Part shown: positions 1 through 64,000 of the stretch, one piece after another
Numbering within the stretch: the stretch's first letter is position 1
Layout of the letters: the number at the start of each line of letters is the position of its first letter
Assembly: GCA_003666485.1 (NCBI GenBank)
Contig: CP032931.1
Span: 186,001-250,000 of the forward strand
DNA from: Levilactobacillus brevis
GTDB taxonomy: Bacteria; Bacillota; Bacilli; Lactobacillales; Lactobacillaceae
DNA: 64,000 nt
Direction: 5' to 3'
Program-made: the position numbers and the translations under genes
Notes under the pieces: generated by a model
Database searches by the model: none
The model's input: only the letters and a program-made list of their open reading frames with translations
Told to the model about the DNA's origin: nothing

Positions 1-92
1 GACACGATGTTTGGCGAAATCAAGACATCGCGTTGTCATCGGATCAGCAATTAATCATTGACGCGCACGATGTATATTTGCTAAAAGTTTAA
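1..92 (+). CDS. C-terminal end of a probable glycoside hydrolase (partial)
   Basis: An open frame enters from outside the window and stops with TAA at 90-92. It gives 29 residues ending AHDVYLLKV. This kind of ending (a beta-strand finishing in V-x-L-L-K-V) is common at the C-terminus of glycoside hydrolases, and the gene lies 27 bp upstream of a GPH sugar transporter, which fits a sugar-utilisation operon. Too little remains to name the enzyme or family; the assignment is inference from ending and context. Confidence 0.4.
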   Translation, partial: HDVWRNQDIALSSDQQLIIDAHDVYLLKV

Positions 93-119
93 GACAAAAA
101 TTCTGAGGAGTTGAACACT

Positions 120-1481
120 ATGGAAGAAAAAGCAAGTAGCCAGCCTAAAAGACAGATTGTTCCCTGGCTGGAGAAGTTAAGTTACGGTCAACTGGACTTT
201 GCTGGTCAACTGGTCGCCACAGTCGTTGGGAGTTACCTGATGTACTTCTTTACTGACGTGGTCTTATTACCTGCCGCCGCAGCCGGATTGATTTTGTTAA
301 TTGCCCGGGTTGTGGATGCCGTAGGAGCCCCCGTTTGGGGAACGTTTATTGACATGACACATACCAAGTATGGGAAGGCTCGGCCTTACTTCTTGTGGCT
401 GGCATTTCCGTATGCAGCAATGGGTGTACTCTTATTCTGGGCACCACAGTTGAGTGTTACCGGTAAGATTTGGTATTGTGGGATCACCTACATTATCTAC
501 GGAATCTTATATTTGGGAATCAATGCACCTATTACCACGATGTTACCATTGATCACCTCGGATCCTAAGGAACGGGTGGTTCTTAACTCTTGGTGGATGG
601 TCGGATCTAACTTAGGGGTCTTCGTTGTGAACTCCCTGACACTGCCGTTAGTTGCATTCTTCGGTCGAGGCAATGACGTTAAAGGTTTCCGTATTTTTAT
701 TGTGATTTTTGCTATTTTAAATGTCACGCTGACCTTATTCTCATTTGCGCACACTAAGGAACGAGTTTCCTCTAGTACTAGTGAACGAGTTACCTTGAAA
801 CAAGGGATTCACGCCATGAACAAAAATTGGCCTTGGTTGATTCTGGTTGCCGGAAACTTCTTGTTCTGGGTAGCTCAACAGAACCGGCAACAAGGGATGG
901 TTTACTATTTCACGTATTACTTTAAGAATAAAGACCTAGTCACTTTCTTTAATTCGATTGGCCTGATTCAAGTGGTCGGGGTTATTGCCATTCCATTCAT
1001 GAATAAGTATATGTCGAAGAGTAAAATTTGGGCATTAGGTTTTGCAATTGCTGTTGTGGGTCAATTAATCATTACCGTATCTGGTTTAAGCATCGTGGGC
1101 GCTGTAATCGGCTGGTTAATCGCCTTGATTGGTTCCGGAATTGCTGTTTCCATGCCATTTGCCATGTTAGGGTCCGCTGTGGACTTTGGAGAATGGAAAA
1201 ACGGTATCAATGCGGCTGGTCTGTTGACTACGATTGGTTCGGCGTTCTGTATGTCCATGGGCCAAGGGTTAGCTGGCTGGTTGAACGGGACGTTCCTGTC
1301 TGCCTTTGGTTACGTGGCCAATCAAGTTCAAACTGCCCATGCTCTGACTGGAATTAGCATCGACTTTAACTGGATGACCATGTTATTGTACGCTGCTGCC
1401 ATCATTCCAGCATTAATGTATCAACGCTACGAAAAGATGGAAGGTCAAATCACAGCTGATTTAGCGAAGACACGTGACTAA
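120..1481 (+). CDS. GPH-family (MelB/XylP-type) sugar:cation symporter
   Basis: Integral membrane transporter of the glycoside-pentoside-hexuronide family, which imports oligosaccharides or glycosides with a cation. About 453 residues with roughly twelve hydrophobic segments. The family signature is in the cytoplasmic loop after the second helix (GTFIDMTHTKYGKARPYF, about residues 75-92). ATG at 120 is preferred because GAGGAG lies nine bases upstream; the upstream TTG at 111 abuts that site. It follows a probable glycosidase closely and is followed by a strong terminator, so it is probably the last gene of a sugar operon. A second GPH transporter starts at 63038. Substrate cannot be told from sequence. 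Confidence 0.88.
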   Translation: MEEKASSQPKRQIVPWLEKLSYGQLDFAGQLVATVVGSYLMYFFTDVVLLPAAAAGLILLIARVVDAVGAPVWGTFIDMTHTKYGKARPYFLWLAFPYAAMGVLLFWAPQLSVTGKIWYCGITYIIYGILYLGINAPITTMLPLITSDPKERVVLNSWWMVGSNLGVFVVNSLTLPLVAFFGRGNDVKGFRIFIVIFAILNVTLTLFSFAHTKERVSSSTSERVTLKQGIHAMNKNWPWLILVAGNFLFWVAQQNRQQGMVYYFTYYFKNKDLVTFFNSIGLIQVVGVIAIPFMNKYMSKSKIWALGFAIAVVGQLIITVSGLSIVGAVIGWLIALIGSGIAVSMPFAMLGSAVDFGEWKNGINAAGLLTTIGSAFCMSMGQGLAGWLNGTFLSAFGYVANQVQTAHALTGISIDFNWMTMLLYAAAIIPALMYQRYEKMEGQITADLAKTRD

Positions 1482-1508
1482 TAATCTGAAATAACTTATT
1501 TAGAATAA

Positions 1509-1554
1509 CGAATGGGGGTCCCTGTCATTAACCGGTGACAGGGACCCCCATTCG
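1509..1554 (+). terminator. Rho-independent terminator after the GPH transporter gene
   Basis: A 19-bp perfect stem (left arm 1509-1527, right arm 1536-1554) with an 8-base loop and a short T-containing tail. It may serve both strands. Confidence 0.8.
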
Positions 1555-1556
1555 GT

Positions 1557-1766
1557 TTAAACCAGCTGTCCCAAGCAGGCGGCCAAGAAGCAAACGACCG
1601 TCATCACCAATGCAACGGTCTTCAATAGCCAGGCAACCTTGTACGAGGTTGCCTGGTTTTTGTGGGCCGTGAGAAATTCACCCAGCCAAGCTGACAGGAT
1701 GACGGCGACAATTAAGTAGACCGACAGCTGGTCGCTGAACGAGACGCGCAAAAAGACTGGCGGCAA
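1557..1766 (-). CDS. Small hydrophobic membrane protein, possibly an N-terminally truncated remnant
   Basis: A 69-codon frame with a TTG start, rich in hydrophobic residues, with two or three possible membrane segments around a short polar loop (EFLTAHKNQATSYK). The reading frame stays open upstream to about 1826 (adding residues ending YDLFAILSISLL) but contains no ATG, GTG or TTG start with a good ribosome site there. That suggests either a remnant of a longer membrane protein or a poorly started small gene. Family not recognised; it abuts the preceding terminator. Confidence 0.35.
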   Translation of the reverse strand: MPPVFLRVSFSDQLSVYLIVAVILSAWLGEFLTAHKNQATSYKVAWLLKTVALVMTVVCFLAACLGQLV

Positions 1767-1867
1767 CAGGCTAATAGATAAGATGGCGAATAGGTCGTAA
1801 AGGTAAATGAACGATAACTTTACTGATTAAAACAAATCCATTCAATAGATAATGAACACCTCATTAT

Positions 1868-1922
1868 TTAAAAAACCGTCGTGACCACAATCCTTCAGGA
1901 TAGTGTGGCCACGACGGCTTTT
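1868..1922 (-). terminator. Rho-independent terminator of the feo operon
   Basis: Inverted repeat CCGTCGTGaCCACA / TGTGGcCACGACGG around a short loop, with a T-run on the minus strand after the stem (T6 at the 1868-1875 side). It lies just past the stop of the Feo-associated gene. Confidence 0.8.
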
Positions 1923-1925
1923 CAG

Positions 1926-2096
1926 TTACGCCTGGTGCTGTTCACGTTGGTGTTTCTTCAGCTGTTGCTTAGCGGCGCAATCGTATTCACACGCCGGACA
2001 GCTACCAGCCTTGGACTTTTTCAAGTGACGGTAGAGCACGACGCCCGCGCCGCCGATAATCACGGCAACGATGAGGATATTAAGTAGCAAGGACAT
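1926..2096 (-). CDS. FeoB-associated Cys-rich membrane protein
   Basis: A 56-residue protein: one N-terminal membrane helix (LLLNILIVAVIIGGAGVVL), a basic stretch (RHLKKSKAG), then Cys-rich SCPACEYDC and a basic His-containing tail. This is the layout of the small FeoB-associated proteins found beside feoB in Firmicutes, thought to assist ferrous iron uptake. ATG at 2096 has AAAGGAG eight bases upstream. It lies 16 bp downstream of feoB on the same strand and directly before a terminator, so it is the last gene of the feo operon. Confidence 0.8.
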   Translation of the reverse strand: MSLLLNILIVAVIIGGAGVVLYRHLKKSKAGSCPACEYDCAAKQQLKKHQREQHQA

Positions 2097-2112
2097 GGTC
2101 AAGACTCCTTTT

Positions 2113-4101
2113 TTAAATGAAGAGCGATCCCACCTGGTAGATGAGTAACGCCGCCAGGTAGGCGATGACGGTGCTGGAGACCACCGAGTACAGCGCCCAT
2201 TTCTTCGAGTTGGTCTCGGCTTTGATGGCCGCCAACGTGGCGAAGCAGGGGGCGTAGATCAGGATGAAGACCAGTAGCGCGTAAGCCGACAACGGGGTGA
2301 ACAGCGAACTAAACGTGGCAATCAGGCCAGTCTGTCCGCTCAGATGGAAGAGCACGATCATGCTGGAACTGATGACTTCCTTGGCTAGCACGCCAGTCAT
2401 CAGCGCGCTAATGGTTTGCCACGAGGTGATGCCGATGGGCCGGAAAAGTGGGAGCACGAACTGACCGATCATGGCCGAGAAACTCTGGTCGATGTTGGTC
2501 ACGATACCGCTGGGCCCCAGGTTGGACAGCAGCCAGATCAAGACGGTACCACCAAAGATGACGGTGCCGGCCTTGCGGATGAAGCCCTTGCCCTTTTCCC
2601 AGGTACCCATGGCAATGATGTCTGGACGCGGCACGTGGTATTTGGGCAGTTCGATGATGAAGACCGTGTTTTCGTGGATCTTGAAGGCCCACTGATAGAT
2701 TTTGGCCATCAGTAGCGCAACCGCAATGCCCAGGAAGTACAGGGATAACACGATCAGCGCTTGATTGCGCTGGAAGAAGGCGGCGACAAACAGGCCGTAG
2801 ATCGGCAGGCGGGCCGAGCAACTCATGAACGGCGAAATCAGCGTGGTGACCAGCCGTTCCTTGGGCTGCTCGATGGTGCGGGCAGCCATGATACCGGTCA
2901 CGTTGCAGCCAAAGCCGATGATCAGCGGGATAAACGCCTTGCCGTTGAGGCCAATCAGCTGCATCAGCCGGTCGGTCACCAGCGCGGCGCGGGCCATGTA
3001 GCCGGAATCCTCGAGGACGGAGATACAGGCGAACAGGACGAAAATTTGAGGGATAAAGCTCAAGACACCACCGACCCCGGCGATGATGCCGTCCACAATC
3101 AGGGATTTCAGAAAGGGCATTGCCCCAACGCTGGTCAGAAAATGACTGGTCGTGGTGGACAGCGGCCCGGAGATAAAGGCATCCAGCCCATCCGATAGCG
3201 GCGTCCCAATCCAATCAAAGGAGAGCTTGAACATTAGCAGGAATATACCCACGAAAATGGGCAGACCCAACACGGGGTGGGTCACGATGCGGTCGATCTT
3301 GGCCGTGAGGTTGTCGTTAGATACCTCGTGTAAGTACTTGGTCGTGGCCGACAGCGTTTCGTCAATGAAGGCCAGACGCGTTTGGAAAATCTGTTCTTCA
3401 AAGTTCTGGTCGTCGTAGAGTTTCTGTTGGCTCAGTAGCGGCTTGAGGTGGTGCTTGCTGGCGTAACGGCGCACGATTTGGTTGCGGTTCATGTACTGAA
3501 TGGCTAACCAATTGGCAAAGGCCGCGGGCTGCTGGTAGTCGTCGATCAATTGTTGGCTAGCCGTGGTAATGGCGTGTTGGACCGCTGCCGGGTAGGCCAG
3601 GTGGAGCGGTTGCGTGGCGGTGGGCGGCGTGGTCAGGAGTTCTTGGCGCAACTGATCCAGACCCGATTTCTTCCGGGCGTTGGTGGCGCGTACCTGACAG
3701 CCCAAGCGTTTGGCTAGTTCGGCGAAATCATAGCTGATGCCGTTGGCCTTGAGGTCGTCGATCATGTTGAGCGCTAAGACCACCGGCCGGCCGAACTCCA
3801 GTAGTTCAATTGACAACAAGAGGTTGCGTTTGAGCTGACTGGCGTTGGTGACGTTTAAGATCATATCCGGTGAGTCGTTGAGTAAGTAATTACAGGCCAC
3901 CGCCTCGTCTTTGGTGATCGGCGTCAGTGAGTAGATGCCGGGCAGGTCGACGACCACCATTTCCGAATGGCGGATGCGACCGAGCTTCTTGTCCACGGTG
4001 ACCCCTTCCCAATTACCAACGTAGGCGTATTTATCCGTCAGCTCGTTGAAGAGCGTGGTCTTGCCAGTATTTGGATTTCCTAAGAGGGCAACGGTGGTCA
4101 T
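2113..4101 (-). CDS. feoB: Ferrous iron transporter B
   Basis: FeoB imports Fe2+ across the cytoplasmic membrane. 662 residues: an N-terminal G domain with P-loop GNPNTGKTTLFN (about 8-19), DLPGIYSL (G3, about 52-59) and NMID (G4, about 120), a helical spacer, then a long membrane domain with two gate-like repeats (the region around GFGCNVTGIMAARTI and the later MTGVLAKEVISS). The length is normal for the family. feoA ends one base upstream, so the two are transcribed together. A small Cys-rich partner follows. Iron-dependent control is expected but no regulator is encoded here. Confidence 0.97.
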   Translation of the reverse strand: MTTVALLGNPNTGKTTLFNELTDKYAYVGNWEGVTVDKKLGRIRHSEMVVVDLPGIYSLTPITKDEAVACNYLLNDSPDMILNVTNASQLKRNLLLSIELLEFGRPVVLALNMIDDLKANGISYDFAELAKRLGCQVRATNARKKSGLDQLRQELLTTPPTATQPLHLAYPAAVQHAITTASQQLIDDYQQPAAFANWLAIQYMNRNQIVRRYASKHHLKPLLSQQKLYDDQNFEEQIFQTRLAFIDETLSATTKYLHEVSNDNLTAKIDRIVTHPVLGLPIFVGIFLLMFKLSFDWIGTPLSDGLDAFISGPLSTTTSHFLTSVGAMPFLKSLIVDGIIAGVGGVLSFIPQIFVLFACISVLEDSGYMARAALVTDRLMQLIGLNGKAFIPLIIGFGCNVTGIMAARTIEQPKERLVTTLISPFMSCSARLPIYGLFVAAFFQRNQALIVLSLYFLGIAVALLMAKIYQWAFKIHENTVFIIELPKYHVPRPDIIAMGTWEKGKGFIRKAGTVIFGGTVLIWLLSNLGPSGIVTNIDQSFSAMIGQFVLPLFRPIGITSWQTISALMTGVLAKEVISSSMIVLFHLSGQTGLIATFSSLFTPLSAYALLVFILIYAPCFATLAAIKAETNSKKWALYSVVSSTVIAYLAALLIYQVGSLFI

Positions 4102-4102
4102 G

Positions 4103-4336
4103 CTATTGCCCCCCTACTAGTGATTGGAAAACGACGTAGCGGATGCCGATCTTTTGTTGGTCGAATTCGACGATGACCGGGCCGTGAAACGGGTATTGCC
4201 GTAGGACAGCGAGTTGACTGCCGGGGTGGATGCCGAGGTTTTGTAAACGATGGGCAGTCTGACCATCGAGTTGGCTCATTTGGCGAACGATAACGTTAGG
4301 ATAGGCTGATTCTGAATAACGGAGTTGCATGCTCAT
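4103..4336 (-). CDS. feoA: Ferrous iron transport accessory protein A
   Basis: FeoA is a small SH3-like cytoplasmic protein that works with FeoB. About 77 residues with the typical run LQNLGIHPGSQLAVLRQYPF and ending in a beta-rich stretch (GPVIVEFDQQKIGIRY). The first ATG, at 4336, has AAAGG just upstream; the next ATG at 4330 is an alternative. It is the first gene of feoA-feoB-small partner, divergent from the suf operon, so iron uptake and Fe-S assembly share one intergenic control region. Confidence 0.93.
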   Translation of the reverse strand: MSMQLRYSESAYPNVIVRQMSQLDGQTAHRLQNLGIHPGSQLAVLRQYPFHGPVIVEFDQQKIGIRYVVFQSLVGGQ

Positions 4337-4424
4337 CAGGCCTTTCAAATGAATTAGATTCCGATTAATTGGTTCTAGCTTACCATGTAAGCACTTTCAC
4401 ATATATTAGGGAAATGCCTAATAT

Positions 4425-4437
4425 TATTCCAGGAATA
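4425..4437. promoter_or_regulatory. Perfect 13-bp palindrome in the feo/suf intergenic region
   Basis: TATTCCAGGAATA is a perfect dyad lying between the divergent feoA and sufC genes, next to a TATAAT sequence at 4445-4450. It could be an operator for an iron or redox regulator. No regulator can be named from the sequence alone. Confidence 0.35.
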
Positions 4438-4452
4438 TTCTGCCTATAATAA

Positions 4453-4467
4453 TGTCAAGCGCTTACA
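4453..4467. promoter_or_regulatory. Probable catabolite-response element (cre)
   Basis: TGTCAAGCGCTTACA; its complement TGTAAGCGCTTGACA fits the CcpA cre consensus (TGWAANCGNTNWCA) with the central CG. It follows a TATAAT at 4445-4450 in the feo/suf intergenic region. A weaker second site, TGTAAGCACTTTCACA, lies at about 4386-4401. Functional CcpA binding is inferred. Confidence 0.45.
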
Positions 4468-4535
4468 AAGAGCGGCCTAGAGCGAAACACTCTGGAATAA
4501 TTTTATGCACACTTCACGGAATATGCGGGCATAAT

Positions 4536-4552
4536 TTGTGAAAATCGCACAA
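4536..4552. promoter_or_regulatory. TTGTG-N7-CACAA inverted repeat upstream of sufC
   Basis: Dyad with arms TTGTG and CACAA in the suf leader, about 60 bp before the sufC start and beside a CATAAT element. It resembles Crp/Fnr-type sites only loosely; listed as a candidate operator. Confidence 0.25.
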
Positions 4553-4612
4553 AGCCGTCAATGAAAAGACGCCTTAACAGTGAATTTCATACCTAATGGA
4601 GGTTGATGGATA

Positions 4613-5407
4613 ATGGCAACACTAGAAATCAAAGATTTACACGTTGAAGTGACCGATGAGGAAAACCAAACGGCTAAGGAAATTTTAAAAGGGGTCAACC
4701 TGACCATGAACACCGGCGAGATTCACGCCATCATGGGGCCTAACGGGACTGGTAAATCAACGTTGTCGCAAACCATTATGGGTCAACCGGCTTACCACGT
4801 GACGCAAGGGGATATCCTGTTGAACGGCGAAAGTATTGTCGGTATGCCCGTTGATGAACGGGCCCGCAAAGGCTTGTTCCTCGCGATGCAATATCCCGCC
4901 GAGATCCAGGGCGTGACCAACGCCGAATTTCTCCGTGCCGCAGTCAATGCGCGTCGGCCGAAGGATGATCAGATCTCGGTCATGGATTTCTTAAAAGAAC
5001 TCGATAAGAACTTAGATATTTTGGACATGAGCGAAGCCATGACGGAACGTTACCTGAACGAAGGCTTCTCTGGTGGGGAAAAGAAACGTAACGAGATCCT
5101 CCAGCTGTTGATGATCAAGCCAGCCTTTGCCTTACTGGATGAAATCGACTCTGGCCTGGATATCGATGCCTTGAAGGTGGTCTCCAAAGGGGTCAACGCC
5201 ATGCGTGGCGACAACTTCGGTTCGATGATCATCACCCACTACCAACGCCTGTTGAACTACATCGTGCCAGACGTGGTCCACATCATGATGGGTGGCCGGA
5301 TCGTCAAGACCGGCGACGCGTCACTGGCAGAACGGTTGGAAAAGGAAGGTTACGCCGGGCTGCGTGACGATTTGGACATTGACGTGGCACTCGTGGATGA
5401 GAACTAG
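4613..5407 (+). CDS. sufC: Fe-S cluster assembly ATPase SufC
   Basis: ABC-type ATPase that pairs with SufB/SufD to form the SufBCD scaffold for Fe-S clusters in the cytoplasm. 264 residues with Walker A GPNGTGKST (about 43-51), ABC signature FSGGEKKR (about 153-160), Walker B ALLDEIDSGLD and switch His in MIITHYQR. The ATG follows GGAGG at the usual distance. First gene of a tightly packed operon sufC-sufD-sufS-sufU-sufB, the normal Gram-positive order. Confidence 0.97.
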   Translation: MATLEIKDLHVEVTDEENQTAKEILKGVNLTMNTGEIHAIMGPNGTGKSTLSQTIMGQPAYHVTQGDILLNGESIVGMPVDERARKGLFLAMQYPAEIQGVTNAEFLRAAVNARRPKDDQISVMDFLKELDKNLDILDMSEAMTERYLNEGFSGGEKKRNEILQLLMIKPAFALLDEIDSGLDIDALKVVSKGVNAMRGDNFGSMIITHYQRLLNYIVPDVVHIMMGGRIVKTGDASLAERLEKEGYAGLRDDLDIDVALVDEN

Positions 5408-5418
5408 GGGGTGGCAAA

Positions 5419-6705
5419 ATGGATACCATGGAAACGCAATCGCAATCGCAAACGGCGACGGCCATCCAAACCGCTGCCCAGCAACATCATGAACCCACTT
5501 GGTTGATTCACAAGCGGCTCGCGGCCCTGGCCCAAATGCCAGACCTGCCAATGCCACGGGTTCAACGCTTTAACTACCGGGACTGGGCCATGATGCCCGA
5601 CACCTTTGCTTGGCGTGAATCCACGCCGGAATTGGCGGACGTTGCGGCAAGTGACTGCCAGATCGTCCAGGTCGGCCAGACTACGGTCCGGGTCAATTTA
5701 CCAGAAAAACTACAGGAACAAGGGGTCATCTTGACCAACATCTTCACGGCGGCTCAAGACTATCCCGACCTGGTGCAAGCCGCCTTCATGACGCAAGCCA
5801 TCAAGGCCAACGAAAACCGACTGGCCAGCTATCACACCGCTTATTTGAATGCCGGGGTCTTCCTCTACGTGCCGGACAATGTGATCATCGACCAACCCGT
5901 CGATATTCAACTGATCCAAGACAGCACCCAAGACCAGCCACTGGTCTCTCACGTCTTAGCCGTCGCCGGTCGCAACGCCGAGTTCTCCTTGAACCAGCAT
6001 TTGACCACGGTGGGCACTAACGCCAACCTGGCGAACTGCTTGCTGGAAGTTGTGGCTAATGAAAACAGTCACGTGACCATCGCTGCTTTGGATGAATTGG
6101 GGCCACAAACCTTGGCCTACGTGGAACGTCGGGCTTATGCGGCGGACAACGCCGTGATCAACTGGGCCGTGGGCTTCATGAACGAAGGCAATACGATCGG
6201 TAATTTCGATACCGAATTGAATGGAACTGGTGCGCAAGCCGACGCCAAGGTCATTGCCATTACCGACCATGACCAACGGATGGGTGTGAACACCAAGATC
6301 ACCAACCGCGGTAAGCACACCAACGGCAACATCTTGCAACGGGGGGTCATCTTAGAGAAATCCGAGTTGGTCTACAACGGTATCGGCGACATCATTCACG
6401 GTGCCGCGGGCTCTGAAGCCGGACAGGAAAACCGGTTACTGATGATGTCCAGCGATGCGCACGGCAACGCCAACCCGATTTTGCTGATCGACGAAAACGA
6501 TGTATTGGCCGGCCATGCCGCTAGTGTGGGTCAGGTCGACGAACAACAGTTGTACTACCTGATGAGTCGAGGCCTGGAACGGGCAACGGCCGAGCGCCTG
6601 GTCATCCGGGGCTTCCTGGGGGCCGTGCTTAGCGCTATTCCTGCCAAGGCCGTCCGGCAACAGCTGATTGCCATCATTGAAAGGAAACTTGAAAATGGCC
6701 GTTAA
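5419..6705 (+). CDS. sufD: Fe-S cluster assembly protein SufD
   Basis: Component of the SufBC2D scaffold. 428 residues; the C-terminal half carries the beta-helix core shared with SufB, ending with the family run [22 protein letters not shown] (about residues 376-397). It starts 11 bp after sufC, and its end overlaps sufS by 11 bp, implying translational coupling. Length is normal. Confidence 0.95.
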   Translation: MDTMETQSQSQTATAIQTAAQQHHEPTWLIHKRLAALAQMPDLPMPRVQRFNYRDWAMMPDTFAWRESTPELADVAASDCQIVQVGQTTVRVNLPEKLQEQGVILTNIFTAAQDYPDLVQAAFMTQAIKANENRLASYHTAYLNAGVFLYVPDNVIIDQPVDIQLIQDSTQDQPLVSHVLAVAGRNAEFSLNQHLTTVGTNANLANCLLEVVANENSHVTIAALDELGPQTLAYVERRAYAADNAVINWAVGFMNEGNTIGNFDTELNGTGAQADAKVIAITDHDQRMGVNTKITNRGKHTNGNILQRGVILEKSELVYNGIGDIIHGAAGSEAGQENRLLMMSSDAHGNANPILLIDENDVLAGHAASVGQVDEQQLYYLMSRGLERATAERLVIRGFLGAVLSAIPAKAVRQQLIAIIERKLENGR

Positions 6706-7942
6706 AAATTTGGATTTACGCGCAGATTTTCCGATCTTAGACCAGCGGGTCAACGACGAGCAGTTGGTGTATCTGGATAACGCCGCCACGGCGCAACGGC
6801 CCACGGCGGTGACTGACAGCCTGGTGCATTTCTACCAGACCGATAACGCCAACGTTCACCGCGGGGTCCACACCCTAGCGGAACGTGCGACCGAGGATTA
6901 CGAAAACGCTCGGGTCAAGGTCCAACACTTCATCAATGCCGCCGAGGCTGCCGAGGTCATCTTTACCAAGGGGACCACGGACGGGCTCAACCTGGTGGCC
7001 AGCACCTATGGCGAACAGGTCATCCAGGCCGGCGATGAAATCGTGATCTCCATCATGGAGCACCACAGCAACCTGATTCCTTGGCAACAACTGGCCATCA
7101 AGAAGCACGCCACGCTCAAGTACATCGGCTTAACGGCCGACGGCGAACTGGACATGGCCGACGCGGCGGCCAAGATTACAGACAAAACCAAAATCGTGGC
7201 GATTGCCCATGCCAGCAACGTTTTGGGAACACTCAATCCGTTGGCTGATTTGGCAAAATTGGCCCACCAACACGGCGCCATCATCGTGGGCGATGGGGCC
7301 CAAGCAGTACCGCACCACCCCGTGGACGTCCAAGCACTTGATGTTGATTTCTACGCTTTCTCCGGCCACAAGATGATGGGGCCGACTGGAATCGGTGCGT
7401 TGTACGGCAAGCGCGCGTTGTTAGAACAAATGCCACCGTATCAATTTGGTGGCGAAATGATCGACTTCGTGCACCAACAGGACAGCACCTGGGCCCAACT
7501 GCCATACAAGTTTGAAGCCGGGACCCAAAATATCGCCGGTGCCGTGGGCTTAGGCACCGCTGTGGACTACCTGAGTGACATCGGGATGACCAGTGTGGCC
7601 GCCCATGAACAGGCCATCGTCGATTACTTATTGCCAAAACTCGTGGCGGACCCGGATCTCGAAGTCTATGGCCCCCACGATCCCGCTAAACATACTGGGG
7701 TGATTGCCTTTAATTTGAAAGGTATTCACCCACACGACGTGGCTACTGCCTTAGACATGGAAGGCGTGGCCGTCCGCGCCGGGCACCACTGCGCGCAACC
7801 ACTGATGACCTACTTGGGTCTGGTGGCGACCGCCCGTGCCAGCTTTTATCTTTACAATACCAAGCAGGACGCTGATCGTTTGTTAGTCGCCCTGGCCGAA
7901 ACAAAGGAGTTCTTCAATCATGGGGCTGTCAAAGCTAAATAG
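6695..7942 (+). CDS. sufS: Cysteine desulfurase SufS
   Basis: PLP enzyme that takes sulfur from L-cysteine for Fe-S assembly. 415 residues from the ATG at 6695, chosen because the protein then begins MAVKNLDLRADFPIL as in the family and the start overlaps the sufD end. Visible: the PLP lysine in DFYAFSGHKMMGPTG, SIMEHHSNLIPWQ, and the catalytic Cys in VRAGHHCAQPLM. It overlaps sufU by 23 bp; SufU is its sulfur acceptor. Confidence 0.96.
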   Translation: MAVKNLDLRADFPILDQRVNDEQLVYLDNAATAQRPTAVTDSLVHFYQTDNANVHRGVHTLAERATEDYENARVKVQHFINAAEAAEVIFTKGTTDGLNLVASTYGEQVIQAGDEIVISIMEHHSNLIPWQQLAIKKHATLKYIGLTADGELDMADAAAKITDKTKIVAIAHASNVLGTLNPLADLAKLAHQHGAIIVGDGAQAVPHHPVDVQALDVDFYAFSGHKMMGPTGIGALYGKRALLEQMPPYQFGGEMIDFVHQQDSTWAQLPYKFEAGTQNIAGAVGLGTAVDYLSDIGMTSVAAHEQAIVDYLLPKLVADPDLEVYGPHDPAKHTGVIAFNLKGIHPHDVATALDMEGVAVRAGHHCAQPLMTYLGLVATARASFYLYNTKQDADRLLVALAETKEFFNHGAVKAK

Positions 7943-8387
7943 TTTGTATCGTGAGGTTATCTTGGATCACGCGGATCACCCGCGCCACAAGCACGACCTT
8001 ACGACCAGTACCAATACCATTACCCTGAAAAATCCCACCTGTGGCGACGTGATCAATCTGTCGATTCAGCTGGACGACCAGGAACAGATCCAAGACATCG
8101 GTTTCAGCGGTGACGGCTGCACCATCAGTCAATCTTCCGCCAGCATGATGACCGATGCCGTGATGGGCAAGGACAAAGAAACGGCGCTGCGGATGGCCAA
8201 GACCTTCTCCGACATGGTGATGGGCACCAAGCACCCGCAAGCCGACCTCGATGAACTGGGCGACGCGGCAATCCTGTCCAGCATCATGAGTTTCCCGGCC
8301 CGTATCAAATGCGCCACGTTAGCTTGGTGGGCGCTCCAGCGGGCTTTACTGAACGAAGAGACGCCGACAGATGAGGAGGAAGCATAA
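7920..8387 (+). CDS. sufU: Fe-S assembly sulfur-transfer protein SufU
   Basis: Zn-dependent sulfurtransferase that accepts persulfide sulfur from SufS in Gram-positive bacteria. 155 residues with the IscU-like conserved sites [21 protein letters not shown] and the third Cys in [10 protein letters not shown]; the extra insert relative to IscU is typical of SufU. The start lies inside the end of sufS and its stop overlaps the sufB start (TAATG), so the three are translationally coupled. Confidence 0.95.
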
Positions 8388-9793
8388 TGTCAACGATGCC
8401 AGAAGAAGTGGTCAAGGACAAGGACTACGAGTTCGGATTCCACGATGATATTCAGCCCGCCTATTCGACAGGCCGGGGCTTAACGGAACAAACGGTGCGT
8501 GAGATTTCCGCAGCCAAGCATGAACCCCAATGGATGCTGGAATATCGCCTCAACGCTTACGAAATTTACAAGAAATTACCGATGCCTAAATACGGTCCGG
8601 ACCTGTCCGGCTTGGACTTAAAGGACATGCTGTACTACCAAAAAATGACGGATAAGAAATACCGGGATTGGGACGATGTGCCCGCTGACTTGAAGAAGAC
8701 CTTCGATCGGTTAGGGGTTCCGGAAGCTGAACGGCAATACTTAGCCGGCTCTTCCGCCCAATACGAATCAGAAGTGGTCTACCACAATATGCGAGATGAC
8801 TTCGCCAAGTTGGGCATCATCTTCACGGATACTGATACGGCGCTACGGGAATATCCCGAACTGTTCAAAAAGTGGTTTGGCAAATTGGTCAAGCCAACCG
8901 ACAACAAGTTTGCCGCTTTGAACACGGCCGTCTGGTCCGGTGGCTCGTTTATCTACGTGCCCAAAGGTGTCCAAACCAAGACGCCGATCCAATCGTATTT
9001 CCGGTTGAACTCCGAAAACTCCGGGCAATTCGAACGGACTCTGATCATCGTGGAACCTGGTGCGCGGGTCGATTACGTGGAAGGCTGTACCGCTCCGAAT
9101 TACTCGTCGGATAGCCTGCACGCCGCCGTGGTCGAAGTCAACGTCGAAAAGGACGCCTACTGCCGCTACACCACGATTCAAAACTGGTCGAACAACGTGT
9201 ACAGCTTGGAAACCAAGCGCGCCGCTGCCGCAGAGAATGCAACGATGGAATGGGTCGACGGGAACCTGGGATCTAAGGTCACCATGAAGTACCCGTCCGT
9301 TTACTTAAACGGTGAAGGCGCTCGCGGGACCATGTTGTCGATCGCCGTGGCCAGCAACAACATTCACCAAGACTCTGGTGCCCGAATGATTCACAACGCC
9401 AAGAACACGTCCAGTACCATCGTGTCCAAGTCCATTTCCAAGACCGGGGGCTCGACGGACTACCGCGGGACGGTGCGTTTCGGCCGTCATTCGGATGGGT
9501 CCAAGGCCCACGTGGAATGTGACACCATCATCATGGATGATCAGTCGTCCTCGGACACGATTCCGTACAATGAAATCTCGAACGCTAACGTGTCGATGGA
9601 ACACGAAGCCAAGGTTTCCAAGATTTCTGAAGAGCAACTGTACTACTTGATGAGTCGTGGGATCTCCGAAGCCAAGGCCACAGAAATGATCGTCATGGGC
9701 TTCGTGGAACCGTTCACCAAGCAATTACCAATGGAATACGCGGTCGAATTGAACCGCTTGATCAGTTTTGAAATGGAAGGGTCCATCGGGTAA
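8387..9793 (+). CDS. sufB: Fe-S cluster assembly protein SufB
   Basis: Core scaffold subunit on which clusters are built in the SufBC2D complex. 468 residues with the family stretches [24 protein letters not shown] (the conserved Cys region) and [17 protein letters not shown]. Normal length. Last of the five core suf genes, followed after 31 bp by a SufT-like gene. Confidence 0.97.
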
Positions 9794-9824
9794 GACGGAC
9801 CACAGATCATAGGAGGGTCAACGG

Positions 9825-10154
9825 ATGATATTGGATGAAGAAAAACAGTTAACGCCGGCGGAATCTCAAGTCATGAAGGCACTGGAAATGGTCATTGATC
9901 CGGAACTGGGCATTGACCTGGTCAATTTGGGCTTGATCTACGACGTAACGGTGACGGGCGATACTTGTCGGGTCGATATGACGCTGACTACCATGGGTTG
10001 TCCGCTGACACACGTCTTGGACGAGGCTATCAAGCAAGTGGTCACGGCCGTTGAAGGCGTGGAACACTGCGAGATCAACCTGGTCTGGGAACCGGCGTGG
10101 GACATGGCCAAGATGACCCGCTACGCCAAAGTCGCTTTAGGTATTCACGAATAA
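9825..10154 (+). CDS. SufT/MIP18-like metal-sulfur cluster assembly factor (DUF59)
   Basis: 109 residues of the DUF59 fold, with DPELGIDLVNLGLIYDV (about 27-43) and the conserved Cys in TTMGCPLTHVL. SufT-type proteins help maturation of Fe-S proteins under high Fe-S demand. RBS AGGAGG precedes the ATG. It follows sufB by 31 bp and is probably in the suf transcript. The exact role is inferred from family and context. Confidence 0.88.
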   Translation: MILDEEKQLTPAESQVMKALEMVIDPELGIDLVNLGLIYDVTVTGDTCRVDMTLTTMGCPLTHVLDEAIKQVVTAVEGVEHCEINLVWEPAWDMAKMTRYAKVALGIHE

Positions 10155-10165
10155 GGGTGAGGTAA

Positions 10166-11059
10166 ATGAATATTGGCATCTTTGTGGCTCGCCGCAAGGC
10201 CCTCAAGATTTCCCAAGTCAAGCTGTGTACGGGAATCTGCACGCAGGCGACGCTCAGTAAATTTGAAAATAATAACCGCGTTCCGTCGTTGACGATTCTG
10301 AGCAAACTCTGTGTGCGGTTGGGGTTAACGGTGGATGATCTGTACCAGGAAAGCGCGGAGACGGCGGTTCAGCTGCGTCACGACCTGGATAACATCGAAA
10401 AGGAACTGATGATGGAAAACTACCAGGCTGTCTTAAAGCAGCTGGCTAAAATCAAGATCAACCAAATCGATGAGATCAACGTGAAGATGCAGTTCTGTTA
10501 CCTGCGCGGTTGCGTGAACGCCCTCGTCAATCAGCAACCTGACAAGATTCTCTTTGACTTCGCGCAGATCTTAAATGATTTAGACGAACGACACCAAACG
10601 ATTTTTACCCAGCTGGCTTTTCTGGGGTCGGGCATCATGTACGCTCGGCACCAAGAGACACAGCAGGCAGAGTTCTACTTTGAAAAGGTCTATCAACACA
10701 TCAAGGCCTACCACCCAGACGACCATCTGGATGAGCCCAATCAATACTACTTGCGCATGCTGACACTGATCTTCTTCACCGCCGAATTCTATGCGGGTCA
10801 GGAGAAATACCGGCTGAGCAATCAGCTGGTCGATACCGGTGTGCAGCTGTGTTCGGATGAACGGGTGACCTATTACCTGCCACGGTTGAAATTTCTAGCG
10901 ACGCAAAATGCGGTCAATCAAGGGAAACAACCAGCGACGATTCAACGGCTGATGGATGAGACGTTGGCCTTTACCCGTATCAATCAAAATGAAGTCATTG
11001 AGGTGAAGCTGGCGGCGTTGAAGTGCCAGTATAACCGGCAGGTGGCGGAAAATAAGTGA
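10166..11059 (+). CDS. XRE-family regulator with TPR-like C-terminal domain (Rgg/PlcR-like)
   Basis: 297 residues: an N-terminal helix-turn-helix (about 8-60, GICTQATLSKFENNNRVPS) and an all-helical C-terminal region typical of Rgg/PlcR-type regulators, which often bind small peptides. It starts 11 bp after the SufT-like gene and is followed by terminators, so it may be the last suf-operon gene. No short peptide pheromone gene was seen next to it. Its target is unknown; autoregulation or control of suf is possible. Confidence 0.75.
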   Translation: MNIGIFVARRKALKISQVKLCTGICTQATLSKFENNNRVPSLTILSKLCVRLGLTVDDLYQESAETAVQLRHDLDNIEKELMMENYQAVLKQLAKIKINQIDEINVKMQFCYLRGCVNALVNQQPDKILFDFAQILNDLDERHQTIFTQLAFLGSGIMYARHQETQQAEFYFEKVYQHIKAYHPDDHLDEPNQYYLRMLTLIFFTAEFYAGQEKYRLSNQLVDTGVQLCSDERVTYYLPRLKFLATQNAVNQGKQPATIQRLMDETLAFTRINQNEVIEVKLAALKCQYNRQVAENK

Positions 11060-11090
11060 AGCAATCAAGTGTGGGCGATTGCTACGAAGA

Positions 11091-11122
11091 AAGCGTGCTT
11101 GCTGTTGGCGGCGCGCTTTTTT
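11091..11122 (+). terminator. Rho-independent terminator after the suf-linked regulator
   Basis: Stem AAGCGTGC / GCGCGCTT (one wobble pair) followed by a T6 run, 32 bp after the regulator's stop codon. Confidence 0.7.
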
Positions 11123-11169
11123 GTTGGAACGATGTCATTAATTAGTTAAGAATGACAACTAACCAGAAG

Positions 11170-11199
11170 GTGGGTGTTTGCACAAACCGCCCACTTTTT
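11170..11199 (+). terminator. Second terminator-like hairpin
   Basis: Arms GTGGGTGTTTG and AAACCGCCCAC with a short loop and T5 tail. It may back up the preceding terminator. Confidence 0.5.
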
Positions 11200-11229
11200 A
11201 TGTGCAACGGCACAAGAAACGCCAATAAC

Positions 11230-11260
11230 TGTAACCGCTTTAATGACGATATGGTATACT
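11230..11260 (+). promoter_or_regulatory. Extended -10 promoter with upstream cre-like site for the nre-like genes
   Basis: TGGTATACT (TATACT at 11255-11260) has the TGn extension of strong Gram-positive promoters; no good -35 is visible. TGTAACCGCTTTAA just upstream partly fits a cre box. Confidence 0.5.
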
Positions 11261-11364
11261 ACAGGGATAGGAAGGTAGGCCGCTAAACGGTTATGACCAT
11301 TGTTGATTAACGGCAATCTACATATTTTAAGTAGTCAACCAGAAATAGGACAGGAGGATGGGCT

Positions 11365-12414
11365 TTGAATGAGAACGAGAAGTGGATCACGCGTTACTTT
11401 GAAAATGCCCCCGTTGCCATTATTTTATTCCGAGAAGATGAGATGTTAGCGTGTAATCAGGCAGCGCGGTGTTTGAAAGCACAGTTGAACTTTGATCCGC
11501 ATTACTTATATGAAATTGCGCAAGCGGCAGTCGACCGGCAAGGACAGCCTGTAACGGATTGCCCGACCTGTGAAGTTGTCAAGCAGATGCACGAAGTAGT
11601 GGTCCCGGTCTTGGCCGAAGAAGATGATTCGGTCGATGCGGGGTATTTGATGTTTTATAAAGCGCTGGACACAGCGGCGCACATCACTTCCTTAACGTTA
11701 AAGAGTTGTAGTTCAGTCAATCGGGGCTTGCGGTTGGCGCAACACGACGAGATCAATCGCGTCGTCGTACGGGCCAACGAGGCCGACCGTCATCAAATCT
11801 CGGCGGACTTGCACGACAATATTGCCCAAGGGTTGTACTTTGCGACGACCGGGGTCAAACGCTTGGCGAGTGGTGAATTGAGTGCTACTGAGCGGGCTGA
11901 TCAAGCGGCGGCCATTACGCAGCAGTTGCAGGCCACTTTGGCGGAGGTCAAGAACATGGCGCTGACGGTACGGCCGTCCGTCATGGATGACTTCGGCTTG
12001 TTCGCGGCATTGCGGGCACTGGCGACGCGGCTACAAGCCACCACTGGCATTCAAATTTCGGTGAGTGGCAACGCGGCCCCAGAAAAGTTGTCTAGCGCGA
12101 TTCAAAGTGCGATGTATCGGGTGGCACAAGAGGCCATCAATAACGCCTTGAAACATGCTAATGCCCAAGAAATTATGATTTTATTGGTCGAGCACCATCA
12201 CTTCATAACGCTACAGATCATTGATGATGGGGATGGCTTTGACGTCAGTCAACACACGCAGTTCAACGGCCATTCGCTTGGTCTGAGTGACATGCGTGAC
12301 CGCATCAGAGCGCTCAATGGGGTCTTTACGTTAAATTCGCAACCGGGAGCGGGTACTACCGTGCAGGTCAAGTTCCCCGTTTGCACGAGTAAGGGGAGCC
12401 TACAAAATGTATAA
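11365..12414 (+). CDS. NreB-like sensor histidine kinase (PAS + HisKA_3)
   Basis: 349 residues, no membrane segment, so cytoplasmic. An N-terminal PAS-like domain (FENAPVAIILF) carries four Cys at about 30, 36, 66 and 69, the last two in DCPTC. Then come the HisKA_3 phospho-acceptor motif with H150 (ISADLHDNIAQGL) and an HATPase_c domain (NNALKHAN, DDGDGFD). Length and layout match staphylococcal NreB, whose PAS domain binds an oxygen-labile [4Fe-4S] cluster through four Cys. The spacing differs here (Cx5C, long gap, Cx2C), so oxygen sensing is a hypothesis. The regulator gene overlaps its end by 8 bp. Confidence 0.82.
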   Translation: MNENEKWITRYFENAPVAIILFREDEMLACNQAARCLKAQLNFDPHYLYEIAQAAVDRQGQPVTDCPTCEVVKQMHEVVVPVLAEEDDSVDAGYLMFYKALDTAAHITSLTLKSCSSVNRGLRLAQHDEINRVVVRANEADRHQISADLHDNIAQGLYFATTGVKRLASGELSATERADQAAAITQQLQATLAEVKNMALTVRPSVMDDFGLFAALRALATRLQATTGIQISVSGNAAPEKLSSAIQSAMYRVAQEAINNALKHANAQEIMILLVEHHHFITLQIIDDGDGFDVSQHTQFNGHSLGLSDMRDRIRALNGVFTLNSQPGAGTTVQVKFPVCTSKGSLQNV

Positions 12415-13060
12415 AGTCTTAGTAGCGGATGACCACGCCATCGTGCGTGAAGGGTTGAAGAATATTATTGACCAACAGGCGGATTATCAGGTGGTTGCGG
12501 AGGCCGCAAATGGTAACGATACGTTTGCTCGGGCTGGTCAGGGTGATATTGATATTATTATCATGGACCTGAGTATGCCGCCGGGCGAAAGCGGACTGGT
12601 CACGACTAAACGAATCCACAATCAGTATCCCAAGATCTGGATCTTGATCCTGTCGATGCATGGTGAGGAAGATTATGTCGATCAAGCCATTAAGAATGGG
12701 GCGGCGGGCTATGTTTTGAAGAGCTCGCCAGATGCGGAAATCATTAATGCCATCACGACCATCGTTACTGGCCGACATTACGTGGACGAGAACGTGATCC
12801 TGTTGAAGTCAGACATTGAGAATATCTTGTCTGACGTGGACAAGACGAACCTGTGGGGACACAGCCCGCTATCCAAACGGGAGCGGGAGGTCATGCCCCT
12901 GGTGGCGCTGGGGTATTCCAATAAGGAAGTCGCGGCCAAGCTCAACATCACCACGAAGACGGTTGAGGCCCATAAGGCCAGCATTATGCGCAAATTGGAA
13001 CTGAATTCTCACGTGGATCTGGTACGGTATGCAATTCATCATAAGCTAATTGAATTTTAG
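12407..13060 (+). CDS. NreC-like response regulator (NarL/FixJ type)
   Basis: 217 residues: receiver domain with acidic pocket ADDH and phospho-acceptor D54 in IIMDLSMPPGESGL, and a LuxR-type HTH (LSKREREVMPLVALGYSNKEVA, TTKTVEAHKASIMRKL). MDLSMPPGESGL and the ending are strikingly like S. carnosus NreC (from memory). Overlaps the kinase gene, so they form a pair. No nitrate reductase or NreA gene is in the window, so the target genes are unknown; the nearby suf and hrt operons are candidates by position only. Confidence 0.85.
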   Translation: MYKVLVADDHAIVREGLKNIIDQQADYQVVAEAANGNDTFARAGQGDIDIIIMDLSMPPGESGLVTTKRIHNQYPKIWILILSMHGEEDYVDQAIKNGAAGYVLKSSPDAEIINAITTIVTGRHYVDENVILLKSDIENILSDVDKTNLWGHSPLSKREREVMPLVALGYSNKEVAAKLNITTKTVEAHKASIMRKLELNSHVDLVRYAIHHKLIEF

Positions 13061-13067
13061 AGACACG

Positions 13068-13100
13068 ACAGCGTCCGGGAGAGATTCCCAGACGCTGTTT
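13068..13100 (+). terminator. Rho-independent terminator of the nre-like operon
   Basis: Stem ACAGCGTCcGGGA / TCCCaGACGCTGT with a short T-run, 8 bp after the response-regulator stop. The rest of 13101-13308 shows only a further inverted repeat (GAACC..CAGCTG/CAGCTG..GGTTC, 13121-13161) and no gene. Confidence 0.75.
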
Positions 13101-13308
13101 GAGCAAGATAAGCAAGCCAGCAAGTGAACCCAGCTGCTAGGGGTGAGAACAGCTGGTTGGTTCAGTATACCAGACTGTCAACCGTTTGTGGGGTGCGTTA
13201 ACTAGTAACCTGGTTGGGGGTTAATTGGTCTCTGGGGTTAGCGATTTGACGAAAAGGGGCTTGATTACCTGGCGTTCCTAGCGTGAATAGCCATAAAAAT
13301 GGCAATAA

Positions 13309-13344
13309 AAAATGATGGCGGCCGTTAAAAGTCGTCATCATTTT
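13309..13344. terminator. Bidirectional terminator-like hairpin, mainly for the minus-strand secreted protein gene
   Basis: Arms AAAATGATGGCG and CGTCATCATTTT; the minus strand has a T-run. It lies just past the stop of the gene at 13350-14159. Confidence 0.65.
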
Positions 13345-13349
13345 GTTAA

Positions 13350-14159
13350 TTAGCTCATATATAACGTATATTGTAAATGAGGCGTGCCGGCAGTCAGACT
13401 GCCGCTCAGCTTCACGTCCAGGAGGTACGTTTTGGCGTGATGAGCGTCCAGAGCCTGCTCAATCGTTTGGACCAGTTGGACACCCAATTGACCCTTCCCC
13501 GTGGTCTCTAAGGTTGCGTCGCCCTTCTTCGGATCGATCAATTTGGCCAGGTGTAAGACGTTGTCCTGGCTGGCATCCGAGATGGTCGTAGGGTCGAGAC
13601 CCTTGATGCGGACCAGGTTGATGACAGCGGCGTAAGACATTTGTGCCGGTGTCAGGTCGTTGGACCGGTAGTAGTCGAACATCATGGCCAACTGGTTATT
13701 GTAGTCGTAGCCATCTTTTTGGAGCTTAGTGATCATGAAGTTTTTCAACGTTCTGTCATCGCCGTTGGTCAATTGCGACGACAATTTTAGCCCATCAGTT
13801 GTGAGTTGTTGGCGCCGGTAAGTCCCGGATTGTAAGAAGCCGTGCCAGACCCAACCAGCCGTTCGCTTATTCTTGCTGACCACGTAATAGTAGCGGGCCT
13901 TATGGGTGCCGTGAATGAACAGCGCCGTTTGTTTGACGACCCAGGTCGTGTGCGGATAATTCTTGAGATTATGTAGCTTGCGTGAGTGCGACCAGTTCCA
14001 AATGGTATGTGATTGGCTGTTCTTGTTGTGGTAGTACATCGGACCGGTCTGAAACGTGATGTGGTCGGCCATCGTGTAGCGACTGGCGTGTGCCGTGGCT
14101 GGTAAAATAAGACCGCAAAACAGTGTGGCGGCCGTGATGGTAACAATCTTTTTAATCAT
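13350..14159 (-). CDS. Secreted protein of unknown function
   Basis: 269 residues with a clear signal peptide (MIKKIVTITAATLF, hydrophobic core, cleavage likely after THA/AHA-S near residue 25). The first mature half is Trp/His/Tyr-rich with a GW- or SH3-like feel (RYYYVVSKNKRTAGWVWHGF); the second half is helical and polar. Such exported proteins are common on lactobacillus surfaces, but no family was recognised. It stands alone, divergent from a TPP riboswitch, with its own terminator. Confidence 0.75.
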   Translation of the reverse strand: MIKKIVTITAATLFCGLILPATAHASRYTMADHITFQTGPMYYHNKNSQSHTIWNWSHSRKLHNLKNYPHTTWVVKQTALFIHGTHKARYYYVVSKNKRTAGWVWHGFLQSGTYRRQQLTTDGLKLSSQLTNGDDRTLKNFMITKLQKDGYDYNNQLAMMFDYYRSNDLTPAQMSYAAVINLVRIKGLDPTTISDASQDNVLHLAKLIDPKKGDATLETTGKGQLGVQLVQTIEQALDAHHAKTYLLDVKLSGSLTAGTPHLQYTLYMS

Positions 14160-14294
14160 CGAATCCCCTCCGCCACTTAGTATACCAGACCGAAAACAAT
14201 TCGGCGGAATAATCGCATAAACTGCGAATCAGTACAGCATATTATGAGTTGCAATTGCCGGCCAGACCCGGTATAGTTGGGCACAACTAAAAAA

Positions 14295-14380
14295 GACACT
14301 AGGGGTGCCAGTGTGGCTGAGATGGACCAAGTCCAATCCCTTCGAACCTGTTGAGTTCATACTCGCGTAGGAAAGTGGTC
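14295..14380 (+). promoter_or_regulatory. TPP riboswitch aptamer (THI box)
   Basis: Conserved TPP-aptamer elements are visible in order: AGGGGTGCC (14301-14309), GGCTGAGAT (14315-14323), CCTTCGAACCTG and GCGTAGGAAAGTGG near the 3' end. It precedes a thiamine-precursor transporter gene. A hairpin with AAAG-CCGT / ACGG...CTTTTTT at about 14392-14432 is the likely expression-platform terminator. Confidence 0.93.
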
Positions 14381-14391
14381 GGTCTACTGGG

Positions 14392-14432
14392 TCATCAGGA
14401 AAGCCGTCGTCGTGGGGAACGGGGACTTTTTT
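14392..14432 (+). terminator. Candidate riboswitch terminator
   Basis: AAAGCCGT pairs with ACGG and CTTT across a GGA bulge, followed by T6. Position between the TPP aptamer and thiW suggests transcription attenuation when TPP is bound. Confidence 0.5.
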
Positions 14433-14460
14433 GGTAAATCTAAGTAGGGATGTGGGTATT

Positions 14461-14970
14461 ATGTCGAAGAAAGTCTATCCGATGACGCTGACCGCCATGT
14501 TGGTGGCCTTAGCGGTAATCGGTGGGAGTGCCTTTTCATTTGCCATTGGGGTGGCCAAAGTCGCGCCAGTGCAACACTTGATCGATGTCGTAAGCGGGGT
14601 CTTACTGGGACCGTGGTGGGCCTTGGCCCAGGCCTTCTTGACCTCGGTGATTCGTAATATCATGGGAACCGGGACCGTTTTGGCCTTTCCGGGTAGTATG
14701 ATTGGGGCCTTTTTAAGTGGCTGGCTGTTCCAGCGAACAGGTAAGTTACTGGCCGCTGCGCTGGGTGAGCTGGTGGGGTCTGGCATCTTAGGGGCCTTTG
14801 TAGCCTATCCCGTGGCGGCTTGGCTGATGGGGACAACGGGGGCAATCTGGTTGTTCCTGCCGAGCTTCTTTATGAGTGCGCTGGTCGGCGTGATTATCGG
14901 CTACGCGTTACTGAAGGCCATGTGGCCAACCGTAATCGCACCGCGGTTGCACAAATTGCAGGGCAAATAA
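14461..14970 (+). CDS. thiW: ECF transporter S component for a thiamine precursor, ThiW
   Basis: Substrate-binding membrane subunit of an ECF-type importer, thought to take up the thiazole precursor of thiamine. About 169 residues, with five or six hydrophobic segments and the conserved VAPVQHLIDVVSGVLLGPWWAL region. ATG at 14461 has AGGGA about ten bases upstream. The TPP riboswitch directly upstream supports the role. The shared ECF module (EcfA/EcfT) is not in the window. Confidence 0.9.
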   Translation: MSKKVYPMTLTAMLVALAVIGGSAFSFAIGVAKVAPVQHLIDVVSGVLLGPWWALAQAFLTSVIRNIMGTGTVLAFPGSMIGAFLSGWLFQRTGKLLAAALGELVGSGILGAFVAYPVAAWLMGTTGAIWLFLPSFFMSALVGVIIGYALLKAMWPTVIAPRLHKLQGK

Positions 14971-15021
14971 AAACGCGTGCGTAGCGGCGATTGCCGTTAC
15001 GTACACGTAGGATGCTCTCGT

Positions 15022-15486
15022 TTATTTTGCCAATAGATGCGCGCTCATCTTGGTCTGAAACTGTAATTGATAGGACTTACCAGCTTGCGCGATGAAGCGG
15101 TGACCAGCTCGTTTAGTCCCATATTTTTGTAGCGTGACGGTTTTTCCGGTCCGCTGCAGCTTGGTGTAAGACCAGGTCTTGTCCAATCGATCATAGGCTC
15201 GCAGCCGATATTGCTTCCCGGTTTTCCGGTAGGCTAAGCGATTGCCGCCATAGTCGTGATTGCCGTAGTCGTACATGACGTACAGCCACTTGGGCGTGAG
15301 AATCATGGCGTTATTCGTGACGGTCGTGTCGTGGCCCTTTCGTTGGACCCGCGGCTTGGCGTACCACACGCCGCGCATGACTTTAGGCGTCCCCGTGGTC
15401 CATTTCGCTGCCTGCGCCGTGGTGGTGCCGCTGACGCCGATGGCCAGACCTAAAGCCAGGATGGTACCTGTTAGTAATTTGTGCAA
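15022..15486 (-). CDS. Small secreted protein, lactobacillus-type
   Basis: About 154 residues from a TTG start at 15486, chosen because GGAGGGG precedes it by a normal distance. Signal peptide (LLTGTILALGLAIGVSG, cleavage near AQA-A), then a basic, Tyr-rich domain beginning TPKVMRGVWYAKPRV. The P-x-x-(M/L)RG-x-WY pattern is shared with the frameshifted secreted gene at 31337-31851 (TPTELRGTWYQYQG), so the two belong to one family. Function unknown. Confidence 0.7.
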   Translation of the reverse strand: MHKLLTGTILALGLAIGVSGTTTAQAAKWTTGTPKVMRGVWYAKPRVQRKGHDTTVTNNAMILTPKWLYVMYDYGNHDYGGNRLAYRKTGKQYRLRAYDRLDKTWSYTKLQRTGKTVTLQKYGTKRAGHRFIAQAGKSYQLQFQTKMSAHLLAK

Positions 15487-15605
15487 ATTAATCCCCTCCG
15501 ATAGTGCCAGTATATCAAATTTTTCACGTAACCGGTACCATCGACGAATGGTGGTAGCCATTTTCTAGCAAAAGTTCTAAACTTTTGTTAGGAGGGATTT
15601 GCGAA

Positions 15606-16790
15606 GTGAAAGAGCAAGCAACATTATCCAAGAAAACCATTTTATTGATGGCGGTGGTGACCGGGGTCATCGTCGCCAATCTGAACTTTATTCAACCGAT
15701 TGAAAACCTGATTGCCGCAGACTTTAATTTGTCTAAGGCCGTCGTTGGGATGCTGGCGATGGTCACACAACTGGGTTATGCATTTGGTCTGTTACTGATT
15801 GTCCCCTTGGGAGATATTTTTGACCGCTATCATCTGATTCAGTTCATGATGGTACTGTCGATTGGATCCTTATTACTGGCCCATTGGGCGCCGAACGCCG
15901 GCATCTTTGCCGTGGCGACGGCGCTGGTGGGGATCACCTCGGTGGCACCACAGATCATCATCCCCTATGCCGGGTATTTAGCCCCTGGCCTGCAGCGGGG
16001 CAAGGTGCTGGGCATCGTGCTCAGTGGGCTACTGACGGGGATCTTGTTGTCACGGTCCTTCAGTGGTTTACTAGGGAGCATCATGCCGTGGCAAGACATT
16101 TACTTGGTTGCAGCGGCCATCGACCTGATCTTCCTGATCGTCGTTCACTTTCAATTACCCCATGACGAACGAGGTCATCAGGATTTGAAATACTGGCCGG
16201 TCATTCGGACGCTCCCCAAGTTATTCGCGACCCAGCGGCCTTTACGTGGGGCAGCCATCAACGGCTTTTGCATGTTTGGCATGTCCAACGTGCTCTGGTC
16301 CACGTTAGCCTTTTACTTGGCGGCACAATACCATCTAGGTAGTAACGTTGCCGGGTTGCTGGGACTATTGGGTATCGCCGGCGTTTTGGCGGCTCCCGTG
16401 ATTGGGACCATGGTCGATCAACGCTCCCCACGGTTGACGGTGGGGCTGGGGATGCTCTTTTCCGGTGTCGCCTTCGTGATCTTTTGGCTGATTGGCCACT
16501 GGATTGGCGGTCTGATCATCGGCATCGTCTTGCTGGACCTGGGAACCCAATTCAGTCAAGTCTCCTGCCAAGCCATCGTCCAATCCTTGAATCGCCAGCA
16601 GAGTAGCCGTAACAACTCTGTCTTCATGTTCAGCTACTTTTTAGGTGGGTCCATTGGCACGTTGTCGGCCACCTGGGCGTGGAGTCACGCCGGTTGGCTA
16701 GGCGTCTGTGGCGTTGCGGTCGTCTTCTTACTTATCGCGATTGCCGGCCACCTGATCATCGGTGAACCGAAACACTTAGCTACTGATTGA
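15606..16790 (+). CDS. MFS transporter (drug/proton antiporter type)
   Basis: About 394 residues with some twelve hydrophobic segments. The loop after helix 2 reads VPLGDIFDRYHLI, the MFS motif A variant (G-D-x-x-D-R). GTG at 15606 follows GGAGGG by nine bases and is preferred to the TTG at 15585. Resembles efflux-type MFS pumps; substrate unknown. A short terminator separates it from the haem operon downstream. Confidence 0.82.
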   Translation: MKEQATLSKKTILLMAVVTGVIVANLNFIQPIENLIAADFNLSKAVVGMLAMVTQLGYAFGLLLIVPLGDIFDRYHLIQFMMVLSIGSLLLAHWAPNAGIFAVATALVGITSVAPQIIIPYAGYLAPGLQRGKVLGIVLSGLLTGILLSRSFSGLLGSIMPWQDIYLVAAAIDLIFLIVVHFQLPHDERGHQDLKYWPVIRTLPKLFATQRPLRGAAINGFCMFGMSNVLWSTLAFYLAAQYHLGSNVAGLLGLLGIAGVLAAPVIGTMVDQRSPRLTVGLGMLFSGVAFVIFWLIGHWIGGLIIGIVLLDLGTQFSQVSCQAIVQSLNRQQSSRNNSVFMFSYFLGGSIGTLSATWAWSHAGWLGVCGVAVVFLLIAIAGHLIIGEPKHLATD

Positions 16791-16795
16791 ACGAA

Positions 16796-16822
16796 ACTCG
16801 TCGCATAGTCGGCGGGTTTTTC
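16796..16822 (+). terminator. Rho-independent terminator
   Basis: ACTCGTCG / CGGCGGGT stem with wobble pairs and a T5 tail just after the MFS gene. Confidence 0.65.
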
Positions 16823-16835
16823 TTTTGAGTAAAAG

Positions 16836-16895
16836 TTGACACGGTGTCACCCACGTGCTAAACTACAGGCATCGATTAAAGTGACACCGTGTCAC
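16836..16895 (+). promoter_or_regulatory. hrt promoter with two palindromic HrtR-type operators
   Basis: Promoter TTGACA (16836-16841), 17-bp spacer, TAAACT (16859-16864). Operator 1 TGACACGGTGTCA (16837-16849) overlaps the -35; operator 2 GTGACACCGTGTCAC (16881-16895) lies downstream of the start site. Both match the core TGACAC-N-GTGTCA of the palindrome bound by Lactococcus HrtR. The TetR encoded next probably represses its own operon here until haem is bound. Confidence 0.85.
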
Positions 16896-16922
16896 TCTCG
16901 GAACGAAAAGGAGCGAAAACCC

Positions 16923-17438
16923 ATGCCAACCCAGACATTTGACCATTTAAATGCAGAGAAAAAAGACCGCGTGATGGCGGCCCTACTACAAGAATTTTCA
17001 GCACACAGCCTAGCCGACGCCCAGGTGGCGCGAATCGTTTCAGCCGCTGGCATTGCCCGTGGCGCGTTTTATAAATATTTTGCTGACCTAACGGATGCCT
17101 ACCAAACACTGTATCGCGTGGCTATGGCCGCCGTTCATCAAGGCGTGCCGACCGCACCCCAGGGGCCGTTTGACCCGCAGCGCTACTACCAAGCGGTGAC
17201 GGCATTTCTGACGCACTTCACTGGTAGCCAATACGATGAGCTCATTCAACGCCACTACGGGGAGAACGAAAGCCTTTTACCGGCGCGGCCCGTCCCGACG
17301 GACTTACCCGCCGCGGACTGGGCGGCCATGATCCTCAGTCACGCCACGATTAAGGCCGTGATGTTGCGGCCAGATACGCAAGCGGCCGAACTGGCCCGGT
17401 TCCAGCAGGCACTGCAACTATTGGCGAAGGAGGCCTGA
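16923..17438 (+). CDS. hrtR: TetR-family regulator, probable haem sensor HrtR
   Basis: 171 residues: N-terminal TetR HTH (VARIVSAAGIARGAFYKYFADLTDAY) and a helical ligand domain. ATG at 16923 has AAAGGAG upstream; the longer frame from 16836 would run through the promoter and operators and is rejected. Immediately followed by an FtsX-like permease and an ABC ATPase, the same gene order as lactococcal hrtR-hrtB-hrtA, and preceded by HrtR-type palindromes. Identity as a haem sensor is inferred from operator and order. Confidence 0.8.
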   Translation: MPTQTFDHLNAEKKDRVMAALLQEFSAHSLADAQVARIVSAAGIARGAFYKYFADLTDAYQTLYRVAMAAVHQGVPTAPQGPFDPQRYYQAVTAFLTHFTGSQYDELIQRHYGENESLLPARPVPTDLPAADWAAMILSHATIKAVMLRPDTQAAELARFQQALQLLAKEA

Positions 17439-17440
17439 AC

Positions 17441-18502
17441 ATGTTTTTAGCGTTAAAAGAAATTCGTCACGAAAAATTGCGTTACGGTTTGATTGTGGGG
17501 ATGGTCGTGTTGGTGAGTTATCTGGTCTTCGTGTTGAGCGGCTTGGCATACGGCCTCGCGCAGCAAAACACGCAGGCCATCAGCAGCTGGGGCGCGAGCA
17601 AGATCGTGCTCAACAGTGATGCGAATGAGAGCCTGTCGCAGTCGCTACTGACAAAGCAGACGACAGCTAAACTTAACATGACTGCTAACGAAGCCTATAT
17701 CGGCCAGGCGGGCGTCGTGGCCAAGGCGGCTGGTCAGCCAAAATTATCCGCGCAGTTCATGGGGTTGCAAGCCAACCAATTCGTGGCGCGCCGTCTCCAG
17801 GTTACCAGTGGTCATAAACCAACGACATCCCGGCAGATTCTGGTCGACGATAGCTTTCATGACAACGGCTACCGGTTGGGCGACCGGGTGAGCCTGAATG
17901 CCGCCGATGGTAAGTATGAAATCGTCGGCTTTACCCACAACGCCAAGCTGAGCGTGGCACCGGTGATCTACGGGTCCCTGGGCACCTGGCGGACGTTAAG
18001 CCACGTGACTGCCAACTTTAAGGCCAATGGGGTGGTGTCCAACAATGCCCAGTTTGCCCCAAAGACGGCCGGTGTGCAGACCTTGACGCGCCAACAATTT
18101 ATTAATAAATTGCCGGGCTATTCAGCGCAGAACACGACCTTTACCTTCATGATTGCCTTTCTGATGGTCATCGCGATGGTCGTAATCGCCGTGTTCCTGT
18201 ACATTTTAACCATGCAAAAGTTGCCGAACTATGCGGTGTTGCGGGCCCAAGGGATTCCGGCCAGCGTCCTGGTCAAGACCACAATCAGTCAGGCAATGTT
18301 GCTGGTCATCGGGGGCCTGGTGATTGGTGCCCTGTTGACCGCGGTGACCGTCTTAGCGCTGCCTGCAGGGGTGCCGATGAGCTTTAACTTGCCGTTGCTC
18401 GGGGGTGTCACGGCCGGCATTTTACTGACCGGCGTAATTGGCGCTTTGATTCCCGTTCGTTTGATTTTGCGCGTTGACCCCGTCAGCGTGATTGGAGGCT
18501 AG
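17441..18502 (+). CDS. hrtB: ABC transporter permease, probable haem efflux HrtB
   Basis: 353 residues of the MacB/FtsX permease type: a first membrane helix near residues 17-40, a large extracellular domain of about 200 residues (MacB_PCD-like), then three helices at the C-terminus (MIAFLMVIAMVVIAVFLY and two more). It starts 2 bp after hrtR and abuts the ATPase gene. HrtB with HrtA exports toxic haem in Firmicutes; specificity here rests on gene order and operator. Confidence 0.82.
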   Translation: MFLALKEIRHEKLRYGLIVGMVVLVSYLVFVLSGLAYGLAQQNTQAISSWGASKIVLNSDANESLSQSLLTKQTTAKLNMTANEAYIGQAGVVAKAAGQPKLSAQFMGLQANQFVARRLQVTSGHKPTTSRQILVDDSFHDNGYRLGDRVSLNAADGKYEIVGFTHNAKLSVAPVIYGSLGTWRTLSHVTANFKANGVVSNNAQFAPKTAGVQTLTRQQFINKLPGYSAQNTTFTFMIAFLMVIAMVVIAVFLYILTMQKLPNYAVLRAQGIPASVLVKTTISQAMLLVIGGLVIGALLTAVTVLALPAGVPMSFNLPLLGGVTAGILLTGVIGALIPVRLILRVDPVSVIGG

Positions 18503-19177
18503 ATGATGCCAGCATTAAAATTGGAACATATCAGTAAAAAATTTGGCCACGATACAAATGAAGTGACCGTGCTCCACGATATTAATTTTAGTGCCACCGC
18601 CGGAGAAGTCAGCCTGGTGTTAGGCCCGTCTGGTTCGGGTAAGAGCACCTTTCTCACGATTGCCGGTGGCATTCAGACGCCCACGACCGGTCAGGTGCAG
18701 GTCCAAGCGCAATCATTGGGCCAACTCACGACCAAGGCGCGAGACGCGTTGCGGTTGAATAAGATTGGGTTTATTTTACAAGCCTACAATCTAGTGCCCT
18801 ATCTAACGGTTCAAGACCAATTTTCTCTGGTCGACCGGGTGAAGCCACAGGGCAACCTGACCGCCGCTGACCTGACCGCATTGCTCGACCAATTGGGTAT
18901 TGGTCAGCTGACGCAACAGTACCCGGCCGAGTTATCTGGCGGGCAAACGCAGCGGGTGGCCATTGCTCGAGCGCTATACCAAAATCCGGATATCATCTTG
19001 GCGGATGAACCGACCGCGGCATTGGATAGTGCGCGCGTCAAGGTGGTGGGCCAACTGCTCCACGACCTGGCTAAGCAGCATCACAAGGCCATTGTGGTGG
19101 TCACCCACGACTTACGGATCCGGGCATTTGCCGATAAGATTTATACGATAATGGACGGCAAAATGGCGTTAGCGTAA
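18503..19177 (+). CDS. hrtA: ABC transporter ATPase, probable haem efflux HrtA
   Basis: 224 residues of the LolD/MacB ATPase type: Walker A GPSGSGKST (about 41-49), signature LSGGQTQRVAIARAL, Walker B ILADEPTAALD and switch VVTHDLR. Two adjacent ATG codons (18503 and 18506) are possible. Last gene of the three-gene operon, followed by a strong terminator. Partners with the preceding permease. Confidence 0.88.
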   Translation: MMPALKLEHISKKFGHDTNEVTVLHDINFSATAGEVSLVLGPSGSGKSTFLTIAGGIQTPTTGQVQVQAQSLGQLTTKARDALRLNKIGFILQAYNLVPYLTVQDQFSLVDRVKPQGNLTAADLTALLDQLGIGQLTQQYPAELSGGQTQRVAIARALYQNPDIILADEPTAALDSARVKVVGQLLHDLAKQHHKAIVVVTHDLRIRAFADKIYTIMDGKMALA

Positions 19178-19207
19178 AATAGTTAATCATGTGGGTGAAG
19201 GACCACT

Positions 19208-19258
19208 AAAGCGTGGGAATCAGACCAGTAAGTGCTGGTTGATTCTCACGCTTTTTTT
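19208..19258 (+). terminator. Rho-independent terminator of the hrt operon
   Basis: Long stem AAGCGTGgGAATCA...CCAGT / CTGGTtGATTCtCACGCTT followed by T7. Confidence 0.85.
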
Positions 19259-19306
19259 GAGCGAAACATGGTAAACTAAGTGCATTACTAAAGGAGGTTA
19301 TCTCAT

Positions 19307-19516
19307 ATGTTTGGAAAAGAAAAGCCAGCGAATCGGTTTGAGGTTGAGACACCCAAGACAGATGGCGCGACGACGGTGCAAATCATCACGGATCGCGAGA
19401 CGGGCGTCCAGTATTTACTGGGAATGTACGCCACGTTAGGTTCAGGCATGACGGTGTTGGTCGACGCTGAAGGCAAGCCGTTGTTAAAACAGAGAAATGG
19501 TAAGATTACTGATTGA
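19307..19516 (+). CDS. DUF6440-type small protein
   Basis: 69 residues: a charged N-terminus, then RETGVQYLLGMYATLGSGMTVLVDAEGKPLL. This short pattern (D-R-E-T-G-V-x-Y) is found in the DUF6440 family of small Firmicute proteins of unknown function. RBS AAAGGAGG precedes the ATG. Its end overlaps the end of the convergent WYL regulator by 11 bp. Confidence 0.7.
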   Translation: MFGKEKPANRFEVETPKTDGATTVQIITDRETGVQYLLGMYATLGSGMTVLVDAEGKPLLKQRNGKITD

Positions 19517-20483
19517 GTTGATACCCAGGTAAGTCCCCCAAACGCGCCAGACATTCCGTCCGGATGGCGTTCACTAGGGCGGCTGGCGCCGTTAGCAACG
19601 TTGCGTCTTGGCCCAAATATAAGTACCACCGGGCAAAGTCTACCAGCTGTTGTGGCTGGTCCAGCGGCAAATAACAGTCTAGCTTAGCCGTCTGCTGATA
19701 CATATCCTGAAATTGTAGCGGTTCTGTGGGGTGGGGATGATGGCGAAACTGACTGATGGCGGTCGCTTTCAGGTGAAGGACAACGTTGGGCCGTGGCCGA
19801 GCCGCTTTGATTGCCGCCGTGATGGTGGTGGTAGGAAGCGCTTGGTCTGCGGCAACTGGGATGACTGATTTGATCGTCGTCACCGCAATCTCACGAAATT
19901 GTTTCGTGGTCAGGTCCCAGGCGTCCACGACCCAGTTTTCCTGGCGATTAAACACGTGACGGACCCAAACCGTGACAGTGGCATCGGCGAGGGTCAGGTG
20001 AAGCTGGCGAGTAGTCAGGCAATGGTTCAGTAAGACCTTCAACATGGGCGGCGCAAAATCAGTCAATTCCGTCAGCTTGGTGTTGGCAGGATTGGTGTGG
20101 CTGAAAACGAGTAATTCTTGCAGCGTCAGGAGGTCGTCTTGCTGCGTCTGCGAGGCAATGGCCACCAATTTTTCCGTTAAGGTATTGCGATTTTTGAGAT
20201 AGGGAAGTTGGGTGTTGCGCGTCGCAAGAAAACTGACAAACAGGGCTTTGAGCTCCTCACTATTGAACTGGACGGCCGGCAGTAGCTGGTTTTGCATGAC
20301 CGCGTACCCGCCATCGCGGCCAACACTGGCCGTTAGCGGCATGCCAAGTTCCTGGATGTTTGTCAGATCTCGAATGACCGTGCTCCGGGAAACGTGAAAC
20401 TGAGCCATGAGCTCGCGAATCGTAAAGAATTGGCGGTTATTGATGTAGCGCATCATGGTATTGACCCGTGCCGTTTTATTCAT
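19506..20483 (-). CDS. WYL-domain transcriptional regulator (YafY/DeoR-like)
   Basis: 325 residues from ATG 20483 (GGAGGG upstream). N-terminal HTH (FFTIRELMAQFHVSRSTVIRDL, about 15-40) followed by GRDGGYAV, then a WYL-type ligand-sensing domain with NWVVDAWDLTTKQFREI and a C-terminal region. Divergent from a GyrI-like protein gene with an 80-bp gap, an arrangement typical of a regulator and its target. Signal unknown. Confidence 0.85.
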   Translation of the reverse strand: MNKTARVNTMMRYINNRQFFTIRELMAQFHVSRSTVIRDLTNIQELGMPLTASVGRDGGYAVMQNQLLPAVQFNSEELKALFVSFLATRNTQLPYLKNRNTLTEKLVAIASQTQQDDLLTLQELLVFSHTNPANTKLTELTDFAPPMLKVLLNHCLTTRQLHLTLADATVTVWVRHVFNRQENWVVDAWDLTTKQFREIAVTTIKSVIPVAADQALPTTTITAAIKAARPRPNVVLHLKATAISQFRHHPHPTEPLQFQDMYQQTAKLDCYLPLDQPQQLVDFARWYLYLGQDATLLTAPAALVNAIRTECLARLGDLPGYQLNQ

Positions 20484-20563
20484 GATAGCCCTCCTAATGG
20501 TGTCAGTTTTTGAAACCATTTCTGTGTATACTGAGTCTATCATCTAAAGGAGGCCATCACAAC

Positions 20564-21034
20564 ATGGCAAATTACACGATTGAAACCAAACCGGCGTTCA
20601 CTGTTTTAGGAATCGATACCGTTTTAACTGGGGACTTTCCCACGATGGGGCAACAGAAGACGGACTTCTGGCAGAAGATCAACGCAGATCACGCCTTGGA
20701 CAATTTAGCAGGAATCAACGACTATCCGTTTGCCGTGAATGAAGCCATCAACGGCGAATTCCACTACTATGCCGGACGGCAGGTCGCGACGGATGCCACG
20801 GCCGCAACGGGCCAACGGCTGATTGAATTTCCAGCGGGTAAGTATCTGGTCATTACAGGCAGTGCTACGGACCAGATGGGGCTGTACAACAGTCTGGAAG
20901 GGCCAGCCTTTGGCGAGATCCTACCCCAGTTGACCGACTACGCTTACGTGGGTGGTCCCAACACCTCCTACGTCACGGGCAGCGACGACCAAGGCATCCA
21001 CGGTGAAATGCTGGTACCATTAGTTGCTAAATAA
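20564..21034 (+). CDS. GyrI-like/AraC-effector-binding-domain protein
   Basis: 156 residues from the ATG at 20564 (GGAGG upstream; the longer frame from 20510 is not supported). N-terminal IETKPAFTVLGIDTVL and central FPAGKYLVITGSA are typical of GyrI-like small-molecule-binding proteins. Divergent from the WYL regulator, so likely its target. A second GyrI-like gene follows. Confidence 0.78.
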   Translation: MANYTIETKPAFTVLGIDTVLTGDFPTMGQQKTDFWQKINADHALDNLAGINDYPFAVNEAINGEFHYYAGRQVATDATAATGQRLIEFPAGKYLVITGSATDQMGLYNSLEGPAFGEILPQLTDYAYVGGPNTSYVTGSDDQGIHGEMLVPLVAK

Positions 21035-21041
21035 TTGGGGG

Positions 21042-21073
21042 AATCGTCGGTTTAAATGGCTGACGATTTTTTA
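21042..21073 (+). terminator. Terminator between the two GyrI-like genes
   Basis: AATCGTCGG / GACGATT stem followed by T6; a TATAAT at 21075-21080 just after it may serve the next gene. Confidence 0.65.
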
Positions 21074-21110
21074 GTATAATGAAAAAAGTAAAATACGAGG
21101 AGGCTTTCCC

Positions 21111-21737
21111 GTGAAACACGAATGGCGTAAAGCAGAAAAGGCGTGGTACTTGCCCAAAGCACCGACGTTACTGACATTACCCGCAATGAATTTTATCACG
21201 CTTACAGGGACTGGGGACCCCAACCAGCCGGACTTTGGTGAACACGTCGCGGCGTTGTATCCGGTCGCTTATCAGCTGCGCATGGCACTCAAGCGCGGTG
21301 AAATTGGCGAACCGTACGTGTACACGGTCTATCCCCTAGAAGGCGTGTGGACGACTACCGATGGGTCACGAGGCGCGACCCTGAACAAGGCTGCGTTAAG
21401 CTATAAAATTATGTTACGTCAGCCAGATCGATTGACCGAACGTGATTTTGACCGGGCATTGGCCGCTGTTCAGGCTAAGAAAGCGAATCCTTATTTGGCT
21501 AAGGTGACCTGGGAAACCTACGCAGAAGGCCGCGTCCTGCAGACGGTGCATCATGGACCGTTTGACGATGAGCCAGCAACGTTTGCAAAACTGCAGACGA
21601 TTTTAACTGAGCAACAGCTAAAAGTCGTTCCCATCATGGGCGACTACTGGCACCGCGAGATCTACCTGACAGATCCCCGGCGAACTGCGCCGGAGAAGGC
21701 CAAAACGGTGTTGCGATACCGGGTCGCGCCTAAGTGA
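21111..21737 (+). CDS. GyrI-like small-molecule-binding protein (COG4832 type)
   Basis: 208 residues from a GTG start with GAGGAGG upstream. Visible family features: KAWYLPKAPTLLTLPAMNFITLTGTGDP at the N-terminus, an AALYPVAYQLRM helix, and VHHGPFDDEPATFAKL near residue 145. Proteins of this group resemble stand-alone effector-binding domains. It is the second such gene in tandem but has its own promoter. The 184-bp intergenic repeat begins 17 bp after its stop. Confidence 0.85.
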   Translation: MKHEWRKAEKAWYLPKAPTLLTLPAMNFITLTGTGDPNQPDFGEHVAALYPVAYQLRMALKRGEIGEPYVYTVYPLEGVWTTTDGSRGATLNKAALSYKIMLRQPDRLTERDFDRALAAVQAKKANPYLAKVTWETYAEGRVLQTVHHGPFDDEPATFAKLQTILTEQQLKVVPIMGDYWHREIYLTDPRRTAPEKAKTVLRYRVAPK

Positions 21738-21754
21738 ATGCAGCACGGCTCGCA

Positions 21755-21938
21755 CTGGCCGCCTTACCGTTCGCCAAATTTGGACCGTGACGCTGTGGGA
21801 AGGACCGGTCGAAGCCAAAGAGCGGTCTTCAACCTCGCTTCGAGCCGAAAAGCACGTCTCGCAGACGCCCGTTTCCAAGTAGGTCACTTGAAAACGCCCA
21901 CGGCTGAGTACAAATTTAGCTCACTCTCGGCTACGTGG
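21755..21938. repeat. 184-bp intergenic repeat, copy A
   Basis: Same length as the segment at 59288-59471 and aligns to it without gaps, with 13 mismatches. Its ends are imperfect inverted repeats: the left part contains CGCCAAATTTGGAC and GCTGTGGG, the right part CCCACGGCTGAGT and CAAATTTAGC. It also holds a local CTCGcttCGAG hairpin. Frames through it give short arginine-rich peptides containing SVTVQIWRTVR on the minus strand, which are probably not genes. Could be a MITE-like mobile repeat or a structured RNA/leader. Confidence 0.85.
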
Positions 21939-21942
21939 CAGA

Positions 21943-22026
21943 ATGCCCTTAATGTGGATGGGTATTGCTGTTCCGGCGTGGCTACTCCTAATTGTGATTG
22001 GGCTGTCTGACAGGTACTGGTGGTAA
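21943..22026 (+). CDS. Tiny hydrophobic peptide ORF downstream of repeat copy A
   Basis: 27 codons: start MPLMWMGIAVP, a hydrophobic core AWLLLIVIGL, and a charged-aromatic end SDRYWW. Related DNA follows repeat copy B, where the frame is closed by TAG at codon 2 (59486-59491) but the same core pattern (IAISAIFLLILWLT) can be read. The conserved position and one-helix character recall small membrane peptides, including type I toxins. No clear ribosome site is visible, so coding is uncertain. Confidence 0.35.
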   Translation: MPLMWMGIAVPAWLLLIVIGLSDRYWW

Positions 22027-22109
22027 ATTAGATTAATACTTGTACTCCCGTTGACTGAGGATTAGTCAGAAAACATTTGCACTTGAAACTTTTAGTTAAT
22101 TACAAAAAT

Positions 22110-22137
22110 AAAGAGTCGCTCAATTGAGTGGCCCTTT
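22110..22137. terminator. Bidirectional terminator-like hairpin
   Basis: AAAGaGtCgCTCAATTGAG centred dyad with A/T-rich flanks on both sides; lies past the stop of the minus-strand HAD gene. The rest of 22027-22207 holds no recognisable gene. Confidence 0.5.
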
Positions 22138-22207
22138 TGGTATACAGGGGTGTAACCAACCTCCGTAAAAATACGTGTATGCTTTTGATATGTTAACAGT
22201 AAAATAT

Positions 22208-22864
22208 TTAGTGCAACCACTGCAACACTTCATCCAGCGTGGTGACCATGTGTGTTGGCCGGGCGGCTGCGGTTGGTTGGGCATTTTCACGGTTGACCCA
22301 GATGGATGGCCACTGTAAGTCGTTGGCCGGCACAATGTCACTCGGATACCCTTGGGCAATGTGCCAGTGGTTCTCTGGGGTAAACCCATAGTGCTGATCG
22401 ACGGCATTGAAGAAGGTGTGGTCCGGCTTATACGCGTGGACGTCTTCAGCGGTCCAGATGTCAAAAGGCACCTGAAGCGCATCGGCGTTGGCTGGAATGA
22501 TATCCCAACTGGAATTGGACATCATGATTAAATGATAGCCGCGCTCACGCAGGGTCTTCAGGGTCGCGATGACTTCTGGGAATGGTGTCAGGTCCCGGTG
22601 TGCCATCAGGATTTCCGGATAATAGCGTTCGAACTGGTGCTTGAGGCCAAACTGATAGTCCAGATGAATCAGGTTATTACGCGTTAAAAGGTCGTAGTCC
22701 AGGTAGGGATGCATGTTGTTGCGGTCAGCCTGATAAGTGATGAACCGTTGCCGCGCTAATTTAACATCCACCCCGATCTGATGGGCTGCGCGGACGATCT
22801 CGGCGTAAGTCCCTTCTTCACGGAGAAGCGTGCCGTAGCAATCAAAGGTTAAAAATTTTTTCAT
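22208..22864 (-). CDS. HAD-superfamily hydrolase (haloacid dehalogenase type II-like)
   Basis: 218 residues from ATG 22864. HAD motifs: nucleophile in FDCYGTLL (motif I, about residue 6), MMSNSSWDI (motif II), KPDHTFF (motif III Lys) and a late acidic motif around VPANDLQWPSIWVNR. The long cap and FDCYGTLL match type II haloacid dehalogenase-like proteins, though in lactobacilli they usually act on unknown phosphate substrates. Terminators flank it on both sides. Confidence 0.85.
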   Translation of the reverse strand: MKKFLTFDCYGTLLREEGTYAEIVRAAHQIGVDVKLARQRFITYQADRNNMHPYLDYDLLTRNNLIHLDYQFGLKHQFERYYPEILMAHRDLTPFPEVIATLKTLRERGYHLIMMSNSSWDIIPANADALQVPFDIWTAEDVHAYKPDHTFFNAVDQHYGFTPENHWHIAQGYPSDIVPANDLQWPSIWVNRENAQPTAAARPTHMVTTLDEVLQWLH

Positions 22865-22903
22865 AGTAAGAACTTCCTCAGTAGTTAAATCGCGCATAAG
22901 CAA

Positions 22904-22929
22904 AAAAACCACCCGCAAAGGTGGTTTTT
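22904..22929 (-). terminator. Rho-independent terminator after the alcohol dehydrogenase gene
   Basis: AAAAACCACC / GGTGGTTTTT stem with runs of T on both strands. The 22930-23094 stretch between it and the dehydrogenase stop holds a GGTTAACCCC-type inverted repeat but no gene. Confidence 0.7.
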
Positions 22930-23094
22930 AAGATGTCATACACAATCAATCTTGTTTTTTTGATGACGACCACGAGGGGGTAACCAGTGGGCCGTCAATT
23001 TTCATGGTCGGGCGGTTAACCCCAACCCTGGTGTTTGCAAGGAGTATCGCGAGTGATTACGGGACTGGCCGCAATCGTCGCGCTAGTTGTCTGG

Positions 23095-24267
23095 TTATTT
23101 TGCGTCGTAAGCAGCTTGGAAGATCTTGATGATATCTTCTTTAGTCCCCTTACGAGGGTTGGAGAAGGCGTTCCCGTCCTTCAAGGCGTTTTCGGCCATC
23201 AGCTCGAAGTCTTCTGGCTTTGCACCGATTTCCTTGATGGACTTTGGAATACCAACGTCTTCTGACAATTGCTTCATGGCCTTGATGGACAATTCAGCAG
23301 CGTCACGCGTGGATAAACCATCGGTGTTTTCACCCATGATCTTAGCTAATTCAGCAAAGCGTTCTGGGCAAGCGATGATGTTGTATTCTTCAACGTAAGG
23401 CAGGAGCAAAGCACAGCAAACACCATGAGGCGCGTCGTATTGACCACCCAATTGGTGAGCCATGGCGTGAACGTAACCCAAGTTGGCGTTGTTGAAGGCC
23501 ATCCCGGCTAACATTTCAGCTTCGACCATCTTAGTCCGTGCTTCCAGGTTGTGCCCATTGGCAACGGCTTCACGTAAGGAAGTTTCAATCAACTTGATGG
23601 CTTCGATACATTGTGAGTCGGTGATTGGGTTGTGGTCAACGGAAACGTAAGGTTCAACGGATTGCACGAAGGCGTCCATCCCAGTTGCGGCAGTTAAGCC
23701 CTTAGGCACATCCAGCATCAAAGTTGGGTCGTTGAAGGAAACCAACGGAATATTCCGCCATGAAACGACAACGAACTTCAAGTGGGTTTCTTCGTTCGTG
23801 ATAACAGCGTGACGAGTCAATTCTGAACCCGTCCCAGCAGTTGTGTTAACGGCAATCAATGGTGGCAAAGCCTTGTCCAGCGTTTCGATCCCGGCTAATT
23901 TGGTGATATCGTCACCATTCGTCAAGATAATGCCGGCACCTTTACCAGTATCATGAGCAGAGCCCCCACCAACAGTGATGATGGAGTCGGCGCCTGATTC
24001 TTCGTAAAGTTTCTTAACTTCTTTGATGTTCCGAATCTTAGGGTTCGGTTCAACGTTGTTGTAGACAACGTAGTCAACACCAGCAGCCTTTAAGGAGTCG
24101 AGCGTTTGTTCAACCGCACCGTTTTCCATTCCTTCAAGGAACTTATCCGTTACGATGACGGGCTTCTTCATCCCTAACATCTTTGCACGGTCACCAATCT
24201 TGCTAATTACGCCAGGGCCAAAAAAGTTGACGCTGGGCATAAGAAAATCATAACTACGTTCAGCCAT
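23095..24267 (-). CDS. dhaT: Iron-containing alcohol dehydrogenase, 1,3-propanediol dehydrogenase type
   Basis: 390 residues of group III (Fe-dependent) NAD(P)-alcohol dehydrogenases: nucleotide-binding GGGSAHDTGKGAG (about 97-109), NTTAGTGSELTRHAVI, and the metal-binding His in GYVHAMAHQLGGQYDAPHGVC. The sequence looks like DhaT, which reduces 3-hydroxypropionaldehyde to 1,3-propanediol and recycles NADH in heterofermentative lactobacilli; lactaldehyde reductase is an alternative. A cre-like box upstream suggests sugar control. Confidence 0.82.
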   Translation of the reverse strand: MAERSYDFLMPSVNFFGPGVISKIGDRAKMLGMKKPVIVTDKFLEGMENGAVEQTLDSLKAAGVDYVVYNNVEPNPKIRNIKEVKKLYEESGADSIITVGGGSAHDTGKGAGIILTNGDDITKLAGIETLDKALPPLIAVNTTAGTGSELTRHAVITNEETHLKFVVVSWRNIPLVSFNDPTLMLDVPKGLTAATGMDAFVQSVEPYVSVDHNPITDSQCIEAIKLIETSLREAVANGHNLEARTKMVEAEMLAGMAFNNANLGYVHAMAHQLGGQYDAPHGVCCALLLPYVEEYNIIACPERFAELAKIMGENTDGLSTRDAAELSIKAMKQLSEDVGIPKSIKEIGAKPEDFELMAENALKDGNAFSNPRKGTKEDIIKIFQAAYDAK

Positions 24268-24442
24268 TATACAAATGCCTTCTTTCGGAAGTTTTGAAAA
24301 TCATTGGTACCAATTTCACAAAGCAATTATAACTAAAAAATTTACAGTTTGCAACTGGTTTCGAAAAAGAGTTGGTTAGTTGTGTGATAAAACCTGGTAT
24401 TATCGCTGATTTGATGGTATTCGCTGGTCGATAAGAAAATTT

Positions 24443-24455
24443 ATTTAACGCTTAC
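24443..24455 (-). promoter_or_regulatory. cre-like box upstream of the alcohol dehydrogenase gene
   Basis: TTTAACGCTTACA (complement TGTAAGCGTTAAA) fits the CcpA site well. It lies about 180 bp upstream of the dehydrogenase start inside a 449-bp intergenic region (24268-24716) in which nothing else was recognised. Confidence 0.5.
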
Positions 24456-24716
24456 AAAATGGCAAATAGGTTAATGAAAGATTAAACAAATTGTTCTCAT
24501 TTGGTCGTGATTTCGCAATTGAATGCGCACATGCGTGAGGTTTCAGTGGGTCGTGAACCCCCTGCTGGAATTTACCGTGACGACATTAAATGACGTTTAC
24601 CGGAAACCATTTATCTAATTAGTTATATTCGATGCTGGTCGTTGTAGTTGTTGACTACTTGCCGTAAACTTGAGGTATTGGATACATAACAATCTTTCAG
24701 ACGGAGGCGGATTCAC

Positions 24717-25493
24717 ATGATAAAGCACACACACTGGCTCACGTTGCTGGCAGTGGGATTGGCGGCCAGCGGTCTAGCAGGCTGTTCGTCCAACTTGAGT
24801 GGCCATCAGGTCAAGGACGCGCTCAAACAGGCACAGTCGAGCAAGAAAACCAGTGGTAAAACAGCTAAGGATGAGTCGATCATCAAGGCGGCTCAGGAAC
24901 TGAATGCAGATGGCAAATATAAAAAGTCTAATCAAAAATTAAGCACGATTAACCTGACAGATCTGAACAAGAAGGGCTTTGGTGCGCTCAAAACCGAATT
25001 TTTCAGTTTGCAGAAGAGTAATGACAAATTTCTGCTGAAGAAGAGTCAGGGGAAACAAGCCACTGGGACGACTGGGTCGACTAGTCAGGCTAGTGGGAAC
25101 ACGACGACCACGTCAACCACGAATCACAGTTTTGACGGCTATAGCAAGTACACCGGCGATTACTATTTCTATAATGATGACGATGGTGACCGGCAACAAG
25201 AGACCCTGACGATTCACGGCGACGGGACGGTCGTGCAAAACAACAACGACGGCTCAGCCTTTCACGGAACCGCGACCATCAAGAATTCCAGCGCGTCGGG
25301 CGTCTTGTCCTATGACGTGACGACGGGGACCAACGATACCAAGACCATCGATGCCAACGTGGAGATCGACGTGACCTGGAGTAATGGCGAGCACGAAGCC
25401 TACTACGGCTACACGTCTTACGATGACGATATCGTCTTGACCGATGGGAATTCTTATGATGGTGATTTGGTCAATGAAGTTTGGATGCAGTAG
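24717..25493 (+). CDS. Lipoprotein of unknown function
   Basis: 258 residues with a lipobox (GLAASGLAGC, Cys about residue 22), so anchored outside the membrane. A Lys/Ser-rich linker and a Thr/Ser-rich spacer (SQASGNTTTTSTTN) precede a C-terminal beta-rich domain full of Asp/Gly (YFYNDDDGDRQQETLTIHGD). This looks like a lipocalin- or beta-barrel-type surface domain; no named family. RBS GGAGGCGG precedes it. Confidence 0.75.
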   Translation: MIKHTHWLTLLAVGLAASGLAGCSSNLSGHQVKDALKQAQSSKKTSGKTAKDESIIKAAQELNADGKYKKSNQKLSTINLTDLNKKGFGALKTEFFSLQKSNDKFLLKKSQGKQATGTTGSTSQASGNTTTTSTTNHSFDGYSKYTGDYYFYNDDDGDRQQETLTIHGDGTVVQNNNDGSAFHGTATIKNSSASGVLSYDVTTGTNDTKTIDANVEIDVTWSNGEHEAYYGYTSYDDDIVLTDGNSYDGDLVNEVWMQ

Positions 25494-25537
25494 TAAACCT
25501 GACGTGCGCAGGGGCCAAAGTTTTTGGCGCGGCGCAC

Positions 25538-25577
25538 AAAATGAGTTTAGGCGGTCGTACCTAAACTCATTTTTTTG
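25538..25577 (+). terminator. Rho-independent terminator after the lipoprotein gene
   Basis: 14-bp perfect stem AAAATGAGTTTAGG / CCTAAACTCATTTT with T7. Confidence 0.85.
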
Positions 25578-25590
25578 AGGAGGAGATCAT

Positions 25591-26571
25591 ATGAAATTAA
25601 CCGGGTTACTGGCCCTTTGCGTCGCGTTGAGCTGGGGGGCGGCGGGCTGTCAACGCCAAGCACCGCAGCGGTCGGCGGCAAGCTCATCGGTCGCGACCCA
25701 CCACGCGACCAGGCAAGCGTCCCAGCGCAAGACACCAACTGTGCGTGCCCACCAGACAACGCAACGGTCGACTGCACACCCCCAACTGCCGTTAAAAGCA
25801 ATTGCCCAGCAGACGATGGGGCAGCTCGCCGGGCAAAATGCGGTCTACATACAGACGACTGGGGGACAGACCCTGAGTTGGCGGAATCGTTCGCAAAAAG
25901 CGGCCAGTGATATTAAGCTATTTATTTTGGCGACGGTCTATCGGCAGGTGACCGCGGGCACCTTCAATTTATCAGCGCCCTACACCTTGCGTGCTGCCGA
26001 TAAAGTTGGGGGTACCGGGAATCTGCAGGCCCAACCAGATGGCACGCGGGTAACCAACCGCGACTTGTTGCGGGCCATGATGACCGTGAGCGACAATACG
26101 GCAACCAATATCGTGATTCGCCGGGTTGGCGGGCTAAGTGCGGTCAACCAGGAAATTAAACGGTTAGGGGCCACGCAGACCGTCTTGCGGCGAAAGATGA
26201 TGGACCAACAAGCCCTTGCGGCAGGCCGCGACAACGTCACCTCGGCCCGGGACCTGGGCCAATTATTAATGAAATTGTGGCAACACCGGCTGATTTCACC
26301 GACCGCAGATGCGGCCATGCTCAAGCTGCTGGCGGCCAACACCAATCACACCAAGTTACCTCGTCACGTGCCGGCCGGTCGTCAGGTCTATAACAAGACG
26401 GGGGAGTTCGACACGTACGGCGTGGAAAATGACGCCGCAATTTTTGCGCAAGGCAAGCGCGCCGTGGTGGTCGTGGCCTTGTCGCAACATGGCAGATTAG
26501 ACCAGCAGATTCCTGCGATGAATCGCCTCGGCCAACGGGTGGATCACGTGGTCTTTGCGGCTGAGAAGTAA
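25591..26571 (+). CDS. Class A beta-lactamase-like serine hydrolase (lipoprotein)
   Basis: 326 residues with a lipobox (SWGAAGC, Cys about 20) and a disordered Gln/Ser/Thr linker. Serine-hydrolase motifs: S-D-I-K in AASDIKLFI (SxxK), SDNTATN (SDN) and NKTGEFDTYG (KTG). In lactic acid bacteria such proteins are usually cell-wall-related hydrolases and not resistance genes. RBS GAGGAGG precedes the ATG directly after the terminator stem. Followed closely by a cation-efflux gene. Confidence 0.87.
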   Translation: MKLTGLLALCVALSWGAAGCQRQAPQRSAASSSVATHHATRQASQRKTPTVRAHQTTQRSTAHPQLPLKAIAQQTMGQLAGQNAVYIQTTGGQTLSWRNRSQKAASDIKLFILATVYRQVTAGTFNLSAPYTLRAADKVGGTGNLQAQPDGTRVTNRDLLRAMMTVSDNTATNIVIRRVGGLSAVNQEIKRLGATQTVLRRKMMDQQALAAGRDNVTSARDLGQLLMKLWQHRLISPTADAAMLKLLAANTNHTKLPRHVPAGRQVYNKTGEFDTYGVENDAAIFAQGKRAVVVVALSQHGRLDQQIPAMNRLGQRVDHVVFAAEK

Positions 26572-26600
26572 ACGGTCCACCGCTAGCTAGGAGGGCTATA

Positions 26601-27614
26601 ATGGACCTAGCTGAGAGGATTAGAGGGATTGGCAATATGAACAATATGCAAGAGCATCAGCAGCAGGAACAGGCGGCGTGGCAGGCCCGACAACAGGTAG
26701 AACTGGCCAAACTGCATGGGGCCCAACACCATTTGTACCTAAACGTGGGCGCCTACCTGGCCATTTCCGTGATTGAATTTTATCTAGCGGTCATTGGCCA
26801 TTCGCAAACGTTACGTGCGGATGCATTTAATAATCTATCGGGCATTATCTCGTCGGTGCTGTTACTGATTGGCATCTACATCGCCCGGGATATTCACGAC
26901 GATGACTTGATGGGGCAGCCGCTGCCGGGAGATTACAGCCACAGCGGCCAGCGCCTCCAACTGACGCGTTTTCACTACGAGACCGTCTTTACCATGATCA
27001 CGGGAATCGTGATGATTGCGATTGCTGCTAGCGTCATCTATGGCGGGATCAAAAGCTTGATGCATCCGGCGGACCAGGAGATTCCCCAGCCGATTACCTT
27101 GCTGGGGGCCGGCGTGGCGACGGTCATCATGTTGGGTGTCTGGTGGCTGAACAAGCGCACCGGGCGGAAATTAAAGAACGCGGCGTTAACGGCCGCAGCG
27201 CAAGATAGCTTGAGCGATGCCGTGACTAGCCTGGGCACCATGATTGCCATCGGCGGGGCACTAGCGTTTAAGCTGACCTGGCTCGATGGGGTGGCCAGTA
27301 TGTTAGTCGGGATCTTTATCCTGACGGCGGGCATCAAGATTTTCCGAGAGAGTAGCTTGAACCTGGCGGATTACTTTGACCCACAAGTCGAAGAACAATT
27401 TCGCCAAATGGCAGCGCGTTTCGCTGGCGTCAAGCGGGTCGTGGATTTGAAAGCCCACTACAACGGCAACGTGGTCACGGTCGACATGGTAATTGCCGTG
27501 GACGCGCACATGGAAGTGCAGGACAGCTACCGTCTGGGCGAGAAGATTGAAGCGGCCATGCGCCGCGAATTCGGGGTCGTCGATACCAACGTGATGGCGG
27601 TGCCGGCAGAATAG
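26601..27614 (+). CDS. Cation diffusion facilitator (CDF) family transporter
   Basis: 337 residues; divalent-metal/proton antiporter. A His/Gln-rich N-terminus, about six membrane helices with metal-site residues in RADAFNNLSGIIS and AQDSLSDAVTSLG (D-x-x-x-D motifs), and a cytoplasmic domain ending VVDTNVMAVP. The DxxxD pattern is Mn/Fe-type or Zn-type; specificity not resolved. ATG at 26601 with AGGAGGG upstream; ATG at 26637 is an alternative. Own terminator follows. Confidence 0.88.
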   Translation: MDLAERIRGIGNMNNMQEHQQQEQAAWQARQQVELAKLHGAQHHLYLNVGAYLAISVIEFYLAVIGHSQTLRADAFNNLSGIISSVLLLIGIYIARDIHDDDLMGQPLPGDYSHSGQRLQLTRFHYETVFTMITGIVMIAIAASVIYGGIKSLMHPADQEIPQPITLLGAGVATVIMLGVWWLNKRTGRKLKNAALTAAAQDSLSDAVTSLGTMIAIGGALAFKLTWLDGVASMLVGIFILTAGIKIFRESSLNLADYFDPQVEEQFRQMAARFAGVKRVVDLKAHYNGNVVTVDMVIAVDAHMEVQDSYRLGEKIEAAMRREFGVVDTNVMAVPAE

Positions 27615-27621
27615 GAATTGG

Positions 27622-27667
27622 AAAATGATTGGCTTGACGAGATGATGTCGTGGGCCAATCATTTTTA
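27622..27667 (+). terminator. Rho-independent terminator after the CDF gene
   Basis: AAAATGATTGGC / GCCAATCATTTT arms with a 20-base loop and T-run. Confidence 0.8.
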
Positions 27668-27806
27668 TGACTAGGAGTTATTAATGATTATTAAACATTG
27701 ATAATTGTTGACAGCTGATGAAAAATTGATACTTACCAAAAGGTGCCTACTCCCCAAATCGACAGTTAAGGCGTACAATGAGGAAAAACATTTGGGAGGT
27801 CATCAC

Positions 27807-28181
27807 GTGAAAAAGTCATACGACAATGGGGTTGAGGCCACGCTAGGCGTTATCGGGGGTAAATGGAAGCCACAACTGCTCTGCCACCTGGGTAATCAGC
27901 CACAACGGACGTGTGACCTGCGCCGGGAGTTGCCGGCCATTTCGCAAAAGGTGTTGACGCAACAGCTCCGAGAACTGGAACATGACGGTATCATTGTGCG
28001 GCACGTGTTAGGCGACCGTGCGCCGTTCAAGGTTACGTACGCCCTGACTGATCTGGGTCGTTCGTTGGGCCAGATTCTGGTTCAAATGTCTGTGTGGGGT
28101 GAACGCCGGGCCAGCGAGGTACCAGACATGGAAGTGACCCATGATCACAGCGGATTCACACATATTTTAACGACTAACTAG
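27807..28181 (+). CDS. HxlR-family transcriptional regulator
   Basis: 124 residues from a GTG start at 27807 with GGGAGG upstream. Typical winged-helix HxlR order: ATLGVIGGKWKPQLLCHLG, RTCDLRRELPAISQKVLTQQL, and PFKVTYALTDLG. Such proteins often sense redox or electrophiles. It lies upstream of a second HxlR-like gene and an old-yellow-enzyme reductase, a likely target pair. Confidence 0.88.
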   Translation: MKKSYDNGVEATLGVIGGKWKPQLLCHLGNQPQRTCDLRRELPAISQKVLTQQLRELEHDGIIVRHVLGDRAPFKVTYALTDLGRSLGQILVQMSVWGERRASEVPDMEVTHDHSGFTHILTTN

Positions 28182-28255
28182 GAGGTACTTTTAAGTGCCT
28201 TCTTTTTTTATTTTGGCCCAGCAGTTATGCTAGGTCTCGTTAAGGAGGTGACGCG

Positions 28256-28549
28256 ATGAGCCCAACAGTTCGGGGGCTGGCAGTGACGCAAAGTCTGGTT
28301 GGCAGCCCCACGGAATGGCACCTATTATTGTTGCTGGCACACGGGCCGCAGCATTGGTGGTGTCTCCAGCGCCAGATGCTGGGAACTAAGTGGCACCGAT
28401 GCTGGCAAGGACTCTGGCGCTTGTGGCGGCACCACCTGATTATGTTTCACGTGAAACACGGCTGGATGTTGACCACCGCGGGCGAGACGCTCCGGCCGAT
28501 TCTAATCGCAATCCAAACCTGTAATCAAGAAAGGCGGAAATCAGAATGA
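28256..28549 (+). CDS. Divergent, Trp-rich HxlR-like small protein
   Basis: 97 residues, ATG with AAGGAGG upstream. The layout follows HxlR: TEWHLLLLLAHGP, then a recognition region with many Trp (HWWCLQRQMLGTKWHRCW), wing, and LTTAGETLRPIL as the end of the domain. It lacks the usual N-terminal Cys region and the basic wing is changed. Its stop overlaps the start of the reductase (ATGA), so both are translated together. A redox or ligand sensor is possible; not recognised as a named family. Confidence 0.6.
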   Translation: MSPTVRGLAVTQSLVGSPTEWHLLLLLAHGPQHWWCLQRQMLGTKWHRCWQGLWRLWRHHLIMFHVKHGWMLTTAGETLRPILIAIQTCNQERRKSE

Positions 28550-29733
28550 CTTATCATTTTCAAACATCCTATGCATTTCAAAATGGCTTAACCTTAAAGA
28601 ATCGCGTGGTCATGTCCCCAACGACCACCATGTCTAGCTTCTACGACGGTCACGTGACGAACGACGAGATTGACTTTTACAGCGCTCGGGCCGGTGGTGT
28701 GGGCCTGATTATTGGTGAGGTGGCCAACGTGGTCGCTGGTGGTAAGGGCTTTGAAGGCGAATTGTCGATTGCTGATGACACCGACATTGAGGGCCTCAGT
28801 CGCCTAGCCAATGCGATGAAGCGCAACGGCACCAAGGCCGTCCTGCAGATCTTCCACGCCGGCCGTAAGTCCAACGACAGCATTTTGCGGGGCCAACAAC
28901 CGGTCAGCGCCAGTGCGGTCAAGGCCGTCTTCCCGGCTGATTCACAAACACCGCGGGAAATGACCGCCGCTGAGATTGACGAACTGATCGTTGCTTTTGG
29001 TGAGGCAACGCGGCGGGCGATTGCCGCGGGATTTGATGGTGTCGAACTGCACGGGGCCAACACGTACTTGTTGCAGCAGTTCTTCTCTCCTAACTCGAAT
29101 CGTCGGACTGACAAGTGGGGCGGCGACCGGGATGCACGGATGGGATTGGCCAAGGCCGTGATTGCCCGCGTTCATGACGCCATTGCCACCTATGCGGACC
29201 GCCCATTCTTACTGGGCTACCGCATCTCGCCAGAAGAAATCGAGACACCCGGCATTCGGTTAGCTGACAGCCTGGCCTTCCTGGATATGCTCGGCGAGTC
29301 TCCTGTGGATTACGTCCACATGTCCATGGGTTCAGCGCAACGGACCTCATTGAATGATAAGTCCGATCACGAACCCATTATGAAAAAGTTTGTGGCGCAA
29401 TTGGCTGGCCGCAAGCCACTGATCGGTGTGGGTTCGGTGGAAACGCCTGCCGATGCTGAAGCAGTCTTGGCGATGGGGGCCGACCTGGTCGCAATGGGTC
29501 GAGAAATGATCCGCGAACCCCAATGGATGGAAAAGGTTGAAGACCATGATGAGGCCAGCATTCGTTACCAGTTGTCACCCTCTGAAATGACGGAGCTGAA
29601 GATTCCCGTTGCCATGCAATACTACCTGAAAGGGGCCTTTTACTCGGTCATGCACTTCACCACGGATCCCGCAACGGCGGTAGATTACCAGAATGAAGCG
29701 GCACCGATGGAAGGCTTCGAGAAGAAAATGTAG
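28546..29733 (+). CDS. NADH:flavin oxidoreductase, old yellow enzyme family
   Basis: 395 residues; FMN enzyme that reduces activated C=C bonds using NAD(P)H. Visible features: substrate-site VELHGANTYLLQQFFSPNSNRRTDKWGGD, FHAGRKS and C-terminal LVAMGREMIREPQW (phosphate binding). Lacks Fe-S domain, so it is a short OYE type. Start overlaps the preceding HxlR-like gene. Confidence 0.92.
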   Translation: MTYHFQTSYAFQNGLTLKNRVVMSPTTTMSSFYDGHVTNDEIDFYSARAGGVGLIIGEVANVVAGGKGFEGELSIADDTDIEGLSRLANAMKRNGTKAVLQIFHAGRKSNDSILRGQQPVSASAVKAVFPADSQTPREMTAAEIDELIVAFGEATRRAIAAGFDGVELHGANTYLLQQFFSPNSNRRTDKWGGDRDARMGLAKAVIARVHDAIATYADRPFLLGYRISPEEIETPGIRLADSLAFLDMLGESPVDYVHMSMGSAQRTSLNDKSDHEPIMKKFVAQLAGRKPLIGVGSVETPADAEAVLAMGADLVAMGREMIREPQWMEKVEDHDEASIRYQLSPSEMTELKIPVAMQYYLKGAFYSVMHFTTDPATAVDYQNEAAPMEGFEKKM

Positions 29734-29780
29734 GGTTTTCGGTTTATAAATCTCACGAATAGAAAATACTTGTTAAAGCA

Positions 29781-29831
29781 AACTTGTCCCCAATCGCAGG
29801 CGAAAACACCTGGATGGCGGACAAGTTTTTT
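29781..29831. terminator. Bidirectional terminator between the reductase and DUF4097 genes
   Basis: AACTTGTCC / GGACAAGTT stem with internal CAGG/CCTG and T6 on the plus strand; it lies at the convergent ends of two genes. Confidence 0.75.
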
Positions 29832-30524
29832 CTATTGGGTGATTTTGACTTGGCCGGAGCCACTGGTGATGGTCAGGGGATGCTGACCGGAGACGGCATA
29901 GCTATGGTTACTAGTGGCAACGCGACGGCCGTTAAGGTGGGCCTGGCCATTTTTCACGGCGACTTTCAGTCCAGCGCTCGTCAACTTAGTCAGAGTGGTG
30001 CTGCCATTGTCCTTAATCAGCCGACCGGGACCGTTGACAGTCAGGTGATCGGCTTGAGTCGTGCCATTGTGATGGTGGATCAGAAGTTGCTGGGTCGTCA
30101 GATCGTTTAGCTTGAGTGTTCCGTTGAGCTGATTGATGGTGAGGGCGTCTAATTGGGTGTCGGCGGGCAGGATCAGCGTAACGGTTGCCGATTTACCAAT
30201 TTCGAATTGGTGGTTAGTGGCTTGCGGTTGCGTTAACTTGAGCGTGCCGTTGTTTTGAGCGATGTGGTACTGATCGGCAGTCACGTTGGTTAGTTGGAGT
30301 CCCGGGTGCTGGCCCGTTTGGATGATGACAACGGCAGTTCGAAGGGTCAAGTCGAGCTGACGCGGCGTTTCCTTCAAGGTAATCCGTTGATTGGTCAGAG
30401 GTTGAACCTTGAACGTGTTGACGTTGAGACGGCGATGGCTCGTGGTGGTCCAGAGGACGAGGCCCCCGATGAGTACGGCGAGGACGATGAGAATTAGGCC
30501 TAAGATTAAGAAAAATTTTTTCAT
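29832..30524 (-). CDS. DUF4097-type beta-repeat membrane-anchored protein
   Basis: 230 residues from ATG 30524. One N-terminal membrane helix (FFLILGLILIVLAVLIGGLVLW), then a repeating beta-strand region with regular Asn/Thr/Leu pattern (LDALTINQLNGTLKLNDLTTQQLLIHHHNG) as in the DUF4097/putative adhesin fold. Function unknown; often linked to cell-envelope sensing. It follows a TetR gene on the same strand and has a TetR-type dyad directly upstream. Confidence 0.8.
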   Translation of the reverse strand: MKKFFLILGLILIVLAVLIGGLVLWTTTSHRRLNVNTFKVQPLTNQRITLKETPRQLDLTLRTAVVIIQTGQHPGLQLTNVTADQYHIAQNNGTLKLTQPQATNHQFEIGKSATVTLILPADTQLDALTINQLNGTLKLNDLTTQQLLIHHHNGTTQADHLTVNGPGRLIKDNGSTTLTKLTSAGLKVAVKNGQAHLNGRRVATSNHSYAVSGQHPLTITSGSGQVKITQ

Positions 30525-30542
30525 GATAGCTCCTTTATGGTT

Positions 30543-30571
30543 GTGAATGAACATAATTATTATTCATTCAC
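30543..30571 (-). promoter_or_regulatory. TetR operator upstream of the DUF4097 gene
   Basis: Inverted repeat with arms GTGAATGAACATAA and TTATTATTCATTCAC. Nearly the same dyad lies upstream of the tetR gene at 31184-31210. Confidence 0.7.
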
Positions 30572-30600
30572 TTTTTGACTTAAAAAAATAACCGTCATGG

Positions 30601-31167
30601 CTATTTTAAAACGACTTTGAGAATACCGACGATGAGGTCGTTGAGGACCTGAAAGTAGTCGGCCGACTGAAGCTCATTTTGATGGAAATCCACGACGACC
30701 AAGGCGTTGAATAAGTTAACGGCGCGTTTGGGGGTCATGCCGTCTGCTAGAAGGCCCCGGGCCTGCCAGCGGTCGATCAAGTTAAGTAGGGTCGCGTAGA
30801 CCACACTATCTGTGACAGCGTTTTGGTTGGCCTGCGCGATTTGCGCGTTGAGCTTGGGATTGTGGAACCACTCTTGTAATACCAGATTGTCCGCGGACTG
30901 AGCGAAAATTTGCTGGATCACTGTCCGTAAGACGGTTGCTGGGTCAGCGTCGAGGTCGGTCTGCGCTAGAATAGCGGCTTTGACCCGCTCATTTTCGGCA
31001 TTGTAGACGGCTAGAAAAATCGTGGATTTGGCATCATAAAAATTATAAAAGGTCCCAACCGCCACGTTGGCCCGCGCTGCAATGTCAGCGATGCTGGTGG
31101 CCTTGAAGCCGTTGGCTAAGAATAGGTCACGCGCGGCGGTGAAAAGGCGTTGTTGCTTTTCTTCCAT
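30601..31167 (-). CDS. TetR-family transcriptional regulator
   Basis: 188 residues with N-terminal HTH (TSIADIAARANVAVGTFYNFYDAKSTIF) and a helical ligand-binding domain. Two similar palindromes flank it, one before its own start (31184-31210) and one before the DUF4097 gene, so it likely controls both genes. Ligand unknown. Confidence 0.9.
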   Translation of the reverse strand: MEEKQQRLFTAARDLFLANGFKATSIADIAARANVAVGTFYNFYDAKSTIFLAVYNAENERVKAAILAQTDLDADPATVLRTVIQQIFAQSADNLVLQEWFHNPKLNAQIAQANQNAVTDSVVYATLLNLIDRWQARGLLADGMTPKRAVNLFNALVVVDFHQNELQSADYFQVLNDLIVGILKVVLK

Positions 31168-31183
31168 GAGAGGTCCTCCTTAC

Positions 31184-31210
31184 TGAATGAATAATAAGAT
31201 AATTCATTCA
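31184..31210 (-). promoter_or_regulatory. TetR operator upstream of its own gene
   Basis: Near-perfect dyad: TGAATGAATAAT, three central bases, ATAATTCATTCA. Matches the dyad at 30543-30571. Confidence 0.75.
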
Positions 31211-31336
31211 TTTTGTCAAGGATAAGTTATTTGGGTGGAGGTGTACACCTAAAAAACTACTAGCCACATCAGCGAAAAGGACTGGTGGGACTAGTAGTTT
31301 GGCGATTCTAGAAAAGCTAGTAAATTGAAAGAGAAG

Positions 31337-31851
31337 TTATGAGCGCCCAATTTTGTTGATATATTGTTTGCCCTTAGATGTGTAGTTATAGTTGTGTTGA
31401 ATCTTTTGCCGTGTGTAAACTTCAAAATTCCACATATTATAATACGATTTCATCACGCGACGACCCTTGATTTTACGCGGAGAAAGCCAGAAGTTTCCCA
31501 GCTGCTGATAGTCGCCTTTAAACTTGCGTTGAACGTATAATTCGTGCCACCATAACCCTTCAGGCCACCGGATGCTTCTTGTCCCTTCTTGTGATGTAAG
31601 ACATACAGTTTATGCCAGGACTTCTTCTTCGGTGTGTACAGTGTCTTGCCATTCAGCTTGAAAGCGTGCTTTTTAATCACAATTTTGGTCCATTGATGAT
31701 GCCCTTGATACTGGTACCACGTGCCCCGCAGTTCAGTCGGGGTGGTACTATGGTTCACGTATTTCGCGCTGGCTGGTGCCGAGAAACTCAGGCCGACCGA
31801 GACACTTAATCCAGTTAATAGTGTCATCCATAAGCAGCGTTGATGCTTCAT
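31337..31851 (-). pseudogene. Frameshifted small secreted protein
   Basis: The first part from ATG 31851 has a signal peptide (cleavage near ASA-K) and the domain start TPTELRGTWYQYQG, related to the secreted protein at 15022. As annotated the frame ends at 31453 in a low-quality tail. A neighbouring frame (+2) is open from about 31600 to a TAA at 31337-31339 and reads like the true C-terminus: RWPEGLWWHELYVQRKFKG, then GNFWLSP and MKSYYNMWNFEVYT. A one- or two-base indel near 31590-31610 would explain it. Sequencing error is the alternative. Confidence 0.6.
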
Positions 31852-31928
31852 CACAACCATCTCCAAAGATTAGTTAATAATCACTATTAAGCATACCACT
31901 TCTGCTAATAGTTGGCTTGGGATTTTGT

Positions 31929-31960
31929 AAAAAAGACGCCCAGTCAGCTGACCAGACGTC
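31929..31960 (-). terminator. Terminator of the minus-strand MFS gene
   Basis: GACG...GTCAGCTGAC...CGTC nested stem with a minus-strand T-run. Confidence 0.55.
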
Positions 31961-31982
31961 CTGTCGATTACAAAAATAGGGA

Positions 31983-33263
31983 TTATTCCAGCGGTTCTTC
32001 AACCACCGGTTCGGCTTCAGCCGTTAAGCGGGCCTGCAACTGTCGGTCGTAGGCGCGTACACTCGGCATCAGCAACATGGCCAAGCCACAGATCAAGGAA
32101 CCCACGCCGCCGATGATAAACAACTTTTCCACGCCAATCGTGTCGGCGAGGGGCCCAGCGAAAATCAGGCCCACGGGCCCGGCGATACTGGTCAGGGAAT
32201 TTAAGACCCCTAAGACGCGGCCCAATTCGTTAGATGGGAAACTCTGCTGAATCATCGCCATTAACAAGGTACTGTAAAATGGCGTCACGGCGCCGGCCAA
32301 TACGTTGAGAACCACGAACCAGATGAAGCCGGTTTGATTACCGGGAAGCAGGCCACTGCCGCCAAAGGTGACACCCATGGCGATGGTCGCCCAGAAGATA
32401 GGCTTCATGCGGTCACGCCAATTGCCGAAGAGGCCAATGATGGCGCCCCCGCCCAGCATCCCGACCGAGTAGATGACCTCAATCAAGCCAGCCTGGCCGA
32501 CCGTGCCGTGGAAATAACCCATGGTCATCAGGGGATACAGGCTAGCGGCGGGCATGAACATCAGCGTAAACGTCGCGCCGATCATGGTGATGGCCCACAA
32601 GCCGCGAGTGTGACGGAGCTTATTCAGCCCAAATTTGGCATCGGCGAGCACGTGAACCTTTTCGTCGATGACTGGGTGTTCGGGGATGGCCACGAAGGTC
32701 AGCAGGCTGATCCCAATGATGGCGCCCAAGACGTCCACTAAAATTAAGAAATTCATGGGGATGATGGCAAATAAAAACGCGCCAAGTGCAGGGGAAATAA
32801 TCATGTTGGCCGATTGGACCATACCCAATTGACCATTGATCCGCGTCAGCTCTTCTGTGGGCACCATGGTCGGTAGAATCGACTGGATGGTGGGCATTTG
32901 GAAGGTCTGCGCGATGGAACGAACCAGAAGTGAAATGAAAATCAGCCACAGCGGAAAGGTCGCTTGCAGCGTACCAACAACGGACAAAATAATGGCAAAG
33001 ATGGCTGCCACCACGTCGGGAACGATCAACAAGGCTTTCTTGTTGAGGCGGTCGACGAAGGGCCCCACAAACGGACTGAGCAACACCATCGGAATCATGC
33101 CCAGCAATGTGGCTAGGCTGAGGACCGTGGCTGAACCGGTCTGCTTGGTCAGATACCAGATGATGGCGTACTGGACGACCATGCTGGTGATGCCTGACAG
33201 AAACTGACTGGTTAAAAATAAATAAATATTGCGCCGCCAATGCGGAATTAGTGCTGTTTCCAA
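31983..33263 (-). CDS. MFS transporter, DHA3 (macrolide-efflux-like) type
   Basis: 426 residues with about twelve membrane helices: N-terminal NIYLFLTSQFLSGITSMVVQYAIIWYLT is typical of the DHA3 group (MefA-like), loop GPFVDRLNKKALL after helix 2. Probably a multidrug or antibiotic efflux pump; substrate unknown. A MerR regulator gene lies 169 bp upstream on the same strand. Confidence 0.85.
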   Translation of the reverse strand: METALIPHWRRNIYLFLTSQFLSGITSMVVQYAIIWYLTKQTGSATVLSLATLLGMIPMVLLSPFVGPFVDRLNKKALLIVPDVVAAIFAIILSVVGTLQATFPLWLIFISLLVRSIAQTFQMPTIQSILPTMVPTEELTRINGQLGMVQSANMIISPALGAFLFAIIPMNFLILVDVLGAIIGISLLTFVAIPEHPVIDEKVHVLADAKFGLNKLRHTRGLWAITMIGATFTLMFMPAASLYPLMTMGYFHGTVGQAGLIEVIYSVGMLGGGAIIGLFGNWRDRMKPIFWATIAMGVTFGGSGLLPGNQTGFIWFVVLNVLAGAVTPFYSTLLMAMIQQSFPSNELGRVLGVLNSLTSIAGPVGLIFAGPLADTIGVEKLFIIGGVGSLICGLAMLLMPSVRAYDRQLQARLTAEAEPVVEEPLE

Positions 33264-33432
33264 GGGTCAGACCCCCTTTTAAAAAATACGCAATAGATGC
33301 TTCACAGGCTGTTAATATTAGCATATTAGTAAAGGGGGTACAAGGAAATTGACTCAGAAAAAAACCACCTCACAGGATACCCCGTGAACTGGCTGATTTG
33401 GTTGTGATTCTGCTAGTGGGAGCCGGTCAAGC

Positions 33433-33855
33433 TTAAGCCGTTTGGTCAGCGGCTGTGTCGCGCAAATTGGACGGCACAAAGCTATCGGGTTCGTGGTTCT
33501 TCATGATGGACGCGTAGTGGTCCACCTTAAAGTTGATGGTTGACAAGTGATGTTGCAAGTCAGCGATTTCGCTCAGCGTTCGTTCCTGTTGCGCTTGCAT
33601 CATGGCGTAGCGCTCGGGAACGGTACTGTCACCTTCTTGGACTAAGTCGAGGTAGTGATGGATCCGTTCGACGGGCATTCCGGTGCCACGGAGGCAAACG
33701 ATGATGTGCAGCCATTCCAGGTCGACATCGTTAAAGACGCGGTTGTTGTTCTCATCACGTTGGACGTAGGGCAACATACCATGGTCGTGGTAATAACGAA
33801 TGCTGTAAGTGGAGATGCCCAGCTTTTGGGCAACTTCGTGGATGGTATAAGACAC
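33433..33855 (-). CDS. MerR-family transcriptional regulator
   Basis: 140 residues: N-terminal HTH YTIHEVAQKLGISTYSIRYYHDHGMLP and a C-terminal coiled-coil dimer helix. No Cys-based metal site is visible, so a drug- or stress-responsive subgroup is likely. Upstream of an efflux gene on the same strand, a usual MerR target layout. Confidence 0.9.
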   Translation of the reverse strand: MSYTIHEVAQKLGISTYSIRYYHDHGMLPYVQRDENNNRVFNDVDLEWLHIIVCLRGTGMPVERIHHYLDLVQEGDSTVPERYAMMQAQQERTLSEIADLQHHLSTINFKVDHYASIMKNHEPDSFVPSNLRDTAADQTA

Positions 33856-34025
33856 GCGAGTTTCCTCCTTTTAGGGTTAGCGTTCGACTAACTGTAAGTG
33901 ATGTTTTCTATCATACGCGTCCAATCTCCTCGGCGCAAGCATTTGTCTTGGAAATTTGGGCAAAGCGCTTGCCTTCAAGTAGGGCGAAGGGGGTACACTA
34001 CGGTAAGCAGAAAGGTGGTGGGGGT

Positions 34026-34712
34026 GTGAAACAATTTAATGTCCAACGGGCTGGCGCGGATTTTGTGCCGCTATTGCCGTGGTCAACGGATCCGGCGGTA
34101 AGTGCGGCGGCGTTAGTGGGGCCTGATGTGCGGGACTTGTTGGTCATCGACGAGGCGACCGATGAACTGACCATCGTGCCACAAGTATCCGTCGAGACAC
34201 TACTGGAACGGCTGTCACACAGCGTTTATGGCCGCATCGCTAGTCAGCTGATGACGGCTTGGCCATTGACGCGCGACCCAACCACGCCCGCGACGTATTT
34301 ACTGACTGACTTGGCCGTCACGGACCACGCCACGCTGCTAGCAACCACGGGCGCGCTGGTCGCGTTGATGGTCACGCAGCATAAAGGGTCCAGTTCACCA
34401 GCGCGATTGGCCGGTATGGCGGGACAGGCCCAGTGCTGGCTTCAGCAGATGGGGTTGTCGGAACATCAGTTATTGCTACCGGCCGGCGTGACCGCCCTAC
34501 GTCAATTGTTCCAGCAGTTAGTGGACCAGGACGCCAGTTGCGACGTGTACGTACCGGTGGGCTGTGACACCCGCGCTGGCAGATTGGCCCAGGAGGCTAC
34601 GTCCCTGGCGGCCGGCCGGCTGAAGGCGCTGACGTTGCCCACTTCCTGGCAGTTATTGCGGGTAGCCGGAACAGAACGCCAACTAAAACGAGATGAACGT
34701 AATAGTCATTAA
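34026..34712 (+). CDS. Conserved-looking protein of unknown function
   Basis: 228 residues from a GTG at 34026 with AAAGGTGGTGGG upstream; the longer frame from 33948 is less likely. Soluble, rich in Ala/Leu/Thr, no signal peptide or membrane helix. Starts KQFNVQRAGADFVPLLPWSTD; a single Cys lies in SCDVYVPVGCDTRAGRLAQ. Divergent from the merR gene and followed by a terminator. No family recognised. Confidence 0.6.
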   Translation: MKQFNVQRAGADFVPLLPWSTDPAVSAAALVGPDVRDLLVIDEATDELTIVPQVSVETLLERLSHSVYGRIASQLMTAWPLTRDPTTPATYLLTDLAVTDHATLLATTGALVALMVTQHKGSSSPARLAGMAGQAQCWLQQMGLSEHQLLLPAGVTALRQLFQQLVDQDASCDVYVPVGCDTRAGRLAQEATSLAAGRLKALTLPTSWQLLRVAGTERQLKRDERNSH

Positions 34713-34718
34713 AAGGAT

Positions 34719-34752
34719 GTGTGTCCCGATGAATTTCGTGGCACACTTTTTT
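34719..34752 (+). terminator. Rho-independent terminator
   Basis: GTGTG...CACAC stem with inner CG pairs and T6 tail, after the unknown gene. Confidence 0.75.
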
Positions 34753-34764
34753 AATCGCTTAACT

Positions 34765-34850
34765 ATATACGAATTTAATAACGATTTTAATTATAAATGT
34801 TCGCATATTAAGAGATAATAGTAGACACCCAAGCAATAATCCCGTATGAT
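34765..34850 (+). promoter_or_regulatory. Purine operon control region: two PurBox-like sites and a promoter
   Basis: PurBox consensus AWWWCCGAACWWT is approximated at 34765-34777 (ATATACGAATTTA) and, inverted and 12/13, at 34796-34808 (complement ATATGCGAACATT), 18 bp apart as in B. subtilis PurR targets. The promoter TAGACA (34822-34827), 17-bp spacer, TATGAT (34845-34850) follows. The genes downstream are a nucleobase permease and a phosphoribosyltransferase. Confidence 0.55.
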
Positions 34851-34891
34851 GGTGAAACAAATACGAATTTTAACGAGTGGGGGAATTGGGT

Positions 34892-35968
34892 GTGCATTGG
34901 TTAGCGGACTTGTTGGCGGCGATTGGCGTGGTCTTGAATGGGATTCCTCAAGGGATTATGGCGATGTCTCTGGGATTTGCCATCTTTCCGACGATGTTTT
35001 CGTTTGTTTTTGCTTCAGCGGTCAATGGCGTCTTTGGGGCTGTCGCACCGCTGTCTTTTCAGGCAGAGTCGTTGGCACTGACGGGGAAACTCGGGCGTGA
35101 TCTGCGGGAACGAACGTCGATCATTCTAGGGGGCTCGGTCATCATGCTGCTGATTGGGGTGACGGGTACCCTGACCAAAATCGTTGCGGTCCTGGGCAAC
35201 CAGATCATGGCGGGGATGATGGCCGGTGTCGGGGTGATGCTGGTGCGAATCGCTGTCGGCATGGCCAAAAACGAACGCTTAACAGGGTGGTTATCCGTCG
35301 CCCTGGCCGCTGTGACGTACTTGGTGACCAAGGACCTGGTGTGGACCATTGGGCTGTCGGTCGTCGGATCAAGCCTCGCAGCCGTCTTCTTGCAACACTA
35401 TCGCGCCGAACTCCCGGAACACGTGACGGCCCGGCGCTTTGTGTTTACCAAGCCGACTGTGAATTCCCGAGTCGTGCGGGGCGCATTGAGTCTGGCTTGC
35501 TTGAACATTGGCGCCAACATCTCATATGGACTGATTACCGGTGAGATGACGGGATTGAAGCCCAATCCGGTGAATCTGAACCTGCTGACCATCACGCAAT
35601 CGTTAGCCGACATGGGAACGAGCCTGCTGGGTGGGGCACCGGTCGAGGCCATCATTTCTGCGACGGCCAGTGCGCCAGAACCCGTGGTGGCTGGCATCAT
35701 GATGATGCTGATTATGGCGGCAATTCTGGCAATCGGCTGGTTGCCCAAGCTGGGAAAATATGTGCCAAGTGCATCGATTGCGGGATTCCTATTCATTTTG
35801 GGCGCTGTGGTCATCTTCCCGGCTGATGCGGCGACTGCGCTCCACGGGTCAGACGCAACGATTGCGGCATTGACGCTGGTCATCACGGCCGTGGTCGATC
35901 CGTTTGCGGGCCTGTTGACGGGCGGAATCTTGAAATTTGGCTTACCACTTTTAGGACTGGGGGTTTAA
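34892..35968 (+). CDS. NCS2-family purine/nucleobase permease
   Basis: About 358 residues with twelve or so hydrophobic segments; SFVFASAVNGVFGAVAPLSFQAESLAL and NPVNLNLLTITQSLADMGTSLLGG resemble NCS2 permeases. Start could be GTG 34877, TTG 34886 or GTG 34892; the last has GGGGGA at good distance. PurBox-like sites upstream and a phosphoribosyltransferase 3 bp downstream point to purine salvage uptake. Shorter than many NCS2 proteins (about 430 residues). Confidence 0.78.
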   Translation: MHWLADLLAAIGVVLNGIPQGIMAMSLGFAIFPTMFSFVFASAVNGVFGAVAPLSFQAESLALTGKLGRDLRERTSIILGGSVIMLLIGVTGTLTKIVAVLGNQIMAGMMAGVGVMLVRIAVGMAKNERLTGWLSVALAAVTYLVTKDLVWTIGLSVVGSSLAAVFLQHYRAELPEHVTARRFVFTKPTVNSRVVRGALSLACLNIGANISYGLITGEMTGLKPNPVNLNLLTITQSLADMGTSLLGGAPVEAIISATASAPEPVVAGIMMMLIMAAILAIGWLPKLGKYVPSASIAGFLFILGAVVIFPADAATALHGSDATIAALTLVITAVVDPFAGLLTGGILKFGLPLLGLGV

Positions 35969-35971
35969 CAC

Positions 35972-36520
35972 ATGTTGAAGACGTATCAGTTAAAAATCGG
36001 ACCACTCACGCGGCAGTTGCCAATCGTTCAAATTAGCCAGGACCTGGCGATTGCCTCGTTCGTGTTATTGGGGGATGCGGAGCTCACGGATTATGCGGCA
36101 GCGGAACTGGTGAAATTAATACCAGCGGATTTCGATTATTTGGTCACCCTGGAAAGCAAAGGCATTCCCTTGGCACAGGAATTGAGTCGCCTGACCAATC
36201 ACCCGCAGTTTGTTGTCCTGCGGAAGTCGACCAAAGACTACATGCGCGCACCCATCAAGTTGCCGGTTAACGCAATCACGACTAGTAAACCGCAAGAATT
36301 GGTCCTGGATGGGGCCGACGCCGATCGGTTGGTGGCTAAACGCGTGGTAATCGTGGATGACGTCATCAGTAGTGGCGGTTCCTTGACGACGGCGCGGACG
36401 TTGATTGAACAGGCGGGCGCGACGGTCGTGGGGCAGTTGGCGATTTTGGCCGAAGGCGGTGCCGTCAGTCGTGACGACATTCGGTATTTGGCGGAATTGC
36501 CCTTATTTCCCTTGGACTAA
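35972..36520 (+). CDS. Purine phosphoribosyltransferase-like protein
   Basis: 182 residues with the type I PRPP-binding loop VVIVDDVISSGGSLTTA (about 126-142), the EDDSGGT-like core of PRTases, and the upstream LVTLESKGIPLAQELSR segment as in adenine/xanthine PRTases and PurR. No HTH, so an enzyme is more likely than a regulator. Starts 3 bp after the permease, consistent with coupled uptake and salvage. Exact base not determined. Confidence 0.85.
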   Translation: MLKTYQLKIGPLTRQLPIVQISQDLAIASFVLLGDAELTDYAAAELVKLIPADFDYLVTLESKGIPLAQELSRLTNHPQFVVLRKSTKDYMRAPIKLPVNAITTSKPQELVLDGADADRLVAKRVVIVDDVISSGGSLTTARTLIEQAGATVVGQLAILAEGGAVSRDDIRYLAELPLFPLD

Positions 36521-36528
36521 GCCAAACG

Positions 36529-36578
36529 AAAAAGCACCAATTCCCAGCGCTCGCAGTCACAGGAAGCTGATGCTTTTT
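36529..36578. terminator. Bidirectional terminator at convergent genes
   Basis: AAAAAGCA / TGCTTTTT outer stem with an inner TTCC/GGAA, between the purine salvage and alpha-glucosidase genes. Confidence 0.65.
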
Positions 36579-36589
36579 GAATTCACATG

Positions 36590-38263
36590 TTACTTAAACA
36601 GGTAAACCTTAGTTTCGTAAGGCCGCAACGTCGTCCCTTGATCGTCGGCATAGTTGCCGATGAGCTTGTCACTGGCTTGGGCTTGGTCGTAATCGCGGGT
36701 CACCGTTTGGTCGGTGAAATTGCTGATGACCAGCAGCGTTTGGCCTTGATAGTGGCGCCGGTAGGCAAAGACTTGGTTGTCGTCAGGGTCGAGTTCTTCG
36801 TAAGTACCGTGAACGATCAGGTCACTCTGGTGTCGTAGCGCAATTAAGCGGCGGTAGTAGTTAAAGACGGAATCGTCATCGTCGACTTCGGCGGCCGCAT
36901 TGATGTCGGTGTAGTTCGGATTCAACGCAAACCACGGTTGTGCATCGGAGAAGCCGGCGTTCTTGGAGGCGTCCCATTGCATTGGTGTCCGGGCATTGTC
37001 CCGAGACATATGCGACAGGTAAGCCAGCATGGTTGGCTGGTCGATGATCTTTTCGTCATCCACGATTTCGTGATAAGCGTTCAGGCTCTCCAGATCTTCG
37101 TATTGATCCAGTGAGGTGTAGTGAACGTTGGTCTCGCCCAGTTCTTCGCCTTCGTAGACGTAAGGGGTACCTTGTAGCATGTGTAGCGTGGTCCCCAACA
37201 TCTTGGCGGACAATTCGCGATATTGCGGTGTGTCGTTACCGAAACGGGAGACGGCGCGGGGCTGGTCATGGTTGTTCCAGTACAGACTGTTCCAACCCTT
37301 GCCATCCAACGCTTTTTGCCACCGAGATAAGGCGTCCTTTAGTTCGGTCAGCTTGACTGGCGCGTCGTTCCACTTACCCAGTCGCTGATTGGGGTTCGGT
37401 GAGAGGCTGACGTGTTGGAATTGGAAGACCATGTTCAGCTCGTTGGCGTCTAGACCGGTGTAAGTAATGGCATCGGCTGGCGTTGAGCCGGGCATTTCCC
37501 CCACCGTCATGACGTCGTAGTGGGAGAGAACTTCATCGTTCATTTCCCGCAGGTAGTCGTTTAACTTCGGTCCATCGGAGACTAGGGGCTCCACGTTACC
37601 GTAAGGCGCGCCAGGTGCTTGTGGCGCATCGGGAAGGCCAGCGGGCTTGGAAATCAGGTTGATGACGTCCATGCGGAAGCCGTCGACACCCTTATCCAGC
37701 CAGAAGCGCATGAGGCTCCAGATCTCTTGCCGAACCTTGGGATTCTCCCAGTTCAGGTCGGGTTGGCCTGGTGCAAAGAGGTGTAAGTAGTACTGTTGGC
37801 GCTTGGGTTCAAAGGTCCAAGCAGAGCCGCTGAAGTAAGAACCCCAGTTGTTGGGGGCGTGACCGTCGACGGGATCGCGCCAGATGTAGTAATCTGCGTA
37901 CGGATTGTCCTTGGACTGCCGGCTTTGTTCGAACCAGTCGTGTTGGTCGGACGTATGGTTGACGACGAGGTCCATTAAAATCTTCAAGCCTTGTTGATGA
38001 GCTGAAGCCAGCATCGTATCGAAATCAGCCATGGTACCGTAGACGTCTTGAATGTTGCGGTAATCGCTGATGTCATAGCCGTTGTCCTTGTCGGGAGACT
38101 TGTAAATGGGGTTCAACCAGATCACGTCGGCCCCTAATTTCTTAATGTAGGGCAACCGTTGCGTCAGGCCGGGGAGATCCCCAATCCCATCGTGGTTACT
38201 ATCTTGGTAACTACGTGGGTAAACTTGGTAAACGACGGCATTTTTCCACCATTGCTTGGACAT
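36590..38263 (-). CDS. malL: GH13 alpha-glucosidase (oligo-1,6-glucosidase type)
   Basis: 557 residues; cytoplasmic hydrolase of short alpha-glucosides. GH13 regions: DLVVNHTS, nucleophile Asp in DGFRMDVINLISK, acid/base Glu in MTVGEMPGS and transition-state stabiliser Asp in YWNNHDQPR. The NLISK motif after the nucleophile is usual in GH13_31 (oligo-1,6-glucosidases/alpha-glucosidases). It sits beside an MFS sugar transporter and a divergent LacI regulator, so acts on imported maltose, isomaltose or sucrose-type sugars. Confidence 0.93.
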   Translation of the reverse strand: MSKQWWKNAVVYQVYPRSYQDSNHDGIGDLPGLTQRLPYIKKLGADVIWLNPIYKSPDKDNGYDISDYRNIQDVYGTMADFDTMLASAHQQGLKILMDLVVNHTSDQHDWFEQSRQSKDNPYADYYIWRDPVDGHAPNNWGSYFSGSAWTFEPKRQQYYLHLFAPGQPDLNWENPKVRQEIWSLMRFWLDKGVDGFRMDVINLISKPAGLPDAPQAPGAPYGNVEPLVSDGPKLNDYLREMNDEVLSHYDVMTVGEMPGSTPADAITYTGLDANELNMVFQFQHVSLSPNPNQRLGKWNDAPVKLTELKDALSRWQKALDGKGWNSLYWNNHDQPRAVSRFGNDTPQYRELSAKMLGTTLHMLQGTPYVYEGEELGETNVHYTSLDQYEDLESLNAYHEIVDDEKIIDQPTMLAYLSHMSRDNARTPMQWDASKNAGFSDAQPWFALNPNYTDINAAAEVDDDDSVFNYYRRLIALRHQSDLIVHGTYEELDPDDNQVFAYRRHYQGQTLLVISNFTDQTVTRDYDQAQASDKLIGNYADDQGTTLRPYETKVYLFK

Positions 38264-38292
38264 AACAGATAACCTCCTAAAAGTATGTGTCT

Positions 38293-39687
38293 TTAGTTTA
38301 CAGAATTTTCAGATAATTTGGGATGAATAACACTCACGGCGACGGCCCCTAAGAGAAAGGCGATGCCGGCGATGACTAACATGCCGGGCATGGATTGACC
38401 GATAGCCGGGAAGATGGCGAAACTAGCAAGTGAAGCGATGATCTGGGGTAGGCAGATTCCACAGTTGAACAGGCCCAAGTAAGCCCCTTCGTTTTCTCCG
38501 TTCAATGATTCGGTGAACAGTGACATCGCTTGCGTTTGCATGGTCAGGTAGCAGATGCCAATCAAACAGAATGGCAGTACTAGTAACCATTGTGAGTGAA
38601 TGAAGTAGATCCAGATCATTCCCAGGCCACCCATAATCAGGCTAATGCGGAACCAGAATTTCCGTTGGCTGGGCTTGGTGTGGGACAATACAGCGAATCC
38701 CCAAATAACGGCGGCCACGGACTGGATGCAAGAGAGAATCCCAAACCAGTTACCGGCGGCCTGATAGCCAGCCGAAGCGGCGTTAGCGGTGTGCCAAACG
38801 TTATCGGCAATGGCACCGGTCCCGTAAGTCCAGAGGTATTGAATGGCGAACCAGTCGAACAGCTGGACAAATGAGATTTCCCAGAAGGCCCGCGGCGCTG
38901 TCTTGACCAGGTGCCAGAGACTAGCGGTCTTTTGCTTGGCCTCGGTCTTCACGTGGTGGTAACGGTTGTAGGTATCGGGGTCGTATTCCTTCACAGAGAT
39001 GATGGTGTAGATGGATGTGAGTAACAGAATCGCGGCACCAATGTAGAAGGCCAACCGTACGGATAACGGCACGGTTCCCTTGGCGGCCACGTTGGAGACC
39101 CCAAACCAGGTCAGGACAAAGGGGAAGATGGTGGCCAAGACCCCACCCAAGTTGGAGTAGGATTGTTGCCATGACCAGGCCAAATCTTTTTGGTCTTCGT
39201 TGACCATGTCACCAATAATCATCTTAAACGGCTGCATGCAGACGTTAGAAGACAGGTCCATGAACAGGATAGCGACGGCACCGAATAGCAGGGCAGCCAG
39301 TGAGGCGTACCCAAACCCAAACGATCCGGCGTTTGGCAAGAGAATCATGACCAATGCGGCGATGGGGGCACCAATCATGAGGTACGGCATCCGCCGACCG
39401 AACCGGTTCCAGGTGACGTCCGAATATTTCCCAATCAGGGGCTGGACGACCATGCCGGCCAACGGTGGCAAGAGGAAGAAGAACCCGAGCTTCGTCGGAT
39501 CCGCCCCAATCGTCTGGAAGATGCGCCCCATTTGGGATGACTGTAGGGAAAAGGCCATATTGACACCAAAGAAGCCAAATGTCATGGCAAAGATGGTCTT
39601 CAATGGTAATTTTGGCAGTGAGTTGTCGGCGACGGTCGTTGTGGTCGTTGCGGCGGGCTCACCATCTAGGGCTGTATTTTGCGCCAT
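38293..39687 (-). CDS. SLC45-like MFS maltose/sucrose-type transporter
   Basis: 464 residues, twelve helices. Signature of SLC45/GPH-like proteins: QPLIGKYSDVTWNRFGRRMPYL and DLSSNVCMQPFKMIIGDMV. A Thr-rich N-terminus precedes the first helix. It lies upstream of the alpha-glucosidase on the same strand (29 bp apart), implying one operon, and is divergent from a LacI-type regulator. Probable maltose or similar disaccharide importer. Confidence 0.88.
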   Translation of the reverse strand: MAQNTALDGEPAATTTTTVADNSLPKLPLKTIFAMTFGFFGVNMAFSLQSSQMGRIFQTIGADPTKLGFFFLLPPLAGMVVQPLIGKYSDVTWNRFGRRMPYLMIGAPIAALVMILLPNAGSFGFGYASLAALLFGAVAILFMDLSSNVCMQPFKMIIGDMVNEDQKDLAWSWQQSYSNLGGVLATIFPFVLTWFGVSNVAAKGTVPLSVRLAFYIGAAILLLTSIYTIISVKEYDPDTYNRYHHVKTEAKQKTASLWHLVKTAPRAFWEISFVQLFDWFAIQYLWTYGTGAIADNVWHTANAASAGYQAAGNWFGILSCIQSVAAVIWGFAVLSHTKPSQRKFWFRISLIMGGLGMIWIYFIHSQWLLVLPFCLIGICYLTMQTQAMSLFTESLNGENEGAYLGLFNCGICLPQIIASLASFAIFPAIGQSMPGMLVIAGIAFLLGAVAVSVIHPKLSENSVN

Positions 39688-39747
39688 AGTGATTCCTCCT
39701 TGAAAATGAAAAATAGAATAATTGCTATCACGGATTCAATTAATTAA

Positions 39748-39760
39748 GTAACCGCTTACA
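39748..39760. promoter_or_regulatory. cre site in the glucosidase/LacI intergenic region
   Basis: GTAACCGCTTACA (complement TGTAAGCGGTTAC) is an excellent CcpA site, about 60 bp upstream of the transporter start. Confidence 0.7.
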
Positions 39761-39783
39761 AAATAAATTCTATCACTTTACAC

Positions 39784-39824
39784 AAACGTTTACAATAGCT
39801 TTAAAACAGAAAAGCAAACGTTTG
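39784..39824. promoter_or_regulatory. Two LacI-type operators
   Basis: CAAACGTTTAC core at 39783-39793 and CAAACGTTTG at 39815-39824, 31 bp apart centre to centre, both with the central CG of LacI/GalR-family operators. They lie between the divergent sugar operon and the lacI-type gene. Confidence 0.75.
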
Positions 39825-39924
39825 TGTAAATTTACCCATTTTAGCTGGATTGGCTTTGTGGTTTAGGTCAATTAACGGTAGAATAAGAACAGATGCTGAT
39901 CAAATTGAAAGCGAGGTGGTCGTG

Positions 39925-40923
39925 ATGGCCGCAACGATTAAGGATATTGCAAAATTAACGGGGGTCTCCACGGCCACCGTTTCACGGGTGCTGGCGAACA
40001 AAACGGCTTTCTTCAGCGAAAGTACGGCCCAGAAGGTCCAGACGGCCGCAACGGAGCTGGGGTACCAGAAGAATACGGCTGCCGCAGAATTGGTCACGCG
40101 CCACAGCCACGTGATTGCGGCCGTGGTCAATTCGACTAAAACCAACTTTGCCAGCCAGATCATTGAAGGGATTCAGGCCGAAGCCCACCGCTACGACCTG
40201 AACGTCATCATTTTGTATGCGGGGGATGCCGACGCTGAGCAGCAACGGCGCGCGTTGACCACGGTGATTGAGCGACCAGTGATGGGAATTTTACTCCTGT
40301 CGGTCGATCTGGCGGCGGAGAACTTGGCACTGCTGCAACAGTCGCAGATTCCCTACTGTTTCTTGTCGATTTCTTTTGATGGGGCGCGATTACCCTACAT
40401 CACCTCTGACGACTGGCAGGTCGGCTACCAGGCCACCCAGGCGCTGATCAACGCCGGCCACCGCCGCATTGGTCTGGCAGGCGTCGACAGCGATTACCAC
40501 ACCGGCCGTCAACGGGTGCTGGGGTACACCCAGGCCCTAGCCAATGCAGGAATCACGCCAGACACCGATTGGATTCAGCTCGGCAATTACAGCTATGATG
40601 CCGGGCAAACGGCCATGCGGGCATATGGCGCACAAACGGCTTTGACCGCTATCGTCGGCGCCAGTGACATGGCCGCTATTTGGGTCATGAATCAGGCGCG
40701 TGACCTGGGCCTACGCGTGCCGGCTGACTTGTCGATTGTCGCCATCGACGGCACAGAATTGTGCCAGTTAGTCCAACCTCAGCTGACGAGTGTGTCACAG
40801 AACTTCTATGAAATGGGCGTTGCGGGCGTCCAACAGTTGCGGGCTAAGGAAACGTTGCCGCAGAAGATTACGCCGATCCAGCTGGTCTCTCGGCAAAGTA
40901 TTCGCCAATTATTAATGAAATAG
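39925..40923 (+). CDS. LacI/GalR-family regulator of the alpha-glucoside operon
   Basis: 332 residues from ATG 39925 (GAGGTGG upstream). N-terminal HTH ATIKDIAKLTGVSTATVSRVLANK and a periplasmic-binding-protein-like sugar domain with HRRIGLAGVDSDYHTGRQRVLGY and SIVAIDGTELC. Divergent from the transporter/glucosidase operon, which has two matching palindromes. Very likely its repressor (MalR-like). Confidence 0.93.
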   Translation: MAATIKDIAKLTGVSTATVSRVLANKTAFFSESTAQKVQTAATELGYQKNTAAAELVTRHSHVIAAVVNSTKTNFASQIIEGIQAEAHRYDLNVIILYAGDADAEQQRRALTTVIERPVMGILLLSVDLAAENLALLQQSQIPYCFLSISFDGARLPYITSDDWQVGYQATQALINAGHRRIGLAGVDSDYHTGRQRVLGYTQALANAGITPDTDWIQLGNYSYDAGQTAMRAYGAQTALTAIVGASDMAAIWVMNQARDLGLRVPADLSIVAIDGTELCQLVQPQLTSVSQNFYEMGVAGVQQLRAKETLPQKITPIQLVSRQSIRQLLMK

Positions 40924-40928
40924 CCACA

Positions 40929-40980
40929 AAAACAGGTTTCCACCGGAGCGCACTTCAAACGCCGATGGGAACCTGTTTTC
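40929..40980. terminator. Bidirectional terminator at convergent lacI and oppA genes
   Basis: AAAACAGGTT / AACCTGTTTT stem with additional CC/GG pairs. 40981-41096 holds no recognised feature. Confidence 0.75.
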
Positions 40981-41096
40981 TACTATAGATAAAGACATTT
41001 ATGGAACTGACAAGTAGAGCTGGCTGATGAGGCCTGCCAACGACTGGTAACTAGGGGGATCAACCAGTCCTTGGACGAAGCACCTAGGTCGTGTGC

Positions 41097-42746
41097 TTAC
41101 TTGGCGATGTAAGTCGTCTTGAAGTCATAAGGGACACCAGCGGGGTTGTAGTTGATGTTCTTGACGTTTTTCCGCAGTAATTGTGACTTGGCTGCTTGGT
41201 ACAGTGGAATGGTACCTTGATCGTTCATCAAGACCTTTTCAGCTTGAACCAGCTTGGCCCACCGCTTGGCAGGTTGGTTACCGTCTTGGTTTTCGGATTC
41301 ATCCAGCAGTTTGTCGTATTGCTTGTTGGACCAGCTTGACGTGTTGTAACTGGAGCCAGTTTCGTAAACGTCCAGGAAGTTGATTGGGTCAGCGAAAACG
41401 GATTGCCAGCCACTCAGGGTCAAGTCATAATTCTTGTTGTGTTGCCGCGTGATCAGTTGGACATAAGGAATCGTGTTGATGGAGACCTTTACGCCGGGGA
41501 GCTTTTGCAGGGAACTTTGGAGAAATTCGGCCGTTTGCTTGCTGGCGTCGGTGTCAGAGACTAAGAGGGAAACGTCGAGTGACTTCTTGCCAGTCTGCTT
41601 GAAGCCCTTGGCCAACAGCTGCTTGGCTTGTTTCAAGTTGTAAGAAACGGCGGAGCTGACCTCGGCTTCTTGGTCGAACCCTTCGCCAGTCTTAGGATTG
41701 TTGCCCATGCCAGCTGGTACGAAGCCCTTTGAGACGGTCGAGCCGTCTTGGAGCACATCGTTGACCAATTGCTTACGGTTGATGGCCAGTGAGAAGGCTT
41801 TGCGAATGTTGACGTTCTTGAAGGCAGGCACGGTCTTTTGATTCAAGCTCAACCGTTGCGTCCCAGTTGGGAGGCGTTTAACAAAGTTTTCGTTATTCTT
41901 ATTGTTCTTAACTTGTTGGCCGTCGAGCAACGTTTCGTCGGTCTTTTTCGCGTTGAACAGGTTGTAGCTCGTAGTCGTACTCTTGGTCACGACCTCGTTG
42001 ATCTTGTCCAGGTGGACGGCTTTCTTATCCCAATAAGTCTTGTTCTTGGCCAGCGTCCAGGTGGTGCTGGTCCCGTTCCATTTGGTCAGGCGGAATGGGC
42101 CGTTGTAAACGGTCGTGGCGGAACTAGTCCCGTATTTCTTGCCGTATTTCTGAACGGCATTTTGGTTGACCGGGTAGAAAAGCGGCCAAGCCAGTAATTT
42201 CTTGAAGTACGAAACGGGCTTGGTGAGTTGCACGGTTAATTTGTACTTACCATCGGCCTTGATACCCAGTGCGCTCAGTGGCTTCTTGCCATTGTTGATG
42301 GCTTCGGCGTTCTTCACCTGGAAGAAGTAAAAGGCGTCTTGTGAAGCGGTCTTGGGGTTGACCGTCCGTTGCCAGGAGTACACGAAGTCTTTGGCGGTCA
42401 CTTCGTCGCCATTAGACCATTTGACCCCCTTACGCAGGTTAAACGTGTAGGTCTTGCCGCCGTTGGTCAGCGTGGTCTTGGTGGCCAGCGCGTTGGCCGG
42501 GTTCCCCTTGGTGTTCAGTCGGTAGAGTCCTTCTTGCGTGTTCTGCAAGACGGTAAAACTCAGGGTGTCCGTGGCTTGGGCCAAGTCGTTGGTTGCCAGC
42601 TCAGACGTTTCCGTCCAGTTCAGTGTTTGGTCGGCAGCGTACTTGGCGCTACCAGTGCTACTGCTTGAACTGGCTTCATTCCCACAACCAGCTAATGCTA
42701 GGAGGCTCAAGGCCGCCACCGTTAAGATCGTTCCCTTTTTCTTCAT
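41097..42746 (-). CDS. Oligopeptide ABC transporter substrate-binding lipoprotein (OppA type)
   Basis: 549 residues from ATG 42746 (GAGGAG upstream; the longer frame runs into the terminator). Lipobox SLLALAGCGN, then a SBP_bac_5 domain with VKWSNGDEVTAKDFVYSW (about 85-102), FKNVNIRKAFSLAINRKQLVNDVL and SGWQSVFADPINFLD. Captures peptides outside the cell; the permease and ATPase subunits are not adjacent, so it probably joins an Opp system encoded elsewhere. Controlled by a T-box leader. Confidence 0.9.
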   Translation of the reverse strand: MKKKGTILTVAALSLLALAGCGNEASSSSSTGSAKYAADQTLNWTETSELATNDLAQATDTLSFTVLQNTQEGLYRLNTKGNPANALATKTTLTNGGKTYTFNLRKGVKWSNGDEVTAKDFVYSWQRTVNPKTASQDAFYFFQVKNAEAINNGKKPLSALGIKADGKYKLTVQLTKPVSYFKKLLAWPLFYPVNQNAVQKYGKKYGTSSATTVYNGPFRLTKWNGTSTTWTLAKNKTYWDKKAVHLDKINEVVTKSTTTSYNLFNAKKTDETLLDGQQVKNNKNNENFVKRLPTGTQRLSLNQKTVPAFKNVNIRKAFSLAINRKQLVNDVLQDGSTVSKGFVPAGMGNNPKTGEGFDQEAEVSSAVSYNLKQAKQLLAKGFKQTGKKSLDVSLLVSDTDASKQTAEFLQSSLQKLPGVKVSINTIPYVQLITRQHNKNYDLTLSGWQSVFADPINFLDVYETGSSYNTSSWSNKQYDKLLDESENQDGNQPAKRWAKLVQAEKVLMNDQGTIPLYQAAKSQLLRKNVKNINYNPAGVPYDFKTTYIAK

Positions 42747-42763
42747 CCAAAACATCTCCTCAA

Positions 42764-43044
42764 AATAAAAATCGTCCTTATGTAAACTAAACATAAGGAC
42801 GATTTCACTCGCGGTACCACCTTGATTTATGGGGGACTCACATCCACCATCTCCGTAACTTCTGTTGCCAAAAGTCGGAAGCGGTAACGGGCTTCAAATC
42901 GAACAATCAGCTTCCACCAATTGTTAGCAACCAGGCTCATCTTCACGACTCCGTTGTAAGCCACCTTTTCAGCTGCCGGTGGTCTCTGAACTTAGCGGGA
43001 GTCATTACTCTTCCTGGTGATGCGTTCGTGTATTTCTAATATGG
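42764..43044 (-). ncRNA. T-box riboswitch leader, probably methionine-responsive
   Basis: The antiterminator T-box AAGGTGGTACCGCG is at 42810-42823, followed by a terminator CGTCCTTATGT / ACATAAGGACG with T-run (42764-42801). Upstream lies a Stem I with CAGAGACCACCGG and GGTGG parts. The specifier loop strand, between paired GGAGTC and CCTGG, reads GTGAAGATGAG; by analogy with GAA-N-codon-A it would expose AUG (Met). Codon choice is inference. Confidence 0.85.
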
Positions 43045-43049
43045 CTCTA

Positions 43050-43078
43050 ATAATAACGAGGTCGGCGGGGTTTGTCAA
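43050..43078 (-). promoter_or_regulatory. Promoter of the T-box leader
   Basis: TTGACA (43073-43078), 17-bp spacer, TATTAT (43050-43055), near consensus. 43079-43286 is an A+T-rich stretch with no recognised gene. Confidence 0.8.
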
Positions 43079-43286
43079 CAGGTAATTTTTAGGTCGTGTA
43101 GGAGGTGATGTAACAGTGATTTTGGCTGGGTATATAGAAGAAACTCGGAGAAATTGGCGCTGTTATAATTTTATTTATAATTATTTTCACATTTTTATTT
43201 TTGGATAATTATGCGAGGTAAAACGTGGTACGTGAATATTAAAAATATTGTGCTCTTTATAAATAATTAACTAGTTGTAAAAGGTG

Positions 43287-43315
43287 TAGACAAGTCGGAT
43301 AAGTCAGCATAAAAT
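43287..43315 (+). promoter_or_regulatory. Promoter of cas9
   Basis: TAGACA (43287-43292), 17-bp spacer, TAAAAT (43310-43315); predicted start near 43322, leaving a leader of about 76 nt. Confidence 0.65.
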
Positions 43316-43322
43316 GAGAACA

Positions 43323-43373
43323 GCTGATGAAAAAGACTAGGCTATCCAGAGCCTATCAGTAGAAGTCATCAGC
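43323..43373 (+). promoter_or_regulatory. Stem-loop in the cas9 5' leader
   Basis: Perfect outer stem GCTGATGA (43323-43330) / TCATCAGC (43366-43373) and inner stem TAGGCT (43338-43343) / AGCCTA (43350-43355). It occupies the leader immediately after the predicted start site and ends 7 nt before AAGGAGG, so it could affect stability or translation of cas9 mRNA. Confidence 0.6.
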
Positions 43374-43397
43374 AATACTTAAGGAGGCGTTATCGCC

Positions 43398-46300
43398 ATG
43401 AAACAGAAGCATGAACCATATGCCATTGGATTAGACATTGGGACCAGCTCTATCGGTTGGACCACTGCTGACATGAACGGCTATGTGACACGAACCAAGG
43501 GCCAAACGGGGTTGGGGGTTCGGTTATTTCAGGAAGGTCAGACAGCAGCTGAACGACGGGGATTCCGGACCACTCGACGACGATTGAGTCGGCGTCGTTG
43601 GCGGTTACGATTGTTACGAGAGATTTTCGATGAACCGATTTCATCTATTGACGAAAACTTCTTTGCACGTCAGAAAGTTTCTAATGTGTCGCCCAAGGAC
43701 AGCAGATTTACGAATAAGTATCAGCTTTTTGATAATCAAATAGATCATGAATTTTATTCAAAGTACCCGACTATTTATCACTTGCGTTGGCAATTGATGA
43801 CGGAACATCGAAAATTTGATTTACGCGAAATTTATTTGGCTATCCACCACATTGTGAAGTATCGGGGGAATTTTTTACGTTCAGGTAGTCCAGCTGGTTT
43901 TAAACCGGGAGAACTAGACTTTAAAAAACGCTTTGCGTCTGTGAATGATACTTGGCGCGTGATTTTTGACGAGGCGGCGCCACAGTTGCCAGAGGCTAAT
44001 TTAGAAAAGATTACAGCTTTGATTCTGGATAACAACCGTAGTCGATTGGATCGACAACGGGAGCTTGTGAAATTACTGATGGCCGTAACTGGTGAGAATA
44101 AGAATTGGAAGACGAATTTTACTGAATTTTCTAAGGCAATTCTAGGATTAAAGGCTAAATTATTTTTATTGACAGGCACGCAGGTGGATAAGGCTGATGA
44201 GAAAACATGGACCTTTAGCTTAGCTGATATTGAAGATCATCGAGCAGATTTGGAAAGTGCGTTCGACGATGCAGCGTTGGAGCTGATTGAAAAATTAGGT
44301 GACCTTCAAGCTGCCATTCAGTTAACTGAGATCATGCCTAGCGGTCAATATTTCTCACAGAGCATGTGTGAGCGCTACGAGGATCATGCGAAGCATCTTA
44401 AGTGGTTACGGGAGTATATTGATCAACAAACAGATGCCAAGAAAGCCCAAGCCATTCAAGTAGCTTACGACCATTACATTGATGGTAAAGACGGTAAAGC
44501 AGTTACCCAGACAGATTTCTACAAAGATTTGAATAAAGTTTTGAAAAATGATGATTCTGAGTTAGCTGTTAAAATCAGTAATGAGATTGAATTAGAGCAT
44601 TTTATGCCTAAACAACGGACAAAAGAAAACGGAGTTATTCCTTATCAAGTGCATCAGCAAGAATTAGATATGATTATTGATAATCAAAAATCCTACTATC
44701 CCTTCCTAAGTGAGCCTAATCCAATTGTTGGACACCGGGCAACGCAACCTTACAAAATTGATGAATTAGTAAGCTTCCGTGTGCCTTATTACGTGGGGCC
44801 GATGGTGACACCTGAGGTACAATCCAAGACTGAGAATGCTGAAAATCAATTTTCCTGGATGGTACGTAAAGATGCTGGTGACATCACACCGTGGAACTTC
44901 GATGATAAGGTTGACAGGATTGCTTCAGCGACGAACTTTATTCAGCGTATGAAGACGACAGATACGTACCTCATTGGTGAGGATGTCTTACCACAACGAA
45001 GCCTTATTTATCAGCGCTTTACAGTTCTGAACGAATTAAATAACGTTCGGGTAAATGGTAAGCCATTGACTCGTAATCAGAAACAACGAATTTATGAAAA
45101 ATTATTTGTGGGTCGTAAGAATCATGGCACTGTCAGTATCAAGGCGTTACAGGAAAACCTGGTTCATAGTGGAGAAGTACTCACCACGCCTAAAATTGAA
45201 GGGTTAGCTGATCCTAAACACTTTAATAATGCATTAACTACGTATCATGACTTTAAAGATTTGTTGCCAGATGATATTGATCTGCCGGAACGACAAGCAG
45301 ATATTGAAAAGATTATTAATTGGTCAACCGTTTTTGAGGATACAGATATCCTTAGAGAAAAGCTACGAGAGATTGACTGGTTAAGTGACTTGCAACGGAA
45401 ACGACTCAGTCAAAAGCGCTATCGTGGCTGGGGACGACTGTCAGCACGTTTGTTAACTGGTATCAAGGATGCTCAAGGACTGTCGATCTTAGACCAGTTA
45501 TGGCAGACACAATTGAACTTTATGCAGATTGTTAGCCAACCAGACTATGCGAAAGCCATTGCTGAAATTAATGCAGCGGGGATGGCAAAGCAAGATGTGC
45601 TGGATACGATTAATGAGATGTATACGTCACCGCAAAACAAAAAGGCCTTACGCCAGATTTTGTTGGTAGTGCGAGATATCCAAAAAGCCCATCATGGGCA
45701 GGCGCCTAGTCGAATCTTCATCGAGGCGGCACGTGGTGCTGAACAAAATCCACAGCGGACACGACAACGGCAGAAGCATCTCAGTGATCTGTATGCTGAT
45801 CAAGCAAAGCAAATTATCGACGATGCGGTTAAAACGGAACTTGGGGATAAAATCAAGAATAAAGCGCAGTTTACCACGCGGCTAATGCTTTATTTCTTGC
45901 AAAATGGTCGAGATATGTATACGGGTAAGCGCCTGAATATTGATGCATTATCGATGTATGATATTGACCATATTTTACCGCAGTCGTTAGTTAAAGATGA
46001 TTCGTTGGATAATCGGGTATTGGTAAGTCAAAAAATTAATCGGACAAAGAATGATACATTTGCTTCAGAGCTTTTTGAAAATAACATGCGTGGCACATGG
46101 GAGCGCTGGCGTTCATCGGGCTTAATTAGTGCACGTAAGCTCAAACACTTATTAATGCGGCCAAATGAGATCAATAAATATGCAACTGGGTTTATTAATC
46201 GGCAATTGGTTGAGACACGCCAGGTCATTAAGTTAGTTACAGATGTGCTGAGCACTGAATTCGATTCGGAGGCAACCAAAATTATTTCGGTTAAGGCCGG

Positions 46301-47510
46301 TCTGACGCATCAATTACGCCAGGAGTTGATGCTGCCTAAGTTGCGTGAGTTAAATGATTACCACCATGCCATCGATGCTTTTTTAGCAGTCCGGATTGGG
46401 ACTTATTTGCTGAAACGTTATCCTAAGTTGGAACGATTCTTTGTCTATGGTCAGTACAAGGTTGCACCACAGATAGATTTACGCCGGTTTAACTTTATTC
46501 ATGATTTAGTTACAGATAAGGTGGATAAGATTACTGATCCGCAAACTGGTGAGATTCTTTGGGATCGAGAAAATGACGTGGCGTATGTGAAACATCTAAT
46601 GAGCTTGAAGCATTTGTTGGTTACGCATGAGGTGCTTGAGGACCATGGGGCTTTATTTAATCAGACGATTTATAAGGCAGTTATGGATAAGCAAAATCCT
46701 GGAGAAGCTAAGCATAAGCGTGATTTGATTCCTGCTAAAAAGAATCGTGAGACAACAATTTATGGTGGCTATTCTGGGCAAAAAACAACTTATTTAGCAA
46801 TTGTTCGTGTGAATGGTAAAAATCCGTCGTTCAAAGTAGTAGGGGTACGTACTAATATGCTCGAACGACTGAGACAATTGCAATATAAGTCTGGTTTGAC
46901 GTTGAATCAAGCAACTAAGCAGGTGCTGATGCCGCAGTTCACAGATGCTAAAGGAAAGGTTAAAGATTTTGATGTCCTGCTGCCTGAGGTTTATTTACAT
47001 CAACGGGTACAAGATATTGTTGATGGAAAGCGGTATCAGTTCGGGTTAAACACAAATACCTATTACCGAAATTTCCAACAATTAGTGTTACCGCTAGGGC
47101 TACAGATTGAGTTGCAATTTTCTAAGGAAGACTTAAAGAAAGATACGTTAATGAAGATTTTTGACGAGATTTGTGCGCAGATGGAAAAGTACTTTGCACT
47201 TTATAGCAAAGTGAACAATTTTACCGATATTTTAGTCAATTCACGAGAAGCGTTCAGTAAATTGCCAATTCAGGATGTTTGTGATGCTCATGGAAAGGTT
47301 ACTCAGCCGGGTATGAAATCGACATTAATAGATATCATGATGGGATTGCATAGTAATATGGCCAGGAAGCCCCTTAAGCAATTAGGATTTAAGACGCCAT
47401 TTGGTTTTTTACAGGTGCCGTCGGGAATTAGTTTGACAGCTCAAGCCCAAATCGTCTACGAATCACCAACAGGACTCTTTAAGCGATGCATCAAGTTAGC
47501 AGATCTTTAG
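43398..47510 (+). CDS. cas9: CRISPR-associated endonuclease Cas9 (type II-A)
   Basis: RNA-guided double-strand DNA nuclease of the interference step. 1370 residues. RuvC-I YAIGLDIGTSSIGW with D13; Arg-rich bridge helix (about 54-78, RRGFRTTRRRLSRRRWR); RuvC-II IFIEAARG with E776; HNH with D857-H858 in YDIDHILPQS and later NRTKND; RuvC-III YHHAIDAFLAV with H990 and D993. All catalytic residues are present and length is normal, so it looks active. RBS AAGGAGG. Codon and base composition are more A+T-rich than the surrounding chromosome, a sign of transfer. Confidence 0.98.
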   Translation: MKQKHEPYAIGLDIGTSSIGWTTADMNGYVTRTKGQTGLGVRLFQEGQTAAERRGFRTTRRRLSRRRWRLRLLREIFDEPISSIDENFFARQKVSNVSPKDSRFTNKYQLFDNQIDHEFYSKYPTIYHLRWQLMTEHRKFDLREIYLAIHHIVKYRGNFLRSGSPAGFKPGELDFKKRFASVNDTWRVIFDEAAPQLPEANLEKITALILDNNRSRLDRQRELVKLLMAVTGENKNWKTNFTEFSKAILGLKAKLFLLTGTQVDKADEKTWTFSLADIEDHRADLESAFDDAALELIEKLGDLQAAIQLTEIMPSGQYFSQSMCERYEDHAKHLKWLREYIDQQTDAKKAQAIQVAYDHYIDGKDGKAVTQTDFYKDLNKVLKNDDSELAVKISNEIELEHFMPKQRTKENGVIPYQVHQQELDMIIDNQKSYYPFLSEPNPIVGHRATQPYKIDELVSFRVPYYVGPMVTPEVQSKTENAENQFSWMVRKDAGDITPWNFDDKVDRIASATNFIQRMKTTDTYLIGEDVLPQRSLIYQRFTVLNELNNVRVNGKPLTRNQKQRIYEKLFVGRKNHGTVSIKALQENLVHSGEVLTTPKIEGLADPKHFNNALTTYHDFKDLLPDDIDLPERQADIEKIINWSTVFEDTDILREKLREIDWLSDLQRKRLSQKRYRGWGRLSARLLTGIKDAQGLSILDQLWQTQLNFMQIVSQPDYAKAIAEINAAGMAKQDVLDTINEMYTSPQNKKALRQILLVVRDIQKAHHGQAPSRIFIEAARGAEQNPQRTRQRQKHLSDLYADQAKQIIDDAVKTELGDKIKNKAQFTTRLMLYFLQNGRDMYTGKRLNIDALSMYDIDHILPQSLVKDDSLDNRVLVSQKINRTKNDTFASELFENNMRGTWERWRSSGLISARKLKHLLMRPNEINKYATGFINRQLVETRQVIKLVTDVLSTEFDSEATKIISVKAGLTHQLRQELMLPKLRELNDYHHAIDAFLAVRIGTYLLKRYPKLERFFVYGQYKVAPQIDLRRFNFIHDLVTDKVDKITDPQTGEILWDRENDVAYVKHLMSLKHLLVTHEVLEDHGALFNQTIYKAVMDKQNPGEAKHKRDLIPAKKNRETTIYGGYSGQKTTYLAIVRVNGKNPSFKVVGVRTNMLERLRQLQYKSGLTLNQATKQVLMPQFTDAKGKVKDFDVLLPEVYLHQRVQDIVDGKRYQFGLNTNTYYRNFQQLVLPLGLQIELQFSKEDLKKDTLMKIFDEICAQMEKYFALYSKVNNFTDILVNSREAFSKLPIQDVCDAHGKVTQPGMKSTLIDIMMGLHSNMARKPLKQLGFKTPFGFLQVPSGISLTAQAQIVYESPTGLFKRCIKLADL

Positions 47511-47521
47511 ACTGCTGAAAT

Positions 47522-47677
47522 AAAAAAAGTGTGCACCCAGAAAACTCCGGCGTGCACACACTACATATGTAATGGCTCGATAACGGGCTCATAAGATGAA
47601 ACTTGGCGGGAAAAACCACCTTGTTTGACTTTAACTCAGTTCTGCAAATCAGTGAGGTCAAGCAGGTCAACTTGACC
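47522..47677 (-). ncRNA. tracrRNA
   Basis: The plus strand at about 47634-47663 (AGTTCTGCAAATCAGTGAGG and on) matches the CRISPR repeat, so the minus-strand transcript carries the anti-repeat. Order on the minus strand: 5' hairpin GGTCAAgTTGACC, anti-repeat, bulge, GTTAAAGTC, GGTGG/CCGCC nexus-like hairpin, TACATATGTA hairpin, then a terminator GTGTGCAC...GTGCACAC with T7 at 47522-47528. Predicted length about 156 nt. It is antisense to the cas9-cas1 intergenic transcript. Confidence 0.88.
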
Positions 47678-47683
47678 AATAAC

Positions 47684-47712
47684 AGAATACCATGTTGCAA
47701 CGTATAACGCAA
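47684..47712 (-). promoter_or_regulatory. tracrRNA promoter
   Basis: TTGCGT (47707-47712), 17-bp spacer, extended -10 TGGTATTCT (hexamer 47684-47689) on the minus strand. It overlaps the ribosome-binding region of cas1 on the other strand. Confidence 0.75.
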
Positions 47713-47724
47713 GGAGGATAAATG

Positions 47725-48546
47725 ATGGGATGGCGAACAATCATGATCAGCCAGCACGCTAAAGTCTCGCTGACTGCAGGTAACTTAGTAATTCAAACGG
47801 ATTCGGACCGACTACATGTGCCGGTGGATCAAGTGAATGTCTTACTGATTCAGACACTACAAGCGGTGATCACGACTGCAGCGGTAGCGGCTTTGACCGA
47901 AGAACACGTAAAGATTATTTTTACCGGAAGAGATGGCCAGCCCATTTGCGAGACTGCCGAGTGTTATCCCCGCTTGCGGACGGCAGCCTTGGTTACCTCT
48001 CAAGTAAATTGGCCCCATGACCGCATTGCTAATTTGTGGACGAGAGTGGTTGCAGCTAAGATGGCTAATCAAATTACCGTGGCCGATTTTCTTGGTGCGG
48101 AGACACAGGGATTAAGAGACGAGGTAGATAAATTAGAATTGAATGATACCACTAACCGAGAAGCAGTAGTTGCCAGACAATATTTTCCACTGCTTTTTGG
48201 TGAGGACTTTTCGCGGTCGGATTTAGTTCCAGAGAATGCGGCTTTAAACTACGGCTATTCAATTCTATTATCGCTAGTTGACCGAGTGATTGTCTCACGT
48301 GGATATCTAACCTGTTTTGGCATTCATCACAAGAATGCAGGGAATGGCTTTAATCTGGGCTCTGACTTGATGGAACCCTTTCGACCAATCATTGATTATT
48401 GGGTTGCCCAGCAAAAGATCAATGACCTAACCCCAGACGTGAAGTTTGGCTTGGTTCGGCTGTTTGACTTGGAAATGATCTATCAAGGGAAGAAGGAGCT
48501 CTTTAGTAATGTCGTGGAGAAGTACGTTGGGCAATGCCTAAAGTAA
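47725..48546 (+). CDS. cas1: CRISPR integrase Cas1, C-terminally truncated by an IS element
   Basis: Spacer-integration nuclease. 273 residues from ATG 47725 (family start MGWRT; AAGGAGG seven bases upstream). Catalytic residues look present: Glu in TNREAVVARQYFP (about 146), His in FGIHHKNAGNGFNLG (about 201) and Glu/Asp in SDLMEPFRPIID (about 213-217). The stop TAA at 48544-48546 is completed by the first base of the inserted IS. Without the IS the frame continues through 49600-49684, adding 28 residues (first YLNAEMDQIRIEVEV), and would have overlapped cas2. Activity of the shortened protein is uncertain. Confidence 0.93.
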   Translation: MGWRTIMISQHAKVSLTAGNLVIQTDSDRLHVPVDQVNVLLIQTLQAVITTAAVAALTEEHVKIIFTGRDGQPICETAECYPRLRTAALVTSQVNWPHDRIANLWTRVVAAKMANQITVADFLGAETQGLRDEVDKLELNDTTNREAVVARQYFPLLFGEDFSRSDLVPENAALNYGYSILLSLVDRVIVSRGYLTCFGIHHKNAGNGFNLGSDLMEPFRPIIDYWVAQQKINDLTPDVKFGLVRLFDLEMIYQGKKELFSNVVEKYVGQCLK

Positions 48547-49599
48547 CGCGTTGTGCTAGCTTCGTAATATTTTCAATTGATCTTAAGTCCGCTTAATCCT
48601 TCTGCCAATTGCTGATGAACTTTAATGACATTCCAGAGAAAAAGCGTTGATAACCGGCTGTTAAGGCCACTCATCGTATCAGTCCCTGGGTGTTCAAAGT
48701 GTCCGACCTTGTTCAAGTTACTAAAACAAGTCTCGATGTGCCGCCGCTGATTCTTCAAGAATGCTGAGTTGACTTGCTTACTGTGTCGCATGTTCTTTCG
48801 CAATGGAAACCACAGATGAATCCCAAACTCTTGTCTGAGAAACTGTTGCTGCGGGCGGCTTAAGTAACCGCCATCTGCTAAAACGTACTTTGCCGGAGCT
48901 TCACGTAGTAATTCGATTGTGACTTTACGATCGTCCACGGAAGCTGGTGTTAGTTCCCAATCAATGAAGTACCCGTCATTACTCATGACGGCATGGAGCT
49001 TGAAGCCGTAGTAATAGACCCGTTTGGTGGCATTATAGCCTTTATTGGCAATGCCTTTTAACACCTTGGCACGATTGCTTCGCCGTGCAGAAACTAAGGT
49101 GATTGGGGCGCTGTCAATGATCTCATAGACAGACTCGTGCCGGTAACGCTTGAGCATCCAAATACGAATGAGCTTGAGAGCCATCGTTAGCTGACGGCAA
49201 CGCCGATTGTAACGGGTCCGTTCTGGAACCCGGATCCCGGAAGCGATGAGATTCCGATGAAACTGGGCTTCGGACACTTCACGCAAGTCTATTCGAGCTA
49301 ACATGCAGGCAATGATGACTACATCACTAGTTTTAAGTTCACGATAATTGCACCGAAAGCGAAACCTTTTGGCTAACTGATTGTAATATGGCTGGACAAT
49401 TTTGATGAATTTCATGACAGAGACTTGAATTGGATTGAATTTTGCGATAACTTTAGGGAGGCCTAGCATTTACGGTTCTTCTTTCTTGGTTTCGTCGCCA
49501 TAGAAGTTACCGCAAATGCGGGCTTTTTGCATGCATTAGGACTTAAGCTTGTTATTCAATTTTTAAAATATTACATTACTAGCACTACGCGTTAAAGTA
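48539..49599. mobile_element. IS982-like insertion sequence with 7-bp target duplication
   Basis: Element 48546-49592 (1047 bp) has terminal inverted repeats ACGCGTTGTGCTAG (left) and ACGCGTAGTGCTAG (right, complement), extending imperfectly further in. Direct repeats TAAAGTA flank it at 48539-48545 and 49593-49599. It carries one transposase gene on the minus strand. Inserted at the cas1 3' end, separating cas1 from cas2. Its right end holds a small terminator (CCGCAAATGCGG then T5, about 49510-49528) and a possible outward promoter (TTGTTA-17-TACATT, 49549-49577). Confidence 0.93.
48573..49469 (-). CDS. IS982-family-like DDE transposase
   Basis: 298 residues, complete. N-terminal DNA-binding region, then a DDE nuclease domain: first Asp in YEIIDSAPITL, YYYGFKLHAVMSNDGYF, second Asp in KYVLADGGYLS and Glu in RRHIETCFSNLNK. 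Length and motif context fit the IS982 family. It is opposite to the cas genes. Frame is intact, so the element may still move. Confidence 0.88.
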   Translation of the reverse strand: MLGLPKVIAKFNPIQVSVMKFIKIVQPYYNQLAKRFRFRCNYRELKTSDVVIIACMLARIDLREVSEAQFHRNLIASGIRVPERTRYNRRCRQLTMALKLIRIWMLKRYRHESVYEIIDSAPITLVSARRSNRAKVLKGIANKGYNATKRVYYYGFKLHAVMSNDGYFIDWELTPASVDDRKVTIELLREAPAKYVLADGGYLSRPQQQFLRQEFGIHLWFPLRKNMRHSKQVNSAFLKNQRRHIETCFSNLNKVGHFEHPGTDTMSGLNSRLSTLFLWNVIKVHQQLAEGLSGLKIN

Positions 49600-49646
49600 T
49601 TTAAACGCAGAAATGGATCAGATTAGAATCGAGGTTGAAGTTCCCA

Positions 49647-49967
49647 ATGAGGTATCAAATTATGCGATTAATGATTATGTTTGATTTACCAATGGTGAGT
49701 AGCGAGGATCGACGGAACTATAGACATTTTCGAAAGGCGTTGATTTCTGAAGGATTCTTTATGATGCAGTTTTCTGTCTACGTACGTGTTTGTGCTAATT
49801 CTAAGAATGCCAAAGCTGTTGAACAACGGATTGCGGCTATCACACCGAAAGAAGGGCTAGTGCAATCAGTCATGCTGACGGAGAAACAATACCAAGCCAT
49901 GCATTTTATTTCGGGGGAACCCAACCGTGATATTATCAATTCAGCGGAAAGGACGATTATGATATGA
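49647..49967 (+). CDS. cas2: CRISPR-associated protein Cas2
   Basis: Structural partner of Cas1 in spacer integration. 106 residues from ATG 49647, giving MRYQIMRLMIMFDLPM as in type II-A Cas2; the TTG at 49635 directly abuts GAGG and is rejected. Contains the ferredoxin-like first strand and FDLP with the conserved Asp. csn2 overlaps its end by 4 bp. Because of the IS, it is now cut off from the cas9-cas1 transcript and must rely on another promoter. Confidence 0.93.
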   Translation: MRYQIMRLMIMFDLPMVSSEDRRNYRHFRKALISEGFFMMQFSVYVRVCANSKNAKAVEQRIAAITPKEGLVQSVMLTEKQYQAMHFISGEPNRDIINSAERTIMI

Positions 49968-50629
49968 ACGTGACCTATTATAGTTTCCCACCGTTCTCTG
50001 TGCAGCCAGGAAAGATTACGGTGATTGATACCGGGTCACAGCGAATTTATCGTAACTTGACTGCCGGTGTTCAAGGAAAGGCGGACACAGTCAAGGTGAG
50101 CGATGACGATTTTGCATCGGTACCAGCCAAGATGGGTCCACAGTGGTTCGGGGACCCGATGTTGACGTTGAATTTGAACGATCTATTTCAGCGTAAGTTG
50201 CAGGCTCAACTCGTCAAACTGTTAGCTGATAACCAGACGGTAAAATTAGCCGATGGATTACGTGAGCTTCTATCACAAATGTTAGCGGATAGCTACTTAA
50301 TGGACGTGCCAATGGAGTTACCAACAATTCCTGAGATTGCCAAGTTAGTGAAATTCAGTGGAATTCAGCTGGCACCTGACATCCAGGAAAATCCGTATGG
50401 TATAATCGAGACGTTAGTTAAGGTGCTTTTAGAGTTGCATGATCAACACATGATTGTTTTGACCAATGTTAGCCATTATCTTCAGGTCAGCCAGCTGAAA
50501 ATGTTGGTGAGGTTTATGGCTAACGTTGATTTGCCGCTTCTTCTAATTGAATTTTCACCTATTCGTCGTAAAGACTACTTCGGGGGATGCGATTACCACT
50601 ACATCGATAGCGATTTTGTCCTCTGGTAA
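49964..50629 (+). CDS. csn2: CRISPR-associated protein Csn2
   Basis: Ring-forming DNA-end-binding protein needed for spacer acquisition in type II-A systems. 221 residues; the weakly conserved alpha/beta fold shows NLNDLFQRKLQAQLVKLL near the middle and HDQHMIVLTNVSHYLQVSQL towards the end. Overlaps cas2 by 4 bp and is directly followed by the array, the standard II-A position. Confidence 0.9.
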   Translation: MNVTYYSFPPFSVQPGKITVIDTGSQRIYRNLTAGVQGKADTVKVSDDDFASVPAKMGPQWFGDPMLTLNLNDLFQRKLQAQLVKLLADNQTVKLADGLRELLSQMLADSYLMDVPMELPTIPEIAKLVKFSGIQLAPDIQENPYGIIETLVKVLLELHDQHMIVLTNVSHYLQVSQLKMLVRFMANVDLPLLLIEFSPIRRKDYFGGCDYHYIDSDFVLW

Positions 50630-50663
50630 GAATTTATGATGAGATATTAGTGTGAAAATAACG
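50630..50663 (+). promoter_or_regulatory. Short CRISPR leader
   Basis: Only 34 bp, A+T-rich, separate the csn2 stop from the first repeat. TATGAT at 50635-50640 could be a -10, but no convincing -35 is seen; a promoter may lie in the csn2 3' end. The repeats at this end are uniform and those at the other end decay, so this is the leader side. Confidence 0.6.
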
Positions 50664-53470
50664 GCTTTAGAAGTTCTGTAAATCAGTAAGGTCAAGAACA
50701 GCTGGATGGCCAGCACTACGACGCCTATCGCTTTAGAAGTTCTGTAAATCAGTAAGGTCAAGAACTGAGACGACTAAACGTTTTCTGAAGTGGTTGCTTT
50801 AGAAGTTCTGTAAATCAGTAAGGTCAAGAACTTGTCCCAATCAATAGCAAGATTAATTTTAGCTTTAGAAGTTCTGTAAATCAGTAAGGTCAAGAACCTT
50901 CCGTAGTTTTATCTGCAACGGATAGGTGCTTTAGAAGTTCTGTAAATCAGTAAGGTCAAGAACGCCCTGGTTGCCGTCAACAACCCCGTAGGCGCTTTAG
51001 AAGTTCTGTAAATCAGTAAGGTCAAGAACGGTGTTGTGGGACACCGAAGTCTTTAGAGTGCTTTAGAAGTTCTGTAAATCAGTAAGGTCAAGAACACAAA
51101 CAGTGCTTGCAGTAGGCTTACAACGGCTTTAGAAGTTCTGTAAATCAGTAAGGTCAAGAACTCAACTCGTCAGATTTGTGCCATGATATACGCTTTAGAA
51201 GTTCTGTAAATCAGTAAGGTCAAGAACGCCAAGGGCTACTTGCGGTTAAACGGATGCGCTTTAGAAGTTCTGTAAATCAGTAAGGTCAAGAACTTAATCT
51301 CCTCTTTTTTGGGTTTAAGTATGGCTTTAGAAGTTCTGTAAATCAGTAAGGTCAAGAACTGTGGGATCACCATGGGAGTCCCACCAACCGCTTTAGAAGT
51401 TCTGTAAATCAGTAAGGTCAAGAACCAAAGAGCACTCGCAAGGACTTGGGAAAGCGCTTTAGAAGTTCTGTAAATCAGTAAGGTCAAGAACCCACGGGAA
51501 CCGTTACTGGTGTGTGCGTCGGCTTTAGAAGTTCTGTAAATCAGTAAGGTCAAGAACCATCCCCATCATGATGGCCTTTCAGAAATGCTTTAGAAGTTCT
51601 GTAAATCAGTAAGGTCAAGAACACGCTGTTCGGAGAATCTGCGGGGATGTAAGCTTTAGAAGTTCTGTAAATCAGTAAGGTCAAGAACTAAGTCAAACTA
51701 CACCGGGCGCCTGGCATCGCTTTAGAAGTTCTGTAAATCAGTAAGGTCAAGAACCAATGACCTGATTGACATCGACAATTACCTGCTTTAGAAGTTCTGT
51801 AAATCAGTAAGGTCAAGAACGGACAATTTAAGATATGTTAAGAATCATGAGCTTTAGAAGTTCTGTAAATCAGTAAGGTCAAGAACAAAAATATAAGACA
51901 AGAAATAAAGAGACTTGCTTTAGAAGTTCTGTAAATCAGTAAGGTCAAGAACGGGCCGTGGGTGGGACAAACTCACGGTTGCGCTTTAGAAGTTCTGTAA
52001 ATCAGTAAGGTCAAGAACACTGGGTTTATGACTGTTACACTTTATGGCGCTTTAGAAGTTCTGTAAATCAGTAAGGTCAAGAACACCCGAGCCAAAACCA
52101 GTGCCTGGTTGGGGGCTTTAGAAGTTCTGTAAATCAGTAAGGTCAAGAACGCGGCGGTGTCGGCCATGCTTTTAAGTGGGGCTTTAGAAGTTCTGTAAAT
52201 CAGTAAGGTCAAGAACCCGGCGGGCGTTGAGTACGATTTGGCGGGGGCTTTAGAAGTTCTGTAAATCAGTAAGGTCAAGAACGGGAGTTATTCTAGTACC
52301 ATCGAAAGAATTGCTTTAGAAGTTCTGTAAATCAGTAAGGTCAAGAACGCCAAGTAATGCAAGACGCCCACATCGTTGGCTTTAGAAGTTCTGTAAATCA
52401 GTAAGGTCAAGAACAATCAAACTTACTGGAACGCTTCTTAGGGTGCTTTAGAAGTTCTGTAAATCAGTAAGGTCAAGAACATTGCAGGTGCTTTACGTAG
52501 AGGCATACAAGCTTTAGAAGTTCTGTAAATCAGTAAGGTCAAGAACTCACCGGGTGCAGTTCGATGTTGCGCTTGTGCTTTAGAAGTTCTGTAAATCAGT
52601 AAGGTCAAGAACTTTATCTAGGGGGGTGCAGACATGATTGATGCTTTAGAAGTTCTGTAAATCAGTAAGGTCAAGAACACCAATTTGTCCGCATCCCCAA
52701 ATGCTACAGCTTTAGAAGTTCTGTAAATCAGTAAGGTCAAGAACAAGAAGAATTCAATCGCATGGGTGTTTCTGGCTTTAGAAGTTCTGTAAATCAGTAA
52801 GGTCAAGAACTTACGGGCGTAAGTCGCCTTTTGGTTCCCTGCTTTAGAAGTTCTGTAAATCAGTAAGGTCAAGAACCGATGCTTCAGTCTTTTAATCCAC
52901 AGATGAGCTTTAGAAGTTCTGTAAATCAGTAAGGTCAAGAACCGCCGTATGGGCTTGCCCCTGTGCTGGCTAGCTTTAGAAGTTCTGTAAATCAGTAAGG
53001 TCAAGAACTAAAGTTAAACGATTCGTTTAGTTGGAAGGGCTTTAGAAGTTCTGTAAATCAGTAAGGTCAAGAACTCGGTTTTAAGCCGACGGAGGAAGAC
53101 GTAGGCTTTAGAAGTTCTGTAAATCAGTAAGGTCAAGAACCGCAATGCCCGCAAGCACATGTATGGAGGTGCTTTAGAAGTTCTGTAAATCAGTAAGGTC
53201 AAGAACCATCCCCATCATGACGGCCTTTCAGCAATCGCTTTAGAAGTTCTGTAAATCAGTAAGGTCAAGAACCGCAGTAGTCAAACAGATTGACGAGCAG
53301 AAGCTTTAGAAGTTCTGTAAATCAATAAGGTCAAGAACTACTTGTGCACCCGCGGCATATGCTTTTCCGCTTTAGAAATTCTGTAAATCAGTAAGGTCAA
53401 GAGCTACTGCCCTGCAATTCCATAAGGGGCTGTGTTTTAAAAATTTTGCAAATCAATGAAGGTCATCGTC
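50664..53470 (+). CRISPR. CRISPR array, type II-A, 42 repeats plus a degenerate terminal repeat
   Basis: 36-bp repeat starting GCTTTAGAAGTTCTGTAAAT and ending AAGGTCAAGAAC, period 66 (30-bp spacers; spacer 14 is 29). First repeat 50664-50699; repeats 1-40 agree at every position checked; repeat 41 (53303) has one change, repeat 42 (53369-53404) two, and a decayed last unit follows at 53434-53470 after a 29-bp spacer. So 42 spacers in all. Orientation: leader by csn2, transcription on the plus strand, consistent with the minus-strand tracrRNA. Spacers 14 and 39 are near-identical. Confidence 0.97.
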
Positions 53471-53473
53471 AAA

Positions 53474-53507
53474 AAAGGGAACGCCAGCCAAAGCCAGCGT
53501 TCCCTTT
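53474..53507 (-). terminator. Terminator at the end of the array/EAL gene
   Basis: AAAGGGAACGC / GCGTTCCCTTT perfect stem; the longer T-run is on the minus strand, so it mainly serves the EAL gene, but it also closes the array side. Confidence 0.75.
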
Positions 53508-53526
53508 ACCTATACCTAAAAATCAA

Positions 53527-54186
53527 TTACCCAGCCGCATAAGGCACGGGTTTGCTATAGTAATACCCCTGCGTCATCCCGGCGTTGTACTGCTTGGCCA
53601 GGGCGACGTCGTTGGTATCTTCAATGCCCTCCAGCGTGAAGCCCAGCTGATACATGTCGGCAATTTTACGCCAGGCCTTTAAGCTTGGCAGCAATTCCTT
53701 TTGCCGGTGCTGCAGCCGGAAATTTTGCATGGCGAACTTGATGCTGTCCATGAAGGGCAGGACGTCTTGAATCTTGGGACCCCAGGGATTATCCGTCCCG
53801 ACATCATCAAGACTCAACTTAATGTCAAATGACCGATACAACGCAACGAAGCGGTGGAGTTCTTCCAAGCTTGGCGCCTCAGTCAATTCGACAATCAGAT
53901 TTAACTTTTTAATGGATTTTTTTAAGTGAATTAAGTGGCCAATCGTATGGATGTCTGAGAACTGCTGGCGATTTAAGTTCAGCGAGATCTCAGGATTGTC
54001 GGTGCGGTCCTTCAAGATGTTGGTGATTTCTTGATAGGACAACGACACCTGCTGGTCCATTGGAAGCGCGGTGAAATCAGTCGGGGTTACCCAGTAATCA
54101 TGATGATATGAGCGCAGTAACAGCTCATAGCCAGCTAACTTCTGCGTTGCCACGTTCACTTGTGGCTGGACGAAAAATCGATACAT
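53527..54186 (-). CDS. Stand-alone EAL-domain cyclic-di-GMP phosphodiesterase
   Basis: 219 residues, only an EAL domain, no sensor or GGDEF part. Catalytic positions look kept: Glu in YELLLRS (EAL motif, as E-L-L), Asn in ISLNLNRQ, Glu in VELTEAP, Asp-Asp in LSLDDVGTD, Lys in DSIKFAM, Glu in LEGIEDT and Gln in TQGYYYSKP. It probably degrades c-di-GMP or a similar signal. No diguanylate cyclase is in this window. Confidence 0.85.
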   Translation of the reverse strand: MYRFFVQPQVNVATQKLAGYELLLRSYHHDYWVTPTDFTALPMDQQVSLSYQEITNILKDRTDNPEISLNLNRQQFSDIHTIGHLIHLKKSIKKLNLIVELTEAPSLEELHRFVALYRSFDIKLSLDDVGTDNPWGPKIQDVLPFMDSIKFAMQNFRLQHRQKELLPSLKAWRKIADMYQLGFTLEGIEDTNDVALAKQYNAGMTQGYYYSKPVPYAAG

Positions 54187-54347
54187 TTAACAGAAAATCC
54201 CCTTTCCGGGTTAAACTCAGTTACTTACGGTACTGACCATTATACATCATCCTGGAATTATTTTATAGCCATAATGGTGTAGGACTTTAGTAATTATACC
54301 ACCCATTCCCGTCTGGTCGTCCGCTAAATGAGTCTGCTTGGCCAAAC

Positions 54348-54896
54348 TTAATGTGACACTTTGGCAGAACCAGCCGGCAAATTCAGCTCATAGGCGCGGC
54401 GGGCGTTGTCACCAGGCTCATCCACGTGAATGGTGCCGCGGTATTGGTAGCCCAGGCTGGTCGCGATGGCCTGCATCCGCTTGTTCATGTCGTGCGTGTC
54501 GATCCGAAAATTCCGAATGCCCGCTTGGTAGGCCTGGCTGATCAGGTTTGAGAAGAAGAAATGACTCAGATGATGCCCAGCAAAGTCAGCGCTCAAGGCG
54601 ATCCGGTGAATCGTGGCGTAGGGGTCCGTAGTATTTTGCCAGCCGGCACCCGCGATTTCGTGGTAGTTCGGGTCGTCAGCAATCACCTGTGCGGCGGTTC
54701 CTGCCACCTGACCGTCAATCAGCAACAGCCAGCTACATTGGGCCATAATATCGCGGCGAATGGCCGCCTCGTCCGGATAGCCATCCTGCCACTGTGGACT
54801 CCCATCCGCGTGCAATAACGCCTTAGCGTTTGCAATGATCGGCATGATTGCCGGCACGTCAGCCATCGTTGCCCGTTTGATATAAATTAAACTCAT
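54348..54896 (-). CDS. GNAT-family N-acetyltransferase
   Basis: 182 residues: IYIKRATMADVPAIMPII at the start, GNAT core with HRIALSADFAGHHLSHFFF (acetyl-CoA-binding region, the R/Q-x-x-G/A loop is modified to SADFAGHH) and FRIDTHDMNKRMQAIATSLGYQYRG. Substrate unknown. It stands alone upstream of the EAL gene. Confidence 0.85.
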   Translation of the reverse strand: MSLIYIKRATMADVPAIMPIIANAKALLHADGSPQWQDGYPDEAAIRRDIMAQCSWLLLIDGQVAGTAAQVIADDPNYHEIAGAGWQNTTDPYATIHRIALSADFAGHHLSHFFFSNLISQAYQAGIRNFRIDTHDMNKRMQAIATSLGYQYRGTIHVDEPGDNARRAYELNLPAGSAKVSH

Positions 54897-55094
54897 GAAT
54901 TGTCCGCCACCGTTTCGCTTAGAATAACCTCTAGGATACCACTAAACGTTAGTGGAGGGATAGTGATTGCGACGGTCACGGGTTGGGGAAGATGAACAAT
55001 TATTTTGTAAAGCCATTTCGCGTACCGGTAAGGCGAACCACCACACCGTACAAAAAATCGGCCAGGCCGCAGCCTAACCGATTTGTCTGAATAG

Positions 55095-55952
55095 TTAAAG
55101 GGCGCTGTTGTACAGCGATTCGACGTAACTCGCAATCGAGCCGCCCACCAAGTTGGCCGCAATAAAGCCAAAGATGAAGAACGCCACGACCAAGGCCAAT
55201 TCCGCCAGCAGGACCGTGTAGAACTTGTCCATCCGGGGCAGGGCCACGTCGTCGATGATAATGAAGATGAACGCCGCGCTGAGCAGGATGTTGGCGGGAA
55301 CCAGGAATAACAGGAAGATGCTTAGGCTGGAGAAGTTTCCCGCACCCGTGATCATCCCGAGTAGGAACGTAATCAGATTGAAGATCAACAAGAGGTTGGT
55401 GACCCCAGCAAAGTGATTGAGGAATTCCCAGAAATTCTGCGTCTCACCGGTAATGATTCGCCGAAAGGCATAGCTAATGCCGACGTAGATGGCGTAGCCG
55501 ATGATGATCAAGAAAAATAGGGTCAGCCCGGTCTTGAAAATGAGGCCGTTGACGTTGAGCACGCGGCTTAGTTCGGCGGCAGCATATTGATCCATCGAAC
55601 GGATGGCCAGAGTCGTCAGCTTTTGGCTAAGGATGACCAACGTTAAGGAGAGCAGCAGGGCTTCGACCACCAAGGAGATCAGGCCGAAGAAACGGTTCGT
55701 GCCAGGGAGGGCCTGGCTAGGGTGCCGCAGTGTGGCGAAGTACCAGTTGAAGTAGTTCCCGGTAGCGCCAGTCGGTTTACCGGTGGGCGTTGTGGCTTGT
55801 GGGGCCGGTTGTGGCTGGGCCGTTGGCGTCGGTTCCGGTTGGACGGGGTCCGCAGTTGCGGCGCTCACGGCGTAGCCACATTTGGGGCAGAACTTGGCGT
55901 CTGGTTTTAGTTCATTGCCGCAGTGGGGGCAAAATTTAGATTGGTTGGTCAT
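55095..55952 (-). CDS. Zinc-ribbon membrane protein, fourth of an operon
   Basis: 285 residues. N-terminal double zinc ribbon (FCPHCGNELKPDAKFCPKCG, two CxxC pairs), a Pro/Gln/Thr linker, then about five or six membrane helices. Such architecture is found in DUF6574-like Firmicute proteins of unknown function. Starts 12 bp after the TcaA-like gene. Last of four genes in a row that each begin with a zinc ribbon. Confidence 0.8.
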   Translation of the reverse strand: MTNQSKFCPHCGNELKPDAKFCPKCGYAVSAATADPVQPEPTPTAQPQPAPQATTPTGKPTGATGNYFNWYFATLRHPSQALPGTNRFFGLISLVVEALLLSLTLVILSQKLTTLAIRSMDQYAAAELSRVLNVNGLIFKTGLTLFFLIIIGYAIYVGISYAFRRIITGETQNFWEFLNHFAGVTNLLLIFNLITFLLGMITGAGNFSSLSIFLLFLVPANILLSAAFIFIIIDDVALPRMDKFYTVLLAELALVVAFFIFGFIAANLVGGSIASYVESLYNSAL

Positions 55953-55964
55953 GGTATCGTCTCC

Positions 55965-57437
55965 TTAGTCTTCGTCTTCATGCCGGTCGTCGGTCTTGAC
56001 GGCGTGCCCGTATTTCACGATTTCATAGCTCTGTGACGAGTCATCGTTGCCGGCTGGTTGAACGGTGGCGGTGTATTGGAAGTCTTGGACGTGATCGTAA
56101 TCGTAGTTGGTCAGACCGAAGTCGTATTCCACGGTAAACGTGACGATGCTGGTGCCGTTGGGGCCGGGATTGACGGCGGACACGTGGGTATCCATGCCGA
56201 TTGCGTCCAGGTCATCGTTGTCGTAATACCCTCTGGCCATCTTCTTGAGGTCGGTGTAGTACGCGTTGTTGGCGCCGTTGACAAAGAAATCAGACATCGG
56301 ATCACCGTTATCGTCGGTCGCATCGTCGGTTCCGCCAAATCTGGCTAACCCGTCAGCCGCCTCAAACAGGTTACTGATCAAATCATCGGCGTCGCTCTGG
56401 TCCATCAGATCCTTGTAGTCCAAGTCGACGTAGCTGTCATCATCGCTCTTCTTCAGCTTGGTTGTCGGCGTCGTGGCCTTACCAATGTCAGAGGTGTAGG
56501 CTGCGTAGACCGCCATATCCGAAGACCACGGTTCGTTCTTCAACTGGTAAGACCCGCTACTATCGGCGGTTCCGAGCTTCTTACCATTGAGGTAAACGGT
56601 GGATCCGGGGACCGTGTCTAACTCCACGGTAATAGTCGTCAGTTGTAGGTCGTAAGTCTTGTTAGTCGTGATGTGATAATCGCTGCTATTGGTCAGATTG
56701 TGGCCGCCGATTCGGCCCTTGGATTGCAGGTGATACTCACCCGGCACCAGGGCGCTGAGCTTCTTGGTGTAGTTGTCGGTCGTGGCCGTCGCGATTTTGT
56801 GATTGTCCAGCGTGATGACGTTGCCCGTGTGATTGGTGGTCACAGTCGGGTAGACGGGGCTGACGCTGATTTGGTACTTGGGGAAGAATAAGAAATGCCG
56901 CCCGGTTTGTTCGTAGACGAAGTTGCCATCGCTGGAACGACCGCTGCTGGCGAGGTCGGCCTTTAATTTACTGAGGTCGCGCGCGTGATCGCTGTAGTAG
57001 CGGTTGATGGGTAGCAGCTTTTGCTTGTTGAGCGTCAAGTCGGTGCTGGCGCTGGTAAAGTCGGCCGTTAAATGTTGGCCGCTCTTGATGTCGTCGATGG
57101 TCCGGTTGAGCGTGGCCGTACGGGAATAATGGCTACTGCCCCAGGCAAAGCAGGCAATCAAAACCACGGCCAGACCGCCTAGGCCCCACCACAACCGTTT
57201 CTTTTTCTTGGACCACGGTTGGCGGACCCGTCGCGTTGGTTGTGCGGTCGGGGTAGCTGTCGTTTGCGTCGGGGTTGGCTGGGGCTGACCGGCCGCCTGT
57301 TTAGCCGCCTGCAGGTCGTACCCACAGTTGGGGCAGAAGGTGTCGGTCGCGGCGACGGGTTGACCACAGTTGGGGCAGAAATTAGCCTGGGCCCCGGGTT
57401 GCTCGTTGGCCGGTGCGTGAAAAGTCAGTGGCTTCAT
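55965..57437 (-). CDS. TcaA-like zinc-ribbon membrane protein
   Basis: 490 residues from ATG 57437. Zinc ribbon with FCPNCGQPVAATDTFCPNCG (about 20-39), Gln/Thr-rich linker, one membrane helix (LWWGLGGLAVVLIACFAWG), then a large extracellular part with repeated beta domains: LVPGEYHLQSKGRIGG and TTITVELDTVPGSTVYLNGK, as in TcaA and PEGA-type proteins. TcaA in staphylococci affects glycopeptide susceptibility. Its start overlaps the stop of the preceding gene (ATGA). Confidence 0.8.
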   Translation of the reverse strand: MKPLTFHAPANEQPGAQANFCPNCGQPVAATDTFCPNCGYDLQAAKQAAGQPQPTPTQTTATPTAQPTRRVRQPWSKKKKRLWWGLGGLAVVLIACFAWGSSHYSRTATLNRTIDDIKSGQHLTADFTSASTDLTLNKQKLLPINRYYSDHARDLSKLKADLASSGRSSDGNFVYEQTGRHFLFFPKYQISVSPVYPTVTTNHTGNVITLDNHKIATATTDNYTKKLSALVPGEYHLQSKGRIGGHNLTNSSDYHITTNKTYDLQLTTITVELDTVPGSTVYLNGKKLGTADSSGSYQLKNEPWSSDMAVYAAYTSDIGKATTPTTKLKKSDDDSYVDLDYKDLMDQSDADDLISNLFEAADGLARFGGTDDATDDNGDPMSDFFVNGANNAYYTDLKKMARGYYDNDDLDAIGMDTHVSAVNPGPNGTSIVTFTVEYDFGLTNYDYDHVQDFQYTATVQPAGNDDSSQSYEIVKYGHAVKTDDRHEDED

Positions 57438-57892
57438 GGCCGCGCCTCCATTCTCGAGGAGGCATCCACAACCAGCGCTTCGCCGTACAGGCACAACTGG
57501 CTCGGTTGCATGGGTTCAGGTTGGATGGACACCCGCGTCACACCGGCATAGCCCTTGGCCAGCAGGAGCGCGTAAACGTGTTTGAACAAGTCCTCCCAGG
57601 CCGCCTTGGCGCCAGCACGCGGGGCAACGTCGCTTTCCGCAAAAATCAGACCGGCTGATCGGTAGCCAGCGGGGATCGTTTGGTCCGCCGTGATTTTAAA
57701 ATTCTTGGTTTGGGCGACCTCATCGGGGGTCAGCTCTAGGTCAAATAAGGGGAAGGTCTGGTCCGCAGCGTGGGGAATCAGCGCGTACTCGTCAGCGGCA
57801 GACAGCGTCGTGCCACATTTCAAGCAGAAATTAGCGTCGGCCGCGTTCTGGTTACCACAGTTGGAACAGATCCGGTAGTAAGTTTGCTTCAT
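57434..57892 (-). CDS. Zinc-ribbon soluble protein
   Basis: 152 residues: N-terminal zinc ribbon ICSNCGNQNAADANFCLKCG and then a soluble domain without membrane helices (LTPDEVAQTKNFKITADQ, later AAWEDLFKHVYALLLAKGY). Overlaps the next gene by 4 bp and follows the upstream TcaA-like gene by 17 bp. Family not recognised beyond the ribbon. Confidence 0.72.
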   Translation of the reverse strand: MKQTYYRICSNCGNQNAADANFCLKCGTTLSAADEYALIPHAADQTFPLFDLELTPDEVAQTKNFKITADQTIPAGYRSAGLIFAESDVAPRAGAKAAWEDLFKHVYALLLAKGYAGVTRVSIQPEPMQPSQLCLYGEALVVDASSRMEARP

Positions 57893-57909
57893 GGGGAAAC
57901 GTCCTTTCT

Positions 57910-59025
57910 TTAGTCGTCGGTATCGACAGTTTCAAATTTACCCGAATCCGAATTGTATTCGGACAAGATATCGTGGATGTCATCGTAGCGGTAGGTGCCG
58001 TAGTGGTCGCCGGTGTCCGCGTCGTACAGCTTGACTTCGGTCACGTCCGGGTGGGCCTCCGATTCCGTGTAGGTGTAATCATCTTCGCTATCAATATAAT
58101 CATTATCATTCAGCTCATCGACCGCTATTTGGGCATTGGTCGACAGGTCGTCGTAACTATCGTAGTCGTTATCGCTATCGTCATCGTAATCGTCATCATC
58201 GTGGGTCGTGTTGTCCGTGACCTGGCCGTTGGTGGCGTCTCTGACGGTAGCCTCATCGTCGTTGGCGTTGGTCGTGTCATGGCCCTTACGGCTGGCCTGG
58301 GCGATCAGGTCCACGTGCTTGGCGACGTCGTTACTGGCAATCAGATTCGCCGACACCTTAGCGTGAGAGCGACTCCCACTGAGCTTAAAAGTGTAATGAC
58401 CCGGGAACAGCGGCCCCGCCTTAAAGGTGTAGTGGTCGTTCTTCGAGGTCGTCAGGGCGTGACTGTTGGCCATGAGCGTCGCGTTGGCCACGTTGGTCGT
58501 CAAGACGGGATGCATGGTCGTGACCCGTAGTTTATAGATGGGGAAGACTAGCAGGCTGTGACCGGTCGTGACTAACGAGAAGGTGTGATCGCGCGTTTCA
58601 CCCTTGGTCTGCAGGTCCGTCTTCATGGTCTTGACATAATTGGGATGCGACCGCGCGTAGGTCAACAGTGGCTGGACGGTATTGCCGGTAATCTTGAGAT
58701 TGGGGTTATCGCTGACCAGGCGCTGGGCCAGATCATCACTCTGGTTATCGGTGATGTAGTCCGTGATCGTGGCAATCTGCTTTTCTTTACCGGCCTGCTT
58801 GTTGTAAAAGGAAAATCCCAGGACAATAACGGCAATCGCAGCAACGGCTAGCACGCACCAAACGCCGCGGCTGAGCCATTTCGACCGCTTACCCGGCTTA
58901 GACGACGTGTGGTGTCGTTGCCGCCGTTGTGGTTTAGCGGGGGCCTGGCTGAGGTCAAACCCACAGTGCTCACAAAACATGCTGTCTGCCGCAACTTTTT
59001 GATGACAGTTCGGACAAGTCTTCAT
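57910..59025 (-). CDS. TcaA-like zinc-ribbon membrane protein, first of the operon
   Basis: 371 residues from ATG 59025 (AAGGAG upstream; the GTG at 59037 overlaps it). Zinc ribbon TCPNCHQKVAADSMFCEHCG, basic linker (QRRQRHHTSSKPGKRSK), one membrane helix (VWCVLAVAAIAVIVLGFSFY), then an extracellular TcaA-like part (GPLFPGHYTFKLSGS) and an acidic Asp-rich stretch (DDDDYDDDSDNDYDSYDD) before a C-terminal domain. Function inferred only from similarity of layout. Confidence 0.78.
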   Translation of the reverse strand: MKTCPNCHQKVAADSMFCEHCGFDLSQAPAKPQRRQRHHTSSKPGKRSKWLSRGVWCVLAVAAIAVIVLGFSFYNKQAGKEKQIATITDYITDNQSDDLAQRLVSDNPNLKITGNTVQPLLTYARSHPNYVKTMKTDLQTKGETRDHTFSLVTTGHSLLVFPIYKLRVTTMHPVLTTNVANATLMANSHALTTSKNDHYTFKAGPLFPGHYTFKLSGSRSHAKVSANLIASNDVAKHVDLIAQASRKGHDTTNANDDEATVRDATNGQVTDNTTHDDDDYDDDSDNDYDSYDDLSTNAQIAVDELNDNDYIDSEDDYTYTESEAHPDVTEVKLYDADTGDHYGTYRYDDIHDILSEYNSDSGKFETVDTDD

Positions 59026-59287
59026 TTGAAAGTTCACTCCTTAACGGGTGGGCGCGGGGTGACTATGTATGACATGAATAGGACTTGGTAAGAATACTTG
59101 GCGCCCACACCTAGATAGTTTCTTAAGTTTTTGCTACGTTTATTATTATACGCCAATCCGGGCTGAGTGGGTGGTTGGTTTTCACAAATGAGTTGACTCA
59201 AGGTTGCAAGTTTAAAAGTAGCTAAATTTATGGTGACACCAAGGTTTACAGGGATAAATTTAGTCTTTGAACGTACCTTGCTCTGTG

Positions 59288-59471
59288 CTGGCCGCCTTAC
59301 CGTTCGCCAAATTTGGACTGTGACGCTGTGGGAAGGACCGGTCGAAGCCAAAGGGCGGTCTTCAACCTCGCTTCGAGCCGAAAGTCACGTCTCGAAGACG
59401 CCAGTTTCCAAGCAAATCACTTGAAAACTCCCACGGCTGAGTCCAAATTTAGCTCACTCACGGCTACGCGG
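59288..59471. repeat. 184-bp intergenic repeat, copy B
   Basis: Aligns gap-free with 21755-21938 (13 mismatches). It lies in the 801-bp region 59026-59826, in which only this repeat, the broken peptide frame after it and the nudix terminator were recognised. See copy A for internal structure. Confidence 0.85.
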
Positions 59472-59485
59472 GAGATCACCCACTA

Positions 59486-59581
59486 ATGTAGCTGGACATT
59501 GCCATTTCAGCGATTTTCCTGTTAATTTTGTGGTTAACCACCGACGTAACCGGAGGCAGTCAGAGATGGAGGTCGCTGTGA
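59486..59581 (+). pseudogene. Broken tiny hydrophobic ORF after repeat copy B
   Basis: Matches the position and first bases of the 27-codon frame after copy A (ATG followed by T-G/A-G), but the second codon here is TAG. The remaining frame still reads a hydrophobic core (IAISAIFLLILWLT). Suggests the peptide is part of the repeated unit and has decayed in this copy. Confidence 0.35.
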
Positions 59582-59695
59582 CAACGGTGTTAGCTGAGCG
59601 TTATCAGGTGTTTTTGTACTTGCAACCTTTAATGAGTTGATATTTGGCGAGTCGTCGTTAGATGGGGTGCGTGGATTTGAAAAAGTCTGCGCACG

Positions 59696-59729
59696 AAAAA
59701 TGCGTCCGGGAGAAAATAGCCAGACGCAT
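59696..59729 (-). terminator. Rho-independent terminator of the nudix gene
   Basis: ATGCGTCcGG / CCaGACGCAT stem with T5 on the minus strand. Confidence 0.65.
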
Positions 59730-59826
59730 GAGTTGGGTTGTTAAATTGGCAGGGCCGTCAAGCAAAAACCGATGCCACCGGGTAACTGGTGTGCTAGGCC
59801 CTATCACAGTGATTGGCAAGCACGGA

Positions 59827-60291
59827 TTAATCGTCTAATTGGTCAAAGTAAGCCTTGGCCGCGGCCAACATGTCAGCCGTCTGTTGGTTCAACAGCGGTG
59901 GCAACTGGTCAAGCGGAAAGTATTTCAAATCCAGAGTCTCGTCGGTCGCCTGGTCCAGTGTGTGGCCGCCGATGGGTTGGAGTAGGTAGAGTTGTGAAAT
60001 GACCTGGGTAACGTCACCGTTGGGGTAGGTCGTGAAGCCCTGATCGAAGATACCCAGTGACTTCACGATTTTTACGTCGAGGCCAGCGTCTTCCTTGTAT
60101 TCCCGGACCGCGGCTGCCGCGAAGGTCTCGCCGTATTCCAGGTAACCGCCGGGCAGACTCCAGTTGTGGGTGTCCGTCCGCAAGTTCAGTAACACTTCAT
60201 GCCGGTCGTTGGCAACGATACCACCCGCCGCATTTAAAATAATGGGCTTGTGGCCGACCAATTCACGAATTTCTTTAATATAATTTGCCAT
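59827..60291 (-). CDS. NUDIX hydrolase
   Basis: 154 residues with the Nudix box GGYLEYGETFAAAAVREYKEDAGL (about residues 48-71; G-x5-E-x7-R-E-x-x-E-D-x-G). Hydrolyses a nucleoside-diphosphate-linked or similar substrate; not assigned further. ADP-ribose or (d)NTP-type substrates are possible. It has its own terminator. Confidence 0.9.
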   Translation of the reverse strand: MANYIKEIRELVGHKPIILNAAGGIVANDRHEVLLNLRTDTHNWSLPGGYLEYGETFAAAAVREYKEDAGLDVKIVKSLGIFDQGFTTYPNGDVTQVISQLYLLQPIGGHTLDQATDETLDLKYFPLDQLPPLLNQQTADMLAAAKAYFDQLDD

Positions 60292-60359
60292 CAGTCTATG
60301 ACCTACCTTCCGAGAGAATTGTCCTCAGTATACCGCAAAGTGAGGGTGGCCAGGAACCC

Positions 60360-60396
60360 AAAAAGTCGTCCCGATTGTCTCGGTGGCGACTTTTTT
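60360..60396 (-). terminator. Terminator of the padC gene
   Basis: AAAAAGTCG / CGACTTTTTT stem with inner CC/GG pairs; T-run on both strands. Confidence 0.75.
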
Positions 60397-60401
60397 AAGG
60401 C

Positions 60402-60938
60402 TTACTTATTGATTCGCTTGTAGTTGGCGTCGAAGTACTTACCGGCACGAATATCGTCTGGCAGGCTAGGGTAAGGCGCTTCACTGATGACGTCCTCGTT
60501 GTTTTGGCCAGCATCGCCCATGTAGGTGATCTTAGCAAATTCGGGAACGAGCAGCTTCGGGTAGGTATCGTACTTTTCCCGGGCGGCTTCCATCACGTCA
60601 ATGTGTTCGTTTTGATAAGTGACCGTGATTTCGGGATGGTCTTGGACCCACTTGGGGAAGAAGATGGTCCCGTTTAATTTGCCTTCGTTGGGGACAAAGT
60701 CTAAGGCCACGTCGGTCCCAGTTGGTTCCGTCCAAGCCACCTTATAGATGCCTGGAACCAGCATGACGATGTTGGCTTCCTGATCGGTCACCCACCGGCC
60801 AGCGACCATGCCGCCGTGGATGCGGTAATCAACGGTGTGGTCGTTCTTCGCGTACCATTCGTATTCCCAGCCGTTATCGTAGGTGTAAATGAAGTGGGTG
60901 CCTAAGAAATCATCGAGCGTTTTGAATGTTTTAGTCAT
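60402..60938 (-). CDS. padC: Phenolic acid decarboxylase
   Basis: Cofactor-free cytoplasmic enzyme that converts p-coumaric, ferulic or caffeic acid to vinyl phenols. 178 residues from ATG 60938 (GGAGA upstream). The family sequence is obvious: [19 protein letters not shown] at the start, [17 protein letters not shown], and [19 protein letters not shown]. Divergent from padR, with a perfect palindrome between its promoter and start. Typical of plant-associated lactobacilli. Confidence 0.96.
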
Positions 60939-60966
60939 GTAAAAATCTCCTTCTATTCTGCAGTTG

Positions 60967-60988
60967 AACATGTAATTAATTACATGTT
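60967..60988. promoter_or_regulatory. PadR operator, perfect 22-bp palindrome
   Basis: Core ACATGTAATTAATTACATGT, flanked by A and T to make a 22-bp perfect dyad. It contains ATGT-N8-ACAT, the known PadR-type signature, and lies downstream of the padC promoter. Confidence 0.9.
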
Positions 60989-61003
60989 TTTATTTACTCG
61001 ATT

Positions 61004-61032
61004 ACTATAACGGCTGGGCAGTTGATTGTCAA
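61004..61032 (-). promoter_or_regulatory. padC promoter
   Basis: TTGACA (61027-61032), 17-bp spacer, TATAGT (61004-61009) on the minus strand; predicted start about 60997, just before the PadR palindrome. Confidence 0.85.
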
Positions 61033-61098
61033 CGATTTTCCTTGATGTTTTTCGTGGGAACTGGTTCAATTGAGTCAGGACAATACGAAAGGGGGCTG

Positions 61099-61641
61099 GT
61101 GATCATCGGCCAGCGTAATCGATTGCAATACATTATTTTAGGCCTCTTGAATCAGCGCCCGCAGACCGGCTACGACCTGGCCAAGGCATTTGAAAATGAG
61201 ATTGGTGAGTTCTGGCAGGCACAGCACAGCCAAATTTACCCGATGCTCAAACGGATGGAAACGGCCGGCGACATCACCCACGAGGACACGATTGCCGGGG
61301 AAAAACTGGCCAAAAAGCGGTACTCCTTAACGCCCGCCGGTCACGAAAAATTGGTAGCCTGGGTCAGCGAACCCTCACCGGAATTAGCGGCAAGCAAGGA
61401 TGAGTTTATTTTAAAACTCTACTTTATTAAATCGGCCGATGACCCGCGGCTCCAGCCGATGCTGCAGGAGCAAGCGGTCTTGCACCGTACGCAGCTGGCC
61501 CATCTGCAGCAGCGACGCCAAACGGTCTTTCCCGACCAGGCCGCCGTTGATCAAGCATACGGTCACTACCTGATCTTGGACCACGCCATCGGTCGCGAAC
61601 AGTACTACGTCGATTGGTTAAATCAATTGTTAGAGCGTTAA
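61099..61641 (+). CDS. padR: PadR-family repressor of phenolic acid decarboxylase
   Basis: About 180 residues from a GTG at 61099 (GGGGG three bases upstream, a short gap). Winged helix LGLLNQRPQTGYDLAKAFENEIGEFW, QIYPMLKRMETAGDI and LTPAGHEKL, then a C-terminal helical dimer domain. The longer frame from 61042 overlaps nothing conserved. Divergent from padC; in its absence of phenolic acid it would bind the palindrome at 60967-60988. Confidence 0.9.
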   Translation: MIIGQRNRLQYIILGLLNQRPQTGYDLAKAFENEIGEFWQAQHSQIYPMLKRMETAGDITHEDTIAGEKLAKKRYSLTPAGHEKLVAWVSEPSPELAASKDEFILKLYFIKSADDPRLQPMLQEQAVLHRTQLAHLQQRRQTVFPDQAAVDQAYGHYLILDHAIGREQYYVDWLNQLLER

Positions 61642-61906
61642 ATAGTCAGTCAATCTAAGTGAGGTGACTGGCTTTTTTACTACATTTGGAATGGCACCTA
61701 AAACTATCGGTCGGCTTAGGGGGAACCGTTTTAATTAAACTGTTAGGAATCGATTGAAGCAATTTGTTGGAGTGCGCACAAATCCTCCAGTATAAAAATA
61801 TTAATAATACCCACAATAATTAATACGTAAAATTTACAAGAATCTTGCGTGAATTTTACATCGGCTTGGTAAATTGAACTTACACAGAAAGGGGATATCA
61901 ATTTCT

Positions 61907-62689
61907 ATGAAAGTTCGTGCCATGTTAGCTTCAATCAGTTGCTCATTAGTTTTACTTGGTGTGGGGGTTGCACCTGCACAAGCAGCCACGACCCAAGCAG
62001 ACGCGGCTTTACAGCCAGCAATTTCGAAGAAGGTCAATGCACCCATTAAGTTAAAGGGTGCGGAAAATGTCCGTGACCTGGGTGGGTACAAGACCAAGAC
62101 CGGTCAACGCGTGAAGAAGGACCGGTTATTACGGAGTGATTCACTGGATAAATTGACGAAGGCTGACACCAAGAAATTGGCTAAGAAGTACCATGTCAAA
62201 GAGGTCTTTGACTTAAGAACCAAGTCACAGATTGCAGAAAAGCCAGACGTGAAGATTGCTGGTGCCAAGTACTTAGGGTCATCTATCTTGGGAACCAAGT
62301 CCAACTACGATAACGATGACGAGGGCATGTACCGGGATATGGCCAACAAGCCAGCCGCAAAGAAGAGCTACCACAAGTTCTTAGTGGCTGCGGCCAAGAA
62401 TAAGAAGGGCGCACTGTTATTCCACTGCTCCCACGGAATGGACCGGACGGGAACGTCAGCTGCCATTCTCTACACGATCCTCGGCGTTAGCAAGAAGGAT
62501 ATTCAACGGGATTACTTACTGTCCAACACACAACTGAACGTGACGTGGGCCAAGCCAGACCTGTTGAACTTGTTCTACAGCGAAGTAAAGGGTCATTACG
62601 GTTCCATGAACAACTACATTAAGAAGGGCTTAAAGATTACGCCAGCCCAAATCAAGCAGATCAAGGCCAACTACCTGACGAAGGCATAA
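61907..62689 (+). CDS. Secreted tyrosine-protein phosphatase
   Basis: 260 residues from ATG 61907. Signal peptide (AMLASISCSLVLLGVGVAPAQA), then a dual-specificity/LipA-like phosphatase: AENVRDLGGYKTKTG, general region DLRTKSQIAE and the catalytic P-loop HCSHGMDRTG (C-x5-R). Such exported phosphatases occur in lactobacilli. The 190-bp stretch before it holds only an A+T-rich promoter region. Confidence 0.9.
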   Translation: MKVRAMLASISCSLVLLGVGVAPAQAATTQADAALQPAISKKVNAPIKLKGAENVRDLGGYKTKTGQRVKKDRLLRSDSLDKLTKADTKKLAKKYHVKEVFDLRTKSQIAEKPDVKIAGAKYLGSSILGTKSNYDNDDEGMYRDMANKPAAKKSYHKFLVAAAKNKKGALLFHCSHGMDRTGTSAAILYTILGVSKKDIQRDYLLSNTQLNVTWAKPDLLNLFYSEVKGHYGSMNNYIKKGLKITPAQIKQIKANYLTKA

Positions 62690-62721
62690 GTCCCTTGAAT
62701 CGCTACTAATAAGACCAACAT

Positions 62722-62766
62722 GGCAGTCCGCTTTCTCAGGTAATTTGAGAAAGCGGACTGCCTTTT
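62722..62766 (+). terminator. Rho-independent terminator after the phosphatase gene
   Basis: 17-bp perfect stem GGCAGTCCGCTTTCTCA / TGAGAAAGCGGACTGCC with T4. Confidence 0.85.
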
Positions 62767-62980
62767 ATGCGGGCAATGATCACTTGGTTAAAACTGATAA
62801 CTAATTAAGCCCCCTAATCACTGCTTTTCTCAAATATCGCGTATGATAGAGTCGATAGTAACGGTTGGTTAGTCAATTTGGGTTAACAAATTCGACTAAA
62901 ACTAAGAGGAGGTTGGAAAAGGTAAGTTGCCAGTCATAATTTAGGATTTCGCTTGGGATAGTTAATCGTTATGCTATATA

Positions 62981-62994
62981 TGTAAACGGTTACA
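62981..62994 (+). promoter_or_regulatory. Perfect cre box upstream of the second GPH transporter
   Basis: TGTAAACGGTTACA is a full match to the CcpA consensus and a perfect dyad. It lies 43 bp before the start codon, downstream of a TATGCTATATA-type -10, so catabolite repression of this transporter is very likely. Confidence 0.8.
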
Positions 62995-63037
62995 AGACGC
63001 TGATAGTACGGAAAAAGCTTTGGGGGAGGTAAGTATC

Positions 63038-64000
63038 ATGAGTAAAGCTCAGTTATGGAAACAACGAATCTTTTATGGGTCAACCGACCTAGCTGGAAAT
63101 TTGATTTGGCAAATTGTTGGGCTGTACCTGCTGTTCTACTACACCACGGTCATGGGCATCTCGCCTGCGTTTGTGGGGACTTTGTTCTTCGTGGTCAGAA
63201 TCATTGATGCCTTTGATGGTGTTGTTTATGGATTTTTGATTGACCACACCCACTCGAAATACGGGAAGGCGCGGCCGTACTTCTTATGGTTCGGGATTCC
63301 TTTAGGGATTTTGACCATGTTGCTGTTCTTCAATCCATCATTCGGTGGTAACAAGATCTTTCAGTTAGCTTGGATTTCAATTGTTTATACGTTATTCAGC
63401 TTAGTCTATTCTGGGGCTAACACGCCGATTACCGCCATTCTACCAAGCTTGACGAAGGATCCCGATGAACGGACCAACCTGGCGAGTGCACGGATGGTGA
63501 TGACCAATATCGGGACCGCAATTATCGGGGCGATTTCCTTGCCGATGGTCGCCAAATTAGGTGGTAAGGATGCTGAAAAACGCTGGATGATTTGGGGGAT
63601 CTTTATTGGGATTGCCATCATTGTTCTGTTTTTAGGGGCATTTGCCAACTTGCGTGAACAAGACGTTCAGGAGAACCGTGCCGAAGATGCGCCCGAGATT
63701 AAAGGCCATCTGTCAATTGGGGAATCTCTGAAAGGCGCGGCTAAGAACAAACCGTGGGTCACCTTGAGCCTGTGTTTCATCCTACTGCAAACGTTCTGGG
63801 TGATCCGGATGCAAACGGCGGTTTACTACCTGACCTACGTCTACCGGCGGGCTGATTTAGTTGGGGCCTTCAACGGGTTAGTGATTGTCGCCGTGATTGG
63901 GAATATCTCGATTCCATTCCTGAGTAAATTTATGAAGCACCGTAACGTCATGTTGCTGTCGATGGCCGTGTTCGCGGTTGGCGAAATCATCATGGACTTC
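63038..64000 (+). CDS. GPH-family sugar:cation symporter (partial, cut by window end)
   Basis: ATG 63038 with GGGAGG upstream; the frame stays open to the end of the window (321 codons). Begins SKAQLWKQRIFYGSTDLAGN; signature loop VYGFLIDHTHSKYGKARPYF near residues 65-84, as in the transporter at 120-1481, and several membrane helices. Preceded by a perfect cre box. Substrate unknown; not finished in this window. Confidence 0.9.
   Translation, partial: MSKAQLWKQRIFYGSTDLAGNLIWQIVGLYLLFYYTTVMGISPAFVGTLFFVVRIIDAFDGVVYGFLIDHTHSKYGKARPYFLWFGIPLGILTMLLFFNPSFGGNKIFQLAWISIVYTLFSLVYSGANTPITAILPSLTKDPDERTNLASARMVMTNIGTAIIGAISLPMVAKLGGKDAEKRWMIWGIFIGIAIIVLFLGAFANLREQDVQENRAEDAPEIKGHLSIGESLKGAAKNKPWVTLSLCFILLQTFWVIRMQTAVYYLTYVYRRADLVGAFNGLVIVAVIGNISIPFLSKFMKHRNVMLLSMAVFAVGEIIMDF

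What the first reader, a model, noticed from the sequence alone, without database searches (positions are those of the whole stretch)
47725..49684. IS insertion has cut the end off cas1 and split cas1 from cas2
The cas1 stop TAA (48544-48546) is made of two bases of the 7-bp target duplication and the first base of the IS. Joining 48545 to 49600 keeps the frame open and adds 28 residues (from YLNAEMDQIRIEVEV to a TGA at 49682-49684), giving about 301 residues and a 38-base overlap with cas2, a natural II-A layout. So spacer acquisition may be lost or reduced while cas9, tracrRNA and array stay intact. This would be a clear case of an adaptation module disabled in a system still able to interfere.
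Basis: partly seen in the sequence, partly recalled or inferred. Interest (0 to 1): 0.85.

Follow-up and report, generated by a model that had tools for sequence, protein, structure and literature searches.

The report
Jumping gene clips CRISPR cas1 end
A mobile DNA element landed near the end of the gene for the CRISPR memory-writing enzyme Cas1 in a food-type lactic acid bacterium; it clips a short tail off the enzyme and separates it from its partner genes, which may weaken memory-making but leaves the cutting part intact, a fairly ordinary kind of accident.

Summary
A 1,047-bp IS982-family element (48546-49592, minus strand) with a 7-bp TAAAGTA duplication sits in the only cas1 of a Levilactobacillus genome, inside an otherwise complete type II-A locus. 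The closest relative (probably L. brevis; Cas1 96% identical) has the uninterrupted site with one TAAAGTA, and all 10 close genus relatives have a homologous 28-residue end. The insertion looks recent. "Adaptation disabled" is not shown: all five catalytic residues and nearly all of the last predicted helix remain, and cas2 and csn2 are intact. The last 13 lost codons overlap cas2; their third positions are 94.5% identical over 40 loci (body 40.4%), so their conservation mostly reflects cas2. But the tail is not obviously dispensable: 79 of 79 open homologues among 80 loci have at least 14 residues past the cut, about 16 of the lost residues are confidently modelled in a close homologue, and most solved II-A chains are nearly complete. 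Losing cas1-cas2 coupling may matter as much. Best reading: a young lesion that probably reduces spacer acquisition while interference remains possible. Broken cas1 genes are not rare (5 of 89 Lactobacillaceae matches, this one included, contain in-frame stops). Ordinary; low interest.

The parts
43398..47510 (+). cas9, 1,370 aa, open from end to end
   Evidence: TIGR01865 over the full profile; PADLOC Cas9
47522..47668 (-). tracrRNA (approximate limits): anti-repeat 47633-47668, then terminator-like stem and T run ending at 47522; same layout in G005
   Evidence: repeat/anti-repeat duplex -41.6 kcal/mol; G005 intergenic region compared by eye
47722..48546 (+). cas1, truncated: 274 codons from 47722 (273 from 47725), stop made at the IS junction
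48539..48545 (.). left copy of the 7-bp target duplication TAAAGTA
48546..49592 (-). IS982-family insertion sequence, 1,047 bp, imperfect inverted ends
48573..49469 (-). IS982 transposase, 298 aa, open reading frame intact
49593..49599 (.). right copy of the target duplication TAAAGTA
49600..49684 (+). detached 3' end of cas1 (one split codon, 27 full codons and TGA), still open and homologous to relatives
49647..49967 (+). cas2, intact; its start overlaps the last 38 bases of the old cas1 frame
49964..50629 (+). csn2, 221 aa, intact
50630..50663 (+). leader between csn2 and first repeat, nearly the same as in G005
50664..53404 (+). CRISPR array, 42 repeats of 36 bp and 41 spacers (40 of 30 bp, one of 29); 40 of 42 repeats identical, the last two vary

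Best explanation
A young IS982-family transposition cut the last 28 codons off the only cas1 of a type II-A CRISPR-Cas locus and put 1 kb of IS, with its transposase facing against the operon, between cas1 and the overlapping cas2-csn2 pair. Shown: the insertion, the loss of the tail, the intact sequence of every other part, and signs that the event is recent. Inferred: spacer acquisition is reduced, through loss of a tail that all open homologues examined carry and through loss of the tight cas1-cas2 coupling, while Cas9 interference with the 41 stored spacers remains possible. Whether acquisition is abolished or only lowered is open.
For: Exact duplication and IS ends; uninterrupted site in G005; tail homologous in 10 of 10 close relatives; at least 14 residues past the cut in all 79 open homologues of 80 loci; residues 271-280 and 281-290 of a close homologue modelled with mean pLDDT 96 and 84; 18 of the first 21 PDB matches, all from the entries of the five type II-A Cas1 sequences (one entry, 9vja, is titled 'Type I-A'), have 285-289 residues in the library, so the short tail is probably ordered there (that this length is the resolved length is my reading); no other cas1 in the genome. 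Youth: the transposase differs from a sister copy by 21 silent and 5 changed codons (dN 0.007, dS 0.115), so that divergence arose under selection, most simply before landing; of 11 Cas1 differences to G005, 3 are changed on this branch, 5 on the G005 branch, 3 unresolved by G030.
Against: The five catalytic residues named for S. pyogenes Cas1 (E149, H205, D217, E220, R223) are all present before the cut (147, 203, 215, 218, 221 here), and in the model of a close homologue the last helix ends at 276 and 294-302 is below pLDDT 50. The tail outside the cas2 overlap is less conserved as protein (42.4% identity) than the body (56.5%). No terminator-like site was found in 48400-50700 (0 found, 1.9 expected), so read-through into cas2-csn2 is possible. 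Cas1 shows no relaxed constraint on this branch, which also fits a working Cas1. No acquisition or expression data exist here.
Confidence: 0.6

Rival explanations
1. Adaptation still works near normally: the clipped tail is an accessory, Cas1 1-274 assembles with Cas2, and cas2-csn2 are transcribed by read-through across the IS.
For: Catalytic residues and nearly all of the helices lie before the cut; overlap part of the tail conserved for cas2 rather than Cas1; one natural cas1 copy (G073:C5) stops at codon 294 inside the tail, though that genome has a second cas1; no terminator-like site in the IS region; no relaxed constraint on this branch.
Against: No open homologue of the 79 ends with fewer than 14 residues after this point; residues up to about 290 are confidently modelled; most solved II-A chains are nearly complete; 88 of 89 close family matches run to residue 296 or beyond.
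Confidence: 0.25
2. The main effect is on expression, not on the Cas1 protein: the IS and its opposing transcript starve cas2 and csn2 of transcript or translation, so adaptation fails even if the clipped Cas1 is active. (This overlaps with the best explanation, so the odds do not add to one.)
For: cas2 starts 38 bases inside the old cas1 end; cas1 translation now stops 1.1 kb upstream; the + strand from 48546 to 49700 carries 17, 28 and 32 stops in its three frames; the transposase points against the operon.
Against: Only sequence layout; no terminator-like site. A chance-level promoter-like match lies at 49600-49629 (6 found, 4.2 expected in the region).
Confidence: 0.3
3. The join is an assembly error caused by a multi-copy IS.
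For: Five copies of the IS in the genome.
Against: The copy in cas1 differs at 32 alignment positions from each of the four others and has its own 7-bp duplication; the assembly has 5 contigs.
Confidence: 0.02

Closest known systems
Type II-A CRISPR-Cas of Levilactobacillus and relatives (cas9-tracrRNA-cas1-cas2-csn2-array)
   Same: Gene order, repeat, leader and tracrRNA much as in G005; the 38-base cas1/cas2 overlap layout is seen in relatives
   Different: cas1 is cut by an IS here; 28 residues lost
IS982-family insertion sequences (e.g. the element on L. brevis plasmid CP079700.1, 68.1% identical)
   Same: Transposase family and about 1 kb length; inverted ends and 6-7 bp duplications seen for the window genome's copies
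   Different: In the 34 other genus genomes the two long matches are only 68-69% identical (G005, G014); shorter pieces reach 79%, and very short ones more. It may be an unnamed member.
Streptococcus mutans UA159 type I-C system with truncated Cas1
   Same: Described as probably inactive because of truncated cas1 (and cas8c in one paper) (passages only, PMC7316486 and PMC9522601)
   Different: Type I-C, and the gene cas8c is also truncated; here the effector gene is intact and only the Cas1 tail is lost

Membership tests
Type II-A CRISPR-Cas | cas9, cas1, cas2 and csn2 in one locus | tested here: met
   (cas1 truncated)
Type II-A CRISPR-Cas | repeat-spacer array and matching tracrRNA anti-repeat | tested here: met
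Type II-A CRISPR-Cas | functional adaptation and interference | not testable with these tools
   needs phage or plasmid challenge
IS982 family | IS982 transposase | tested here: met
   NF033520, 202.2 bits against a cut-off of 130
IS982 family | inverted ends and short target duplication | tested here: met
   5 of 5 genomic copies flanked by 6- or 7-bp duplications, read by eye from the flanks
Inactivated Cas1 | loss of sequence present in open relatives | tested here: met
Inactivated Cas1 | loss of catalytic residues or of the main fold | tested here: not met
   the five catalytic residues lie before the cut, the last helix (261-276) loses two residues
Inactivated Cas1 | loss of acquisition activity | not testable with these tools
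   needs experiment

The most novel reading that the evidence does not exclude
Probability: 0.06. Interest if true: 0.5.

Novelty: new member of a known kind. Interest (0 to 1): 0.24.

Why it matters
It is a clean natural truncation that asks one testable question: does type II-A Cas1 need its C-terminal tail? The tail is present in every open homologue examined, yet the conservation of its last half in lactobacilli comes mostly from overlapping cas2. The case also warns that a shortened cas1 in an annotation does not by itself mean a dead adaptation module. Otherwise IS damage to a cas gene is ordinary.

Tried and rejected
Rejected: natural early stop (relatives run on); second cas1 in the genome (the second match was checked and is the detached tail); old decaying insertion; Cas9-Cas1 fusion suggested by a 1,805-aa open frame in G056 (the frame is mostly masked N). 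Led nowhere: the first genome-contig scan found no relative; the first relatives' alignment used the wrong strand for most loci (redone); the array against phages gave only weak hits; no spacer of the window was found in the relatives' loci then held (L007-L028), so the array could not be used to date the insertion; promoter scan near chance level; the papers opened on type II-A integrase gave no direct statement on the Cas1 tail in the passages and sections seen; the per-residue data of PMC12216489 are in supplements that were not readable here.

Full report
What is there. The window lies on a 2.99-Mb contig of a 3.10-Mb, five-contig genome. The nearest genome, G005, is probably L. brevis: its IS982 hit has the same coordinates (33439-34486) and bit score as that on L. 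brevis strain M10 plasmid CP079700.1. The locus reads cas9 (43398-47510), tracrRNA on the minus strand, cas1, IS, cas2, csn2, a 34-base leader and an array of 42 repeats and 41 spacers.

The IS occupies 48546-49592 and is flanked by TAAAGTA on both sides. Its transposase belongs to the IS982 family (202.2 bits, cut-off 130). Four other copies exist in the genome; they differ from one another by at most one base, each has a 6-bp duplication of the form TA..TA (read by eye), and each differs from the cas1 copy at 32 alignment positions. The stop is made exactly at the junction, so the clipped protein has no foreign residues.

Relatives. Of 35 genus genomes, 13 matched Cas1; two of these are distant (31-33% identity) and one is the window's own, leaving 10 close relatives. 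All 10 have a 301-302-codon cas1 with a homologous end; one of them, G033, has an in-frame stop at codon 116. G005 shows the uninterrupted site with a single TAAAGTA. In 397 genomes of the family, 156 matched; of the 89 listed matches with E at or below 9.2e-82 (counted by eye from a list that is cut at its weak end), 88 run to residue 296 or beyond and only the window's stops at 275; five of the 89 contain an in-frame stop (G000 itself, G033, G372, G073, G106). Among 80 named loci, 79 had an open cas1 (L066, stopped after 93 residues, was left out of the tail count); all 79 have 14 to 28 residues past the cut. These 80 are the best of 524 matches to a 302-residue query, which may favour long forms.

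What the tail is. In an AlphaFold2 model of L. wangkuiensis Cas1 (mean pLDDT 88.0) the last helix spans 261-276. Block means are 96 for 271-280, 84 for 281-290, 47 for 291-300 and 29 for 301-302; 294-302 is below 50. The cut after residue 274 therefore spares the main fold but removes about 16 confidently placed residues and about 12 that look disordered. The five catalytic residues listed for S. pyogenes Cas1 (section 7 of PMC12216489 read) are all present before it (mapped through an S. anginosus Cas1). Across the 40 loci with a tail of exactly 28 residues (780 pairs; the 39 other open loci were left out), protein identity is 56.5% in the body, 42.4% in 275-289 and 58.2% in 290-302; third-position identity is 40.4%, 45.1% and 94.5%. 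The last part is thus held by the overlapping cas2 start, not mainly by Cas1. On the other side, 18 of the first 21 PDB matches, all from entries of the five type II-A Cas1 sequences, have 285-289 residues; the others have 281, 282 and 259; sequence lengths are 288-302, tags probably included. So the short tail is usually ordered there. In the E. coli type I-E system a Cas1 C-terminal tail protects the PAM end of the prespacer (passages of PMC10011333). The tail may therefore matter.

Age. The transposase of this copy differs from a sister copy by 21 silent and 5 changed codons (dN 0.007, dS 0.115), which points to divergence before it landed here. The target duplication is perfect. Cas1 against G005 has dN 0.018 and dS 1.21; of 11 differences 3 are new on this branch, 5 on the G005 branch and 3 are not resolved by G030. 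All of this fits a recent event; it would also fit a Cas1 still under selection.

Function. The genome has no other Cas1 by protein or Pfam search; a search with the intact G005 Cas1 finds the truncated gene and the detached tail only. cas2 now starts 1.1 kb after the cas1 stop. No terminator-like site was found in 48400-50700, and promoter-like sites are near chance level (6 against 4.2). I give 0.6 to a real reduction of acquisition, by the lost tail, the split from cas2, or both; these causes overlap with the expression rival. Interference should be unaffected as far as sequence tells: cas9, tracrRNA and array are intact. This was not tested.

Known cases. A truncated Cas1 is named as a cause of a probably inactive type I-C system in S. 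mutans UA159 (passages), and truncated cas1 is described in B. fragilis type I-B loci (passages). My searches for IS-cut or truncated cas1 showed no title or abstract start reporting one in a type II-A lactobacillus; most of those papers were not opened, so this is no proof of absence. The event is a new example of a known kind.

Noticed in passing
L162 (G033:C17:66446-67342); L158 (G372, apparently the same record as L066, Ligilactobacillus acidipiscis): Two other Lactobacillaceae cas1 genes carry in-frame TAG stops, at codons 116 and 94; draft assemblies, so sequencing error is not excluded.
   Followed up: partly
L159 (G073:C5:35183-36088): A cas1 copy stops at codon 294, inside the cas2-overlapping tail; the genome holds a second cas1 match.
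   Followed up: partly
window 52283-52312 (spacer 25): Near-match (26 bases, 96%) to L. brevis phages JNU_P2 and JNU_P4 (E 0.9) and to 9 other genus genomes; the three matching loci scanned each hold a tRNA gene nearby. A 24-base core also has a second place in the own genome with 3 mismatches.
   Followed up: partly
window spacers 14 (from 51558) and 39 (from 53207): Two spacers far apart in the array are nearly the same sequence, as if taken from related elements at different times.
   Followed up: no
window 47522-49469, minus strand: The IS transposase points towards the tracrRNA on the same strand, so read-through could run antisense over cas1 into tracrRNA.
   Followed up: no
nine genomes of genus g4: Cas1 matches at 35-40% identity each report one TAG inside a match that starts at residue 1 or 2; possibly a stop just before the true start.
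   Followed up: no
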